Below are positions 1 to 64,000 of a DNA stretch of 64,000 nt, piece by piece (the stretch's first letter is position 1; every line of letters begins with the position of its first letter). This DNA is from Tessaracoccus defluvii (GTDB lineage Bacteria > Actinomycetota > Actinomycetes > Propionibacteriales > Propionibacteriaceae), in assembly GCF_014489575.1 (NCBI RefSeq), contig NZ_CP060789.1, positions 744,001 to 808,000 on the forward strand, read 5' to 3'. The position numbers and the translations under genes were made by a program. The notes beneath the pieces are model-generated. The model saw nothing but the letters and a program-made list of their open reading frames with translations, was not told where the DNA came from and searched no databases.

Positions 1-1432
<1,432 letters not shown>

Positions 1433-1440
<8 letters not shown>

Positions 1441-2779
1441 CGGCCCTCCTCCTGGTGAGTTCCGCGAGGATGGCGGCGTAGCGCTCCTCGTCGAGCACGT
1501 ACTTTGCCCGCATCACCAGGTAGCTGACGACCACGAGCAGCATGGGGACCACCATCATCGACATCCGGAACAGCCAGGCGTGGCCGGGCGTGACGTCCGC
1601 CGCCGACGTCGCCGTGTCCAGTCCGGTCCACAGGACAGTGGCGCCCACGACGGCGACCGCGAAGGCGTTGCTCAGCTTGTAGATGAACGGCTGGATCGAG
1701 AAAGTGACCGACTCGTTGCGGCGGCCGAGCTTCAGCTCGCCGTACTCGACGCTGTCGGCGATGAACATCACCATGAGCAGCTGGATCATGCCCTGCCCGG
1801 AGAACAGGAGGACCCCGGCCACCCCCGTCACCGGCAGCGAGGTGCCGGCGAACAGGAAGACGACGTAGCCCGCCGCCATGAGGGCGCTGGCGAGCAGGTG
1901 GATCTGGCCGCGCCGCAGCCGCTTCGAGATGAGCGGGAAGCAGACGAGCGCCGTGATCTGCGCGACGGCGAGGATGGCGGCGAAGATCGAGTAGGCGCCC
2001 TCGTCGCCGACGATGTACTTGAAGTAGTAGACGCCCAGCGACGTGGTGATGCCGTAGCCCGTCATGAACAGCACCATCGACAGCGTCACCCAGAGCAGCT
2101 GGTCGTTGCGGCCGATGACGCCGAACAGTTCGAGGACGCGGGTGCGCTCCGGCTCCTTGGCCGTGACCTGCTCCTTGGCGAAGATCAGCGTGATGGCCTG
2201 GAAGGCCAGCATGACGACCGCCAGCACGCACACGACGGCGAACCAGGCGGCCTCGTCGGAGCCCAGGACGGGTGCCAGCGCGCTGGTCACCGGCAGGATG
2301 CCCACGACGACGGCGAAGAGCCCGATGTTGGCGCAGATGCGGGCGACGGCGCCGACGCGCTCCCGCTCCGCCTGGTCCTCCGTCAGCGCGGGCAGCATCG
2401 ACCAGAAGGAGATGTCGTTGATCGTGTACGACACCTCGTAGACGAGGTACACCACGGTGAACAGCACGACGTAGCCCCAGCCGCGGACGCCGAGGTCGGC
2501 GAACATCAGCAGGCTCGCCCCCGCCCAGGCCACCGCGCCGAGCAGGATCCAGGGCTTGAACTTGCCCCACCGGCTGCGGGTGTTGTCGACGACGACGCCC
2601 ATGAACGGGTCGTTGACGGCGTCGAAGATCCGCATCGCGACCATGACGCCGCTGATGGCCGCGAACTGGGCGCCCGAGATGTCGAGGACGTCGCTCAGGT
2701 AGAACATGAGGAACATCGACACCAGCGCGGCGAGGCCGTCGCGCCCGAGCGTGCCCAGCCCGAAGGCCCAGCGGTTCAT
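1433..2779 (-). CDS. GPH-family (MelB-like) sugar:cation symporter
   Basis: Membrane protein of 448 residues with about 12 hydrophobic segments and no signal peptide. The start NRWAFGLGTLGRDGL and the loop DAVNDPFMGVVVDNTRSRWGKFKP are typical of the glycoside-pentoside-hexuronide:cation symporter family (melibiose, xyloside and glucuronide carriers). It probably brings an alpha-glucoside into the cell for the GH13 enzyme whose gene overlaps its end by 8 nt. Its own ATG lies in an ATGA overlap with the stop of the upstream AAA ATPase gene. No dedicated regulator gene sits beside the operon. The exact sugar cannot be read from sequence. Confidence 0.88.
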
Positions 2780-4173
2780 GCGTCGTCGCCGTACGGGGTG
2801 GGGTCCTGGAAGCCGGTGATGAGCTTGGCCGACAGCTTCTCCTGCTCGTCGAGGAGGGAGGCCAGCGCCGCGTGCAGGTGCGGGTCGGCCGGCGCGACCT
2901 CCGCCTCTGCGGCGATCAGCACCGCGCGGCGCATCAGTTCCTTGAAGAACGACGCCGTCCGCGCGTCGCTGCGATGGGCCACCTCGTCCAGGGCGGCATC
3001 CGTGAAGGGCACCGCGCCCCGGTACAACTCCAGCAGCCGGCGGCGCTCCCGCTCACCGGGCAGCGGGATCTCGACGGCGAGGTCGACGCGCCCCGGCCGC
3101 TGCGCGAGCGCCTCCTCCAGCACGTCGACCCGGTTCGTGGTCAGCAGGAACGCGACGTCAGCGTCGGAGTCGAGCCCGTCGAGGGCGTCGAGCACCTCGA
3201 ACAGCAGCGGGCGGGCGCCCGCCCCGAAGCCGCGGTCCATCGCCACCAGGTCGCAGTCCTCGAGGACGACGATGGAGGGCTGCAGGTTGCGGGCCATGGC
3301 GGCGGCCAGTCCCACCAGCGACAGGGTCTCCCCGTGCAGCACGAACACCGTGTGGCCGGTGGTGGCGCCCAGCAGGTGCCGGACCGTGTGGGTCTTGCCC
3401 GTGCCGGGCGGCCCGTAGAGGAGGACGCCGCGTTTCAGGTGCTGCCCCCAGCGGCGCAGCGCCTCGGCGTGCGCGGCGATGCCGGTGACGTGCCCGGTGA
3501 TCCGCTCCAGCAGCCCCTCCGGCAGCACCACGTCGGAGGCGGGAAGGTCGGGGCGCGGCAGGAAACGGTAGCCGTCGCCCTCACCCTCGAAGCCGATCAG
3601 GTCGAGCGTGATCACGTTGCCCCGGAGCACGGAGTGCTCGGTGGCGAGCCGCCCGACCTCCTCGATGAGTTCGCCGGCCAGTTCGGTGTCGGGGGAGAGC
3701 ACCTCCAGCACCGCCACCCCGGTGCCGGTCAGCTGGTTGCGGCGTCGCTGCAGCACGGCCACCGGCACGTCGCGGTACCGGAACAGCCGCAGCCCCAGAG
3801 CGATGGCGCGGCGCGTGGAGTCGGGGCCGGTCGGCACGTTGGCCCAGTCGACCGGCCCGGTCGGCAGCCTCGCCCAGGGGGAGGACACCATGTCGGCCAG
3901 CGACATGTGCTGGCGCTGATCGCCGCCGCCGATGCCGAGCAGCTGCGCGTCGGGGCCGGCGAGGAGCTCGAGGGCGACGTCGTAGTCGGCGTAGCGGTGG
4001 TGGGGCACCTCGCGGGCCACCGTCGACATGGAGCCGGCGCTGGCGCCGAGGAAGCCGCTGAGCGCGTCGGAGAGCTGGGGCAGGGCACCCGTGGGCGCGG
4101 CGGAGGCCGCCAGCTCGTTGAGGCGTTGGAAGGCGGCGAGGAACCCGCGCAGATCATCGGCGTCGACACTCAT
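2776..4173 (-). CDS. AAA-family ATPase of unknown role
   Basis: Protein of 465 residues. The N-terminal 230 residues resemble nothing I recognise. The C-terminal half is a classical AAA module: Walker A GPPGTGKT near residue 255, Walker B VVLEDCDLV, sensor-like LLTTNRVDVLE and an arginine-finger type segment ALAQRPGRVDLAVEIP. It has no membrane segment or signal peptide, so it is cytosolic. The ATG at 4173 is preferred over a GTG two codons upstream; no good Shine-Dalgarno precedes either. It sits 27 nt after the RlmA-like gene and overlaps the sugar symporter by 4 nt, so it is co-transcribed with both. BCS1/FtsH-like ATPase cores are the closest general comparison; the substrate is unknown. 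Confidence 0.8.
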   Translation of the reverse strand: MSVDADDLRGFLAAFQRLNELAASAAPTGALPQLSDALSGFLGASAGSMSTVAREVPHHRYADYDVALELLAGPDAQLLGIGGGDQRQHMSLADMVSSPWARLPTGPVDWANVPTGPDSTRRAIALGLRLFRYRDVPVAVLQRRRNQLTGTGVAVLEVLSPDTELAGELIEEVGRLATEHSVLRGNVITLDLIGFEGEGDGYRFLPRPDLPASDVVLPEGLLERITGHVTGIAAHAEALRRWGQHLKRGVLLYGPPGTGKTHTVRHLLGATTGHTVFVLHGETLSLVGLAAAMARNLQPSIVVLEDCDLVAMDRGFGAGARPLLFEVLDALDGLDSDADVAFLLTTNRVDVLEEALAQRPGRVDLAVEIPLPGERERRRLLELYRGAVPFTDAALDEVAHRSDARTASFFKELMRRAVLIAAEAEVAPADPHLHAALASLLDEQEKLSAKLITGFQDPTPYGDDA

Positions 4174-4200
4174 GGCCACACCCTAGGGGGTGGCGGGGCG

Positions 4201-4983
4201 TCAGCGGCGGAGCGTCACGACGTCGACGGCGACGGTGACGCTGGCGGCCTCTGGGGCGGCCGGGACGGTGTGGAACGCGTTGGGGCCCATGGCGATCAGG
4301 TCGGCGACCTGATCTCCGGTGAGGTCCAGCCGGTAGCGGACCTCCTCGACGTCGGCGCTCCACGCCGGCCACGCCGCGGCGATCGCGGCCGCCTTGTCGC
4401 CAGGAACGTCGAGCAACCCATGGCGGGAGCGGAGCTCGCCGAGATGCTCGGCGGCCGGGACGGCGACGACGAGGCGCCCCGTCGGGGCGAGGAGCCGGTC
4501 GAACTCCGCCGGGTTGCGCGGGGCGAACACGCACAGCAGGGCGTCGACGGCCCCGTCGGGTAACGGCAGCCCCGCCCAGGTGTCGGCCACGACGGCGGCG
4601 GCGCGCGGATGACAGCGGGCGGCCCTTCTGGCGGCGGCGGGGGAGACGTCGGTGGCCAGCCCCTCCGCGTCCGGGGCGGCGTCGAGCGCGGCGGCCAGGT
4701 AGTGGCCGGTGCCGGCCCCGACCTCGAGGATCCGCCGTGCCCCCGCGGCGCCGCGGGCGACCGCGGCGGCGATGGGCGCGTAGTGTCCGCCGCCCAGGAA
4801 CCGGTCGCGGGCGGCGACCATGGCCGGGGTGTCGGCGTTGGCGGGGGCTGCGTGCCCCAGGAGGTTCACGTACCCCTGCCGGGCGATGTCGAAGCTGTGG
4901 CGGGCCGGGCAGACGAGCGCGCCGTCACGCCGGCTCAGCGGGGCGCCGCACCGCGGGCAGACGAGCCAGCCCAGCGCGCTCAC
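4201..4983 (-). CDS. RlmA-like 23S rRNA (guanine-N1) methyltransferase
   Basis: SAM-dependent methyltransferase of 260 residues. The N-terminus carries a small zinc-finger-like set CPRCG ... VCPARHSFD, followed by QGYVNLL, the signature of the RlmA(I)/RlmA(II)/TlrB family, which methylates a G in 23S rRNA helix 35. The SAM site is ILEVGAGTGHYL near residue 90, with CVFAPRNPAEFDRLL after it. The start is a GTG in a GTGA overlap with the stop of the SURF1 gene; a longer reading upstream only retranslates SURF1 DNA. Homologues are housekeeping rRNA modifiers or confer resistance to tylosin-like macrolides; nothing here argues for a resistance role. Confidence 0.8.
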   Translation of the reverse strand: MSALGWLVCPRCGAPLSRRDGALVCPARHSFDIARQGYVNLLGHAAPANADTPAMVAARDRFLGGGHYAPIAAAVARGAAGARRILEVGAGTGHYLAAALDAAPDAEGLATDVSPAAARRAARCHPRAAAVVADTWAGLPLPDGAVDALLCVFAPRNPAEFDRLLAPTGRLVVAVPAAEHLGELRSRHGLLDVPGDKAAAIAAAWPAWSADVEEVRYRLDLTGDQVADLIAMGPNAFHTVPAAPEAASVTVAVDVVTLRR

Positions 4984-5714
4984 GCGGCGGCCTTCGCGCT
5001 CGCCTTCCGCCGGTCGCGGATGTCGGCGCGCACCAGCACGCCGACGCCGATGACGCCGACGACGGTGAAGGCGAACCACTGCAGCGCGTAGCTGAGGTGT
5101 GGGCCCTCGCTGAGATCGGGCGGGGGTACCGGCGTGAGTCCGCCGACATCCGCCGGGGTCGATTCGCTGAGCGCGATGAACCCGTCGAGGAGGTCGAGCC
5201 CGAGGCTCTGTCCCAGCGCCTCGGAGCTGATGAGACGGATCTGCCCCTCGTGCGGCTCCATGGCGATGGAGTCGCCGCGCTCGTTGCGGCGCACGTAGCC
5301 CGTGACGGTGACCTCGCCGGGCGTGACGGCGGGCACGTCGCCGTCGGGGCGCGAACCCTCCCGTTGCAGGAAGCCACGGTCGACCAGCAGGTGGTCGCCA
5401 GCGTCGGTCTGCAGCACGGCCACCACCTCACTGCCGTAGGCGCCGTCGAGGGAGCGGTAGCGGACCTGGAACTGCTCGGGCAGGTAGGTGCCGGTCGCCG
5501 TGACCTGGAACCACTGGTCGTCGTCGCCGATGGGGCCACCCATCACCTGTCCATAGGGCTGGACCGGCATGTCGCGGTGGGCGACGACGATCGCGTTGGC
5601 GGCCCTGCGCTCGTCGAGGCGGGACAACTGCCAGCGGCCGAGCATCACGAACGTGACGGCGAGGACGGTCGCCAGCACCCCGAGTGCGATCCAGCGTCTT
5701 GCTTGACGGCTCAA
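4980..5714 (-). CDS. SURF1 family cytochrome oxidase assembly protein
   Basis: Protein of 244 residues with one membrane segment at the N-terminus (about 8-28) and one near the C-terminus (about 210-230), enclosing a soluble domain, the standard SURF1 topology. Family motifs include MLGRWQLSRLDERRAAN, VDRGFLQ and a C-terminal HLSYALQWFAFT. SURF1 proteins help insert heme A into subunit I of the aa3 terminal oxidase at the membrane. The start is a TTG chosen because GGAGGA lies just upstream and the codon sits in a TTGA overlap with the DUF3099 stop; the downstream gene starts in a GTGA overlap. The whole run therefore reads as one coupled transcript. Confidence 0.9.
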   Translation of the reverse strand: MSRQARRWIALGVLATVLAVTFVMLGRWQLSRLDERRAANAIVVAHRDMPVQPYGQVMGGPIGDDDQWFQVTATGTYLPEQFQVRYRSLDGAYGSEVVAVLQTDAGDHLLVDRGFLQREGSRPDGDVPAVTPGEVTVTGYVRRNERGDSIAMEPHEGQIRLISSEALGQSLGLDLLDGFIALSESTPADVGGLTPVPPPDLSEGPHLSYALQWFAFTVVGVIGVGVLVRADIRDRRKASAKAAA

Positions 5715-6028
5715 CGCTCGTCCTCCTCGATGGTTCCCGGCAGTACCTCGCCGGCGGGTAGGGCAGGCCTGTCCGCGCCGTCCTCCGGTGGGAGGGTGGC
5801 GGGCGGCCGGTGGTCCACATTGTTGGCCAGGAGCACGGCGATGGCCGGCAGCACCGCCGCGGCGATGAGCGTGGCGACCTTCCACCAGCCGGGCACGATG
5901 AGGAAGGCGATGAAGCACGCGGTGCGGACCGCCATCGTCAGGATGTAGCGACGCTGTCGCTCCTCCAGGTCGAGGCTGTGGCTGCGACCGGCGGTGGTGA
6001 TCAGAGCGGCATCCCTGCTCTTCGGCAT
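5711..6028 (-). CDS. DUF3099 membrane protein
   Basis: Small actinobacterial membrane protein of 105 residues. The segment ITTAGRSHSLDLEERQRRYI followed by two transmembrane helices (about 33-50 and 52-68) is characteristic of DUF3099; the C-terminal 35 residues are acidic and proline-rich. The function is unknown; the family often sits next to fabG or SURF1, as here. It is the first gene of the minus-strand run extending to 1. TAAGCT lies 6 nt before the ATG, so the transcript is probably leaderless. Confidence 0.85.
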   Translation of the reverse strand: MPKSRDAALITTAGRSHSLDLEERQRRYILTMAVRTACFIAFLIVPGWWKVATLIAAAVLPAIAVLLANNVDHRPPATLPPEDGADRPALPAGEVLPGTIEEDER

Positions 6029-6034
6029 GCGTCC

Positions 6035-6040
6035 AGCTTA
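6035..6040 (-). promoter_or_regulatory. -10 box for DUF3099/SURF1 operon (leaderless)
   Basis: TAAGCT on the minus strand ends 6 nt before the ATG at 6028. No convincing -35 is visible. Confidence 0.55.
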
Positions 6041-6116
6041 GTCCGGTGCGCCACAGCCTCGCGCCTCGTCGTTTCGCAGGAACGGGCGATGCGACGGGAA
6101 GGTCCCAGGCCTGCGG

Positions 6117-6122
6117 TAGGTT
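6117..6122 (+). promoter_or_regulatory. -10 box for fabG (leaderless)
   Basis: TAGGTT ends 6 nt before the GTG start at 6129, which puts transcription start at or next to the start codon. Confidence 0.55.
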
Positions 6123-6128
6123 GTCGCC

Positions 6129-6842
6129 GTGTCGAATGCATCTCGTGTTGTCCTGGTCACCGGTGGCTCGAAGGGGATCGGTCGCACCATGGCCGAGGCC
6201 TTCCGCGACGCGGGGTACCGTGTCGCCGCGACCTACCGTTCCGGTGGCGTCCCTGACGGTGTCCTGGGCGTCGCCTGCGACATCACCGACCAGGGGCAGG
6301 TGGACCACGCGTTCGACACAGTCGAGGCCGAACTGGGCCCCGTCGAGATCCTCGTCGCCAACGCGGGCGTCACGAAGGACACGCTCCTCATGCGGATGTC
6401 GGACGACGATTGGCAGCAGGTCATCGACACCAACCTCACCGGCACCTTCCGGGTGGTGCGCCGCGCCAGCCGCCCGATGATGCGGGGCCGCTTCGGCCGC
6501 GTCATCCTCATCTCCTCGGTCGTCGGCCTGCTCGGCTCGGCGGGGCAGCTCAACTACGCGGCGTCGAAGTCGGCGCTGATCGGCATGGCCCGCAGCCTCA
6601 CCCGCGAGCTGGGCAGCCGCAACGTCACAGCCAACGTCATCGCTCCCGGCTTCATCGCCACCGACATGACGGCCGTGCTCGACGAGGCGACGATCGCCGA
6701 CTACACCCGGCGGATCCCCGCCGGCAGGCTCGGCGCCGTCGACGACGTTGCCGCGGCCGCGCTCTACCTGGCCAGCGACGCCGCAGGCTACGTCTCCGGC
6801 GCCGTGCTGCCGGTCGACGGCGGCCTCGGCATGGGCCACTGA
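6129..6842 (+). CDS. fabG: 3-oxoacyl-ACP reductase FabG
   Basis: NADPH-dependent reduction of 3-oxoacyl-ACP in type II fatty acid synthesis, cytosolic. Short-chain dehydrogenase of 237 residues: cofactor motif TGGSKGIG (about 11-18), NAG of VANAGVTKD, catalytic Ser in LISSVVG, catalytic YAASK, and the FabG-type ending DGGLGMGH. The GTG start is supported by the -10 box 6 nt upstream and by alignment of the first strand VVLVTGG. fabI follows 32 nt downstream, the same pairing as mycobacterial mabA-inhA, so one message makes both reductases of the elongation cycle. Confidence 0.93.
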   Translation: MSNASRVVLVTGGSKGIGRTMAEAFRDAGYRVAATYRSGGVPDGVLGVACDITDQGQVDHAFDTVEAELGPVEILVANAGVTKDTLLMRMSDDDWQQVIDTNLTGTFRVVRRASRPMMRGRFGRVILISSVVGLLGSAGQLNYAASKSALIGMARSLTRELGSRNVTANVIAPGFIATDMTAVLDEATIADYTRRIPAGRLGAVDDVAAAALYLASDAAGYVSGAVLPVDGGLGMGH

Positions 6843-6874
6843 CACCCCACGATCCCGGAACAGAAGGAAGCACC

Positions 6875-7648
6875 ATGGGTCTGCTCGACGGCAAGAACAT
6901 CCTGATCACCGGCGTCACCATGCGCACGTCCATCGCGTACGCCGCGGTGGAGATCGCGCAGCGCGAAGGGGCCAACGTCGTGGTCTCCGCTGCGGGCCGG
7001 GCCGTGGCGCCCGCCCAGCGGGCCATCGCGCGCCTGGAGCAGGTGCCGCCGCTCATCGAGGTCGACGTGACCGACCCGGACCACCTGGCCGCGTTGCCGG
7101 AGCTGCTCGGGCAGCACATCAACGGAGGCCTCGACGGCATCGTCCACTCCATCGCGTACGCCGATCCGGAGAAGGCGCTGGGCGGCGCGTTCCTCAGCAC
7201 CGACTGGGACACGGTCGCCAACGCGCTCCACATCTCCGCCTACTCGCTGCAGTCGCTCACCATGGCCGCCAGGCCCGTCCTCAACCGGGGCGCCTCCGTC
7301 GTCGGCCTGACCTTCGACGCCACCGTCTCGTGGCCGGCGTACGACTGGATGGGGGTGGCGAAGGCCGCGCTCGAGTCGACCTCCCGCTACCTCGCCCGCT
7401 ACCTCGGCCCGGACGGCATCCGCGTCAACCTGGTGGCCGCCGGCCCCGTCGACACCGTCGCGAAGAAGGCCATCCCCGGCGCGTCCTCCTTCAACGACAT
7501 CTGGGCCGAGCGCGCCCCGCTGTCGTGGGACTCCTCCGATGCGGTGCCGTCCGCGAAGGCGATCGTCGCCCTGCTCAGCGACTGGTTCCCCGCCACCACG
7601 GGTGAGATGGTCCACGTCGACGGAGGCCTGCACTCCACCGGAGCCTGA
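6875..7648 (+). CDS. fabI: enoyl-ACP reductase FabI/InhA
   Basis: Final reduction step of the type II fatty acid cycle (enoyl-ACP to acyl-ACP, NADH-dependent). It has 257 residues. The atypical SDR dinucleotide site GVTMRTSIAYA near residues 14-24 and the catalytic pair YDWMGVAK (Tyr-x6-Lys) are the FabI/InhA signature; HSIAYA and the C-terminal GEMVHVDGG also match. An AGAAGGAAG ribosome site precedes the ATG. It is co-transcribed with fabG. In homologues this enzyme is the target of triclosan and isoniazid-type inhibitors; susceptibility here is not inferable. Confidence 0.93.
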   Translation: MGLLDGKNILITGVTMRTSIAYAAVEIAQREGANVVVSAAGRAVAPAQRAIARLEQVPPLIEVDVTDPDHLAALPELLGQHINGGLDGIVHSIAYADPEKALGGAFLSTDWDTVANALHISAYSLQSLTMAARPVLNRGASVVGLTFDATVSWPAYDWMGVAKAALESTSRYLARYLGPDGIRVNLVAAGPVDTVAKKAIPGASSFNDIWAERAPLSWDSSDAVPSAKAIVALLSDWFPATTGEMVHVDGGLHSTGA

Positions 7649-7665
7649 ACGGTCCCGGCCGTCGT

Positions 7666-7683
7666 GGCGCGGCCCCCCGCGCC
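7666..7683 (+). terminator. hairpin after fabI
   Basis: GGCGCGG and CCGCGCC form a perfect 7-bp stem around CCCC, inside a longer imperfect GC-rich pairing (about 7652-7697). There is no T tract, so termination is only suggested. Confidence 0.4.
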
Positions 7684-7700
7684 GCCCGGGGCCGGTCGGG

Positions 7701-7706
7701 TAGGTT
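7701..7706 (+). promoter_or_regulatory. -10 box for the ABC/NfeD/SPFH operon (leaderless)
   Basis: TAGGTT ends 7 nt before the ATG at 7714; this spacing decides for that ATG rather than the GTG two codons upstream. Confidence 0.55.
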
Positions 7707-7713
7707 TGTGCCC

Positions 7714-8498
7714 ATGGCAAGCGTGGCAGAGCTGGCGGGCGTGACGGTGCGGCGCGGAAGCGCCGTGCTGCTGGACTCGTTGTCGTTGATCATCGACGAG
7801 GGTGAGCGCTGGGTCGTGATCGGCCCCAACGGCGCGGGCAAGACCACCCTCCTGCAACTGCTGGGCGCGCACATGTACCCGAGCGAGGGGGTCGTCGGCC
7901 TCCTTGACGAGGTGGTCGGCGCCGTCGACGTGTTCGAACTCAGGCCCCGCATCGGTTTCACCTCCTCGGCCATCGCCGCCCGCATCCCGGACGGGGAGCG
8001 GGTCCGCGACGTCGTCCTGTCGGCCGCCTACGCCATCGTCGGCCGCTGGCGGGAGGAGTACGACGGCTACGACACGGCCCGCGCCGACCAGCTCCTGTAC
8101 GACCTGCGCGTCGACCACCTGGCGGAGCGCACCTTCGGCACCCTCAGCGAGGGTGAGCGCAAGCGGGTGCAGATCGCCAGGGCACTCATGACCGATCCCG
8201 AGCTGCTGCTCCTCGACGAGCCGGCAGGCGGCCTCGACCTGGCCGGCCGCGAGGCCCTCGTCGACACGCTGTCCGGGCTGTGCCTCGACCCCGACTCGCC
8301 GGCGACCGTGCTCGTGACCCACCACGTCGAGGAGATCCCGAGGGGATCACGCATGCGCTCCTGCTGGACGGGGGGCGGGTCGTCGCGGCCGGCCCCATCG
8401 GCGAGACCCTCACGGATGAGAACCTCAGCCGTGCGTTCTCCATGGCCCTGACCGTCGGGCACCAGGACGGCCGCTGGTTCGCCAGGAGCCGACGGTGA
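7714..8498 (+). CDS. ABC transporter ATP-binding protein (frame broken near 8337-8345)
   Basis: Soluble ABC ATPase, about 261 residues if the frame is restored. Walker A GPNGAGKTT near residue 35, signature LSEGERKRVQIARAL, Walker B LLLLDEPAGGLDL and the H-loop VTHHVEEIP are all intact. After HHVEEIP the frame breaks; the missing continuation EGITHALLLDGGRVVAAGPI is found one frame over and runs to the TGA at 8498, which overlaps the NfeD start by 4 nt. Adding one C to the CCC at 8337-8339 restores both. It resembles stand-alone ModF/YlmA-type ATPases; no permease gene adjoins. As given, the protein would end with about 35 wrong residues. Confidence 0.82.
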
Positions 8499-8971
8499 GC
8501 GACTTCGTCGACTGGCTGGGCGCCAACCTGTGGTCCCTGTGGGGGATCACGGCCCTCGGCCTGGCCGCCGCGGAACTCTTCACACTCGATCTCACCCTCC
8601 TGATGCTGGCCTCCGGCGCGCTCGCCGGAGGCGTCGTCGCGCTCGTCTTCCCCGGCCTGTTCTGGCTCCAGATCGTGGTGGCTGTGGTCGTCGCGGTCGC
8701 GAGCCTGTTCCTGCTCCGCCCGACGCTGCTCGAGAAGGTCCGCAACGCGCCGGGCTACCGGTCGTCGCTGGACAACCTGGTCGGCGCCCGCGGCACCGTC
8801 ACCGCCCTGGTGGGTGCCGAGACGGGCGAGGTCAAGGTCTCCGGGCAGGTCTGGGAGGCGCGTCCCTACGATCCCACCATCACGATCGAACCCGGCGAAC
8901 CGATCGAGGTCTTCGGGCTCGACGGCATCACCCTCATCGTCTACCCGGTGCACCGCAGCATCGAAGGATAG
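8495..8971 (+). CDS. NfeD family membrane protein
   Basis: Protein of 158 residues: three hydrophobic segments in the first 75 residues, then a C-terminal OB-fold (about 95-155; GARGTVTALVGAETGEVKVSGQVWEA) that defines NfeD proteins. NfeD partners with SPFH/stomatin proteins in membrane microdomains, and an SPFH gene follows 9 nt downstream. It starts with GTG in a GTGA overlap with the ABC ATPase gene. This is the short form, without the N-terminal serine protease domain. Confidence 0.88.
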   Translation: MSDFVDWLGANLWSLWGITALGLAAAELFTLDLTLLMLASGALAGGVVALVFPGLFWLQIVVAVVVAVASLFLLRPTLLEKVRNAPGYRSSLDNLVGARGTVTALVGAETGEVKVSGQVWEARPYDPTITIEPGEPIEVFGLDGITLIVYPVHRSIEG

Positions 8972-8980
8972 GAGTCCGAC

Positions 8981-10135
8981 ATGCCTGAGTTCTTCCCGCT
9001 GATCGCCGCGGTGGTCGCCGCCGTGCTCGTGGTGCTGGTGCTCTCCGCCAGCCTCAAGATCATCCGCCAGCAGCAGGTCGCTCTCGTGGAGAGGCTCGGC
9101 AAGTTCCGCAAGGAGCTGCGGCCAGGGCCGCATCTCGTCGTCCCCTTCTTCGACCAGGTGCGCTACACCCTCGACATGCGCGAGCAGGTCGTCCCGTTCC
9201 CTCCGCAGGGGGTGATCACCGAGGACAACCTGATGGTTTCCATCGACTCGGTCATCTACTTCCAGGTCGTCGACCCGGGGCGGGCGGCGTACGAGGCGCA
9301 GAACTACCGGGCGGCGATCGAGCAGCTGACCATGACGACGCTGCGTAACATCATCGGCGGCATGGACCTCGAGGCCGCGCTGACCTCCCGCGAGGAGATC
9401 AACCAGCGCCTCCGGATGGTCCTGGACGAGGCCACCGGCAAGTGGGGCATCAAGGTCAACCGGGTGGAGCTGCGCGCCATCGAGCCGCCGCCGACCATCC
9501 GTGACGCCATGGAGAAGGGGGCCCGTGCCGAGCGCGACAAGCGGGCCCAGATCCTCCTCGCGGAGGGCCAGCGACAGTCGCAGATCCTGGCCGCTGGCGG
9601 CGACCGGGAGGCCTCCATCCTCCGTGCCCAGGGCGACAGGGAGGCGGCTGTCCTGCGGGCCCAGGCCGACCGGCAGGCGCAGATGCTGCGGGCCGAGGGC
9701 GAGGCGCAGGCGATCGGCACCGTCTTCGAGGCGATCCATGCGGCCGAGCCCGACCAGGCGCTGCTGGCCTACCAGTACATGCAGATGCTGCCCAAGCTGG
9801 CCCAGGGCGACGCCAACAAGGTGTGGATCGTCCCGAGCGAGCTGAACGACGCCCTCAAGGGGCTCGGCCAGGTGGTCGAGTCCGAGGAAGTGCGCGACTA
9901 CGTCTCGAATACCGTGCGCCGCTTCACCGCCCCGGGGAAGGTCGACGTGCATGCCGAGATCGAAGCGCAGGCAGTGAGAGACAGGGCCCGCTCCGACAAG
10001 ACGGTAGAGCGCGCGATCGCGGATGCGCAGGCCATCGACAGCGCCGCCAGGGCCCGTCGCAAGCCGGTCGCGCCCGAGCTGTCGTCCCGGCCGTCGTTCA
10101 CCGAGTCGCCGCAGCCCCCCGCCACGCCGAGCTGA
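8981..10135 (+). CDS. SPFH/Band 7 (stomatin-like) protein
   Basis: Membrane scaffold protein of 384 residues. One N-terminal transmembrane helix (about 5-25) is followed by the SPFH domain (RQQQVALVERLGKF ... VSIDSVIYFQV) and a charged Ala/Arg/Gln-rich coiled coil (about 180-260; repeats such as GDREAAVLRAQADRQ) that drives oligomerisation, ending in a proline-rich tail. With NfeD immediately upstream it likely organises membrane microdomains or helps membrane protein quality control. An AGGAG ribosome site precedes the ATG. The next gene runs convergently, only 2 nt away. Confidence 0.9.
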   Translation: MPEFFPLIAAVVAAVLVVLVLSASLKIIRQQQVALVERLGKFRKELRPGPHLVVPFFDQVRYTLDMREQVVPFPPQGVITEDNLMVSIDSVIYFQVVDPGRAAYEAQNYRAAIEQLTMTTLRNIIGGMDLEAALTSREEINQRLRMVLDEATGKWGIKVNRVELRAIEPPPTIRDAMEKGARAERDKRAQILLAEGQRQSQILAAGGDREASILRAQGDREAAVLRAQADRQAQMLRAEGEAQAIGTVFEAIHAAEPDQALLAYQYMQMLPKLAQGDANKVWIVPSELNDALKGLGQVVESEEVRDYVSNTVRRFTAPGKVDVHAEIEAQAVRDRARSDKTVERAIADAQAIDSAARARRKPVAPELSSRPSFTESPQPPATPS

Positions 10136-10137
10136 GG

Positions 10138-11106
10138 TCAGGCCGCCGGTTCGCCCGCCCGGCGGAGCCTGCCCGCCAGCACGCTGCTGACCACCAGCTG
10201 AGCCTGGTGGTAGAACATCAGCGGGATCACCAGCACGCTGACCACCGCGCCGCTGAACAGGACGCTCGCCATCGGCACGCCGGTGGCGAGCGACTTCTTC
10301 GTGCCACAGAACATGACGGCGATGCGGTCCTCGCGGCTGAAGCCGAGCCAGCCGCCCGCGGCCCACGTGAGCCAGAACATGCCTGCCAGCAGGACCGCGA
10401 TCAGGGCCGTGACGAGGAGCAGATCCTCCGGGCGCAGCTCACGCCACACGCCCGAGACGCGCAGCTGGGAGAAGGCGCCGTACACGATGAGGGCGATCAC
10501 GCCCTGGTCCAGGTAGCGGATGCGGGCCTTGTTGCGGGCCATGAAGTCGGCCGTCGCGAAGCGGGAGGCCTGGCCGAGGACGAACGGCAGCAGCAGCTGC
10601 ACCACGACGGCCCAGATCTGGCCCAGCCCGATCGAGCCACCGCTGGTGGCGGGGAGGAACAGCATCGCCAGCAGCGGGGTGAGGATCACGCCGAGCACGT
10701 TCGACGCCGTCGCCGCGACCATTGCGGAGGCGACGTTGCCTCCCGCGAGGGACGTGAAGGTGATCGAGGACTGCACCGTCGAAGGAACCAGGCACAGGAA
10801 CACCAGCCCCACCCGCATCGGCTCCGACAAGACGGTGTCCGGGATCGCCAGCACCGGGATCGCCAGCAGGGGGAACACCACGAAGGTGGCGGCGAGGATC
10901 ACGAGGTGGACCCGCCAGTTCCGCAGTCCCGCCAGCGCCTCGGCGCCGGAGAGCTTGGCGCCGTAGCCGAAGAAGAGCACGAAGATGCCGATCTTCGTGA
11001 CGACTTCGAGCGCCTCGGCGGCCCCACCGGACACCGGCAGCAGCAGCGCGACCGCCAGGGTGGCGAGGATCAGCACCAGCATCGGGTCGATCTTCAGTCT
11101 CTTCAC
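10138..11106 (-). CDS. bile acid:sodium symporter-like (SBF) membrane protein
   Basis: Integral membrane protein of 322 residues with about ten hydrophobic segments. VPSTVQSSITFTSLAGGN matches the conserved crossover motif of the SBF-like family (PF13593 type); a second conserved stretch is MFCGTKKSLATGVPMA. Members transport organic anions or other solutes with sodium; the substrate is unknown here. The GTG start lies in a GTGA overlap with the stop of the fused pabB-pabC gene, so a much longer upstream reading is just the folate gene in another frame. The coupling to pabBC suggests co-expression, but I know of no metabolic reason for it. Confidence 0.82.
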   Translation of the reverse strand: MKRLKIDPMLVLILATLAVALLLPVSGGAAEALEVVTKIGIFVLFFGYGAKLSGAEALAGLRNWRVHLVILAATFVVFPLLAIPVLAIPDTVLSEPMRVGLVFLCLVPSTVQSSITFTSLAGGNVASAMVAATASNVLGVILTPLLAMLFLPATSGGSIGLGQIWAVVVQLLLPFVLGQASRFATADFMARNKARIRYLDQGVIALIVYGAFSQLRVSGVWRELRPEDLLLVTALIAVLLAGMFWLTWAAGGWLGFSREDRIAVMFCGTKKSLATGVPMASVLFSGAVVSVLVIPLMFYHQAQLVVSSVLAGRLRRAGEPAA

Positions 11107-12817
11107 TCGTCCTCCATCCGGGCCTCCAGCAGCCCGCGCAGCGCGTTGGTCACGACGATCCGGCCGGATCGGCGCAGCTGGGCCACGGTCAGCTCGGCCT
11201 CCTCCACCCGGCCCGCCCCGAGCGGGGACGGGTCGGCCAGCAGGGCGGCCCGCTGCACCCCGGGCAGCACCCCGAGTGAGGTCGGCGGGGTGAGCCACCG
11301 TCCGTCGACGAGGGCGAACACCGAGCACCGGCCGCCCTCCAGGACCCTGCCGGAGGCGTCGTGGCCGATGGCGTCGAAGGCGCCCCGCGACGTCGCCCAG
11401 GCTGTGGCCGCGTCCAGGTGGGCACGCGCGTCGGTCTTGTGCCCGGCGAGGGGATGGGCGGGCCAGGGCTCAGGTGCGAGCAGCACGCGGACAGGGACCG
11501 CGGTGGGTTCCAGCGGGCTGCGGGTCACGGAGGTCGCCCCATCTCCGGCGAAGCCCACCCGCACGGCCCAGGCCCCGGAGGACGCGGTGCCCGCGACCGC
11601 CGCGGCGACGGCATCGCCGGGCGGCGGGAAGCCCAGGGCGGCGGCGGAGGCCGCGAGACGTGCCGCGTGCCCCGCGGCCAGGGGGGCGATACCGTCGACG
11701 ACGCGGATGGTCTCGAACAGCGCCACGGGCGGCGCGGGCTCGGCGACGAAGGCCGCCTTGGCCTCGCACTCCAGCCACTCCGCGGCCGGGTCGCTGTCGG
11801 CGACGATGCCCGACCCGATGCCGAGGGTCGCGGCGCCGTCGGCGGTGATTTCGACGGTGCGGATGGCGACGCTCAACCGCAGCCGCCAGCCCAACGCCCC
11901 GGGGTCAGGGTCGATGGTGCCGAGGCTGCCGGTGTACAGGCCGCGGGGGCGCCCTCCGCGGCCCGGATCAGCCGCATGGCCGCCAGCTTCGGCGCGCCCG
12001 TGATCGAGCCGCAGGGGAACGTGGCCGCCAGCAGTGTTCCCGGAGTGCAGCCGGGGGCAGGGTCGCAGGTGATGCTGCTGGTCAGTTGCCACAGGCCGCC
12101 GACCCGCTCGGTCTCGTAGAGGCGTTCGACGGCGACGCTGCCGGGAACCGCGACGCGGCTGAGATCGTTGCGGAGCAGGTCCACGATCATCAGGTTCTCG
12201 GCCCGGTTCTTCGGGTCGTCGCGCAGCCAGCCCGGGTCCTCCGTCGCGGGGGCCGTGCCCTTCATCGGCTTGGCGAGCACCCGCCCGTCGGCGACCTCCA
12301 GGAACAGCTCGGGCGACAGGCTGAGGGTCCACGGGGCGGCCGGGCCCGGCAGGTGCGCGAGCACCCCGTACGCGACCGGCTGCCTGGCCCGGAGCCGGTG
12401 CCACAGCCCGATCGGGTCGCCGTGGAGCCGTGCGGTGCGCGCATGCGTGTAGTTGACCTGGTAGCTGGTTCCTGCCGCGATGTCCTCCTGGAGCCGGGCG
12501 ACGGTGTCGGCGTAGTGCTCCGGGTCGACGTCCGGGACCGCGGGGGTGAGCCAGCCGGGGGAGACGGCCGGGGGAGCCGGGGCCTCGTCGGCGGACTCGG
12601 CGAACCAGTATAGTGCGCCGTCCGCTGCCGGGAGCAGGCCGAGGTGCGCCTCCCCGAGTGTGTAGGGGAGCCAGGCGAAGCAGTGCAGGCCCTCGGCCCA
12701 CCCGGCCTCCAGCGCCGCGTCGATGCCGCCCAGATCCACCGGGTCGACGCGGACCAGGCCCGTGAGCCGCCGGCTGCGGCCGACGAGCGCGTCGTCGAGC
12801 AGCACGAACGGTCCCAT
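11103..12817 (-). CDS. pabB: fused aminodeoxychorismate synthase component I / 4-amino-4-deoxychorismate lyase (frame broken near 11945-11949)
   Basis: Folate pathway: chorismate to 4-amino-4-deoxychorismate (N-terminal chorismate-binding domain), then to p-aminobenzoate (C-terminal aminotransferase class IV lyase domain). Seen: YQVNYTHA, KPMKGTAPAT, ENLMIVDLLRNDLSRV and SITGAPKLAAM in the synthase part; ALFETIRVVDG, GRVLEGGRCSVFAL and VTNALRG in the lyase part. The frame breaks after IRAAEG: the expected continuation (APRGLYTGSLG) is one frame over and is restored by adding one G to the GGGGG at 11945-11949 (plus strand), giving 571 residues. TACCCT 7 nt before the ATG indicates a leaderless start. 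Confidence 0.87.
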
Positions 12818-12824
12818 GGGCGAA

Positions 12825-12830
12825 AGGGTA
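12825..12830 (-). promoter_or_regulatory. -10 box for pabBC (leaderless)
   Basis: TACCCT on the minus strand, 7 nt before the ATG at 12817. It is divergent from the SpoU promoter 29 nt away. Confidence 0.5.
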
Positions 12831-12858
12831 GCGGGCGGCGTCGGGGCATCGCCCCCGG

Positions 12859-12864
12859 TAGTCT
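12859..12864 (+). promoter_or_regulatory. -10 box for the SpoU methyltransferase gene (leaderless)
   Basis: TAGTCT ends 7 nt before the GTG at 12872. Confidence 0.5.
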
Positions 12865-12871
12865 CGGCGCC

Positions 12872-13645
12872 GTGCTGATCGACGTGACGGACCTGGCTGA
12901 CCCGCGGCTCAGCGACTTCGTGGGGCTACGCGATGCGCAGTTGCGGCGGCGCGAGGAGCGCTTCATCGCCGAGGGGCTGACCATCATCGAGCGGGCGTTC
13001 GCCGCCGGCTGCCGGCCCCGGGCGCTGCTGGTGCAGCCCCGCTGGCTGCCAGGGTTGGCCCCGTTGTTGGAGGCCTGGCCGCGGGTGCCCGTCTACGTCG
13101 CCTCGGAGGGGTTCATCGAACAGGTCTCCGGGTTCCACGTCCATCGTGGGGCGCTCGGCTCGTTCGATCGCCCGGCCGAGGCGGGCTGGGACGACGTCCT
13201 GGCCGGTCGGCGGCTGATCGTCTGCGAGGACACCGTCGACCACGCCAACCTGGGGGCCATCGTCCGGGTGGCCGCGGGGCTCGGCTGGGACGCCGTGCTG
13301 CTGTCGCCCGGTGCGGCCGACCCGTTGTACCGGCGGGCGATCAAGGCCTCGATGGGCGCCAGCCTGGAGCTGCCGTGGCGGCGGCTCGAAGGGGACCACG
13401 AACTGGAACGGCTGCGGGCCGCCGGCTTCCGGCTGGTGGCCACGACACTGTCCGACCGGTCGGTCGATCTCGCCGACTACCGGGCCGGCGACAGGGTCGC
13501 GCTGCTGCTGGGCACCGAGGGGTCGGGGCTCAGTGAGGGCTGGACCGCCCGCGCCGACGACCACGTCCGGATCGAGATGACCGACAAGGTCGACTCGCTG
13601 AACGTGGCCGCCGCCGCGGCGATCTTCGCCTACGCGCTGCGCTGA
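12872..13645 (+). CDS. TrmH/SpoU-family RNA 2'-O-methyltransferase
   Basis: Cytosolic SPOUT methyltransferase of 257 residues. The N-terminal substrate-binding part (about 1-90) contains RREERFIAEGLTIIERAF; the C-terminal knot domain has the three SpoU motifs: CEDTVDHANLGAIVRVAAG, LLLGTEGSGLSE and DKVDSLNVAAAAAIFAYAL. Members methylate the ribose of a nucleotide in tRNA or 23S rRNA; the specific target is not inferable. The GTG start is supported by the -10 box 7 nt upstream. The stop is 4 nt from the end of the convergent secreted nuclease gene. Confidence 0.88.
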   Translation: MLIDVTDLADPRLSDFVGLRDAQLRRREERFIAEGLTIIERAFAAGCRPRALLVQPRWLPGLAPLLEAWPRVPVYVASEGFIEQVSGFHVHRGALGSFDRPAEAGWDDVLAGRRLIVCEDTVDHANLGAIVRVAAGLGWDAVLLSPGAADPLYRRAIKASMGASLELPWRRLEGDHELERLRAAGFRLVATTLSDRSVDLADYRAGDRVALLLGTEGSGLSEGWTARADDHVRIEMTDKVDSLNVAAAAAIFAYALR

Positions 13646-13649
13646 GGGA

Positions 13650-16028
13650 TCAGCGTCCCGTGGACGGCAGCCCCGGCCGCACGACCGGCGGGGTGGGCTT
13701 CGTCGGCGACGGGGTGGGCTTCGTCGGCGGAACCTCTTCTTCCGGCTCGGTGAGCAACAGACCCACCAGGACCGGATCGTGGTCCGACGACCGGTACGGA
13801 TCGTTGCCCCACAGCGCCTGCTGACCCTCCGACTTGAAGTTCAACTGGTAGTCGAACAGGTCGGACTCGTCCGCGTTGATGTTCCAGGCGGCGGCACCTG
13901 TCACGTACGGGGTCAGCGGCGAGCTGGACAGCGCGTGGTCCAGGTAGCCCGTCATGCCGTCGAACACGTACGAGTAGACGGCCGTCCCCTTGAACTGGTG
14001 CAGCAGGTTCGCGAATCCGGCCTCGACGAGGGCGTCGATCGGATCCTCGAACGTGTAGCTGTTCAGGTCGCCGAGGATCAGCGTGCGGTCCTCGCCCTGG
14101 CCGGTCGGGTCCCCGGCCAGCCAGGTCGCCATCGCCTTCGCGGCCGCCAGGCGCACCGCGTTGCAGTTGCCCGCGCCGTCGCCCTGGTCGGGCTCCTCGC
14201 AGGCGGAGCCCTTCGACTTCAGGTGGCTCACGGCGACGTTGAACGTCTCCCCGGTCGCGATCTCGCGGAAGGTCTGGAGCAGCGTCGGACGGTTGAGACC
14301 GTCCTGGTAGTCCAGGGCGGCCCAGTCGCCGACGGGGGCGACGACGGCCTTCTTGTAGATCAGCGCCTGGATGATGGCGTCATCGCCGAGCCGTCCCGTG
14401 TTGATCGCCGCGTAGACGTCTCCGCCGACCCGCGAGTTCAGGGCCCTGACCAGGTTCTCGACGGCCGTGCCGTTGTTCTCGATCTCCACGAGCCCGACCA
14501 CGTCGGCATCCATCGCGGCGAGTGCCGCGACGATCTTGCTCTGCTGCCGCTCGAACTCCGCGGCGTTGTCGGCGCCGCGTGCGGAGTCGTCCTCCGAGGT
14601 GAGCGTGGTGAAGTAGTTCAGAACGTTCATTGAGGCCACGGTGACGTCGCCGCCGACCGCCGGCACTTCGGGCCGCGGGTTGGTGTGGGCGTGGTGGGCG
14701 CCCTGCGTCGGCTGGATGCGCCAGGTGTTGAAGGCGTGGCTCAGGATGCCGGTGAGGTCCGTGACGGTGTCACCCGCGCGGAAGTAGTTGTCGCGCGTGA
14801 ACTCGCGCCCGTTCGGGTGGATCGCCGGGTCGGGGTTCTGGTTGGTGCGTCCGTCGTCGACGAGGATGCGGTTCGCCAGGTTCGTGGCGAGCAGGTCCGC
14901 CGCGGCAGATCCGGGTTCGACCACGGAGGTGGGGTTGTGCTGCCTGGAGCGGCCGTAGACGAGCTCGCCGTAGCGGTCGAAGTTGAACGTCTCCAGGATC
15001 GTCAGCGGCTCCGAGAAGGCAACGAGCATCGACTCCCGCGCCTCCGGGGAAGTCAGTGGCAGCCCGATCGCGGTGGGCGTGATCACCGAGGCGGTGCCGG
15101 TCGCCGGGACGACGGCGTTCGCGCGGAGCTGCGTCTGGCCACCGAACTCGCTCACGGGGCCCGTGATCCGCAGGAAGTCGCCGACCGCGACGTCGGCGCC
15201 GCCGGGCGCGTAGACGAAGATGGCGTCGCTGGTGGCGGCATCGCCGTCGCCGCCGTCCTGCACGAAGTAGCCGTTCAGCCCGCCGGTCTGGAAGTCGCCG
15301 GTGACGACTCCCTCGATCGTGACGGTCTTTCCGTTCATGGCGGCGATGTCCGCGGTGCCCTGCACGGCGCCGATCGCGACGACGTCGGACGGCGGGTCGA
15401 CCGGCGGATCCGTGGGCGGATCGGTCGGCGGCGTCGTGGAGCCGTCACAGGTGAAGGTGCCCAGCACCGAGAAGGTGTTGTTGGGGTGACCGGTCCACTG
15501 CGCGGACGGGTCGAACTCGTTCAGCGGGTCGGTGTCGACCACGCAGCCAGAGCGCACCAGGGAGCGGTCCTGCGTCGCCACGCCACCGCCCGACCAGCCG
15601 CCGGCGGGGCGGGCCCCGGTCTGGCCGAACGAGTCGACGACGACGCCGGCGCGGTGCAGCTGGATGGCGTCATCGCCGTTCCAGATCCCGGCGGAGGTGA
15701 GGGCGTCGGCGGCGTCCACCAGTTCGGTGGCCGCCAGGCTGTGCGCCAGGGTCCAGCGGCCGCCGGCTGCCAGGGTGCCTGTCATGTCGATGGTGATGGA
15801 GGGGCTGGTGGCGCCGTTGCTGTACACGGCGACCGCGTAGTCGGACAGGTCGACGGAGGCGCCTGTCGGGTTGTAGACCTCGAGGGCCTTGTTGTTGCTG
15901 CTGCCCTCGATGTACACGCTGAACATCAGCGAGGTCGGGGCGGCTGAGGCCTGGCTGGGCGCTGCCAGCGCGAACCCTCCGGGGAGGGCCGCTGCTGTCA
16001 GCACCGCCAGTGCGCGTCGGGACATCAT
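13650..16028 (-). CDS. ExeM/NucH-like secreted nuclease with lamin-tail domain
   Basis: Extracellular endonuclease/exonuclease/phosphatase-fold protein of 792 residues. Order: signal peptide (1-29, cleavage near SQASAAP); lamin-tail-like domain (about 32-140); proline linker (PPTDPPTDPPVDPP); OB-fold (VTIEGVVTGDF); EEP domain from VTVASMNVLNYFTTL with VGLVEIENNG, VSHLKSKGS, ILGDLNSY and the final SSDHDPVLVGL, which supplies the catalytic Asp-His. It likely degrades extracellular DNA. The C-terminus is a Pro/Thr/Lys stalk ending in LPSTGR directly before the stop, with no hydrophobic tail. The ATG at 16028 has AGGAG upstream; in-frame codons further upstream precede the signal peptide and are rejected. 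Confidence 0.85.
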   Translation of the reverse strand: MMSRRALAVLTAAALPGGFALAAPSQASAAPTSLMFSVYIEGSSNNKALEVYNPTGASVDLSDYAVAVYSNGATSPSITIDMTGTLAAGGRWTLAHSLAATELVDAADALTSAGIWNGDDAIQLHRAGVVVDSFGQTGARPAGGWSGGGVATQDRSLVRSGCVVDTDPLNEFDPSAQWTGHPNNTFSVLGTFTCDGSTTPPTDPPTDPPVDPPSDVVAIGAVQGTADIAAMNGKTVTIEGVVTGDFQTGGLNGYFVQDGGDGDAATSDAIFVYAPGGADVAVGDFLRITGPVSEFGGQTQLRANAVVPATGTASVITPTAIGLPLTSPEARESMLVAFSEPLTILETFNFDRYGELVYGRSRQHNPTSVVEPGSAAADLLATNLANRILVDDGRTNQNPDPAIHPNGREFTRDNYFRAGDTVTDLTGILSHAFNTWRIQPTQGAHHAHTNPRPEVPAVGGDVTVASMNVLNYFTTLTSEDDSARGADNAAEFERQQSKIVAALAAMDADVVGLVEIENNGTAVENLVRALNSRVGGDVYAAINTGRLGDDAIIQALIYKKAVVAPVGDWAALDYQDGLNRPTLLQTFREIATGETFNVAVSHLKSKGSACEEPDQGDGAGNCNAVRLAAAKAMATWLAGDPTGQGEDRTLILGDLNSYTFEDPIDALVEAGFANLLHQFKGTAVYSYVFDGMTGYLDHALSSSPLTPYVTGAAAWNINADESDLFDYQLNFKSEGQQALWGNDPYRSSDHDPVLVGLLLTEPEEEVPPTKPTPSPTKPTPPVVRPGLPSTGR

Positions 16029-16138
16029 GGTGGGTGGACTCCTTGCGAAAGCCGGACGGATGCCGTCCGAGCCTAGGGTGCCCAGGAGTCCGGGGGGTGA
16101 ACACAGGGAAAACGGGGGCCGAAGGTCGACCCGGGAGG

Positions 16139-16747
16139 TCAGGCCTCCGCGGTGACGGGCAGCGGGGCCACCTTCAGCTTCGGGGACACGGGCCAGTCGT
16201 CGGGGTAGCGGTAGGCCAGGTCGGCGACCTTCTGGTCCAGCTGACGGCGCGACCGGCTCGAAAGCCGGTCGCCGAAGACGGTGCCGTTGAGGTGGTCGGT
16301 CTCGTGCTGCAGGCACCGGGCCAGCAGGCCCGTGCCGCGGACGGTGATGTCCTCGCCGAACGCGTCCTGCCCGGTGCACACGGACTGGTCGGGGCGGGCG
16401 AGGCTCTGGTAGCCGCCCGGGTGGGAGAGGCAGCCCTCCTCGGCGGCTTCGAGGTTGCGGTCCTTGCCCTCGGGCAGTGTGACCTCAGGGTTGCACACGA
16501 CGCCGAGCTGGATGTTGTCGTCGGCGTCGGGGCACTCGTAGATGAAGACGGCGAGATCGACACCGACCTGGGTCGCGGCCAGGCCGACGCCGTCGGCCGC
16601 CCGCATCGTCGCGAACATGTCGCGGATCAGCGTGTGGAGTTCCTCGCCGAACTCCGTCACCGGACGCGTCTGTGCGTGCATGACCGGGGTTCCCCACCTG
16701 GTGATCGGCAGAACCTTGCCGCCGGTGGTGAGATCGACTCCGGGCAT
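16139..16747 (-). CDS. def: peptide deformylase
   Basis: Removes the N-formyl group from nascent proteins at the ribosome exit; Fe/Zn metalloenzyme. All three family motifs are present: GVGLAATQVG, EEGCLS (metal Cys) and QHETDHLNG (HExxH-type metal site). Its 202 residues are typical. ATG 16747 is chosen because AGGAGG precedes it; longer readings lack a ribosome site. It stands alone, divergent from xerC. Confidence 0.94.
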   Translation of the reverse strand: MPGVDLTTGGKVLPITRWGTPVMHAQTRPVTEFGEELHTLIRDMFATMRAADGVGLAATQVGVDLAVFIYECPDADDNIQLGVVCNPEVTLPEGKDRNLEAAEEGCLSHPGGYQSLARPDQSVCTGQDAFGEDITVRGTGLLARCLQHETDHLNGTVFGDRLSSRSRRQLDQKVADLAYRYPDDWPVSPKLKVAPLPVTAEA

Positions 16748-16792
16748 GAACGCCTCCTGTGTGCCTTCGGGTTGGTGACCAGTCAAGTATGC

Positions 16793-16818
16793 CGCACCGG
16801 GTGTCGGTGCCCGGTGCG
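16793..16818. repeat. 9-bp inverted repeat between def and xerC
   Basis: CGCACCGGG and CCCGGTGCG flank an 8-nt loop in the 97-nt divergent intergenic region. It could be an operator, a transcript hairpin or a chance GC pairing. Confidence 0.4.
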
Positions 16819-16844
16819 CCGCCCCGCTGGGGGAGGATGGAGCG

Positions 16845-17749
16845 GTGGAACTACCGCCGGGCTGGGCCGCCCTGATCGACGAGTACGCCGACCATGTGGG
16901 CGCCGAGCGAGGCCTGTCGGCCAACACCGTCCGTGCCTACCGCTCCGACCTGACGGCGCTCGCCGCCCAGGTGGACGTCGCCCCCGACATGGTGACCCTG
17001 TCCCGGCTACGCGGCTGGCTCGCCGCGCTCGGCGAGGCCGGAGCGGCACCCTCCAGCGTGCAACGGCGAGTCGCGTGCGTGCGCGGATTCTTCGCGTGGG
17101 CCGAGGCGGAGGGCCATCTGCGGGACAACCCCGCCGCCCGGCTCAAGTCGCCGCGGCGGAACAGGAGGCTGCCCCGGGTCCTGCCCGCCGGCGTCGTCGA
17201 CGAGCTGCTTGCCGCGGGCGCCGATCGCGCCGCAGCCGGGGCCGATCCGCTGGCCGTGCGCGACCTCGCCCTGGTCGAGCTGCTCTACTCGAGTGGGCTG
17301 CGGGTGTCGGAGGCCGTCGGACTGCGCCTCGGAGACATCGACCGTGAGCGCCGCAGCGTGGTCGTCGTCGGCAAGGGGGACAGGCAGCGCACCGTCCCGC
17401 TCGGGGTTCCCGCGCTGCGGGCCCTCGACGACTGGCTGGGGGTGCGCCCTGCGGTCTCGCGCCCGGGGAGCCCCGACGCGGTGTTCCTCGGCGCACGCGG
17501 AGGAGCGCTGGACCCCAGGGTGGCGCGACGTGTCGTCCACGAGGCGACGGCGGCCGCCGGGCCGGGAGCGGAGATCGGCCCCCACGGCCTGCGTCACGCC
17601 TTCGCCACGCACCTGATCGAGGGCGGAGCGGATCTCCGCAGTGTCCAGGAGATGCTCGGCCACTCCTCGGTGGCCACCACGCAGATCTACACGCACGTCA
17701 CCGCGGACCGGCTCCGCGACACCTTCCGGCAGGCGCACCCCGCGCCTGA
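16845..17749 (+). CDS. xerC: tyrosine recombinase XerC (frame broken near 17738-17741)
   Basis: Site-specific recombinase that resolves chromosome dimers at dif with XerD. An N-terminal SAM-like DNA-binding domain (about 5-90) is followed by the catalytic domain with LLYSSGLRVSEA (first Arg), GKGDRQRTVPL (Lys), HGLRHAFATHL (His-x-x-Arg), LGHSSVATTQIYTHV (His/Trp position and Tyr nucleophile). The Xer ending DRLRDTFRQAHPRA-stop appears if one C is added to the CCCC at 17738-17741; the stop then falls at 17749, 2 nt before the convergent LytM gene. As given, the frame runs on to 17891, antisense over that gene. GTG 16845 follows GGGAGG. Confidence 0.9.
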
Positions 17750-17751
17750 GC

Positions 17752-18655
17752 TCACGGCGCCGGCAGCGTCAGCGGATCGACGAGCGCGCCGTCCCGCCAC
17801 GCCATCCAGTGCAGGTGGCAGCCGGTCGACAGCCCCGTCGAGCCGACCCTCCCCATACGCTGCCCCTTCCCGAGCCGCTGGCCGACCGTGACGTCGAGGC
17901 CGGGCAGATGGTTGTAGGCGGTGACCAGGCCGTCGCCGTGGTCGAGGAAGACGCGCCAGCCGTAGGCGCGGCTCCACGCGGTCCGCGTCACCACCCCGGC
18001 CGGGGAGCGGTCACCGGTGAACCGCAGGCCGCAGCCAGGTCGACGCCGTCGTGCAGCCTGCGCTCCCCTGTGATGGGGTGGTCCCGCAGGCCGAACCCCG
18101 AGGTGAGGCGGCCGTCCACCGGTAGTCGACCGCCCCCGGCCGCCGCGACGGGCCGCGGCCGGATGACCGGCACCGTCCCACGCGGAAGCAGCCGGACCTC
18201 GGCCACCCGGCTCCCGGCGAGGGGATCCGCGTACCTGACGCCGTCGGTCAGGCCCCAGTGCAGGCAGGCAGCGGGCCGGCAGTGGCCTGCTGCGAGGGTG
18301 CCGAGGGGCTGCCCCTGCCGCACGGTCTCTCCCGTGGTCACGCTCGCGTGCACGTTCTGATAGGTGGTGCGCCAGCCGTCCCCGTGGTCGACGCTCACGG
18401 TCGGGGCCCCCGCGACGGACCCGGCGAACGACACGGTTCCCCCGCCGCGGCCACCACCGGGTCGCCCACCCGCCCGGGCAGATCGACGCCGCGGTGACCC
18501 GCCTCGTAGCGGCCCACGTCGTCAAACCCGCGGACCGGAACGCCGGGCAGGGGCGCGGCCAGGGACGGGGGAGGGGAGGCGGCGGCCGGGACCGGTGCCC
18601 ACACGGTGGCGGGCAGCATGAGGAGGGCGACGCAGAGCAGACAGATCCGGTGCAT
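17752..18655 (-). CDS. secreted tandem M23 (LytM) peptidase-like protein (two frame breaks)
   Basis: Exported cell-wall protein, about 301 residues if repaired. Signal peptide 1-26 (ATVWAPVPAAA). The first LytM domain has HRGVD but ACLHWGL, so the first His of the usual His-x-His is Cys and this copy is probably inactive. The second has LHDGVDL and GCHLHWM, so it keeps the zinc ligands and catalytic His. Breaks lie in the CCCCC run at 18439-18443 and near 18000-18005; adding one base at each joins three frames into one smooth protein. It may hydrolyse peptidoglycan peptides or act as an amidase activator. It is convergent with xerC, an arrangement frequent upstream of rpsB in actinobacteria. 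Confidence 0.78.
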
Positions 18656-18721
18656 ACTCCGTTGTGGGTCACGCTCACGGGAGTGGCCCGGGCGAACCGG
18701 TGCCTGTGGACAGCAGACGGT

Positions 18722-18750
18722 TTGGCCGCCCCGGCGCGGGGCGATACGAT
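18722..18750 (+). promoter_or_regulatory. putative rpsB-tsf promoter
   Basis: TTGGCC and TACGAT are separated by 17 nt, giving a leader of about 185 nt before rpsB. Confidence 0.45.
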
Positions 18751-18859
18751 GGACGACGCAGTCCTCATGGGCTGACATCGCATGCGCTTTCTCGGGTGAC
18801 CGTCGACTTCCGCGTGGTCCCGCCTCCGGGCGGGTGCTGAAGGCCGGGCGCATCAGGAA

Positions 18860-18916
18860 GACCCCTCGGGTCGCAAACCACTGTGGGCCCCGGCCCACCC
18901 AAGTCAGGTGGGGCCG
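18860..18916 (+). promoter_or_regulatory. structured rpsB leader
   Basis: Two hairpins precede rpsB: GACCC/GGGTC (18860-18872) and CGGCCCACC paired with GGTGGGGCCG (18891-18916, one bulge). They could form an S2 autoregulatory leader; I do not recognise a named motif. Confidence 0.35.
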
Positions 18917-18943
18917 TCGCGCCCTGCCGCGAAAGGAACGGCC

Positions 18944-19858
18944 ATGGCCGTCGTGACCACCCGTCAGCTGCTCGAGAGCGGCGTCCACTTCGGGCACCAG
19001 ACCCGCCGCTGGAACCCCAAGATGAAGCGGTTCATCTTCGCCGAGCGCAACGGCATCTACATCATCGATCTTCAGCTGTCGCTGGGCTACATCGACAAGG
19101 CGTACCACTTCGTGAAGTCGACCGTCGCCCGCGGCGGTCAGATCCTGTTCGTCGGCACCAAGAAGCAGGCCCAGGAGGCCATCGCCGAGCAGGCCACCCG
19201 CGTCGGTATGCCCTACGTGAACCAGCGCTGGCTGGGCGGCATGCTCACCAACTTCCACACCGTCGCCAAGCGGATCCAGCGCCTCAAGGAGCTTGAGGGC
19301 ATGGATCTGACCGACGTGGCCAACTCCGGCCTCACCAAGAAGGAGCTCCTGCAGCTCGATCGCGAGAAGATCAAGCTCGACAAGACCCTCGGTGGCATCC
19401 GTGACATGGTCCGCACGCCGCAGGCCGTGTGGATCGTCGACACCAAGAAGGAGCACCTCGCCGTCGACGAGGCCCGCAAGCTGCACATCCCCGTGGTCGG
19501 CATCCTCGACACGAACTGCGACCCCGACGAGGTCGACTACGCCGTTCCGGGCAACGACGACGCCATCCGCTCCGTCGCGCTGCTGACCCGCATCATCGCC
19601 GACGCCGTGGCCGAGGGCCTGATCGAGCGCTCCTCCGGTCGTACCGGTGAAGAGGCCGTCGCCGAGCCCATGCCCGACTGGGAGCGTGAGCTGCTCGGTG
19701 CCGAGGCTCCTGCCGCTGAGGCTGTCGAGGCCCCGGCTGTCGAGGCTGTCGAGGCTCCTGCCGCTGAGGCCGTCGAGGCTCCCGCCGCCGAGGCCGTAGA
19801 AGCTCCCGCCGCCGAGGCCGTCGAGGCCCCGGCCGTCGAGTCGACCGAAGCCAACTGA
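18944..19858 (+). CDS. rpsB: 30S ribosomal protein S2
   Basis: Core small-subunit protein. The first 245 residues match S2: [36 protein letters not shown] and a late PGNDDAIRS. The protein has 304 residues because of a low-complexity tail: six in-frame copies of an 8-residue [12 protein letters not shown] unit (24-nt DNA repeats, 19703-19846). The tail is acidic and likely disordered. The ribosome site GAAAGGAAC precedes the ATG. tsf follows 30 nt downstream, the universal order. Confidence 0.97.
19703..19846 (+). repeat. six 24-nt tandem repeats in rpsB
   Basis: Near-identical 24-nt units encode EAPAAEAV or EAPAVEAV. They preserve the frame and differ mostly at third codon positions, so the peptide repeat is maintained. 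Confidence 0.85.
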
Positions 19859-19888
19859 TTCACCCACCACGGAAAGATCTGAGGACAC

Positions 19889-20698
19889 ATGGCAATCACC
19901 GCCGCTGATGTGAAGAAGCTCCGCGACGCGACCGGCGCGGGCATGATGGACGCCAAGAGGGCCCTCACCGAGGCCGAGGGCGACTTCGACAAGGCCGTGG
20001 AGCTGCTGCGCATCTCCGGGCTGGCCAAGGCGGCCAAGCGGGCCGACCGTGAGGCCACCAACGGCATCGTCGCAGGCCGCGACGGCGCCCTGGTGCAGTT
20101 CGCCGCCGAGACCGACTTCGTCGCGAAGAACGCCGAGTTCGTCGGCCTCGCCGACGAGATCCTCGGCGCGGTTCTCACCTCGGGAGCCACCGACGTCGCC
20201 TCCGCGAACGAGGCCGCCCTGGCCTCGGGCGCGAAGGTCGTCGACGCCGTTGCCGAGCTCGGCGCCAAGATCGGCGAGAACCTGTCGGTCGCCGCGGTCG
20301 CCAACTTCGAGGGCGCCTCGCACCTGTACCTCCACCGTCGTGCCGCCGACCTCCCGCCGCAGGTGGGTGTGCTCGTCGAGTACGAGGGCTCCGAGACGCT
20401 GGCCCACCAGGTTGCGCTGCAGGTCGCGGCGATGTCGCCCCAATGGGTCAACCGCGAGGATGTCCCGGCCGACCTCGTCGAGAACGAGCGTCGCATCGCC
20501 GAGGCCACCGCGCGCGAGGAGGGCAAGCCCGAGGGCGCCCTGCCGCGCATCGTCGAGGGTCGCGTGGGCGGCTACTACAAGGACGTCGTCCTCGTCGAGC
20601 AGGCTGCGGTCTGGGAGGACAAGAAGTCCGTCGGTGACGCCCTCAAGGAAGGCGACACCAGGATCGTGCGCTTTGTGCGGTTCGCCGTCGGCGCCTGA
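19889..20698 (+). CDS. tsf: elongation factor Ts
   Basis: Guanine nucleotide exchange factor for EF-Tu. Its 269 residues match actinobacterial EF-Ts. An N-terminal UBA-like helix set VKKLRDATGAGMMDAKRAL and the EF-Tu contact motif TDFVAKN are present. GAGGA lies 4 nt before the ATG. A strong hairpin follows the stop. Confidence 0.96.
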   Translation: MAITAADVKKLRDATGAGMMDAKRALTEAEGDFDKAVELLRISGLAKAAKRADREATNGIVAGRDGALVQFAAETDFVAKNAEFVGLADEILGAVLTSGATDVASANEAALASGAKVVDAVAELGAKIGENLSVAAVANFEGASHLYLHRRAADLPPQVGVLVEYEGSETLAHQVALQVAAMSPQWVNREDVPADLVENERRIAEATAREEGKPEGALPRIVEGRVGGYYKDVVLVEQAAVWEDKKSVGDALKEGDTRIVRFVRFAVGA

Positions 20699-20726
20699 GC
20701 ACACGACGACGCAGTGAAGTAGAGTG

Positions 20727-20758
20727 ACGTGCGCCGCGACTTCGGTCGCGGCGCACGT
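20727..20758 (+). terminator. perfect 14-bp hairpin after tsf
   Basis: ACGTGCGCCGCGAC, loop TTCG, then the exact complement. The UUCG tetraloop and GC stem fit a high-GC terminator or attenuator; there is no T tract. Confidence 0.65.
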
Positions 20759-20799
20759 GGCATGTCCGCCCCACGAGAGACGATCCTCAGGAGGAACCA

Positions 20800-21509
20800 G
20801 TGGCGTATCAGCGGGTGTTGTTGAAACTCTCCGGGGAAGTGTTCGGGGAGGAAAGCTCGGGGTGGACCCGGCGGTCCTGTCCTCCATCGCCGCCGAGGTG
20901 GCCGACGTGGTGCGTGGCGGCACGCAGGTCGCAGTGGTCGTGGGCGGAGGCAACTACTTCCGCGGTGCGGAGCTCTCCAGGAGCGGCATCGACCGTGACC
21001 GCGCCGACTACATGGGCATGCTCGGCACCGTGATGAACAGCATCGCGCTGCAGGATTTCTGCGAGAAGGCCGGCATCAAGACGCGGGTGCAGTCCGCGAT
21101 CAACATGGCCCAGATCGCCGAGCCCTACATCCCGCGTCGCGCTGAGCGCCACCTGGAGAAGGGGCGGCTGGTCATCTTCGGCGCAGGCTCGGGCATGCCG
21201 TACTTCTCCACCGACACGGTCGCGGCGCAGCGCGCCCTCGAGATCGGGGCCCAGGTGCTGCTCATGGGCAAGCAGGGCGTCGACGGCGTCTACGACAAGG
21301 ACCCGAACGTCCACGCGGACGCCACGAAGTTCGTCCGACTCACACACGACGAGTTCCTGCAGAAGGACCTGAAGGTCGCCGACGCCACGGCCATCTCGCT
21401 GGCGCGCGACAACAAGCTGAACATCGTCTTCTTCAATCTCTCGGAACCTGGGAACATCGCGCGCGCCGTCGCCGGCGAGGCGATCGGCACCCAGGTCTCC
21501 GCCAACTGA
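20800..21509 (+). CDS. pyrH: uridylate kinase (frame broken at 20845-20848)
   Basis: Bacterial UMP kinase (UMP to UDP, amino acid kinase fold), normally essential. The start [16 protein letters not shown] is in one frame; the remainder ([52 protein letters not shown]) is in another. Adding one G to the GGGG at 20845-20848 gives the family-typical [13 protein letters not shown] and a 236-residue protein. AGGAGG precedes the GTG start. Since the gene is indispensable in most bacteria, the break is almost certainly an assembly error. frr follows 28 nt downstream. Confidence 0.93.
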
Positions 21510-21537
21510 CCGAGCCTGACAACCCAAGGAGCACTCC

Positions 21538-22095
21538 ATGATCGCCGACATCCAGAAGGACGCCTCTACCCGGATGCAGTCCGCGGTCGACCACGCCCGC
21601 GAGGACCTGGCCACCATCCGCACCGGGCGCGCGCACCCCGCGATGTTCAACCGGATCAATGCCGACTACTACGGCGCGCCGACCCCGCTGCAGCAGCTCG
21701 CGCAGTTCACGTCGCCGGATCCCCGCTCGATGCTGATCACGCCCTTCGACCGGAGCGCCATCGGCGCCATCGAGAAGGCCATCCGCGAGTCGGACCTGGG
21801 CGTGAACCCCAGCAACGACGGGAACGCCGTCCGGATCGTCATGCCGCAGCTCACCGAGGAGCGCCGCAAGGAGTACAAGAAGATGGCCAAGGGCAAGGCG
21901 GAGGACGCGCGCGTCGCCGTCCGCAACGTCCGGCGCAGCGCCATGGATCAGCTCAAGAAGCTCGAGAAGGACGGCGAGATCAGCGAAGATGACCTCGCCC
22001 GCGCCGAAAAGAGCCTCGACGCCACCACCAAGAAGTTCGTCGACAGCGTCGACGAGCTGCTGAAGAACAAGGACGCGGAGCTCTCCGAGATCTGA
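21538..22095 (+). CDS. frr: ribosome recycling factor
   Basis: Splits post-termination ribosomes with EF-G. Its 185 residues are standard; it shows IRTGRAHPAMFNRI, the PLQQLA segment and the helical domain QLTEERRKEYKKMAKGKAED. The stop overlaps the cdsA start (TGATG). Confidence 0.97.
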   Translation: MIADIQKDASTRMQSAVDHAREDLATIRTGRAHPAMFNRINADYYGAPTPLQQLAQFTSPDPRSMLITPFDRSAIGAIEKAIRESDLGVNPSNDGNAVRIVMPQLTEERRKEYKKMAKGKAEDARVAVRNVRRSAMDQLKKLEKDGEISEDDLARAEKSLDATTKKFVDSVDELLKNKDAELSEI

Positions 22096-22955
22096 TGAAC
22101 ACCCCAGCCGACACCCAGCGCACCTCGAAGGCGGGCCGGAACCTCCCGGCCGCCATCGGGGTGGGTGTCGCCCTGTTCGTCGTCACGGCCGTCGGGCTGA
22201 TCTGGTTGCCGTGGCTCTTCGCGGCCATGATGGCGCTGGGCCTCGTGCTCAGCACCGTCGAGGTCCACCGCGCCCTGCTGCGGAAGGGGATGCGGGCCGA
22301 GATCGTCCCCATCGCCGTCGGCACAGGCGTCAGCGTGCTGGGCGGCTTCGCCGTCAGCCGGTTCGACGTCTACGTCACGCCCATCGTGTTCGTGGTGTCC
22401 TGCCTCGGTGCCACGATGCTGGCCGTGCTCACCTCGCGCCTCCGCCGCGGTGTGGAGGGCTTCCTCCTCGACGCCGCCGCCAGCGCCCTGATCATCGCCT
22501 ACATCCCGCTGCTCGGCGTGTTCGTGCCGCTCATGATGGCGGCGCCGCTGGGCACCATGCGCGTGCTGGTCGTGATCATCTGCGTGATCCTCGCCGACAC
22601 GGGCGCCTACGCCACCGGCGTGCTCTTCGGCCGACACAAGATGGCGCCCTCGATCAGCCCCGCCAAGACGTGGGAGGGGTTCGCCGGTGCCGTCGTCTTC
22701 TCCATGGTCGGCGGCGCGATCGCCGTGCCTCTCCTGCTGGGCGCCGACTGGTGGGTCGGCCTGATCCTCGGCGCGCTGCTCTGCCCGGCCGCCACCCTCG
22801 GCGATCTCGTCGAGTCGCTCATCAAGCGGGACGCCGGCATCAAGGACATGTCCAACTTCCTCCCCGGCCACGGCGGCGTCATGGACCGGCTGGACTCGAT
22901 GCTCGTCGCCGTCCCCGTCGGCTGGCTCGTCCTGCACCTCGCCCTCGGCGGCTGA
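22095..22955 (+). CDS. cdsA: phosphatidate cytidylyltransferase
   Basis: Membrane enzyme making CDP-diacylglycerol from phosphatidate and CTP, the branch point of phospholipid synthesis. It has 286 residues with about eight hydrophobic segments. The CDS signature is clear near the C-terminus: SISPAKTWEGFAGA and DLVESLIKRDAGIKDMSNFL, ending LPGHGGVMDRLDS. It is translationally coupled to frr by a 1-nt overlap. Confidence 0.96.
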   Translation: MNTPADTQRTSKAGRNLPAAIGVGVALFVVTAVGLIWLPWLFAAMMALGLVLSTVEVHRALLRKGMRAEIVPIAVGTGVSVLGGFAVSRFDVYVTPIVFVVSCLGATMLAVLTSRLRRGVEGFLLDAAASALIIAYIPLLGVFVPLMMAAPLGTMRVLVVIICVILADTGAYATGVLFGRHKMAPSISPAKTWEGFAGAVVFSMVGGAIAVPLLLGADWWVGLILGALLCPAATLGDLVESLIKRDAGIKDMSNFLPGHGGVMDRLDSMLVAVPVGWLVLHLALGG

Positions 22956-22982
22956 CAACCCAACCCGGAAAGCTCTCTTCTC

Positions 22983-24110
22983 ATGACCGGCACCCTGCTC
23001 CCACTCGTCTTCGAGGCACCCCGCCGCGGCAAGCCGCCGCAGCACTGGTTCGACCTCGACAAGGAGGCCAGGGCCGAGGCGATCGCGAAGCTCGGCCTGC
23101 CGCGCTTCCGCGCCGACCAGATCAACCGGCACGTCTTCGACAGGCTCGAGGACGACGCCGCCGGCTTCACCGACCTTCCCGCCGGGCTCCGCGAGGAACT
23201 GGGCGAGCAGCTGTTCCCGAGGCTGCTGGAGCAGGTCACCCAGCGGCACACGGACGACGGCGGCACCGTCAAGACACTGTGGAAGCTGCACGACGGCTCG
23301 CTGCTCGAGTCGGTGCTGATGCGTTACCCGAACCGGACGACCCTGTGCATCTCCTCGCAGGCCGGCTGCGGCATGGCCTGCCCGTTCTGCGCAACCGGCC
23401 AGGGCGGCCTGAAGCGGAACCTGTCGCAGGCCGAGATCACGGCGCAGGTGCTCGCCGCAGACCAGCAGATCGCCTCGGGCGTCGTGCCCGGCGCCACGGG
23501 GCGCCTCAACAACATCGTCTTCATGGGCATGGGCGAGCCGATGGCCAACTACAAGGCCGTCATGGGCTCGATCCGCACGTTCGTCGAGCCTGGCCCGGCC
23601 GGTTTCGGGATGAGCGCCCGCAACATCACCGTCTCCACGGTTGGCCTGGTCCCGCAGATCGCGAAGCTGACGGAGGAGGGCCTCCCTCTCACGCTGGCCG
23701 TGTCGCTGCACGCCCCTGATGACGAACTGCGCGACGAGATCGTCCCGATCAACAACCGCTGGAAGGTCGACGAGGTCGTCGACGCCGCGTGGGAGTATGC
23801 GCGGCGCACCAAGCGGCGGGTCTCCATCGAGTACGCCATGATGCGCGACATCAACGACCAGGTCGAGCGGGCCGAGCTGCTGGCCCGGGTGCTGAAGCGC
23901 CGCGGCGACTGGGGCTGGGTGCACGTGAACCTCATCCCGCTGAACCCGACGCCTGGCTCCAAGTGGACGGCGTCGCGCAAGGCCGACGAGCGGGCGTTCA
24001 TCGAGACGCTGGAGCGGCGTGGCGTGCCCGTGACTCTCCGCGACACGCGTGGCCAGGAGATCGACGGCGCCTGCGGCCAGCTCGCGGCATCCGTTTCGCA
24101 GGAGGCGTGA
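22983..24110 (+). CDS. rlmN: dual-specificity 23S rRNA/tRNA methyltransferase RlmN
   Basis: Radical SAM enzyme that adds C2-methyl to A2503 of 23S rRNA and A37 of some tRNAs. Its 375 residues include the 4Fe-4S motif CGMACPFC near residue 130, GMGEPMANY, and a catalytic Cys near the C-terminus in EIDGACGQL. The N-terminal accessory domain ([11 protein letters not shown]) binds RNA. A GGAAAG ribosome site precedes the ATG. It is commonly placed after cdsA in actinobacteria, as here. Confidence 0.95.
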
Positions 24111-24157
24111 GCGGGTCCAGCGACTGGTCGCGGCGGGAGCCGGGTGGGCGGCACGGC

Positions 24158-25531
<1,374 letters not shown>

Positions 25532-25544
25532 TCCTCACCGGAAT

Positions 25545-25574
25545 GACGACGGCGGGCTCCGGCCCGCCGTCGTC
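25545..25574. terminator. bidirectional terminator between gdhA and the APH-like gene
   Basis: GACGACGGCGGGC, loop TCCG, exact complement, then GTCGTTT. It sits between two convergent genes. Confidence 0.75.
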
Positions 25575-25600
25575 GTCGTTTCCGAGCGGCTGACCGCGGG

Positions 25601-26317
25601 TCAGCTGGTCGGGGCGTCGCCCCACAGCGCGCGGTACTGGGCGATCCGCTCCGGGTCCGGCGCGATGCCGTAGGCGTCCCAGAAGGCCTGCTCGTGTCCC
25701 GGGCCGAAGTTCCATTCCAGCGACCACGATGCGATGGCCAGGTCGGCCCACCGGTCGGCGACACCCAGCGACCCGAGGTCCACGTGGCCGACGAAGGAGC
25801 CGTCGTCGCCGACGATGGTGTTGGGCGCGCAGGCGTCCCCGTGGGCGATGACCAGCAGGTCGATGTCGTCCACGTCGCCGACCCAGTCGACGGCGCCGAA
25901 CATGGAGATCGAGGGGTCGAGGGAGTGGAGACGGGCCAGCCCCTCGCCGATGGCAGCGGCCGCCCGGTCGGGCTCGGCCTTCCACCGGTCGGAGACGGCG
26001 GACGTGCCGGTCAGGGCGCCTGTCACCAGCAGCCACTCGCCGTCGCCCTCCTCGAAGTCGAACACGCGGGGCGACGGGTGCCTGCCGGACAGCCAGCTCA
26101 TCCGCTCGGCCTCCGGCTCGAGGTCCACGGGGCTCCACTTGGCGAACAGGTCGCCGGTGCCGTCGGCAACCAGCCGCGCGGTCACCCCTCCGAGCTCGTT
26201 GCGCCACACCAGTTCGGCCACGTCGCGGCCGCGGCGGGCGGCCCAGTCGGTGATCAGCGGGGGACGGGGGTGCCGGGTGGGGAGAGGAAGCCAGAGCCAT
26301 GCCCCCGATCGTGGCAC
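25601..26317 (-). CDS. APH-family phosphotransferase
   Basis: Protein of 238 residues with the aminoglycoside phosphotransferase/choline kinase fold. Catalytic loop VIAHGDACAPNTIV (His-Gly-Asp ... Asn) and the metal-binding Asp of GHVDLGSLGVADRWADLA are both intact, as in APH(3')-type enzymes. It is a lone gene, divergent from dxr, with no mobile-element context and base composition like its neighbours, so it is more likely a resident kinase than an acquired resistance gene; the substrate is unknown. The GTG start at 26317 has no clear ribosome site, and an alternative start a few codons inward is possible. Confidence 0.75.
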   Translation of the reverse strand: MPRSGAWLWLPLPTRHPRPPLITDWAARRGRDVAELVWRNELGGVTARLVADGTGDLFAKWSPVDLEPEAERMSWLSGRHPSPRVFDFEEGDGEWLLVTGALTGTSAVSDRWKAEPDRAAAAIGEGLARLHSLDPSISMFGAVDWVGDVDDIDLLVIAHGDACAPNTIVGDDGSFVGHVDLGSLGVADRWADLAIASWSLEWNFGPGHEQAFWDAYGIAPDPERIAQYRALWGDAPTS

Positions 26318-26348
26318 ACGCGCCCAACCGGTGCCTGCGCCTACGGCC

Positions 26349-26354
26349 TAGACT
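26349..26354 (+). promoter_or_regulatory. -10 box for dxr (leaderless)
   Basis: TAGACT ends 6 nt before the GTG at 26361. Confidence 0.55.
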
Positions 26355-26360
26355 TGCCCG

Positions 26361-27563
26361 GTGCGCACCATTGTCCTGCTCGGCTCCACCGGATCCATCG
26401 GCACTCAGACCCTCGACGTCGTCTCGACCCGCAGGGACCGGTTCCGCGTCCTGGGGCTCGCGGCCTCCGGCTCCAACCTGGAGACCCTGGCGGCCCAGAT
26501 CGTCGAGTTCGCGCCAGAAGTCGTCGCCCTGGCCCGCCCGAGCGCGGCGAACGAGCTGCAGCGGCTGCTGTATGCGGCCGGCGACGAGCGCGGCTGGAAC
26601 GACGGCGAGTTCCCGATGCCGAAGCTGCTGCTCGGCCCCGACGCGGCCACCCGGCTCGCCGGGATGGCCTGCGACGTCGTCGTCAATGCGGTGACCGGCG
26701 CGGCCGGCCTGCTGCCGACGCTGGCGGCGCTCGAGGCCGGCACCACGCTGGCCCTGGCCAACAAGGAGTCGCTGGTCATCGGCGGCAGGCTCGTCGCCGA
26801 CGCGGCGGCGCCCGGCCAGATCGTCGCCGTCGACTCCGAGCACTCCGCCTTCGCCCAGGCCCTGCGGGCGGGCCGTGCCGACGAGGTGCGTCGCCTCATC
26901 CTGACGGCGAGCGGCGGCCCGTTCCGCGGCCGCAGCCGCGCCGAGCTGGTCGACGTCACACCCGACCAGGCGATGGCGCACCCCACCTGGGACATGGGCC
27001 GCGTGATCACCATCAACTCCTCGACGCTGGTCAACAAGGGGCTCGAACTGCTCGAGGCGGGCCTGCTGTACGGCGTCGACCTCGACGACATCGTCGTCAC
27101 CGTGCACCCGCAGTCGATCGTGCATTCGATGGTCGAGTTCCACGACGGCTCCACCATGGCCCAGGCCTCGCCGCCGGACATGCGCCTCCCGATCGGCATC
27201 GCCCTCACCTGGCCGGAGCGGCTCGCCGACGCGGCCCGCCCGTGTGACTGGACGACGCCGGCCGCCTGGACCTTCGCCCCGCTCGACGACGACGCCTTCC
27301 CCGCGGTGCGCCTCGCCCGCCGGGCCGGCCACGCGGGAGGCTCCGCGCCCGCCGTCTACAACGCCGCGAACGAGGCCTGCGTCGACGCGTTCTGCGCCGG
27401 TGAGATCGGCTTCCTCGACATCTGCGACATCATCGCGGCCTGCCTCGACGAACACCTCGCGGACGGCCACCTCCCCGACGACGACCTCACCGTCGACGGC
27501 GTCCTCGCGGCCGACGCCTGGGCCAGGGGCCGCGCCGCCGAGCTGGCGGGGGCCCGCGCATGA
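26361..27563 (+). CDS. dxr: 1-deoxy-D-xylulose 5-phosphate reductoisomerase
   Basis: Second step of the MEP isoprenoid pathway: DXP to 2-C-methylerythritol 4-phosphate, NADPH-dependent. Its 400 residues include NADPH motif [16 protein letters not shown] at the start, [12 protein letters not shown], metal/substrate motif [11 protein letters not shown], and [18 protein letters not shown]. The GTG start is fixed by the -10 box 6 nt upstream. It overlaps the site-2 protease by ATGA; ispG follows that, giving the typical actinobacterial dxr-rseP-ispG trio. Confidence 0.96.
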
Positions 27564-28843
27564 CCGTCGTCGTGACCGTGCTGCTGGCGGTCCTCTTCTT
27601 CGCGCTGATCATGGTGTCGATCGCGCTGCACGAGGTCGGCCACCTGGTGCCGGGCAAGCTGTTCGGCATCAAGGTCACGCAGTACTTCGTCGGCTTCGGG
27701 AAGACGCTGTGGTCGACGACGAAGCGCGGCACCGAGTACGGCGTCAAGGCCTTCCCGCTCGGCGGCTACGTCCGGCTCGTCGGCATGTACCCGCCGGTGA
27801 AGCCCGGCAGGAAGGACACCCGGCTCAACCGGATGGCCGACCAGGCCAGGGCGTTCGAGTGGGAGGACATCACGCCGGCCGACGACGGCCACCTGTTCTA
27901 CCAGAAGAAGACGTGGCAGAAGATCGTCGTGATGCTCGGCGGCCCCACCATGAACCTGCTGCTGGCCTTCCTGATCTTCCTCGGCATCAACCTGTTCCAC
28001 GGCACGTACCAGTCGACCCTGATCGTGGCAGGCGTCTCCGAGTGCGTCGTGCGGGCCGACCGGGAGGACCTGACCTGCACCGACGCCGACCCGCTGACCC
28101 CGGCCGGCGAGGCCGGCGTCGAGGTGGGGGACCGGCTCGTCTCCTTCAACGGCGTCGCGCTCACCGACTGGGTGCAGATGGGCGACCTGATCCGGGCCAA
28201 CCGCGACGGCGCCGCCACGATCGTCGTCGAGCGCGACGGGCAGGAGCTGACCCTGCCGACCGTCAACACGGCGCTGAACTTCGTCCCCGACCGGCTCGAC
28301 CCGAGCCGCTACGTCGAGGCCGGCTTCCTCGGCGTCTCGCCGACCACCGAGCTGGTGCGCGGCGGTGTCGGCGCCACCGTCGACCAGATGTGGACGATGA
28401 CGCAGCAGTCCGCCGTCGCGCTGGCCAGCTTCCCGGTGCGGGTCTGGAACGTCGCCGCGGACCTCGTTACCGGCCAGCCTCGCGACATCAACTCGCCCCT
28501 GTCGATCGTCGGCGCCTCCCGGGTCGCCGGCGAGATCGGGGCCTCCGACGACATCCCCGCAGGCGACAAGGTCGCCACCTGGCTGTCGCTGCTGGGCTCG
28601 GTCAATCTGTTCGTGGGGCTGCTCAACCTGGTGCCGCTGCTGCCGTTGGACGGCGGCCACATCGCCGGGGCACTGTTCGAGTGGCTGCGCAGGCAGGTGG
28701 CCCGCCTGCGGGGACGCGCCGACCCCGGCCCCGTCGACACGGCCCGCGGGCTGCCCCTGACCTATCTGGTCGGCGGCTTCCTTCTGATCGGCGGTGTGGT
28801 GCTGATCCTGGCCGACATCATCAGCCCCATCCAGCTCCTCTGA
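27560..28843 (+). CDS. rseP: RseP/Rip1-like site-2 protease (M50)
   Basis: Intramembrane metalloprotease of 427 residues that cleaves membrane-bound regulators such as anti-sigma factors, or remnant signal peptides. The first transmembrane helix carries the zinc motif HEVGH (24-28); [14 protein letters not shown], a single PDZ domain (about 165-240) and the second metal site [13 protein letters not shown] follow, with a final helix. The start is in an ATGA overlap with dxr. The coupling to isoprenoid genes is conserved in actinobacteria, although the activities are unrelated. Confidence 0.94.
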
Positions 28844-28877
28844 GCCCGTCGGTTGGGGCCGATTCCCGGCGCGGTAC

Positions 28878-28883
28878 TAATCT
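28878..28883 (+). promoter_or_regulatory. -10 box for ispG (leaderless)
   Basis: TAATCT ends 7 nt before the ATG at 28891, so ispG can be expressed apart from dxr-rseP. Confidence 0.55.
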
Positions 28884-28890
28884 TGGGGGC

Positions 28891-30033
<1,143 letters not shown>

Positions 30034-30043
30034 GCTGCTCCGC

Positions 30044-30880
30044 ATGACATCGAGGCTGCGGACCCTGGGTGCCGCAGACCGGGACGCGGCGCTGTCCTTC
30101 CTGGCCAAGCGGCCGGTCGAGAACCTTTTTCTCACGTCCAAGGTCGGCGCCTACGGCATCGACAGACGCCGGCTCGGCGTCGTCCACGCGTTCGAGCGGG
30201 ACGGCGAGATCACGTCGCTCCTCCTCGACGGCGGCACCGTCTTCGTCGCCGGCTTCGACCCTGACGCGCTCCCGGCGTTCGTCGCGGAGCTCGGCCCGCT
30301 GCGTCGCTGCACCTCGATCCTCGGCCCGGCCATCTCGGTGCTCGGCCTGTTCGTCGGGCTGTCGGAGCGCTGGCCGGGGGCCTGGGGGAGCATCTCCAAC
30401 GTGCGGCGCCGCCAGCCGCTGATGGTGCTGGACGCGCCGCCCGCCGTCGAGCCGGACCCGCGGGTGCGACTGTTGACGCACTCGGACTTCCCCAGCTACC
30501 TCGAAGCCTCCGTGAGCATGTACACCGACGAGATCGGCAGTTCCCCGTTCAAGTACGGCCCCGGCTACGACAGGTTCGTGACCGAGCGGCTGCGGCAGCG
30601 CGACGCTTACGGCATCGTCGACGATGACGGCCGGGTGATCTTCAAGGCCGACCTCGGCCCGAAGCACGGCAACCAGGCCCAGCTGCAGGGCGTCTGGGTC
30701 GCCCCCGATCTGCGGGGACGGGGGTTGAGCGTCCCGGCGCTGGCCGGCATGCTGCGGTTGGCGATGGAGCGCTACCCGGTGATCAGCCTGTACGTCAACG
30801 ACTTCAACGCCCCGGCCATCGCGTCCTACGAGCGGCTCGGTTTTGTCGAGGTCGGGGCCCTGGCCACCGTCCACTACTGA
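30044..30880 (+). CDS. GNAT acetyltransferase with N-terminal DUF4081
   Basis: Protein of 278 residues. The N-terminal half (RPVENLFLTSKVGAYG ... SILGPAISVLGLF) matches the DUF4081 domain seen in actinobacterial GNAT proteins. The C-terminal half is a GNAT fold with the acetyl-CoA loop QLQGVWVAPDLRGRGLS and the closing NDFNAPAIASYERLGF. The substrate is unknown; the family is conserved beside ispG and proS in many actinobacteria, suggesting a housekeeping protein-modification role (inference). Confidence 0.83.
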   Translation: MTSRLRTLGAADRDAALSFLAKRPVENLFLTSKVGAYGIDRRRLGVVHAFERDGEITSLLLDGGTVFVAGFDPDALPAFVAELGPLRRCTSILGPAISVLGLFVGLSERWPGAWGSISNVRRRQPLMVLDAPPAVEPDPRVRLLTHSDFPSYLEASVSMYTDEIGSSPFKYGPGYDRFVTERLRQRDAYGIVDDDGRVIFKADLGPKHGNQAQLQGVWVAPDLRGRGLSVPALAGMLRLAMERYPVISLYVNDFNAPAIASYERLGFVEVGALATVHY

Positions 30881-30899
30881 GGTTCCGGGGCGTCGGCGC

Positions 30900-30905
30900 T
30901 AGAGT
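30900..30905 (+). promoter_or_regulatory. -10 box for proS (leaderless)
   Basis: TAGAGT ends 6 nt before the GTG at 30912. Confidence 0.55.
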
Positions 30906-30911
30906 TGCCCC

Positions 30912-32687
30912 GTGATTTCGAACCTTTCCTCGCTCTTCGTCCGCACCCTCCGCGACGACCCCGCCGCCGCCGAGGTACCGAGCCACCGCTGGCTGGTGCG
31001 CGCCGGCTACATCCGTCGCGCCGCCCCCGGCATCTACAGCTGGCTGCCGCTCGGCCTGAAGGTGCTGCAGAAGGTCGAGTCCATCGTCCGTGAGGAGATG
31101 GAGGCCATCGGTGCGCAGGAGGTGCACTTCCCGGCGCTGCTGCCGCGGGAGCCCTACGAGCAGACGAACCGGTGGACCGAGTACGGCGACAACCTGTTCC
31201 GCGTCGTCGACCGCAAGGGCGCCGACATGCTGCTCGGCCCCACGCACGAGGAGATGTTCACGCTGCTGGTCAAGGACCTGTACTCCTCGTACAAGGACCT
31301 GCCGCTCAGCCTGTTCCAGATCCAGACCAAGTACCGCGACGAGGCCCGCCCGCGCGCCGGCCTGCTCCGCGGCCGCGAGTTCGTGATGAAGGACTCGTAC
31401 TCCTTCGACATCGACCAGGACGGGCTCGAGGCGTCGTACCAGGCCCACCGTGAGGCCTACATCAAGATCTTCACCCGGCTCGGCCTCGACTTCGTCATCG
31501 TCGCGGCCATGGCCGGCGCCATGGGCGGCTCCCGCTCCGAGGAGTTCCTCGCGGTGGCCGCCAACGGTGAGGACACCTTCGTCCGCTCGCCCGGCGGGTA
31601 TGCCGCCAACGTCGAGGCCGTCCGCGTCGCGCCCCCGGCCGCGCAGCCGATCGAGGCCGCCCCGGCCATGGCCATCGTCGCCACCCCCGACACCGGCACG
31701 ATCGCGGGCGTCGTCGACCTGCTCAACGCGGAACACGCCCGCGCCGACCGGCCCTGGACCGGCGCCGACACCCTGAAGAACGTGGTGTTTCTCGTCACCG
31801 CACCTGATGGGACCACCTCGCCGCTGGCGCTCGGCCTGCCCGGGGATCGTGAGGTCGACGCCAAGCGGCTCGAGGCGGCCCTGGAGCCGTCGGTCGCCAC
31901 CCCGTTCACAGCCGAGGACTTCGAGCGCTACCCGGACCTGTTGGTCGGTTTCATCTCGCCCGTCAGCCTCGACGGCACCCGCGTGCTCGGCGAGGAATCG
32001 GTCACGAAGATCCGCTACGTCGTCGATCCGCGGGTCGTCGACGGCACGGTCTGGGTGACGGGAGCCAACGTCGTCGACGAGCATCTCTCGGGCGTCACCG
32101 CCGGCCGCGACTTCGTGGCCGACGGCGTCCTCGACGTGGCCGAGGTCCGCGAGGGCGATCCCGCGCCCGACGGCTCCGGACCCCTGACCCTCGCCCGCGG
32201 CATCGAGATGGGCCACATCTTCCAACTCGGAAAGAAGTACGCCGAGTCGCTCGACCTGAAGGTCCTCGACCAGAACGGCAAGCTGCAGGTCGTCACGATG
32301 GGGTCCTATGGCGTCGGGGTGTCCCGCGCCGTCGCCGCCGTCGCCGAGGCGACCTGCGACGACAAGGGCCTCTGCTGGCCCGTCGGGCTCGCCCCGTACC
32401 CCGTCCACATCGTCGCGACCGGCAAGGACCAGGCAGTCTTCGACGAGGCCGCCCGCATCGCGGCCGAGCTCGACGCAGAGGGCGTCGACGTGCTCGTCGA
32501 CGACCGCAAGGCGAGCCCGGGCGTCAAGTTCGCCGACGCCGAGATCCTCGGCATGCCGGTGATCCTCGTCATCGGCCGCGGGCTGGCCGAGGGCAAGGTC
32601 GAGCTGCGCGACCGGCGCACCGGCGAGCGCAACGAGGTGGCCGTCGGCGACGCCGTGGCCGCGATCAGCGAGCTGCTGGCCCGCTGA
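30912..32687 (+). CDS. proS: prolyl-tRNA synthetase (bacterial type)
   Basis: Charges tRNA-Pro. It has 591 residues in class II architecture: motif 1 near [19 protein letters not shown], motif 2 [18 protein letters not shown], an inserted editing (YbaK-like) domain (about 225-380) that clears Ala-tRNA-Pro, motif 3 [13 protein letters not shown] and a C-terminal anticodon domain. The GTG start follows a -10 box at 6 nt. Its 3' end overlaps the convergent small membrane protein gene by 23 bp. Confidence 0.96.
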
Positions 32688-33102
32688 CGAGGTCGGGGAG
32701 AGCGCGGTGGGCGGCCATGAGGCAGCCCGCCGCCCCCGCCGCGAGCAGGAGCAGAGGCACGACCTGCAGGGCGTCGATGTGGCCGAGGACCGCCGCCCAC
32801 GACACGAACACGAGGGCGCCGGCGAGCGCCCACCAGGCGGGGAACCGGTTGACGCGGCGGGAGAACACGCCGATCCAGGCTCCGATCGCGGCGACGACTC
32901 CGCAGAGCACCGTCACGGGGGCGTGGAAGCCGCCGTATCCCCAGACGAGCGGGTCCAGCCAGCTGTGGAGCGACACCGGGTTCGGGTCGGTCAGCGCCGC
33001 CCACGTCATCCGGTACGTGGGCGCGAGCATCCAGGCGACGGCGCCCGTCAGCGACACCGCGGCCCCGAGCTGCCAGAAGGTCCTGCTGCGCGCCATCGTC
33101 AT
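32665..33102 (-). CDS. four-helix membrane protein, unknown function
   Basis: Protein of 145 residues with hydrophobic segments near 10-28, 58-78, 88-106 and 110-128 and an Arg-rich N-terminus. I do not recognise a family. TAGACT ends 6 nt before the ATG at 33102, which supports a real leaderless gene. The last 23 bp lie antisense to the end of proS. Confidence 0.65.
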
Positions 33103-33108
33103 GCATGG

Positions 33109-33114
33109 AGTCTA
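33109..33114 (-). promoter_or_regulatory. -10 box for the 145-residue membrane protein (leaderless)
   Basis: TAGACT on the minus strand, 6 nt before the ATG at 33102. Confidence 0.5.
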
Positions 33115-33133
33115 GCCAGGCTCCGAGCGGGAA

Positions 33134-34129
33134 TCAGGCGAACCGGCCGGGGAAGGCGGCCAGGAGCCGGTCACGCTCCGCAGCGGTGATGGGCAGGACG
33201 GTGCCGTGCCGGGGACTGCGGGGGAGCTGCGCATCCACCGAGGTGAAGCTGCCGGAGGCGAGGTCGTCGGTGTGGAAGGGCAGGTAGCCCTCCCCTCCGT
33301 GGTAGGCGGGCTGGTCGATGAACAGGAACCACCCGTCCCCGTCGTTGGCGCGGAACGCCGTCGGTCCCTCGCCCTCGGTGAACGTGCCGCCCCATGGGTT
33401 CGGCTGCCCCTCGCCGACCCGCTCGGCCAGGCGTTCCCACGACAGGGAATGAAGGTCGTCGCTGCGGTCGAGGCGCGGCAGCATGCAGGCCTCGTCCTTC
33501 GTGAACCTGTAGTGGATCCCGTCCTGCTCGACGATCGTCGAGTCGATGAGGCCGAGCCCGGGCCCGCGCCGTTCGTCCTGCCACAGGACGGGCGGGGTGA
33601 ACGTGATGAAGTCCTGCGTCGTGGAGTAGAACATCCGCTGGTAGGAGTCGCGGATGCTGCGTGAGGCGCGGTCGGCGGTGGGGTAGAGGGCCGAGGCCCA
33701 GAACACGAAGAACTCACCCCTGGCGGCGTCCCAGACCGCCTCGGGTGCCCAGACGTTGCCGGCCTCCGGACCCATCATCGGCGTCAGCCGCGGCTCCGAC
33801 CAGGTGACGAGGTCGGGAGACTCCCAGACGACCATGGCCGTCGAGCCCTGCTCCTGGGCCCGGCGGAAGTCGTTGCCGCCGTAGATGCGCAGGTCGGTGG
33901 CGATGATGATGTAGCGGTCGCCGTCGGGGTGGCGCAGGATGTGCGGGTCACGGACTCCACGCTCACCCACCGTCGAGGCGAGGATCGGGGCGCCGTCGCC
34001 CAGCTCCACCCAGTCGCGCAGCGGGTCGTTGCCCCGGGTGACCGCCAGCCTGATGGCCTCGCCACCGGCGCCCTCCCCGGTGAAGTAGACGAAGAGGTAG
34101 GCCCCATAGGGCTCGGTGTTGCGCGTCAT
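33134..34129 (-). CDS. GH43-like five-bladed propeller glycosidase, cytosolic
   Basis: Protein of 331 residues without signal peptide. Repeated blades with acidic residues fit a GH43-type fold: GVRDPHILRHPDGDRYIIIATD (family Arg-Asp-Pro region), WAPEAVWDAARGEFFVFWAS (middle Glu/Asp) and GEGPTAFRANDGDGWFLFIDQ (Glu of GEGP). By homology it would be an alpha-arabinofuranosidase or beta-xylosidase acting on imported oligosaccharides. GAGGAG lies just before the ATG. No transporter adjoins it. A non-catalytic relative cannot be ruled out. Confidence 0.75.
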   Translation of the reverse strand: MTRNTEPYGAYLFVYFTGEGAGGEAIRLAVTRGNDPLRDWVELGDGAPILASTVGERGVRDPHILRHPDGDRYIIIATDLRIYGGNDFRRAQEQGSTAMVVWESPDLVTWSEPRLTPMMGPEAGNVWAPEAVWDAARGEFFVFWASALYPTADRASRSIRDSYQRMFYSTTQDFITFTPPVLWQDERRGPGLGLIDSTIVEQDGIHYRFTKDEACMLPRLDRSDDLHSLSWERLAERVGEGQPNPWGGTFTEGEGPTAFRANDGDGWFLFIDQPAYHGGEGYLPFHTDDLASGSFTSVDAQLPRSPRHGTVLPITAAERDRLLAAFPGRFA

Positions 34130-34154
34130 GGGGCTCCTCGAACGGGGATGGTGG

Positions 34155-34520
34155 CTAGATCCTGCCTCCGGTGGCAGGGGGCAGGGCGGGGCGGGCCGCG
34201 TAGAGGGTCAGGCCTGCTCCGACGAGCAGCATGACCAGCACCACGACCCTACCGACCCCGAAGTCCCCGGCGAGTGCCGCCCCCACCAGCAGCAGGGCCG
34301 CCGCCCCCAGCGCCCACCAGGCAGGTGTCCTGCGTGTCCTCCGGACGGCGAAGCCGTACCACGCGCCGCCTGCGGCGACGAGGGCGGCCGCGACGACGAG
34401 GGCCGAGGGCAGCTGCCCGGGCCCGGGGGTGACGGCGTCTCCCAGCGCCACGAACCCCGGCGGCGTCAGCACCGCCGCCGCCGCGAACTGCCAGCCAAGT
34501 CTGCTCCGCGCTGCGCTCAT
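34155..34520 (-). CDS. small membrane protein, unknown
   Basis: Protein of 121 residues with four predicted transmembrane helices (about 10-28, 36-54, 64-82, 86-106), rich in Ala/Leu/Val/Gly. I do not recognise the family. The start ATG 34520 is chosen because an excellent promoter (TTGACA, 17 nt, CAGTCT) ends 6 nt before it. It resembles the unrelated 145-residue membrane protein at 32665 in layout only. The next gene on this strand begins 25 nt downstream. Confidence 0.6.
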   Translation of the reverse strand: MSAARSRLGWQFAAAAVLTPPGFVALGDAVTPGPGQLPSALVVAAALVAAGGAWYGFAVRRTRRTPAWWALGAAALLLVGAALAGDFGVGRVVVLVMLLVGAGLTLYAARPALPPATGGRI

Positions 34521-34526
34521 GGGTTG

Positions 34527-34555
34527 AGACTGTCGGGCGTGCTCCCCGCTGTCAA
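34527..34555 (-). promoter_or_regulatory. promoter for the 121-residue membrane protein
   Basis: A consensus -35 TTGACA (34550-34555) with 17-nt spacing to CAGTCT (34527-34532), 6 nt before the ATG. The -35 contains the stop codon of the upstream DUF4439 gene. Confidence 0.6.
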
Positions 34556-35480
34556 GCAACCCAGCCGGGCCAGTGGCCCAGCTGACCGCCGACCGCCTGC
34601 ACCGGCGCGACCTGGGCCGCCATGAGCTGCCGCCAGCGGGGGGCGGGGTCGGCGGCGACGCAGTGCGCGTAACCCTCCAGCAGGCGGGTCTCCAGCGCCG
34701 CCCAGCCCTGCCGGATGGCCTCGGGGGTGTCCATGGCCGTCGGCAGCTCGAAGGCTGCCGGCTGCGACGGCGCCGAGGCGCCGAGGGCCTCGCGCAGTTC
34801 GTTGCGCAGGTGCTTGACGGCGGCGAGGCGGGGCATCGCGAGCGCGACCAGCGGATCGTCGCCCGCCAGGCGGCCGACCCCGACGCCCAACCCGTAGATG
34901 AGGGCCCACGCGTGGCCGAGTGCGACGCCCTGGGCGGCCGCCAGCGTCGACTCCTGCAGTCGGCGGGGGGCCGCGTCGAGCGCGAGCGGAGGCAGCGTCG
35001 TGTCGGCGAGAGCCGTGACGCCGGTGGCGGCCGACGCGTACAGGAGTCGCAGGGCGCCGTCCCCGGCGGCCTGCGCCCCCGCCTCGAGGGCGGTGACGGC
35101 GCCGGTCCGGGCCGCCTCCAGCGCCGCCGTGGCGGCAGCGGCGTCGGCGGGCACTGCCACCTCCGGCGTGGCCGACCCGAAAAGGGGCTGTTCGTCGGAG
35201 GAGAGCGGGTCTGGAGCCCCGACCCTGGCCAGGTGCGCCTCACACTGGGCCCTGGCGGCTCCGAGCCAGGGCTGCGCCGTCCAGAACGCGGCACCCTCCA
35301 GTCCGGCGAGGGTGGCGTCGAGCAGCGTCAGTGCGAGCTGGGCGGCAGCGGCCTCGGGGCCTGGGTGGGCGCGGGAGGGGAGACGGGGAGTGCCGGCGCG
35401 CCGGAGATGACCGGGCTGGGGGCGCACCCGGCCAGCGCCAGGCCGGCGCCGATGAGCAGGGTGCGACGGGTGAGGGGCAT
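34552..35480 (-). CDS. DUF4439-like lipoprotein (frame broken at 35356-35359)
   Basis: Exported lipoprotein of about 309 residues if repaired. It has a twin-Arg-like start PLTRRTLLIGAGLALAGC with the lipobox Cys at about residue 19, then a proline-rich spacer and a helical Ala/Leu-rich body of ferritin-like appearance (AAQGVALGHAWALIYGLGVGV) as in DUF4439. The signal and body lie in different frames; one extra G in the GGGG at 35356-35359 (plus strand) fuses them (PTQAP to EAAAAQLALTLLD). TAGGCT 7 nt before the ATG at 35480 marks a leaderless start. The function is unknown; DUF4439 genes often lie upstream of rimP in actinobacteria. Confidence 0.78.
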
Positions 35481-35487
35481 GGGCCTC

Positions 35488-35493
35488 AGCCTA
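35488..35493 (-). promoter_or_regulatory. -10 box for the DUF4439 lipoprotein gene (leaderless)
   Basis: TAGGCT on the minus strand, 7 nt before the ATG at 35480. Confidence 0.55.
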
Positions 35494-35521
35494 GTGCGCT
35501 GGTCCGGCAGCGCATCGCGGC

Positions 35522-35527
35522 TATGCT
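35522..35527 (+). promoter_or_regulatory. -10 box for rimP-nusA
   Basis: TATGCT, with a leader of about 40 nt and GGAGC before the rimP ATG. The -35 is weak. Confidence 0.45.
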
Positions 35528-35572
35528 TGGCTCCCACAACTAGGTCACACAACCGGATACGGAGCAACTCCC

Positions 35573-36055
35573 ATGCAGGAAACACGCCTCGCTGAGCTCA
35601 TTGAGCCGATTCTCGCCGGGCACGGGCTCGAACTCGACCACCTCGAGATCACCCCGATCGGGAAGCGCCGCATTCTCAAGGTCACCGTCGATGGGGACGG
35701 TCCGTCGGGTCGCGGCCCCCTGGTCGACGACATCGCCGCGGCCGCCCGCAGCCTCTCCGACGCGCTGGACGAGTCCGCTGCCACCGGCGACGCCCCGTAC
35801 ACCCTCGAGGTCAGCTCCCGCGGCGTCAGCCGCCCCCTGACGGCGCCCAAGCACTACCGCCGCAACACGGGCCGCCTGATCAAGGTCACCGCTGCGGAGG
35901 GCGGGTCCGTCACCGGGCGGATCGTCACCGTCACCGACGATGCCGTGACCCTCGACGTCGACGGCGAGACCCGCGAGGTGGAGCTGGCGACGGTCACCAA
36001 GGCCGTCGTACAGGTCGAGATGAACCGGGCCGACGACGAGGAAGAGGGCAACTGA
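35573..36055 (+). CDS. rimP: ribosome maturation factor RimP
   Basis: Assists 30S subunit assembly. It has 160 residues with the RimP N-terminal domain ([25 protein letters not shown]) and a C-terminal SH3-like domain ([17 protein letters not shown]). The family motif [13 protein letters not shown] is clear. It ends 1 nt before nusA, the conserved rimP-nusA pair. Confidence 0.95.
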
Positions 36056-36056
36056 C

Positions 36057-37031
36057 ATGGATGTGGACCTGGCAGCACTGAAGGCCATCGAGAGGGATCG
36101 CGAGATCCCCATGGACTACCTCCTCAAGACGCTCGAGGACGCCCTGCTCAACGCCTACAACAAGACCGCCCACGCCCTGCGCGGCGTGAAGGTGGAGGTG
36201 AACCCGAAGACCGGCAAGGTCTCCGTGCTCGCGCCCGAGTTCGACGACGACGATCAGATCATCGGCTACTTCGACGACACCCCCAGCGACTTCGGCCGCA
36301 TCGCCGCCGCGACGGCCCGGCAGGTCATCTTCCAGCGGATCCGGGAGGCGGAGGACGATCAGAAGTTCGGCCACTTCTCGGGCGTCGAGGGCGACATCCT
36401 CGTCGGCGTCATCCAGCAGGACCGCGACACCCGCGCCGTGCGGGTGGATCTCGGCAGCCTCGAGGCGATCATCCCGCAGGCCGAGCAGGTCCCCGGCGAG
36501 GACTACTCGCACGGCCGCCGGCTGCGCGTCTACGTCGTGAGCGTGCGCCGCGAGCTGCGCGGGCCGCAGGTCATCCTGTCGCGCACGCACCCCAACCTGG
36601 TGCGCAAGCTCTTCGCGCTCGAGGTGCCGGAGATCGACAAGGGCATCGTGGAGATCATGGAGGTCGCCCGCGAGGCCGGCCACCGCACGAAGATCGCCGT
36701 CGTGTCGCACGACCCGAACGTGTCCGCCAAGGGTGCGTTCATCGGTCCCATGGGCCAGCGGGTGCGCGCCGTGACCAGCGAGCTGGGGGAGGAGAAGATC
36801 GACATCGTCGACTACTCGGACGACCCGGCGAAGTTCGTCGCTGCGGCCCTGTCCCCGGCGAAGGTGCTCTCGGTGACGATCGTCGACGAGCAGGCCCGCG
36901 CCTGCCGCGTCATCGTGCCCGACTACCAGCTGTCGCTCGCCATCGGTCGCGAGGGGCAGAACGCGCGGCTGGCGGCACGCCTCACCGGCTGGCGCATCGA
37001 CATCCAGCCGGACGTCCCGACCACCCGCTGA
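36057..37031 (+). CDS. nusA: transcription termination/antitermination factor NusA
   Basis: Binds RNA polymerase and nascent RNA to control pausing, termination and antitermination. Its 324 residues are the short actinobacterial form: N-terminal polymerase-binding domain ([11 protein letters not shown]), S1 domain ([11 protein letters not shown]), KH domains ([50 protein letters not shown]). It lacks the C-terminal acidic repeats of E. coli NusA. In most actinobacteria ylxR-infB follows directly; here two unrelated genes intervene. Confidence 0.96.
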
Positions 37032-37076
37032 GCCGCGGGCGACCGCCGTCGGCAGGGCGGCGGTCGACGGGTCGCG

Positions 37077-37082
37077 TAGGAT
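37077..37082 (+). promoter_or_regulatory. -10 box for the LtaS-like gene
   Basis: TAGGAT ends 9 nt before the ATG at 37092, a near-leaderless spacing. Confidence 0.45.
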
Positions 37083-37091
37083 ATCCCAACG

Positions 37092-38963
37092 ATGTCGACG
37101 CAGAAAAGACGAACGCTCCGTGAACGGCTGGCCGCCCCGACCCACCTGTGGGGGCGGCTGGCCACCACTCTGATCCCCGTCGCGGTCATCGGGGTCTGGC
37201 TCAAACTGATCCGGATCGACCGGTTCTACCCGGGATCGGATCTGCTGGGGACGCTGACGAAGGTGTCCTCCGACGTGGCCTTCGGCGCCGCCTGGATCCT
37301 GCTGTGGTTCGTGCTGTGCGTGTTCTCCCGCGGCTGGCTGCGCGCGGTGCTCTTCTACCTCGCCCACATCGCCAGCTGTGTGGTCGGCGTCTACATCGTC
37401 GTCAACCACGAGTTCGGTCTCCGTACGGGCAACCCGCTCACGTGGGACACGATGGTCTACGCCTTCACGCAGGGTGACCAGCTCGCCGGGCTCGTCGGCT
37501 CCGAGATGACCGACAGCGCTATCGCGCTGCTCTGGACGATCATCGCCTCCACCCTGGCGCTGCCCCTCCTCGTGGGGCGCCTCATCGACCCGCTGTTGCG
37601 CTGGCGGCCCCGCAAGGGGGTCAAGCGCGCCGCCGTGCTGGCGCTCGTCGCGCTGCTGTTCGGATCCTCGTGGACGGCGCCGACCGCCTCTGCCGCGTTC
37701 GCCCTGGCGGCGCCGGTCCGGCTGGCCGTCTCGCCTGTGCGTGACGCCTTCGCGTACCCGTCCGTCTCGGACGCGTGGCCGACCGACCCCGGAGAGACGA
37801 CGCTGACTCCCCGGGACGGGGCCCAGCACCGCAATCTGGTGCTCATCACATTGGAATCCCAGCGGGCGACCTCGACGCTTCCCGAGACCAGGCAGCCCGT
37901 GACGCCCGTCCTCGACGCCCTCGCCGCGGACAGCATCACGCCACGCCGGGGCTACTCGGTGTTCCCCCACACCTCGAAGGCACTCACCGCCGTGACGTGC
38001 GGCATCGTGCCGCCGGCTGACGCGGCCAACTCGGAGGCCGAGCCGACCGACGGCATCCCAGCCGCATGCCTGCCCGCGCTGCTGGGGGAGCAGGGCTACG
38101 CATCGAAGTTCTTCCAGACGGCGACCGAACACTTCGAGCGGCGCCGCGGCACCGCCGCCAACTTCGGCTACGACGAGTTCATGCCCGTCGACGAGATGTC
38201 GACCGTCGGCTTCCACCGGGCCAACTACTTCGGCTACGAAGAGGACATCATGCTCGAGCCGCAGCGGGAGTGGCTGGAGCAGCAGGAGGGCCCGTTCATG
38301 CTCGGCATGCTGACGGTGACGGGGCACCACGACTACAAGCTGGAGGGCTACGAGGAGATCGACTTCGTCGACGACCCGCTGCTGAACAAGTACCTCAACA
38401 GCATCCACTATCAGGACGCCTTCGTCGGCCGGCTCATCGACATGTTCAAGGAACTGGGGCTCTACGAGGACACCGTCTTCATCATCACCGGCGACCACGG
38501 CGAGGGCTTCGGGGAGCATCGGGTCTACCAGCACGACAACACGATCTACGAGGAGGGGATCCGCATCCCCTACCTGATCCACGACCCGCTGCGTGAGGGG
38601 CAGGTCCTCGACGACCCGACCGACCAGCTGGCCATTCTGCCGACCGCCGTCGACCTGCTCGGCTTCGACCTGGTGGGCGCCGAGGGCTACCGCCCGTCGC
38701 TGCTGAGCGGCGAGGAGCAGCCCCCGGTCGTGGCCACGTGCTACGCCAGGGCCCGCTGCATGGCGACCATCGACGGCGACATGAAGGTGATCCACCACTT
38801 CGGCGACCGGCGCGACGAGGTGTTCGACCTCTCGACGGACAACTACGAGCGGGTCGACCTCGCAGACCAGTACGACGAGGCGTGGCGCAACCGGCACAGC
38901 GAGTTCGCCACGAAGTGGTACGTCGCCGCCGAGAACTTCTACGAGGCCGCCCGCGAGCAGTAG
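37092..38963 (+). CDS. LtaS-like membrane sulfatase/phosphoglycerol transferase
   Basis: Protein of 623 residues: about five transmembrane helices in the first 215 residues, then an extracytoplasmic alkaline phosphatase-superfamily domain. Metal site LVLITLESQRATST near residue 250, the nucleophile-type VFPHTSKALTAVTCG (Thr of PHTSKAL), and the second metal site IITGDHGEGFGEH with YQHDNTIYEEGIRIPYL match the LtaS/arylsulfatase-like transferases. It may transfer phosphoglycerol or phosphoethanolamine to a wall polymer or glycolipid; classic lipoteichoic acid is not expected in this group, so the acceptor is open. It lies between nusA and ylxR. Confidence 0.82.
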   Translation: MSTQKRRTLRERLAAPTHLWGRLATTLIPVAVIGVWLKLIRIDRFYPGSDLLGTLTKVSSDVAFGAAWILLWFVLCVFSRGWLRAVLFYLAHIASCVVGVYIVVNHEFGLRTGNPLTWDTMVYAFTQGDQLAGLVGSEMTDSAIALLWTIIASTLALPLLVGRLIDPLLRWRPRKGVKRAAVLALVALLFGSSWTAPTASAAFALAAPVRLAVSPVRDAFAYPSVSDAWPTDPGETTLTPRDGAQHRNLVLITLESQRATSTLPETRQPVTPVLDALAADSITPRRGYSVFPHTSKALTAVTCGIVPPADAANSEAEPTDGIPAACLPALLGEQGYASKFFQTATEHFERRRGTAANFGYDEFMPVDEMSTVGFHRANYFGYEEDIMLEPQREWLEQQEGPFMLGMLTVTGHHDYKLEGYEEIDFVDDPLLNKYLNSIHYQDAFVGRLIDMFKELGLYEDTVFIITGDHGEGFGEHRVYQHDNTIYEEGIRIPYLIHDPLREGQVLDDPTDQLAILPTAVDLLGFDLVGAEGYRPSLLSGEEQPPVVATCYARARCMATIDGDMKVIHHFGDRRDEVFDLSTDNYERVDLADQYDEAWRNRHSEFATKWYVAAENFYEAAREQ

Positions 38964-38969
38964 GCGTCG

Positions 38970-39503
38970 TCAGCGGGAGTGGTCTCCACCCCGGACCCGC
39001 ACGATCCCCTCCTCGACAGCCTTCGCGACCGCGTCGGCCTCCGCCTGCGTGAGCGTGCCGTCGGTCACCGCCTTCTCGAGCACCTCCTTGTCGGAGGCGG
39101 TCCGTGCGGCCTCGCGCTCCGAGCGGAGCTCGTCGATGGCGGCCGTGACCTTCGACTCGTCGAGGCCGAGGGCCTCGGCCAAGGCCTGTGCGAACGCGGC
39201 CTCCCTGGCCGAGCGGTCGGCCTCACGGTCCTCTGATGCAGCGCCGCGGACCTTGTCGATCGCGTCTCGCAGCGTGGTCTCCTCGACGCCCAGCTTCTCC
39301 GCGAGTCCGGAGACGTCCCGGAACCCGCCGCGGCCGTGCCTGCCGCCGTGCCCCTGGTCCTGCGACGGCGCGGTCGCCCCAGCCGAGGTGGTGGGCGTCG
39401 GCGACGGTGACGCAGTCTCCGCCTGTGCGAGCTGCGCGGCGCCCAGGCCGACGCCTGCGGCGAGCACCGCCGTCGATACTCCGAGAATGATGCGCTTGGT
39501 CAT
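38970..39503 (-). CDS. secreted small helical protein with repeated helix-turn motifs
   Basis: Exported protein of 177 residues. A signal peptide (1-28, cleavage near LAQAE) is followed by a Ser/Thr/Pro linker, a Gly/His-rich patch (GHGGRHGRGG) and a helical domain with two related units: SGLAEKLGVEETTLRDAIDKV and, later, LAEALGLDESKVTAAIDELR, then TDGTLTQAEADAV. Such proteins are widespread in actinobacteria and unassigned. The His/Gly patch might bind metal (speculation). GAAAGGA precedes the ATG at 39503. It is convergent with the LtaS-like gene. Confidence 0.75.
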   Translation of the reverse strand: MTKRIILGVSTAVLAAGVGLGAAQLAQAETASPSPTPTTSAGATAPSQDQGHGGRHGRGGFRDVSGLAEKLGVEETTLRDAIDKVRGAASEDREADRSAREAAFAQALAEALGLDESKVTAAIDELRSEREAARTASDKEVLEKAVTDGTLTQAEADAVAKAVEEGIVRVRGGDHSR

Positions 39504-39604
39504 GGTCGATCCTTTCGTCACGCCGGGGAGGTCCCGGCCGTGAACCCACCGTGCGTGGGGAAGCTGTCAGCCGCCTGTGGGACGGCTGGCAGTCGGCTGG
39601 GGAC

Positions 39605-39610
39605 TAGGCT
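39605..39610 (+). promoter_or_regulatory. -10 box for ylxR (leaderless)
   Basis: TAGGCT ends 7 nt before the GTG at 39618 and decides the start. Confidence 0.55.
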
Positions 39611-39617
39611 GCAGGGC

Positions 39618-39851
39618 GTGAATCCGCAGCGGACCTGTATTGCATGCCGCGCCCGGTGCGACCAGGCCGACCTCGTCCGCCTCGTGCGTGTGGGCGACCT
39701 GATCGTCGACGGCACGTCGCCCCGGCTCCCCGGCCGCGGGGCCTATCTCCATGCCGGCTGTTTCGACCTGGCGCAACGCCGTGGGGCCTTCCGGCGGGCG
39801 TTCGGTCCGGCCGCCCGACTCGGCGCGACACGCCCGGTTGGTGACCCGTAG
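39618..39851 (+). CDS. ylxR: YlxR family nucleic-acid-binding protein
   Basis: Short basic protein of 77 residues with RTCIACRARCDQADLVRLVR and LPGRGAYLHAGCFDLAQRRGAF, the YlxR signature (an RNA-binding fold; in some bacteria RnpM, which modulates RNase P). The short form starting at GTG 39618 is preferred over an upstream ATG because the family starts at this point and a -10 box lies 7 nt before it. It normally follows nusA directly; here 2.6 kb separates them. Confidence 0.92.
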   Translation: MNPQRTCIACRARCDQADLVRLVRVGDLIVDGTSPRLPGRGAYLHAGCFDLAQRRGAFRRAFGPAARLGATRPVGDP

Positions 39852-39867
39852 CGGGTGGGGATATGAT
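39838..39867 (+). promoter_or_regulatory. infB promoter
   Basis: TTGGTG and TATGAT are 18 nt apart. Predicted transcription start is near 39875, giving an infB leader of about 150 nt. Confidence 0.6.
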
Positions 39868-39927
39868 TGCTGACGGCCTACGTCCGCGTGGCCGCATCGT
39901 TCCACGCCCGTTCCGGGCGCCAACCAG

Positions 39928-39987
39928 AAGGTGGGCTAACGCTCATGACCACTCGATGAGTACCCAACGATGATCAAGCACAACTAG
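39928..39987 (+). other. infB leader with three chained overlapping mini-ORFs
   Basis: After an SD-like AAGGTGG (39928-39934) come ORFs MTTR-stop (39945-39959), MSTQR-stop (39956-39973) and MIKHN-stop (39970-39987). Each later ATG overlaps the previous stop in ATGA. infB has its own SD further downstream. A ribosome terminating on one could re-initiate on the next, so the chain may meter initiation capacity; this is inference. Confidence 0.5.
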
Positions 39988-40025
39988 GGAATCCGGCCTT
40001 GGGGTCGGGCCCGCGAAGGAGAGTA

Positions 40026-42851
40026 GTGGCTAAGCCTCGCGTTCACGAGATCGCCAAGGAAATCGGGATTTCTAGCAAAGACCTTCTCACCAAGCTCGGT
40101 GAGTTGGGCGAATACGTCCGCGGACCGTCCTCCACGTTGGAGGCGCCTGTCGTCCGCAAGATCCGGGAGGCGTACAACGCCGGCGGATCCGACAACCAGT
40201 CCAAGCCCCAGGCCGCGCCGAAGCCGGCGCCGGCAAAGCCCGCCGCACCCCAGGCCACGCCGGCAGCGCCGGCAGTGACCCCTGGTGCGGTCGACCCCAC
40301 GGCTGCGCAGCCGGCCCGCCCGGCCGCCCCGCGCCCCGCCGCACCGACCCCCGCCCCGCGTCCCGCGGCACCGGCCCCCGGCCCGGCGGCCAAGCCTGCG
40401 GCGACCCCGCCGGCAGCGGCCCCCGCGCCGCGTCCCGCTGCGCGCCCCGGTGGTGCGGCTCCGGCCCCCGGCCCGCGTCCCGCTGCGCCGACCCCGGCTC
40501 CCCGCCCCGGCGGGGCACCGACTCCCGGTCCCCGCAAGCCCGGCGCACCGCGCCCGGGTAACAACCCGTTCGCCCCGTCGCAGGGCATGGGCACTCAGCA
40601 GCGACGCGCCCCGCGTCCTGACGGTGCCCCGCGCCGCGACGGCCCCGGTGGCGCCCGTCCCGGTGCACCCGCGGGCGGCGACAACCGGATGCCCCGTCCC
40701 GGCGGCACCGGCGGCCTGCCCGGCATGCCGCGCCCCAACCCCGCGATGATGCCGAAGACGGCCAACGCCGCGATCGGCGCCCGTCCCTCGCGTCCCGGCC
40801 AGGGTGGCCCCGGCCGTGGTCGTCCCGGCGGTGGCGGCGGTGCCCGCCCCGGCGCGGGCGGCCCGCCCATGGGCGGCGGCCCGATGGGTGGCCCCGGCGG
40901 TCGCGGAGGCGGCCGTGGCCGCGGCGGCACGCAGGGTGCCTTCGGTCGTGGCGGCGCCGCAGGTAAGCGTGGTCGCAAGTCGAAGAAGCAGCGCAGGCAA
41001 GAGTTCGACCAGATGGAGGCCCCCGCGATCGGCGGCGTGCGCGTCCGGAAGGGCGAGGGACAGACCGTCCGGCTCCGCCGCGGTGCCTCGCTGACGGATC
41101 TCGCCGAGAAGATCGGCGTCGACGCGGCGTCGCTCGTGCAGGTGCTGTTCCACCTGGGCGAGATGGTCACCGCGACGCAGTCGGTCGCCGACGACACCCT
41201 CGAGGTGCTGGGCGCCGAACTCGACTACAACATCGAGGTCGTCTCCCCGGAGGACGAGGACCGCGAGCTGCTCGAGAGCTTCGACCTGGAGTTCGGCGAG
41301 GACATCGGCGACGAGGACGATCTGGCGGCACGTCCGCCCGTCGTCACCGTCATGGGCCACGTCGACCACGGCAAGACGAAGCTCCTCGACGCCCTGCGGC
41401 ACGCCAATGTGCAGGCCCGCGAGGCCGGCGGCATCACCCAGGCGATCGGCGCCTACCAGGTGGAGACTGTCGTCGACGAGGCCGAGCGCGCGATCACCTT
41501 CATCGACACCCCGGGCCACGAGGCGTTCACCGCCATGCGTGCCCGTGGTGCCAAGTCGACCGACATCGCGGTGCTGGTCGTCGCGGCCGATGACGGTGTC
41601 ATGCCGCAGACCATCGAGGCGCTCAACCACGCCAAGGCGGCAGACGTCCCGATCGTGGTGGCGGTCAACAAGATCGACAAGGAGACGGCCGACCCGGTCC
41701 GTGTCCGCGGTCAGCTGTCCGAGTTCGGACTGGTTCCCGAGGAGTACGGCGGCGACACCCAGTTCGTCGACGTGTCCGCGGTCACCCGCGAGGGCCTGGA
41801 CCACCTGCTGGAGTCGATCGTCTTGACGGCCGACGCCGCGCTCGATCTGCGTGCGAACCCCGACATGCCTGCGCAGGGTGTGGCCATCGAGGCCCACCTC
41901 GACAAGGGCCGCGGCCCGGTTGCCACCGTCCTGGTGCACCGCGGCACGCTGCGGATCGGTGACTCCATCGTCGCCGGTTCGGCCCACGGCCGCGTCCGCG
42001 CGCTGATCAACGATCAGGGCGACACCATCACCGAGGCCCCGCCGTCGATGCCCGTCCAGGTGCTCGGCCTGACGTCCGTGCCGGGAGCCGGCGACAACTT
42101 CCTCGTTGTCGACGACGACCGCATGGCCCGCCAGATCGCCGACAAGCGTGAGGCCCGCATGCGGGCCGCCATGCAGGCGAAGACGAGCCGTCGCAAGACC
42201 CTCGACCAGCTGTTCGAGCAGATGGAGAAGGGCGAGACGCAGGAGCTGCTCCTCATCCTCAAGGGTGACGGCGCCGGTTCTGTGGAGGCCCTCGAAGACG
42301 CCCTCAGCAAGATCGAGGTCGGCGAAGAGGTGTCGCTGCGCGTCATCGACCGCGGTGTCGGTGCGATCACCGAGACCAACGTCTCGCTCGCCGCGGCCTC
42401 CAAGGCCGTCATCCTCGGCTTCAACGTGCGGCCCACGCCGCACGCGACCCAGATGGCGGACCGGGAGAACGTGGACATCCGCTTCTACTCGGTCATCTAC
42501 GCCGCGATCGACGAGATCGAGGCCGCGCTCAAGGGCATGCTCAAGCCGATCTACGCCGAGGAGATCCGCGGTCACGCGGAGATCCGTGAGGTCTTCCGTT
42601 CCTCCAAGTTCGGCAACATCGCCGGCTGTATGGTCACCAACGGCACCATGCGGCGCAACGCCAAGGCGCGTCTGCTCCGCGACGGCGTCGTCATCGCCGA
42701 CACCTCGGTCGCCTCGCTGCGACGCGAGAAGGACGATGCGACCGAGGTCCGCGAGGGCTTCGAGTGTGGTCTGACTCTGTCGAACTACAACGACATCCGG
42801 ATCGGTGACATCGTCGAGACGTACGAGATGGTGGAGAAGGAGCGCGACTGA
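40026..42851 (+). CDS. infB: translation initiation factor IF-2
   Basis: GTPase that places initiator tRNA on the 30S subunit. It has 941 residues. An N-terminal IF2N helix set ([22 protein letters not shown]) is followed by a long Ala/Pro then Gly/Arg-rich disordered linker (about 60-310), a second IF2N, the G domain with [19 protein letters not shown] and NKID, then domains II-IV (C-terminal [12 protein letters not shown]). AAGGAGAG precedes the GTG start. rbfA begins 1 nt after the stop. Confidence 0.97.
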
Positions 42852-42852
42852 C

Positions 42853-43293
42853 ATGGTGGGCCCACGCAACGCGAAGCTCGCTGACCAGATCAAGGTGCTG
42901 CTGGCGTCGACGATCGACCGTAGGGTGAAGGACCCCCGTCTGGGGTTCGTCACCATCACGGAGGTCCGCCTCTCCGGTGACAACCGGGAGGCGACGGCGT
43001 TCTACACGGTGCTGGGCGACGACGAGGCGCGCGCCGGTTCCGCGGCCGCCCTCGCGTCGGCCACCGGGATGCTCCGTTCGACGGTCGGCGCCCAGCTCGG
43101 GATGAAGTTCACCCCGACGCTGGCGTTCGTCCTGGACGCGACGCCCGAGTCGGCCCGCCACATCGAGGACCTGCTCGCGCAGGTCCAGGCGAGCGACGCC
43201 GAGGCCGCGGCGGCCGCGCGCGGCAAGGAGTTCGCCGGCGAGGCTGACCCCTACAGGCAGCCCCGCCAGGCCGAGGAAGCCGACCAGCAGTGA
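42853..43293 (+). CDS. rbfA: 30S ribosome-binding factor A
   Basis: Cold-shock and 16S 5'-end maturation factor for the 30S subunit. It has 146 residues with the KH-like RbfA fold: [23 protein letters not shown], then [27 protein letters not shown], and an acidic tail. ATG 42853 is 1 nt after infB. The end overlaps truB by GTGA. Confidence 0.95.
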
Positions 43294-44152
43294 ACCACGC
43301 CTCGGGGGTGGTGATCGTCGACAAGGAGTCGGGGGTCACCTCCCACCAGGTGGTGGGGCGGCTGCGGCGGCTGCTCGGCACCCGCAAGATCGGCCACGCC
43401 GGCACCCTCGACCCGATGGCGACCGGCGTCCTGATCCTCGGCGTCAACCGGGCGACCCGCCTGCTCGGACACCTGGCACTCCACGACAAGCGGTACCTGG
43501 CCACGGTCCGGCTGGGGGAACGCTCCGACACCGATGACGCCGACGGCACCGTCGAGCCGGTCGCTCCCGCGGCCGGCCTCAGCATCGCCGCGGTGGACGC
43601 GGCGCTCGCGCCGCAACGCGGCGACATTCTGCAGCGTCCCAGCAGCTTCTCCGCCATCAAGGTGGAGGGTAAGCGCGCTTACGCGCTGGCCAGGGCCGGT
43701 GAGGCGGTTGAGCTGAAGAAACGTCCCGTGACGATCACCCGGCTCGACGTGCTCGGGGCGCGGGTGGAGGGCGACTGCCTCGACGTCGACCTCGACGTTG
43801 AATGCTCGTCTGGCACCTACGTCCGGGCCATCGCCCGGGACCTGGGTGAGGCTCTCGGGGTGGGGGGCCACCTGACCAGCCTGCGCCGCACCCGCATCGG
43901 CGGCTACGACATCGCCGACGCCGTCCGGCTCGGCGACGAGCCCCCGCGCTGCTCAGCATGGCCGAGGCGGCCCGGCGCAGTTTCCCCGTGGTCGAGCTGA
44001 CCGCCGAGGAGGCCGTCGACGTCGGCTTCGGGCGGCGCCTCAGCCGGACCGTCCCGGGCACCCCGACCGGCGTCCTCGATCCGGCCGGCAACCTGCTGGC
44101 CCTCTACGAGCCCAGCGACGCGGGCGCCAAGCCGCTCGCCGTCCTCGTGTGA
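43290..44152 (+). CDS. truB: tRNA pseudouridine(55) synthase (frame broken at 43941-43945)
   Basis: Makes pseudouridine 55 in the T-loop of tRNAs. About 287 residues when repaired. Seen: [21 protein letters not shown], catalytic Asp in [32 protein letters not shown] and [15 protein letters not shown]. The C-terminal PUA-like part ([19 protein letters not shown]) is in another frame; one extra C in the CCCCC at 43941-43945 joins them ([13 protein letters not shown]). The GTG start overlaps the rbfA stop. Confidence 0.93.
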
Positions 44153-44189
44153 TCGCCGTCGAACATAGATTCCTCGAAGGAGCAACCAG

Positions 44190-45074
44190 GTGAACGAATC
44201 TGTCGTGGTGATCGGCAACTTCGACGGCGTGCACGCCGGCCACAGGCGGGTCCTGCAGGCAGCCCTCGCCGGTGACGGCCTGCCCGTCATCGTCGTGACG
44301 TTCTGGCCCCATCCGGTGACCGTGCTCCGGCCCGGCCAGGCGCCCAAACTCCTGAGTGACCTGCGCACCCGCATCGAGCTGCTCCGCGAGGCGGGGGCCC
44401 ACGAGGTGCGGGTCATCTCGTTCACGCCGGACGTAGCCGCCCTCAACCCCGCGACTTTCGTCGAGCGGTTCCTGCTGCCGCTCAACCCACGCAGGATCGT
44501 GGTGGGAGAGAACTTCCGCTTCGGGGCGAAGGCGGCCGGCGACGTCGCCACGCTCGCCACCCTCGGGCAGGGCCGCTTCGCGGTCGAGCCGGTGGCCCTC
44601 GAACACGACGCCGACGGCGTCACCTGCTCCACCTCCATCCGGCAGCAACTGGTCGACGGCGACGTCGAGGGGGCCGCACGTCAGCTGGAGCGTCCGTTCC
44701 GGTTCCGCGGTGTCGTCGTGGTCGGAGACCAGCGCGGACGGCAGCTCGGCTTCCCGACGGCGAACCTGACGGTGCCCTCCGACATGGCGGTGCCCGCTGA
44801 CGGCGTCTACGCCGGTTGGCTGACGCGCCTCGACGAACCCGGGGCTGCGCCGATGGCCGCCGCGATCTCCGTCGGGACGAACCCCACGTTCGACGGAGCT
44901 GATCGCCGCGTCGAAAGCTATGTCATCGACCGCACCGACCTGGAGCTCTACGGCGTCGAGGTGGCGGTGGACTTCGTCGCGCGGCTACGCGGCCAGGTGC
45001 GATTCACGGGCGTCGACGACCTCATCGTGCAGATGCGTGCCGACGTCGACCGCGCCCGGGAGGCGCTGGCCTGA
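44190..45074 (+). CDS. ribF: bifunctional riboflavin kinase / FAD synthetase
   Basis: Converts riboflavin to FMN and FAD. It has 294 residues. The N-terminal adenylyltransferase domain has VVIGNFDGVHAGHR and GENFRFGAKAAGD; the C-terminal kinase domain has GRQLGFPTANL and AISVGTNPTFDGADRRVESYV. AAGGAG lies 7 nt before the GTG start. It has the usual place after truB. Confidence 0.95.
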   Translation: MNESVVVIGNFDGVHAGHRRVLQAALAGDGLPVIVVTFWPHPVTVLRPGQAPKLLSDLRTRIELLREAGAHEVRVISFTPDVAALNPATFVERFLLPLNPRRIVVGENFRFGAKAAGDVATLATLGQGRFAVEPVALEHDADGVTCSTSIRQQLVDGDVEGAARQLERPFRFRGVVVVGDQRGRQLGFPTANLTVPSDMAVPADGVYAGWLTRLDEPGAAPMAAAISVGTNPTFDGADRRVESYVIDRTDLELYGVEVAVDFVARLRGQVRFTGVDDLIVQMRADVDRAREALA

Positions 45075-45092
45075 CGCCCCGCGGGGGACCGC

Positions 45093-45572
45093 TCAGCGGA
45101 CGGTGAGCGACTTCTTGTAGACGGCGTAGTGCTTCGAGGCCTCCACACCGTCGTCGACCTGCTCCACCTCGGGATCCTCGACGAACAGATGCTCGCCGGT
45201 CGGGTGGTATTCGAGGGAGACGTAGAGCGGAACGGCCTTCTCATTCATCGGGTCGACGGCGAGGTAGACGGCGCTGTAGCCAGCCTCCCGGGCCGTCCTC
45301 TCCAGGAAGCTGCTGAGCGCCCGGCCTGCGCCCATGCGGCGGGCCGACGGGTAGACGTACATGTTGCGCAACTCTGGTGTGAGGTCTCCGGACTCGAAGT
45401 CGAGGAGGGCAGTGCCGAGGGCCGCGGCCCCGTCCAGGGCGACCGCGAAGATCAATCTGCCCTGGTTCATGGCAGAGAAATGCTTGTCCACGAGGCCAAG
45501 CTCCGGGCGTGACTGGTGCAGGCGCAACTGATCGAGATCATCGGCTTCGACACGGCGCACGGTGATGGCCAT
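45093..45572 (-). CDS. GNAT family N-acetyltransferase
   Basis: Protein of 159 residues with the GNAT fold: TPELRNMYVYPSARRMGAGRALSSFLERTAREAGY (acetyl-CoA loop ARRMGAGR) and the C-terminal NEKAVPLYVSLEYH. The substrate is unknown. ATG 45572 is preferred because GAGGAG lies just upstream. It is an isolated minus-strand gene placed between ribF and rpsO, where no gene is usual. Confidence 0.82.
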   Translation of the reverse strand: MAITVRRVEADDLDQLRLHQSRPELGLVDKHFSAMNQGRLIFAVALDGAAALGTALLDFESGDLTPELRNMYVYPSARRMGAGRALSSFLERTAREAGYSAVYLAVDPMNEKAVPLYVSLEYHPTGEHLFVEDPEVEQVDDGVEASKHYAVYKKSLTVR

Positions 45573-45730
45573 TTTGCTCCTCGGGGGTCCTCTCGGGGTC
45601 TCCACCCTAGCGCGTCGGGGTGGCCCGCAATCGGGGTGGAACGGATTCGGGCAGGCCGGGAGAGCGGGTGATTAGGGGCCCTCGGAGGGACGGTGTTAAG
45701 GTATGCAGGTTGCCGTCATACCGGCCACGG

Positions 45731-45788
45731 CCTCGTAAGAGCCCCGCCCGCACCAGCGAAGGGGGCGCCGTGCAGCGAACCGAGAGGA
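45731..45788 (+). promoter_or_regulatory. possible S15 autoregulatory leader
   Basis: GCCCC (near 45740) can pair with GGGGC (near 45763) in the roughly 95-nt rpsO leader, and CCTC at 45731 is complementary to the GAGG of the ribosome site. rpsO leaders are often autoregulated; no named motif is recognised. Confidence 0.3.
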
Positions 45789-45797
45789 GCACCGACT

Positions 45798-46061
45798 ATG
45801 GATGCTGAAATGAAGAAGCAGATCATTGAAGAGTACGCGACCAAGCCTGGTGACACCGGTTCGCCCGACGTGCAGATCGCTCTGCTGACGAAGCGGATCG
45901 CGCACCTCACCGAGCACCTGAAGTCCCACAAGGGCGATCACCACAGCCGTCGTGGGCTGATGCTCATGGTCGGCCAGCGTCGCCGCCTGCTCAACTACGT
46001 CGCCAAGAACGACGTCGAGCACTACCGTGCGCTGATCGCCCGCCTGGGCCTGCGTCGCTGA
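45798..46061 (+). CDS. rpsO: 30S ribosomal protein S15
   Basis: Primary 16S rRNA-binding protein. It has 87 residues, with the conserved [33 protein letters not shown] precedes the ATG. A terminator follows the stop, so transcription does not continue into the convergent neighbour. Confidence 0.96.
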
Positions 46062-46083
46062 TCTCCTGCGAAGATCTCTTCGG

Positions 46084-46111
46084 GCGGGGCACTCCTTCGG
46101 GGGTGCCCCGC
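46084..46111 (+). terminator. rpsO terminator
   Basis: GCGGGGCACTCC, loop TTCG, GGGGTGCCCCGC (one G-U pair), then CTCGCTTTG. Confidence 0.75.
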
Positions 46112-46121
46112 TCGCTTTGTC

Positions 46122-47120
46122 TCAGAGGGCGATCAGGCGGTCGGTGTCGCCGAACACCTCCAGCCCGGCGGCGACTCCGGTTCCGGCGAACAGCGTCTCC
46201 CCGGTGCCGCCGGTGTGCCGGACGGTGACGCGGGCGTCGAGCGTCTCCTCGACCCTGCGGTGCATCGCGGTGCGCAGCGGCGCGTGCAGCAGCCCGCCCC
46301 GGGGGCGGGTCGCGCTCATGGCCAGGACGCCGTCCGGCCCACGCAGCTCCCAGTCGACGCGGTCGTCCGTGATGGACAGCCGCGTGTCGGTCGAGCCGTT
46401 CCAGGTGGCCCAGGTGCTGATCCGCCCGTGACGTCGCAGCGCGACGATCGACCCGCGGAAGGTGCGACCGAGGCCCGGGATGATGGCGCACGACGCCGTC
46501 AGGGAGCCCTCGTCGGGCTTCCCCGCGTCGTCGGAGAGATGGTTGCTGGCGAGCCACACGTATCCGGCGGGGAAGGACCGGCCCCAGTCCTTCTCGATGT
46601 AGCCGCGGCCGCCGGTGAACGACGTCGGGGTGTCCTCGACGGCGAGGGCGCCGGCGAGCCCGTGCCCGAACGAGACGATGCCGTGGAGACACTCCATGAC
46701 CGGCACGTACCCGTACCAGCCCATGATTCCCGGCCGCAGCGGCGTGACCGGGTAGGGGACGGGCGGGGTCGCGTACGTCACCGTGCCCCGCAGTTGGGGC
46801 AGGTCGAGCCGGACGCCGGCGTGGTCGAACCGGTTGGCCCCCACCTCCACGACGAACGAGCGGTCGTCGGCGCGGAACTGGTCGACCGGGTAGCGGTGGT
46901 ACCAGGAGCGCCCCGTCAGGCCGTCGAGGACCTGGACGAACGCCTCGCCGGTCCGTTCACCCTCGGCGCGGAAGATCCCGGGGATAACGGCCCAGCGGGC
47001 GGCGAGGTCGGAGGAGATCAGCTTGATGTACCAGCCCTCGAAGTAGCCGCCGCGGACGCCGTGTCCGTGGAATGCCTCGGGGTGGAACACCCCGCGAAGG
47101 TGACGGATCGGGGACCTCAT
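46122..47120 (-). CDS. tocopherol cyclase-like protein
   Basis: Protein of 332 residues. The start RHLRGVFHPEAFHGHGVRGGYFEGWYIKL and the mid-protein GRGYIEKDWGRSFPAGYVWLASN are the hallmarks of the tocopherol cyclase-like family (PF14249 type), a lipocalin-like double barrel. In plants and cyanobacteria it forms the chromanol ring; heterotrophic bacteria that carry homologues make no tocopherol, so the role here is unknown, possibly on a prenyl-quinone or other lipid. The ATG is in an ATGA overlap with the putA stop (after frame repair), so the two are co-expressed. Confidence 0.8.
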   Translation of the reverse strand: MRSPIRHLRGVFHPEAFHGHGVRGGYFEGWYIKLISSDLAARWAVIPGIFRAEGERTGEAFVQVLDGLTGRSWYHRYPVDQFRADDRSFVVEVGANRFDHAGVRLDLPQLRGTVTYATPPVPYPVTPLRPGIMGWYGYVPVMECLHGIVSFGHGLAGALAVEDTPTSFTGGRGYIEKDWGRSFPAGYVWLASNHLSDDAGKPDEGSLTASCAIIPGLGRTFRGSIVALRRHGRISTWATWNGSTDTRLSITDDRVDWELRGPDGVLAMSATRPRGGLLHAPLRTAMHRRVEETLDARVTVRHTGGTGETLFAGTGVAAGLEVFGDTDRLIAL

Positions 47121-50100
47121 GGCAGCCCACCCAACCGCAGTTGTGACACGAGCGGGCTCGGATGCCCGAACCGGTGTGCGGTGATGGAGACCGACTGCTC
47201 CAGCACATAGGCCAGGCCGGCGAGGCGCAGGGGGACGAGGCTCGGTCCCGCGAAGACTGTCACGTCGATCCGGCGGCCCAGCGCGACGGATACGTCGCGG
47301 CTCCCGAGGTACCGGATCCTGCCGACGGCGCCCGCATCGAAGGCAGCGTCGTGCTCGACGGAGACCGGCAGGCCGACCGACTCGAGGACTCTCCGCAGGT
47401 GACCGGCGGGCTCGCCCCGGAAGGAGAAGGAGGCCGCCGCCCCAGAGCGACGGCGGCGCCCGCCTCGCGGAGGACGGCGTCCGCGGTGGCATCCTCCACC
47501 CGGACGGTCACCGTCGCGGGTCGGTACCGCAGGACGTTGACCTCGGCGACCAGGCCCGACGGGTCGTGGAGGGCGCCGAACCTGGCCCGCGCCTCGCGCT
47601 CGTCGCCGCTGAGGACGGTGCCGAGCCGGGCCAGCGCGTCGCCGTCAAGGACGGCCGCGGCCTCCCGCTGGAGGCGGGCGAGGCGGGCGTCGGTCGGGTG
47701 GGCGTCGGGGTCCACCGCCACGGGTGTCGGCACCCAGGTGCCGAGCGCCGCCAGGTGGTTGGGTCCGCCCGCCTTGGCCGACGGCCCGACGACCGACCGC
47801 TTCCACCCACCGAAGGGCTGCCGGCGGACGATGGCGCCCGTGATGGGCCGGTTGACGTAGAGGTTGCCTGCCCGGACGCCGTCGAGCCACTCCTGCACCT
47901 CCGTCGGATCCAACGAGTGGATCCCCGAGGTGAGCCCGAACGCGGTGTCGTTGGCCCAGGCGATGGCGGTTGCCAGGTCCGGTGCCGCCATCAGCCCCAG
48001 CACGGGACCGAAGTACTCCGCGCGGTGGAACTCGCTGCCCGGTCGCACCCCGGCGCGGATCCCCGGCCGCCAGAGGCGCTCCCCCAGCAGGTGTGGTTCG
48101 AGGAGCCAACGCTGCCCCGGCTCCAGCTGCGTCAATCCCCGCAGCAGCTTCTCCCCGGGCTCCTCGGTGAGCGGGCCCACCTGGGCGCCCGGATCGCGTG
48201 CGGTGCCGACGCGCAGCGAGGCGGCCGCGTCGACCAGCTGGTCGAGGAAGCGGGCCGACCGCGCGACCGATCCGACCAGGATGCCCAGCGAGGCGGCGGA
48301 GCACTTCTGACCGGAGTGACCGAACGCGGAGGAGACCAGATCGGCGGCGGCCAGGTCGAGATCCGCGGCGGGGGTCACGATGATGGCGTTCTTCCCGGAC
48401 GTCTCCGCCAGCAGCGGGAGGCCGGGCCGCCAGGTGCGGAACAGTTCCGCCGTCTCGGCGGATCCGGTCAGGAGCACCTGCTCGACCCGGGTGTCGGTGA
48501 TCAGGTCGCGCCCGAGCGGCCCGTCGTCGAGGACGGCGAGCTGCAGGAGCCCGCGGGGGACGCCCGCGTCCCACAGCGACTCGGCCAGGACGGCCGCCAC
48601 CCGTCGCGCGGACGGAGCGGGCTTCAGCACGACAGCCGACCCGACGGCCAACGCCGCGGCCACCCCGCCCAACGGGATCGCGATCGGGAAGTTCCAGGGC
48701 GACGCGACCACGGTCACCCGCGGCGGCAGCTGACGGGCGCCGGGGACGACCTCGGTGGCCAGCGACGCGTAGTAGGTGGCGAAGTCGACGGCCTCCGAGA
48801 CCTCAGCGTCGGCCTGCTCCGGCAGCTTGCCCGCGTCGTCGCAGGCGACGGTGACGAGTCGCCGGCGGACGGCCTCCAGCGACCGGGCGACTGCCCGCAG
48901 CACGTCCGCCCGCTGGCCGGCCGGGACCGCGGACCAGGCGCCACCCTCCCGTGCGGCCCGGTCCAGGATCGTCGACACCTGCGCCGTCGTCGTGATCGTC
49001 GAGTCGAGGGTGGTGCGGGCGCCGAGCCGCCGGGCTGGCAGCGCACCCCGGACGGCGTCGGCCCAGGCGGCGCCTGAGGGCGTCGTCGTGTCGGTGTCGG
49101 CCGCGTTGCGGAACCCCGGGCCGGCCTGCTGCCGCTCCTGGACGACCCAGGCTGCCGCCAGGGCGGGGGAGTGGGCGGCGGCCGCCAGGAACCTGGCCTC
49201 CTCCCGCTCCAGGAACGCCGGATCGGAGCCGAGCCGGGAGGCCCCGGACATGAAGTTCTCCGGAGCCGCGTTCTCCTCGAGCCTGCGCGCCAGGTACGAC
49301 ACGGCCGCGCCGTACTCCGCAGCCGGCACCAGCGGCACATACAGTCGCGGGGCGCCGACCTCGGCCCCGACGACCCGTTGCAGCCGCGGCGCCATGCCCG
49401 CCAGCATCTCGAGTTCCGTGCCGGCTTCCACGCCCCGGGCGCGGGCGAGTGTGTGCGCGGCGGCGAGCGAGAAGACGTTGTGGCTGGCGACGCCGATCCG
49501 CAGCCGATCGACCGCCCCGGGTCGCAGGCAGCGGCCGAGGGCGGAGAGGAACGAGGCGTCCGTGTCCAGCTTCGACCCCAGCACGGGCGACGGCCACCCG
49601 CGCAGCTCCGCCGTGACGAGTTCCATGGCGAGGTTGGCGCCCTTGACCAGGCGGACCCTGATGGGTCGGCCTCCCGCCGCCGCCCTGCGCCTGGCGAAGG
49701 CGTCGAGCTCCGCGAGCACCAGGTCGGACTCGCGCAGGTAGGTCTGCACGGCGATGCCCGCGTCGAGCCGCTCGAGGCCGGGAAGGGAGAGAAGCCGCCG
49801 GAACACGTCGAGGGTCAGGTGGAGGTCGCGGTACTCCTCCATGTCGAGGTTGACGAAGCACCCTGCGCGGGCCGCCGCCGCGTACAGGGGGCGGAGCCGG
49901 CGCACGGCCTGGTCGACGGCGTCGGCATGCCCCCAGGCGGAGCGCTGGCCCAACACGGCCGAGACCTTGATGGAGACGTGGTCGACGCCGTCCAGCTCGA
50001 GCAGCCGTCGGGTGCGGGCCAGCCGCTGCTGTGCGTGGTCGTCGCCGAGGACGGCCTCGCCGAGGAGATTCAGGTTGAGGCGGACCCCGCCGCGCCGCAG

Positions 50101-50481
50101 CCGTCGCAGGGTCCGCGGCAGCGGGCCGCCGACGTCGACGACCAGGTCTCCCACCAGGGCCCTGAACGCCCGCCGGGCCACGGGGAGGGCGGCGCGGGGA
50201 GCGGCGGCGGCGCCGCGGAGAGCCAGGGCCAGCGGCGCGGGCAGGAAGTCGGGGGGAGAGGCCGCGAGCCTGGCCAGCGCGGCTGCGGCCACGCGCGGGT
50301 CCTCGGGCCTCATGACCTCGTCGACGAAGGCGAGGGTGAAGTCCAGCCCGCCGGGCTGTGCCAGCGCGTCGCCGAGCAGTCGGGCGGACGGAGGTTCAGG
50401 GAGATCGCGGCAGGCGTGGGCCCACCGCCGCGCGGTCGCCGCAGCGGAGGAAACGTCCAGTGGTGCGGGCGTCACAGCCAT
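47117..50481 (-). CDS. putA: bifunctional proline dehydrogenase / L-glutamate-gamma-semialdehyde dehydrogenase (frame broken near 47432)
   Basis: Oxidises proline to glutamate in two channelled steps. About 1121 residues when repaired. PRODH barrel: LNLLGEAVLGD, HVSIKVSAVLGQ, VNLDMEEYRDL, RLVKGANLAMEL, ASHNVFSLA, EMLAGMA. ALDH domain from about residue 500: VASPWNFPIAIPLGG, LLTGSAETAELF, ETSGKNAIIV, SSAFGHSGQKCSAAS (Cys nucleophile), EYFGPVLGLM. A C-terminal extension of about 200 residues follows, as in long PutAs. The frame breaks in that extension; one extra base near 47432 restores it to the stop at 47117, overlapping the next gene by ATGA. It has no N-terminal DNA-binding domain, so it is not an autoregulator. 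Confidence 0.92.
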
Positions 50482-50533
50482 GTGCCCATCGTCGTCCCGG
50501 CTCGTCGATGCCGCTGGACATCACCCGAACGGG

Positions 50534-50539
50534 TAGACT
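50534..50539 (+). promoter_or_regulatory. -10 box for pnp
   Basis: TAGACT in the intergenic region divergent from putA; the pnp leader would be about 180 nt. Confidence 0.45.
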
Positions 50540-50595
50540 GCCGCATACAACCGAATACCGAACAGTTACCCAGCAGCCCAGACTCGGTCTCGTCT

Positions 50596-50653
50596 GGTCC
50601 TCGGTAGTGGCCTTCGGGTGCGCAAGCGCCCCCGCGGGTCTCGATCGAAGACC
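50596..50653 (+). ncRNA. Actino-pnp-like leader RNA
   Basis: Within the leader of pnp, GGTCCTCG (50596-50603) can pair with CGAAGACC (50646-50653, one mismatch), enclosing CGGTAGTGGCC and GCGCAAGCGC segments. Position and the CCTCGGTAG...CGAAGACC pattern fit the Actino-pnp motif found upstream of pnp in actinobacteria, thought to be a processing or autoregulation site. The match is from memory, not a covariance model. Confidence 0.55.
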
Positions 50654-50719
50654 GGCAGGCACGGCGGATGATCTTCCCGCCAGGGGTTGGGCGCGCTCAC
50701 ACCCGAAAGGAGCCTGTCC

Positions 50720-52927
50720 GTGGAAGGACCAGGCATCGAATTCACCGAGACCGTTATTGACAACGGTCGCCACGGTAAGCACACCGTCCGCTTCGAGGCG
50801 GGCGTCCTCGCTCAGCAGGCCGACGGCTCCGCCGCCGTCTACCTCGACGGCGACACCATGCTGCTGTCGGCGACGACCGCGCAGAAGACCCCGCGCGACG
50901 CCATCGACTTCTTCCCCCTGACCGTCGACGTAGAGGAGCGCATGTACGCCGCGGGTCGCATCCCCGGCTCGTTCTTCCGCCGCGAGGGTCGCCCCGGCGA
51001 GGGCGCCATCCTCGCCTGTCGCCTCATCGACCGCCCGCTGCGTCCCGCCTTCGTGAAGGGCCTGCGCAACGAGGTCCAGGTCGTCGTGACTGTCCTGTCG
51101 CTGAACCCCGCCGTCATGTACGACGTCGTCGCCATCAACGCCGCGTCGATGTCGACCCAGCTCGCCGGGCTGCCGTTCTCCGGCCCGATCGGCGGCGTCC
51201 GCGTCGCCCTGATCGGCGGCGACTGGGTCGCGTTCCCGACCATCGAGCAGATCGCCGCCTCGGCGTTCCAGATGGTCGTCGCGGGCCGCGTCCTGCCCGA
51301 CGGTGACGTCGCCATCATGATGGTCGAAGCCGGCGGCACGGAGGCCACCTGGGAGCTCGTCCGTGGCGGCGCCGTCGCCCCGACCGAGGAGATCGTCGGC
51401 CAGGGCCTCGAGGCCGCCAAGCCGTTCATCAAGCAGCTGTGCGACGCCCAGTCGGAGCTCGCGGCCAAGCTGCCTCGCGAGACCTACGACTTCCCCGTCT
51501 TCCGTGACTACCAGGACGACGTGTTCGAGGCTGTCTCGGAGCTCGCCTCCGATCGCATCGCCGAGGCCATGAAGATCGCGGGCAAGCAGGACCGTGACGA
51601 CGCCACGCACGCCATCCGGCAGGATGTCACCGAGCAGCTGGCCGAGCGCTTCGCCGGCCGCGGCAACGAGATCTCGGCCGCCCTCAAGGGCCTGACCAAG
51701 AAGATCGTGCGTCACCGCACCCTCGCCGAGCAGGTCCGCATCGACGGCCGCGGCGTCACCGACATCCGCGCCCTGTCCGCCGAGGTCGCGGTCATCCCGC
51801 GCGTGCACGGCTCCGCCCTGTTCCAGCGCGGCGAGACCCAGATCATGGGCGTCTCCACGCTGAACATGCTCGACATGGAGCAGAAGATCGACACGTTGGC
51901 GCCGGAGAAGACCAAGCGCTACATGCACAACTACAACTTCCCGCCGTTCTCGACGGGCGAGACCGGCCGCGTCGGCTCCCCGAAGCGGCGTGAGATCGGC
52001 CACGGTGCGCTCGCCGAGCGTGCGCTGATCCCCGTGCTGCCCACGCGCAACGAGTTCCCCTACGCGATCCGCCAGGTGTCCGAGGCTCTCGGCTCCAACG
52101 GCTCGACCTCCATGGGCTCGGTGTGTGCCTCGACCCTGTCGCTGCTCAACGCCGGCGTGCCGCTGAAGGCCCCCGTGGCCGGCATCGCCATGGGCCTCAT
52201 GAGCGAGGAACTGGACGGTGAGACGAAGTACGTCGCGCTGACCGACATCCTCGGCGCCGAGGATGCCCTCGGTGACATGGACTTCAAGGTCGCCGGCACG
52301 CGTGACTTCGTCACCGCCCTCCAGCTCGACACGAAGCTCAACGGCATCCCCGCCTCCGAGCTCCAGAAGGCCCTGTTGCAGGCCCGCGACGCCCGGCACA
52401 CGCTGCTCGACGTCATGGACGAGGCCATCGAGGGCCCGGACGAGATGAGCCCCTACGCGCCGCGGATCATCTCGCTGCGCATCCCGGTTGACAAGATCGG
52501 CGAGGTGATCGGCCCGAAGGGCAAGATCATCAACCAGATCCAGGACGAGACCGGCGCGAACATCGCGATCGAGGACGACGGCACCGTCTACGTCGGCGCT
52601 GAAACCGGCGAGGCGGCCGACGCGGCCGTCGCGCAGATCAACGCGATCGCCAACCCGCACATGCCCGAGAAGGGCGAGCGGTACCTCGGCACCGTCGTGA
52701 AGCTGACCAGCTTCGGCGCCTTCGTGTCGCTGCTCCCGGGCAAGGACGGCCTGCTGCACATCTCGAAGCTCCGCGCGCTGGCCGGTGGCAAGCGCGTCGA
52801 GGACGTCGAGGACGTGCTCAGCGTCGGCCAGAAGCTCCAGGTGGAGATCTCGGACATCGACGACCGCGGCAAGCTGTCGCTGGCGCCGGTGGTCGAGGAG
52901 GCCAAGGAGGAGGCCGCCGCGGAGTGA
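50720..52927 (+). CDS. pnp: polynucleotide phosphorylase
   Basis: 3'-5' phosphorolytic exoribonuclease and RNA polymerase of mRNA decay. It has 735 residues with two RNase PH domains ([39 protein letters not shown]), a helical domain between, then KH ([25 protein letters not shown]) and S1 ([26 protein letters not shown]). AAAGGAGCC precedes the GTG start. Upstream sequence contains a structured leader. Normally it follows rpsO, but here 4.4 kb of opposite-strand genes intervene. Confidence 0.96.
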
Positions 52928-52943
52928 CGCGGTAGCACCCACG

Positions 52944-52985
52944 ACGGCGGGCGCCGGGATCCACAGGGATCCCGGCGCCCGCCGT
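52944..52985 (+). terminator. pnp terminator (first hairpin)
   Basis: GGCGGGCGCCGGGATCC, loop ACAG and its exact complement make a 17-bp stem, extendable by 2 bp, followed by GTTTCC. Confidence 0.8.
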
Positions 52986-53002
52986 TTCCATGGTGTCCAG
53001 CG

Positions 53003-53030
53003 CCGGGCCCGGGTGCTTGCCCGGGCCTGG
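53003..53030 (+). terminator. second hairpin between pnp and dapB
   Basis: CCGGGCCCGGG and CCCGGGCCTGG (one G-U pair) around TGCTTG. With the first hairpin it forms a tandem, so dapB needs its own promoter. Confidence 0.5.
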
Positions 53031-53080
53031 TCAGGCTGGTTGACTGGGGACGACGACGGTTGAGAGGGAGCAGATAGGAC

Positions 53081-53821
53081 ATGCACGAGATCCAGGTCGG
53101 TGTCTTCGGCGTCAGCGGGAAGATGGGCAGCGAGGTCGTCCGGGCGGTGGACCGCGCAGAGGGCATGACCATCGTCGGCGGGGTGGACCTCGGGGAACCC
53201 CGCGAACAACTCGGCCGGGCGAAGGTCGCGGTGGACTTCACGCATCCTGACGCCGTGATGGGCAACATCGAGTGGTGCCTGGAGCGGGGCATCAACATGG
53301 TCATCGGCACCACGGGCTTCACGCAGGAGCGACTCGAGACGGTCCGCGGTCTCCTGGACGCGCACCCCGGTGTCGGCGTTCTCATCGCCTCGAACTTCTC
53401 CATCGGCGCCATCCTGATGATGCAGTTCGCCGCCAAGGCGGCCCCGTTCTACCCGTCCGTCGAGATCATCGAACTGCACCACCCGAACAAGGCTGACGCC
53501 CCGTCCGGCACGGCCGCGACGACCGCGCGTCGGGTGGGCGCGGCCCGCGACGCGGCGGGCCTGGGGCCGGTCCCCGATGCCACCGTGCACGACGCAGGAG
53601 CCCGCGGCGCCGTGGTCGACGGCGTCCACATCCACGGCGTGCGCCTGCAGGGCCTCGTGGCCCACCAGGAGGTGCTGCTCGGCACCCACGGCGAGACGCT
53701 GACGATCCGGCACGACTCGTTCGACAGGGTCTCCTTCATGCCCGGCGTCGTCGCCGCCATCCGCCACGTCGTCGACCACCCCGGGCTCACCCTCGAGATG
53801 GAGCAGGTGCTCGGCATCTGA
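53081..53821 (+). CDS. dapB: 4-hydroxy-tetrahydrodipicolinate reductase
   Basis: Lysine and meso-diaminopimelate pathway enzyme, NAD(P)H-dependent. It has 246 residues: Rossmann start VGVFGVSGKMGSEVVRAV, VIGTTGFT, ASNFSIGA and the substrate motif EIIELHHPNKADAPSGTA with its catalytic His/Lys. GAGAGGGAG lies upstream of the ATG. Confidence 0.96.
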   Translation: MHEIQVGVFGVSGKMGSEVVRAVDRAEGMTIVGGVDLGEPREQLGRAKVAVDFTHPDAVMGNIEWCLERGINMVIGTTGFTQERLETVRGLLDAHPGVGVLIASNFSIGAILMMQFAAKAAPFYPSVEIIELHHPNKADAPSGTAATTARRVGAARDAAGLGPVPDATVHDAGARGAVVDGVHIHGVRLQGLVAHQEVLLGTHGETLTIRHDSFDRVSFMPGVVAAIRHVVDHPGLTLEMEQVLGI

Positions 53822-53842
53822 CCGGGCGCCCGAGGAATGGTC

Positions 53843-55294
53843 ATGGACACCGAATCGCTCCTGGCCCGCGTGCCGGTCGGACAGTTCATCGGCGGCCGGT
53901 TCCGGCCGTCCCGGGACACGTTCGCCGTCCGTAACCCGGCCAGCGGCGCCGTCATCGCCCGCGTCGGGGACGGCGACCAGGAGGACGCCAGGGCCGCCCT
54001 CGACGCCGCCTGCGCCGCGGGACCCGCCTGGGCTTCCACTGAGCCCCGCCACCGCGCAGAGATCCTGCGCCGTGCCTTCGAGCTGATCCTCGAACGCGGC
54101 GACGACTTCGCCGCGCTCATGACCCTGGAGATGGGCAAGCCGCTGGCCGAGTCGCGCGGCGAGGTCGCCTACGGGGCCGAGTTCTTCCGCTGGTTCGCGG
54201 AGGAGACGTGCCGCGTGGAGGGGCGCTGGACCACCGCGCCGTCGGGTAGCAACCGCCTGCTGACCATGAAGCAGCCCGTCGGCCCCGTGTACGCCATCAC
54301 CCCGTGGAACTTTCCGCTGGCCATGGGCACCCGCAAGCTCGGTCCGGCGCTCGCCGCGGGCTGCACCGCCGTCATCAAACCGGCCCAGCTCACCCCGCTC
54401 ACGATGCTGTACCTGATGGCGACCCTGCGCGACGCGGGCGTCCCCGATGGCGTCGTGAACTGCATCACCTCGACCGACTCCGGGGCCGTCTCCGCACCCA
54501 TCCTGACCGATCCCCGGCTCCGGAAGCTCACATTCACGGGTTCCACGGAGGTGGGTCGCGCGCTCCTGCGGCAGGCCGCAGACGGTGTGCTGCGCACGTC
54601 GATGGAGCTCGGCGGCAACGCGCCCTTCCTGGTGCTGGGCGACGCAGACGTGGACGCCGCCGTCGCCGGGGCCATGCCCGCCAAGTTCCGCAACAACGGG
54701 GAGGCCTGCACGGCCGCGAACCGGTTCTACGTGCACCGCGACCGCGTCGACGAGTTCACCTCCAAGCTGGTCGCCGCGGTCGAGGGCCTCGTCGTCGGCG
54801 ACGGCATGGTCGAAACGACGACGCTCGGCCCGCTGATCGACGACGCCGCCGTCGCCAAGGTGACGCGGCTGGTGGACGACGCCGTGGCGAAGGGTGCGCG
54901 CGTGCTGACCGGCGGGGGAGCTCCTGAGCGTCCCGGACACTTCTACCGCCCCACGGTGCTCACGGACGTCCCCCGCGACGCCGACGTGCTGCGGGAGGAG
55001 ATCTTCGGCCCCGTGGCGCCGATCGTCACGGTCGACGGCGACGAGGAGGCCATCGCCCTGGCCAACGACTCCGAGTTCGGCCTGATGGCCTACGTGTACT
55101 CCCGCGACATCGGCCGCGTCGTCCGCGCGGCCGAAAGGCTCGAGAGCGGGATGGTGGCGGTCAACACAGGCGTCGTGTCGAACCCGGCCGCCCCGTTCGG
55201 GGGAGTGAAGGCCTCGGGCCTGGGCCGCGAGGGCTCCCACGAGGGGCTGGACGAGTACCTGGAGACCAAGTACCTCGGCATCAGCCTGGAGTGA
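53843..55294 (+). CDS. NAD(P)-dependent succinate-semialdehyde dehydrogenase-like aldehyde dehydrogenase
   Basis: Aldehyde dehydrogenase superfamily enzyme of 483 residues. Cofactor motif ITPWNFPLAMGTRK, FTGSTEVGRALL, catalytic Glu in SMELGGNAPFLVLGDADVD, Cys nucleophile in NNGEACTAANRF, and EEIFGPVAPIVT. The EACTA and LGGNAP variants place it in the GabD (succinate semialdehyde) group. ATG 53843 is chosen over 53837 because GAGGA then has 6-nt spacing. The stop abuts the stop of the convergent GNAT gene without a gap. No GABA transaminase gene adjoins it. Confidence 0.86.
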   Translation: MDTESLLARVPVGQFIGGRFRPSRDTFAVRNPASGAVIARVGDGDQEDARAALDAACAAGPAWASTEPRHRAEILRRAFELILERGDDFAALMTLEMGKPLAESRGEVAYGAEFFRWFAEETCRVEGRWTTAPSGSNRLLTMKQPVGPVYAITPWNFPLAMGTRKLGPALAAGCTAVIKPAQLTPLTMLYLMATLRDAGVPDGVVNCITSTDSGAVSAPILTDPRLRKLTFTGSTEVGRALLRQAADGVLRTSMELGGNAPFLVLGDADVDAAVAGAMPAKFRNNGEACTAANRFYVHRDRVDEFTSKLVAAVEGLVVGDGMVETTTLGPLIDDAAVAKVTRLVDDAVAKGARVLTGGGAPERPGHFYRPTVLTDVPRDADVLREEIFGPVAPIVTVDGDEEAIALANDSEFGLMAYVYSRDIGRVVRAAERLESGMVAVNTGVVSNPAAPFGGVKASGLGREGSHEGLDEYLETKYLGISLE

Positions 55295-55824
55295 TCAGTC
55301 GGCCGCGATGCGGGTGTGCAGCCGCACCAGCTTGACGTGCTCGCCGTCCTCGTCGACGCCCACCTCCTGGTGCGCGCCGTCGGCGGCCCAGCCGCAGCCC
55401 ACGAGAAAGGACCGCAGGGCGTCGTCGGCCGCGCGCGCCCAGAACACCGCGACCTCGAAGCCGTCGGTGCGCAGCGTGTCGACCGCGGCGTTCATGAGCC
55501 GTGAGCCGTGCCCCTTCCTGCGGTGCTTCGGGTCGACGATGAACTCGGCGATCGTGCCGTCGGCGTTCTCACGGTCCGGCTCCCCGCTGGGGCCCGTGAC
55601 GGCGAAGCCGACCACCCCCGCGTCGCCGACGGCGACCAGCACCCTGCAGTGGGCCAGCGGCGGCTTCACGATGGCCTCGTGCCAGGCACGGGTGGCCACG
55701 TCGGCGGGCACCGCGGAGAGCGCCTCCGGGGGCATGCCGGCCTCGGCCCAGGCCCGACGCTGGATGCGTGCGATGTCGACCGCCTCAGCGGGCAGGGCGA
55801 GACGGACGGAGTCGATGGGGGCAT
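55295..55824 (-). CDS. GNAT family N-acetyltransferase (frame broken at 55817-55821)
   Basis: GNAT protein of about 176 residues when repaired. Core motif AEFIVDPKHRRKGHGSRLMNAAV (acetyl-CoA loop RRKGHGS), then EVAVFWARAADDALRSFLVGCGW. A shorter internal ATG at 55735 misses the first strand. Reading upstream gives IDSVRLALPAEAVDIARIQR, the expected GNAT beginning, but it reaches the likely ATG at 55824 only after adding one G to the GGGGG at 55817-55821. TAGAGT lies 7 nt before that ATG, which supports it as the real start. The substrate is unknown. Confidence 0.78.
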
Positions 55825-55831
55825 GGGCCCC

Positions 55832-55837
55832 ACTCTA
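55832..55837 (-). promoter_or_regulatory. -10 box for the GNAT gene (leaderless)
   Basis: TAGAGT on the minus strand, 7 nt before the ATG at 55824. Confidence 0.55.
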
Positions 55838-55842
55838 TCCAC

Positions 55843-55848
55843 TAGCCT
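55843..55848 (+). promoter_or_regulatory. -10 box for rnj (leaderless)
   Basis: TAGCCT ends 7 nt before the ATG at 55856; it lies 5 nt from the divergent GNAT -10 box. Confidence 0.55.
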
Positions 55849-55855
55849 GGCACCC

Positions 55856-57531
55856 ATGACAGACGCGCAGACCCCACCCAAGCTGGCTCCGGGAACCCTG
55901 CGGGTGATCCCGCTGGGCGGGCTCGGCGACGTTGGTCGCAACATGACCGCCTTCGAGATCGACGGTCAGATCGCCCTGGTCGACTGCGGCGTGTTGTTCC
56001 CCGAGGACCACCACCCCGGCGTCGACCTGATCCTCCCCGCCCTCGACTACCTGGACGACCGGCTCGACGACATCGTCGCGCTGGTGCTCACCCACGGCCA
56101 CGAGGACCACATCGGCGCCGTCCCGTACCTCCTGAAGCGCCGAAACGACATCCCCGTCTACGGCTCCAAGCTGACGCTGGCGTTCGTCGCCGGGAAGCTG
56201 CGGGAGCACCGGATCCGCGAGTTCACCCTCGACGCGGTCGAGGAGGGCGAGATCCTGGAGATCGGCAACTTCGACTTCGAGTTCCTGGCCGTCAACCACT
56301 CCATCCCCGACGCGCTGGCCGTCGCGATCCGCACCAAGGCCGGCCTCGTGCTTCACACCGGCGACTTCAAGATGGACCAGCTGCCGCTCGACGGCCGCAT
56401 CACCGACCTGCGCGGCTTCGCCCGCCTCGGCGACGAGGGCGTCGACCTGTTCATGGCCGACTCCACCAACGCGGAGGTGCCCGGCTTCACCACCCCGAGA
56501 AGGACGTGGTGCCCGCCATCGAACGCGTCTTCGACGCGGCCAAGGGCAAGCTGATCGTGGCCTGCTTCGCCTCGCACGTGCACCGCGTCCAGCAGGTGCT
56601 CGACATGGCCGTCAAGCATGACCGCAAGGTCGTCTACGTGGGCCGCTCCATGGTCCGCAACATGGCGACGGCCCGCGACCTCGGCTACCTGCACGTGCCC
56701 GCCGGCACCCTGATCGAACTCAAGGAGATCGACCGGTACCCGGTGGACAAGGTCGTGATCGTCTCCACCGGTTCGCAGGGCGAGCCGATGGCGGCGCTGA
56801 GCCGCATCGCGAACCGCGAGCACCCCGTCATCGAGGTCGGCAAGGGCGACACGGTGCTGCTGGCCAGCTCGCTGATCCCCGGCAACGAGAACTCCGTCTA
56901 CCGGGTCATCAACGGCCTGACGAGGCTCGGCGCCAACGTCGTGCACAAGGGCAACGCGCTCGTGCACGTCTCCGGCCACGCCTCCGCAGGCGAACTGCTC
57001 TACTGCTACAACATCCTGCGGCCCCGCAACGCCATGCCGATCCACGGCGAGGTGCGTCACCTGGTGGCCAACGGCAAGCTCGCAGAGCAGACGGGCGTCC
57101 CGAGCGAGCGCGTCATCGTGGCCGGCGACGGCGACGTCATCGATCTGAAGGCGGGGATCGCGAAGAAGGTCGGCTCCATCGACGCGAGCTACATCTTCGT
57201 CGACGGCTCCACGGTCGGTGACATCTCCGAGTCGATCATGGACCGCCGGATCCTCGGCGAGGAGGGCTTCATCTCGGTCATCACCGTCGTCGATCTCCAC
57301 AACCGCAGGATCGTCTCCGGACCCGAGATCCAGGCCCGCGGCATCGCTGAGGGTGACTCGGTCTTCGAGGATGTGCGCACCAGAACGGCCGACGCGCTCA
57401 CGACCGCGATGCGCGACGGCGTCGACGACGCCTACCGTCTGCAGCAGGTCACCCGGCGCACGGTGGGGCAGTGGGCCTCGAAGTCGCTGCGTCGTCGTCC
57501 GATGATCGTTCCCGTCGTGGTGACCACATAG
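55856..57531 (+). CDS. rnj: ribonuclease J (frame broken near 56493-56497)
   Basis: Metallo-beta-lactamase/beta-CASP ribonuclease with 5'-3' exo- and endonuclease activity. About 558 residues when repaired. VIPLGGLGDVGRNMTAFE, zinc motif LTHGHEDHIGAVPYLL, VNHSIPDALA, HTGDFKMD and MADSTNAEVPGFT in the first frame; AIERVFDAAKGKLIVACFASHVHRVQ, STGSQGEPMAALSR, HVSGHAS and PIHGEVRHL in the second. One extra C in CCCC at 56493-56496 joins them (TTPEKDVVPAIERVF). The GTG/ATG choice is fixed by a -10 box 7 nt before ATG 55856. Together with pnp it covers both directions of RNA decay. Confidence 0.94.
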
Positions 57532-57543
57532 CCGGCGTCCGGT

Positions 57544-57572
57544 TTGACCGCGTACCCGCGGCCACGTAAAGT
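57544..57572 (+). promoter_or_regulatory. rplU-rpmA promoter
   Basis: TTGACC, 17-nt spacer, TAAAGT: close to consensus. The predicted leader of about 78 nt is unusually AT-rich for this window and ends with GAAGGTAGG before the GTG. Confidence 0.75.
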
Positions 57573-57655
57573 AGTCCATCGGTGCTTTGCCCCCTTGTTT
57601 CATGACGGGATGGGCAGCCAATTGACTTTTGTAATGAAACGAAGGTAGGTCAGTC

Positions 57656-57964
57656 GTGTACGCGATCGTGCGCAACGGTGGCCGTCAGCACAAGGTAGCT
57701 GTCGGCGACGTCCTGGACATCGATCTGGTGTCCGAAGAGGTCGGCGGTACCGTCACCCTGCAGCCGCTGCTGCTGGTCGACGGCGACAAGATCACCTCTG
57801 ACGCCAAGGGCCTCGGCAAGGTGAGTGTCACCGCCGAGGTTCTGGGTGAGATCAAGGGTCCGAAGATCCGGATCCTGAAGTACAAGAACAAGACCGGCTA
57901 TAAGAAGCGCCAGGGGCACCGTCAGCGGTACACCCAGGTCAAGTTCACCGGAATCAAGGCCTGA
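57656..57964 (+). CDS. rplU: 50S ribosomal protein L21
   Basis: It has 102 residues. [24 protein letters not shown] and the C-terminal [19 protein letters not shown] are typical. The GTG start follows an AAGGTAGG ribosome site. rpmA is 12 nt downstream. Confidence 0.97.
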
Positions 57965-57976
57965 GGAGAGTAAGAC

Positions 57977-58231
57977 ATGGCAACCAAGAAGGGCGCGTCC
58001 TCGACGCGCAACGGTCGTGATTCCAACGCTCAGCGCCTCGGCGTGAAGCGCTTCGGTGGCCAGGCTGTCGGCGCGGGCGAGATCCTCGTGCGTCAGCGTG
58101 GCACCCACTTCCACCCGGGTGACGGCGTCGGCCGCGGCAAGGACGACACCCTGTTCGCGCTGGTCGAGGGCCAGGTGGAGTTCGGCGTGAAGCGCGGTCG
58201 CCGCGTGGTCAACGTCGTCTCCGCCGCCTGA
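57977..58231 (+). CDS. rpmA: 50S ribosomal protein L27
   Basis: It has 84 residues, starting [20 protein letters not shown]; the basic N-terminus reaches the peptidyl transferase centre. [25 protein letters not shown] is conserved. There is no Firmicute-type N-terminal cleavage extension. GAGGAG precedes the ATG. Confidence 0.97.
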
Positions 58232-58251
58232 GGCACACCAAGAGACACCAT

Positions 58252-58290
58252 CGGCTGAGGCCCGTCCCGTACTGGGGCGGGCCTCAGCCG
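58252..58290 (+). terminator. rplU-rpmA terminator
   Basis: CGGCTGAGGCCCGTCCC pairs over 17 bp (one G-U) with the arm ending at 58290, around a 5-nt loop, followed by GTTCT. It separates the ribosomal genes from obg. Confidence 0.75.
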
Positions 58291-58337
58291 GTTCTCCGTG
58301 GCACGCTCACGAACGGGGGAACCACGGCGCTGGCCGG

Positions 58338-58343
58338 TAGACT
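58338..58343 (+). promoter_or_regulatory. -10 box for obg
   Basis: TAGACT ends 9 nt before the ATG at 58353, a near-leaderless spacing. Confidence 0.5.
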
Positions 58344-58352
58344 GGCCGCGCT

Positions 58353-59852
58353 ATGGCTATTCCTTCCTTCGTAGACCGCGTCAAGCTGACCGTCCAGGCC
58401 GGCAACGGCGGGCACGGCTGCGCCTCCGTCCACCGCGAAAAATTCAAGCCGCTCGGCGGCCCCGACGGCGGCAACGGCGGCGAGGGCGGTTCCGTCGTCC
58501 TGCGTGTCGACGACTCGCTGTCCACCCTGGTCGACTACCACCGTCAATCGGTGCGGAAGGCGACCAACGGCCAACCGGGCAAGGGTGACATGCAGCACGG
58601 CCCGCGTGGCGAGAGCATCGTGCTGGCCGTGCCGACCGGCACCGTCGTCACCGATGCGACCACCGGCGAGGTCCTCGCCGACCTGACCGTCGACGGCTCG
58701 GAACTGGTCGTCGCCCGCGGAGGCCGCGGCGGACTCGGCAACGCGGCGCTCGCGACCGCGGCCAGGAAGGCGCCCGGCTTCGCCCTGCTCGGCGAGGAGG
58801 GCGAATCCCGCGTCATCCAGCTTGAGCTGAAGGTCGTCGCAGACGTCGGCCTCGTCGGGTTCCCGTCCGCCGGCAAGTCGTCGCTGATCGCCGCGATCTC
58901 CAGGGCGAGGCCGAAGATCGCCGACTACCCGTTCACCACGCTGGTGCCCAACCTGGGGGTGGTCCTCGCGGGTGAGGTCACCTACACCGTCGCCGACGTG
59001 CCCGGCCTCATCGAGGGGGCCTCGGAGGGACGCGGCCTCGGCTTCGACTTCCTGCGCCACATCGAGCGCTGCCAGGCCATCGTGCACGTCATCGACCTGG
59101 GCACCTACGAGCCCGGCAGGGACCCGGTCAGCGACCTCGAGATCATCGAGGCCGAGCTGGCCGCCCACGGTGGGCTCGAGGACCGGCACCGGCTGATCGC
59201 GCTGAACAAGGTGGACCTGCCGGACGCGCACGAGATGGCGGCCATCGCGCGCGAGGAACTCCAGCGCTTCGGTCACCCGATCTTCGAGATCTCGACCAAG
59301 ACCGGCGAGGGCCTGAACGCGCTGAAGTTCGCGATGGCCGACGTCGTCGCCAAGCGTCGCGCCGAGCTTCCGCCGGCCGCACCCGCGCAGGTGCTGCGTC
59401 CGCGGCCGGTCGGTTCCCGCCGCGGCTCCCAGGCCGAGCCCGATTTCACCATCGTGAAGAAGGGGGACGGCGAGGGCGGCTTCATCTGGCGCGTGCGCGG
59501 CGAGAAGCCCGAGCGCTGGATCCGGCAGACCGACTTCAACAACGCGGAGGCCGTCGGCTACCTGGCCGACCGGTTCACCCGGCTCGGCATCGAGACGAAG
59601 CTGCTGGAGATCGGTGCCCGTCCCGGCGATGCCGTCGCGATCGGCGGCGAGGACGCCGTCGTCTTCGACTTCGCGCCGCAGATCGAGTCCGGCGCCGAGA
59701 TCCTGGCCCGCCGCGGCGAGGACACACGTCTGGAGACCGAGCGTCCTGCCGCGACGCGACGCAAGCGCATGGACGCGGAGTACCACGCGGCGAAGGCAGC
59801 AGGCATCGACTTCGCGACCTCGGGATATGAGGCCGAGGACGAGGAAGGGTGA
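58353..59852 (+). CDS. obg: GTPase Obg/CgtA
   Basis: Essential GTPase of late 50S assembly and stress response. It has 499 residues: glycine-rich Obg fold (1-158; [33 protein letters not shown]), G domain ([43 protein letters not shown] with the usual DxPG, NKVDLP), then an OCT domain and an acidic C-terminal tail. It overlaps proB (GTGA). Confidence 0.96.
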
Positions 59853-60943
59853 GGCCGCAGATCGCCGAGGCCCGTCGCGTCGTCGTCAAGGTCGGGTCCT
59901 CGTCGCTGACGGGCGCTGACGGCAGGCTCGACACGGCCCGGGTGGACGAGCTGGCCCGGCTGCTGTCCGGCCTGCAGGCACGGGGCTCCCGCGTGGTGCT
60001 GGTCACCTCGGGCGCCATCGCCGCGGCCATCGGCCCGCTGGGCCTGCGCCGCCGCCCGCGCGACCTCGAGACCCAGCAGGCCGCGGCCGCGGTGGGGCAG
60101 GGGCTGCTCATCCGCGCCTACAGCGACGCGTTCGCCGAGCACGGCGTGCAGGTCGCCCAGCTGCTGCTGACTGTCGAGGACGTGCTGCGCCCCAGCACCT
60201 ACCGCAACGCGCTGAACACCATCTCGCGGCTGTTCCGGCTCGGGGTCGTGCCGATCGTCAACGAGAACGACACGGTGGCGACGCACGAGATCCGCTTCGG
60301 CGACAACGACCGCCTCGCCGCGCTGATCGCGCACCTGGTGCGTGCCGATGCGCTGTTCCTGATGAGCGACGTCGACGGCCTGTACACGGCTCACCCGGAC
60401 ACCCCCGGCGCAGAGCGGATCTCCCGCGTCGACGACATCTCGAAGCTCGCGGTCGACACGTCACGCGTGGGCTCCAAGGTGGGCACCGGTGGCATGCGCA
60501 CCAAGGTCATCGCCGCGGACATCGCCACGCAGGCGGGGGTCTCCGTCGTCCTCGGGCACGCCGACCAGCTCGAGGCCGCACTGGCCGGTGAGGATGTCGG
60601 CACGCTGTTCCCGCCGCGGAAGAAGCGCCGGCCCCGGCGACTGCTGTGGCTGGCGTTCGCGGCCGAGCCGCGCGGCTGGCTGCATGTGGACGAGGGCGCG
60701 GCGCGGGCCCTCATCCGCCGTCACGCCTCGCTGCTGGCGGCGGGGATCCGCGAGGTGAAGGGCACCTTCGCCGAGGGGGAGCCCGTGGAGATCATCGGCC
60801 CCGACGGCGCCGTCATCGGCCGGGGTTTCGTGGGCTGCTCCAGCGCCGAGCTGACCACCGAGCTGGGGCATTCGAGTGACGAGGCCGGCCACGGGCATCA
60901 GCGTCCGGTGATCCACCGCGACCACATGATGCTGGCCGACTGA
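59849..60943 (+). CDS. proB: glutamate 5-kinase
   Basis: First step of proline synthesis (glutamate to glutamyl 5-phosphate). It has 364 residues: amino acid kinase domain with [61 protein letters not shown], and a C-terminal PUA domain (about 275-355). The GTG start overlaps the obg stop. proA lies 670 bp downstream, separated by a PQ-loop gene. Confidence 0.95.
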
Positions 60944-60984
60944 CGCGCAACCGACCCGATGCTGTTCAAACCGGTTTCACCACC

Positions 60985-60990
60985 TAGGCT
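60985..60990 (+). promoter_or_regulatory. -10 box for the PQ-loop gene (leaderless)
   Basis: TAGGCT ends 6 nt before the GTG at 60997. Confidence 0.55.
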
Positions 60991-60996
60991 GAGCGC

Positions 60997-61593
60997 GTGA
61001 TCGAGGTGTTCGGGTGGGCCGCGGCGGCCCTGGGGGTCGGCTCCAGCGTTCCCCAGTTCGTGCGCATCGTCCGGGAGCGCACCAGCGCGGGGGTCTCGCT
61101 GCGCACCTGGCAGATCTCGGCCGCGTCGACGGCGGCGTGGGCGTTCCATGGCTTCCTCGTCGAGGCGCCGCAGATGCAGGTGCCCAACATCCTCCTGTGC
61201 GCCATCTCGCTGGGTATCGTCGGCTACATCCTGCGGGAGCGCAGGAAGTCCATGCTGCTCCCGCTGCTCGCCATCGTGGCGTTGGCGGTCGCGCTGGGCG
61301 GCGTGGAACTGCTGTTCGGGGCCTTCGTCTTCGGCACCGTCATCGTGGCCCCCCAGTTGCTGGCCCAGCTGACCCAGATGCGCGAGATGCTGCGCTCGGA
61401 CGATCTGCGTGGCGTCTCCCTCGGGTGGCTCGCCCTCTTCCTCGTCGTCCAGGCGATGTGGTTCGTCTTCGGGTTCGTCACGGTCGACTGGGCGTTGATC
61501 GTGTGCGCCGGCGCGATGTGCGTGACCGCGTCGATCAACCTCGCCATCTACCTGGTCCGCAGCCGCAGGCAGGCCGTCGCTCTCGCTGTGTGA
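60997..61593 (+). CDS. PQ-loop (SemiSWEET-like) membrane protein
   Basis: Protein of 198 residues with about seven hydrophobic segments and two PQ-loop repeats: GWAAAALGVGSSVPQFVRIV (near 7-26) and FVFGTVIVAPQLLAQLTQM (near 110-128). Such proteins are small-solute (sugar or amino acid) carriers. Two tandem PQ units in one chain resemble SWEET or cystinosin layouts more than the single three-helix SemiSWEET. The start is GTG, set by the -10 box. It sits between proB and proA; a role in proline or glutamate movement would be guesswork. Confidence 0.75.
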   Translation: MIEVFGWAAAALGVGSSVPQFVRIVRERTSAGVSLRTWQISAASTAAWAFHGFLVEAPQMQVPNILLCAISLGIVGYILRERRKSMLLPLLAIVALAVALGGVELLFGAFVFGTVIVAPQLLAQLTQMREMLRSDDLRGVSLGWLALFLVVQAMWFVFGFVTVDWALIVCAGAMCVTASINLAIYLVRSRRQAVALAV

Positions 61594-61598
61594 CGGCC

Positions 61599-61604
61599 TA
61601 GACT
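61599..61604 (+). promoter_or_regulatory. -10 box for proA (leaderless)
   Basis: TAGACT ends 7 nt before the ATG at 61612; proA can be transcribed apart from proB. Confidence 0.55.
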
Positions 61605-61611
61605 CGGGGCC

Positions 61612-62852
61612 ATGGATTTCCAGCAGCAGGCCGTGGCCGCCCGCGAGGCCGCCCGCACCCTCGGTACCCTCACCCGCGCCCGCAAGGATGCCGCGCTGCA
61701 CGCCATGGCCGATGCGCTCGCCGACGCCGAGGTCGAGCTGCTGGCCGCCAACGCCGGGGATGTCGCCAGGGCACGGGAGGCGGGCACGGAGGAGGCCATC
61801 GTCGACCGACTGGCGCTCACCTCCGCCCGGATCGCGGGCATGGTGCAGGGACTGCGTGACCTGGCCGCCCTCCCGGATCCCGTCGGCGATGTGGTGCGCG
61901 GCTGGAAGCTCCCCAACGGCGTGTCCGTGACCCAGGTACGGGTGCCGTTCGGCGTCGTCGGCATCATCTACGAGGCCCGGCCGAACGTCACGGCCGACGC
62001 GGCCGGCATCTGCCTGAAGTCCGGTAACGCGGCGCTGCTGCGCGGGTCGTCGTCGGCGCTCGGATCGAACCAGGTGACGGTGGCCGCGCTGCGGCGGGGC
62101 CTCGAGTCCGTCGGCATCGCCCCCGACGCCGTCCAGCTCGTCATCGGCGGCCGCGAGGTCACCGGCGACATGATGCGGGCCCGGGGGCTGGTCGACGTGC
62201 TCATCCCGCGGGGCGGGGCGGGCCTCATCCGGGCCGTGGTCGACGGCTCCACGGTGCCGGTCATCGAGACGGGCACCGGGAACTGCCACATCTACGTCGA
62301 TGAGGCGGCCGACCTCGACCAGGCCATCGGGATCCTTCTCAACGCCAAGACGCAGCGCCCCAGCGTGTGCAACGCGGCCGAGACGTTGCTGGTGCACCGG
62401 GCCGTCGCCGACGCGTTCCTGCCGCGGGCCCTCGACGTCCTCGCGGGCGCGGGCGTCACCGTCCACGGCGACGCGGCCGTCGTCGCCTACTCCGACGCCG
62501 TCGTCCCTGCGGGGCCGGACGAGTTCGAGGGGAGTACCTCGACCTCGACCTGGCGGCCCGCGTCGTCGACGACCTCGGCGAGGCGCTGGACCACATCCGC
62601 CGTCACGGCACGGGGCATTCGGAGACGATCATCACGACGTCGAAGGCGGCCGCCAAGCGGTTCACAGACGACGTCGACGCGGCCGCCGTCCTCGTCAACG
62701 CGTCCAGCCGGTTCGTCGACGGCGGCGAGTTCGGCTTCGGCGCCGAGATCGGCATCTCCACGCAGAAGCTGCACGCCCGCGGGCCCATGGGGCTGGCCGA
62801 GATGACCAGCAGCAAGTACCTCGTGGAGGGCGACGGACAGGTCCGCGCCTGA
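61612..62852 (+). CDS. proA: glutamate-5-semialdehyde dehydrogenase (frame broken at 62529-62532)
   Basis: Second step of proline synthesis (glutamyl 5-phosphate to the semialdehyde, NADPH). About 413 residues when repaired. [61 protein letters not shown], the nucleophile Cys in [14 protein letters not shown], and [12 protein letters not shown]. The frame breaks after PDEFEG; one extra G in the GGGG at 62529-62532 restores [20 protein letters not shown] and the rest to QVRA-stop. Confidence 0.94.
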
Positions 62853-62881
62853 GCAATGTCCGCCGGACGGCCTGCGCTTGC

Positions 62882-62887
62882 TAGGAT
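62882..62887 (+). promoter_or_regulatory. -10 box for the 45-residue membrane protein/nadD
   Basis: TAGGAT ends 8 nt before the ATG at 62896. Confidence 0.5.
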
Positions 62888-62895
62888 CGCGTCCC

Positions 62896-63033
62896 ATGAG
62901 CCTTCTTCTGGAGACCGCCGCTGAGGCGCCGCTCGTGCCCAGCTGGGTCATGGGTGTGTTTGTGCTTGTCCTGCTGCTCGGGGCCCTCGGCTGGGTCGTG
63001 GGGATGGGTTCGGGACGCCCGAACTCGAAGTGA
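62896..63033 (+). CDS. 45-residue single-pass membrane protein
   Basis: Reads [20 protein letters not shown] then a hydrophobic helix (about 18-38; [18 protein letters not shown]) and a short polar tail. The ATG follows a -10 box at 8 nt, and the TGA overlaps the nadD GTG in GTGA, a layout that argues for a real translated gene. A tiny membrane protein of this kind is often found just upstream of nadD in actinobacteria (from memory). The function is unknown. Confidence 0.7.
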
Positions 63034-63698
63034 CGTCGACCGAACTGGCGCTGGCCCGGACTGAGCGCGTCGGGCGCTACCGGCTCGGCGTGATGGGCGG
63101 CACATTCGACCCGATCCACCACGGACACCTCGTGGCCGCCTCGGAGGTGGCCGCGAAGTTCGGCCTGCACGAGGTCGTCTTCGTCCCGACCGGTGTGCCC
63201 TGGCAGAAGCGGGACCGGGACGTCTCGCTGGCCGAGGACCGCTACCTCATGACGGTGATCGCCACGGCGTCGAATCCCCGGTTCTCCGTGTCCCGCGTGG
63301 ACATCGACCGGGCGGGCGACACCTACACCGTCGACACCCTCCGCGACCTCCATGCCGAGCGGGGCGAGAACACCGACCTGTTCTTCATCACGGGCGCCGA
63401 CGCGCTCCGGCAGATCCTGACGTGGCGCGGCGCGGACGAGTTGTTCGACCTGGCCCACTTCGTCGGGGTCACGCGTCCCGGCGTGCCCCTGACGGAGCGT
63501 GACCTCTCGCACCTGCCCGAGGACGCCGTCACCCTCATCGAGGTGCCCGCCCTGGCCATCTCGTCCACTGACTGCCGTGACCGCGTCCGCGGCCACGAGC
63601 CGATCTGGTACCTGGTGCCCGATGGCATCGTCCAGTACATCGCAAAGCGGGGCCTCTACCCGGCCCCAGAAGCCGGAGTTCCCCATGACCGCACCTGA
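63030..63698 (+). CDS. nadD: nicotinate-nucleotide adenylyltransferase
   Basis: NAD synthesis: nicotinate mononucleotide plus ATP to deamido-NAD. It has 222 residues with the nucleotidyltransferase motif [26 protein letters not shown], and the C-terminal [10 protein letters not shown] (the usual ISSTxIR, here with Cys in place of Ile). The GTG start overlaps the small membrane protein. Its 3' end overlaps rsfS by 14 nt. Confidence 0.95.
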
Positions 63699-64000
63699 TC
63701 CGGTGCTCGCCGCCGTCACCATCGCCGCACAGGCGGCCTCGGACAAGATGGGTGACCAGATCGTCGCCTTCGACGTGTCCGGGCAGCTCTCCATCACCGA
63801 CATCTTCCTGATCGCCTCCGCCAGCAACGAGCGCCAGGTCGGCGCGATCGTCGACGGCGTCGAGGAGGCTCTGATCAAGAAGGTCCGGCTGAAGCCGACC
63901 CGCCGCGAGGGCGACCGGGAGAACCGGTGGGTCCTGCTGGACTACGTCGACTTCGTGGTGCACGTGCAGCACACCGAGGAGCGCTCCCTGTACAACCTGG
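63685..64000 (+). CDS. rsfS: ribosomal silencing factor RsfS (cut by window edge)
   Basis: Binds L14 and blocks subunit joining in stationary phase. About 105 residues are visible: [46 protein letters not shown], then the family hallmark [24 protein letters not shown] at the edge. It starts inside the nadD 3' end, the usual nadD-rsfS order. Confidence 0.95.

Follow-up and report, generated by a model that had tools for sequence, protein, structure and literature searches.

What is a run of three minute open reading frames, each overlapping the stop of the one before it, doing immediately ahead of infB, which encodes translation initiation factor IF2, in Tessaracoccus defluvii? We examined a window of 64,000 nt, the whole stretch of DNA analysed, and give coordinates from its first letter. 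On its forward strand, a Shine-Dalgarno (SD)-like AAGGTGG (39928–39934, from the sequence and from predicted SD pairing) is followed by mini-ORF 1 (MTTR-stop, ATGACCACTCGATGA, 39945–39959), mini-ORF 2 (MSTQR-stop, ATGAGTACCCAACGATGA, 39956–39973) and mini-ORF 3 (MIKHN-stop, ATGATCAAGCACAACTAG, 39970–39987), the second and third each opening at an ATGA overlap with the preceding stop and having no SD of their own. The stop of mini-ORF 3, TAG, is joined to no start and lies 38 nt upstream of the infB GTG (40026). An earlier, sequence-only reading had given the coordinates of the three mini-ORFs and of AAGGTGG exactly; it was also right about the ATGA overlaps, though it counted three linked junctions where three ORFs give two. 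The chain has a G+C content of 46.5% against 70.9% for the window, and a search of the genome allowing up to two mismatches returned one exact match, at this locus, and one other site with two mismatches.

The gene order around the chain is rimP (by reading), nusA (Pfam), a sulfatase-domain gene (37092–38963, Pfam), an opposite-strand ORF (38970–39521, reverse strand, with no Pfam match and a start that by eye resembles a signal peptide), ylxR (39540–39851, forward strand, an open frame with a putative start and a Pfam YlxR match at E 2.1e-13), infB (40026–42851, forward strand, with Pfam matches to IF-2, GTP_EFTU and IF2_N), rbfA and truB (by reading). Between 36057 and 39851 the usual nusA–infB operon looks interrupted by the sulfatase-domain gene and the opposite-strand ORF, so that infB probably needs its own promoter. 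A putative infB promoter, identified by sequence on the forward strand, consists of a −35-like TTGGTG (39838–39843) and, after 18 nt, a −10-like TATGAT (39862–39867), and is overlapped by the 3′ end of ylxR. This had been called a good promoter beforehand. A TAnnnT hexamer is aligned at the −10 position in all 35 genus leaders (32 by regular expression and, as TAACAT, L012, L013 and L027 by eye), but a sigma-70 consensus scan reported no promoter here at its threshold. Between promoter and mini-ORF 1, a minimum-free-energy fold that is weak on its own predicts two hairpins in the 5′ leader (39874–39918, forward strand), in whose arms letters appear, by eye, to change together across genus leaders L001–L036. 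The minimum-free-energy fold of the whole leader is no better than that of shuffled letters (z-score 0.01).

The simplest answer to the question would be that the chain is a chance arrangement in one genome. It is contradicted both by conservation across the class and by the shuffle tests, on which grounds we rejected it; its probability is negligible. Counting both strands, the 64 kb contain a single chain with at least three ATG-started mini-ORFs, this one, against a mean of 0.075 in 40 shuffles, as the sequence-only reading had argued in calling the arrangement non-random. The same holds for the leaders of relatives: in a set of 157, nine of them fetched by motif, ATG-only chains of at least three ORFs were present in 142 leaders and in 0 of 3140 shuffled leaders. 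With ATG, GTG and TTG starts the counts were 155 of 157 against 38 of 3140, and the opposite strand, used as a control with the same starts, gave such chains in 2 of the 157.

Leaders were collected by infB protein matches, blind to the leader itself, in 59 of the 60 nearest relatives and in 107 of 118 class genomes, and all were read. At least three linked mini-ORFs occur in 170 of 172 same-class infB leaders not retrieved by motif, which represent 38 family tags; in the two exceptions (L154, L222) two ORFs are linked and the third begins 2 nt past the stop. The 172 comprise 153 of the 162 leaders of the main set, 14 leaders from genomes of the order that were selected for not having the exact motif, and five further leaders, of which 152, 13 and 5, respectively, make up the 170. 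Left out are the nine motif-fetched leaders of the main set (L183–L191) and the motif-match loci L082–L111. L205 and L066 share a genome, the weak matches L236 and L237 are spurious, and the infB starts of L038, L046, L050, L194 and L206 were set by hand. The tags covered are f1–f4, f6–f11, f79–f90, f92–f95 and f97–f108, while for f5, f91 and f96 there was no infB match that could be used. Within the class sample, the chain was found in 106 of 107 leaders; the 11 of 118 class genomes without an infB match (a spurious match only in G466, none in the other ten) stand outside the count, as does the genus member G018. Two consecutive stop/start overlaps of 4 or 1 nt are present in 161 of the 162 leaders of the main set, the nine motif-fetched ones included. 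The earlier supposition that similar stretches precede infB in other actinobacteria is strongly supported for this class, and comparison of the leaders, which had been proposed with it, finds starts and stops kept in relatives throughout.

The exact motif was found once each in 130 of 147 genomes of the order, with no match for the reversed control. Among the 17 genomes without it, 16 leaders were read, 15 with the triple and one (G545) with a two-ORF form; the remaining genome, G018, gave no infB. Across the phylum the exact motif occurs in one of 396 genomes, that of the window itself, but this search does not delimit the element, since 36 same-class genomes and one same-order genome in which the spelling differs were missed. 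In named genomes, the chain pattern matched at least 118 stretches, and among the matches listed all 80 precede infB (79 by regular expression, L244 by eye), including those of Nocardiopsis, Kineococcus, Janibacter, Ornithinimicrobium, Actinoallomurus and Thermobifida. Of three bins with an actinobacterial infB leader (L251, L268, L302), one is titled Spirochaetaceae and two are titled Bifidobacterium (B. breve); L251 and L302 are probably mislabelled. No chain of three was found in 27 infB leaders from other classes, which had at most two linked ORFs with ATG, GTG or TTG starts; these are 27 of 30 loci returned from 83 genomes with a match (the other three were same-class), searched by the detector over 130 and 250 nt, with the match position standing in for an infB start that was not set in eight of the 27. 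Three leaders of family f2 (L045, L048, L182) have five linked mini-ORFs rather than three.

What is kept in these leaders, and what is free to vary? The second junction is ATGA in all 161 triples, and the first is ATGA in 140, GTGA in 10, TGATG in 10 and TAATG in one. All three starts are ATG in 146 triples, with GTG at ORF2 in 10 and at ORF1 in five. Starts are spaced (11,14) in 120 of the 161 and by nine other pairs elsewhere, always 2 mod 3; this phase is built into the way a chain is defined, and what carries information is that nearly all blindly collected leaders conform to it. As read with the family tags, GTGA junctions occur in f7, f93, f11 and f94, TGATG in f92, f2 and f11, TAATG in f11 and a GTG-started ORF1 in f94, a scatter over several tags from which we infer that changes of junction and start arose several times. 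Comparison of L013 with L022, both of the genus, shows one inserted nucleotide shifting the phase of ORF2, from MST-stop/MR-stop to MKYMR-stop, with the chain still closed. Such rephasing and such variable junctions are expected of coupling but of neither a binding word nor a functional peptide. The linkage of stops to starts is almost certainly under selection, and what the comparison shows to be selected, as judged from the sequences, is the linkage rather than the peptides, the codons or any exact length. The base after the ORF1 ATG is A in 117 of the 120 leaders with the commonest spacing, where no upstream stop forces it.

Three other accounts of the chain bear on these patterns, each with a low probability. 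Were it a sensor of UGA termination by RF2, slow termination at the ATGA junctions would alter the relay, and it is true that every ATGA or GTGA junction ends an ORF in UGA. That follows from the overlap by construction, one leader has TAATG, and the last stop of the triple (TAG in 77, TAA in 51, TGA in 33, the last count including internal stops of longer chains) has no preference for UGA, so that we rejected this account as improbable. An untranslated repeat, with CGATGAG as a word bound by protein or acting as a DNA element, would explain why CGATGAG-like words recur in most leaders; it is slightly more improbable still, because word and spacing change while the linkage stays, as in the GTGA, TGATG and TAATG junctions and in low-GC leaders, whose mini-ORFs are of the MRKI-stop/MKLK-stop kind. 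The least probable of the three is a codon or peptide attenuator, for instance one responding to arginine through the CGA before the first stop. That codon is indeed found in 121 of 161 triples, but ten other codons take its place in the remaining 40, and the A before TGA is forced by ATGA. We found no conserved regulatory codons or peptide in the 161 triples, which have 34, 76 and 113 distinct peptides at ORF1, ORF2 and ORF3, and it is for this lack of peptide conservation that attenuation was rejected.

How ribosomes might enter and traverse the chain is suggested by the pattern of predicted SD pairing, computed against an assumed 16S tail. At infB the SD GAAGGAG (40015–40021, forward strand; from the sequence and the pairing prediction) is strong, with a median over leaders of −8.9 kcal/mol against −6.0 for shuffled letters, while that of ORF1 is weak and only slightly above shuffled (−6.3 against −5.6). 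ORF2 (−2.6, shuffled −3.3) and ORF3 (−2.2, shuffled −2.7) both pair more weakly than shuffled letters. Lacking an SD, they should be reached by reinitiation only, and the missing SDs are consistent with a dependence on translation of the upstream ORF. Precedents exist: in E. coli, ORFs joined by AUGA or UAAUG without an SD are read only by ribosomes coming from the upstream ORF (PMC9955659), and AUGA reinitiation has been shown with reporters for M. tuberculosis ppe2 (PMC11260477). It is very probable, given this conservation, that the chain is translated as a reinitiation relay.

Between the last stop and the infB SD lies a hairpin (39987–40012, forward strand; inner stem 39992–39998 with 40003–40009), supported by folding and by covariation over 56 leaders. 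These were hand-picked for diversity after an initial fold and do not include L165, L167, L172 or L179. Across them 91.7% of the cells of the 6-bp stem are paired and 20 changes are two-sided; none of the 500 shuffles or of the slid versions attains its covariation score. Pairs that have a two-sided change number three, a figure reached in 81 of 500 shuffles and so not beyond them, and an automatic fold kept four of the six pairs. A stable hairpin is present in 157 of 161 leaders and missing, by the criteria used, in L165, L167, L172 and L179; in 129 of the 161, at most one of 20 shuffles was as stable. It begins 0–6 nt after the last stop and ends 11–20 nt ahead of the infB start. We rejected a terminator attenuator or a known RNA family, there being no intrinsic terminator with a T run in 39500–40300 (the hairpin before infB has none) and no match to Rfam 15 families at gathering score in 37500–44500. 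In five leaders (L038, L046, L168, L170, L171) the infB SD is itself predicted to pair with part of the hairpin region, possibly as an SD-masking variant.

Measured with the hairpin left out, the path from last stop to infB start is 12–22 nt long in 158 leaders (median 16, sd 2.5), the full distance having a median of 42; shuffled regions gave a median of 17 and an sd of 6.1, so that only the spread, and not the median, is smaller in real leaders. Two hairpin-less leaders of f86 (L167, L179) have 20–21 nt from stop to start. It would appear to matter that the last stop is close to the start of infB, with the hairpin bridging the rest. Such a tight path would suit a constitutive ribosome loader, a translated and non-regulatory leader that keeps ribosomes on the mRNA, shields it and hands them past the hairpin for high IF2 output. 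Its anatomy would be the same as that of a regulatory relay, and the spread of the path (sd 2.5 against 6.1 in shuffles) speaks for it too, yet a single ORF would be enough to load ribosomes, which leaves the retention of three linked ones unexplained, and we consider this account unlikely, although well ahead of the three accounts above.

Our best explanation, which we hold with some confidence, is that the leader acts in cis as a termination–reinitiation relay to infB, perhaps gauging initiation capacity, with negative feedback as a tentative sign. Entering at ORF1 through its imperfect SD, ribosomes would come to the stop within a few codons, start again at the AUG of ORF2 that overlaps it and then at that of ORF3, both without an SD, and finish 0–6 nt ahead of a hairpin that would shorten the way to the SD and start of infB. 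That the relay controls infB translation is likely, although infB has a strong SD of its own and may initiate independently. Nothing beyond repeated initiation, termination and recycling is demanded by the relay, so that the quantity gauged would most likely be initiation capacity, with IF2 synthesis adjusted to it; sensing of this kind, which the sequence-only reading had suggested, fits, and the free peptides and codons beside the kept linkage make it plausible, if tentative. Loss of short peptidyl-tRNAs is reportedly promoted by IF1 and IF2, to go by the title of a 1998 paper, and would give negative feedback: with IF2 (and IF1) abundant, the mini-ORFs would lose short peptidyl-tRNAs and fewer ribosomes would arrive at infB, and low IF2 would let more of them pass. 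A simple hand-over driven by capacity would give positive feedback, so that the negative sign is weakly founded, and we think it doubtful.

Bacterial leaders with mini-ORFs are usually read as sensors of codons or drugs; here, selection is on repeated stop/start linkage before the gene of an initiation factor, in nearly every genome of the class that was read. This points to a widespread link between the restarting of ribosomes and the production of IF2, makes the infB leader a natural system for reinitiation without an SD, and indicates that mini-ORFs of 2–6 codons can be strongly selected and yet escape gene callers. A possible, more speculative extension is a class-wide control of the GCN4 type, in which infB gauges initiation capacity through three initiation events, IF2 sets its own level and the hairpin serves as bridge. 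If true, the level of IF2 would be set by the very step that IF2 catalyses, as a bacterial counterpart of GCN4 control.

Among the papers listed by the literature searches, to which supplementary tables, preprints and most subscription journals did not belong, there was no description of a chain in an infB leader; AUGA reinitiation, mini-ORFs in leaders and autogenous control of translation factors are each known as components, and the chained, class-wide and peptide-independent form is apparently undescribed. In yeast GCN4, reinitiation after short uORFs reports initiation capacity, and several short uORFs ahead of the target are likewise found in infB leaders, but GCN4 is eukaryotic, with scanning ribosomes and uORFs that lie far apart. 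In viral ribosome shunting, also with scanning ribosomes, a short ORF stops immediately upstream of a stem that precedes the start, as at infB. The prfB frameshift is a case of a translation-factor mRNA using the step that its product catalyses, at one shift site and not through a chain of ORFs. Autogenous control of infC by a non-standard start codon shares that logic and resides in one codon, unlike the chain at infB (PMC5472188). Short leader ORFs are also common to the amino-acid leader-peptide attenuators of actinobacteria, which have runs of regulatory codons where infB leaders have none (PMC1262725). The axe-txe leader minigenes resemble the infB leader in their very short ORFs, cis-acting translation and the importance of the distance from stop to target, but in what could be seen of PMC8708949 they form no stop/start-linked chain of three and class-wide conservation is not reported. 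Termination–reinitiation coupling at ATGA/TGATG overlaps (PMC6728339) and RTGA-linked small proteins in mycobacteria (PMC4633059) share the 4-nt and 1-nt stop/start overlaps; they concern gene pairs or one small ORF and a gene, whereas the infB leader has at least three mini-ORFs, unconserved peptides and a main gene that is not overlapped. The M. tuberculosis ppe2 uORF, finally, passes ribosomes from a leader ORF to the next ORF by AUGA reinitiation, as proposed here, although it is a single uORF behind a B12 riboswitch and overlaps its target directly, unlike the infB chain (PMC11260477).
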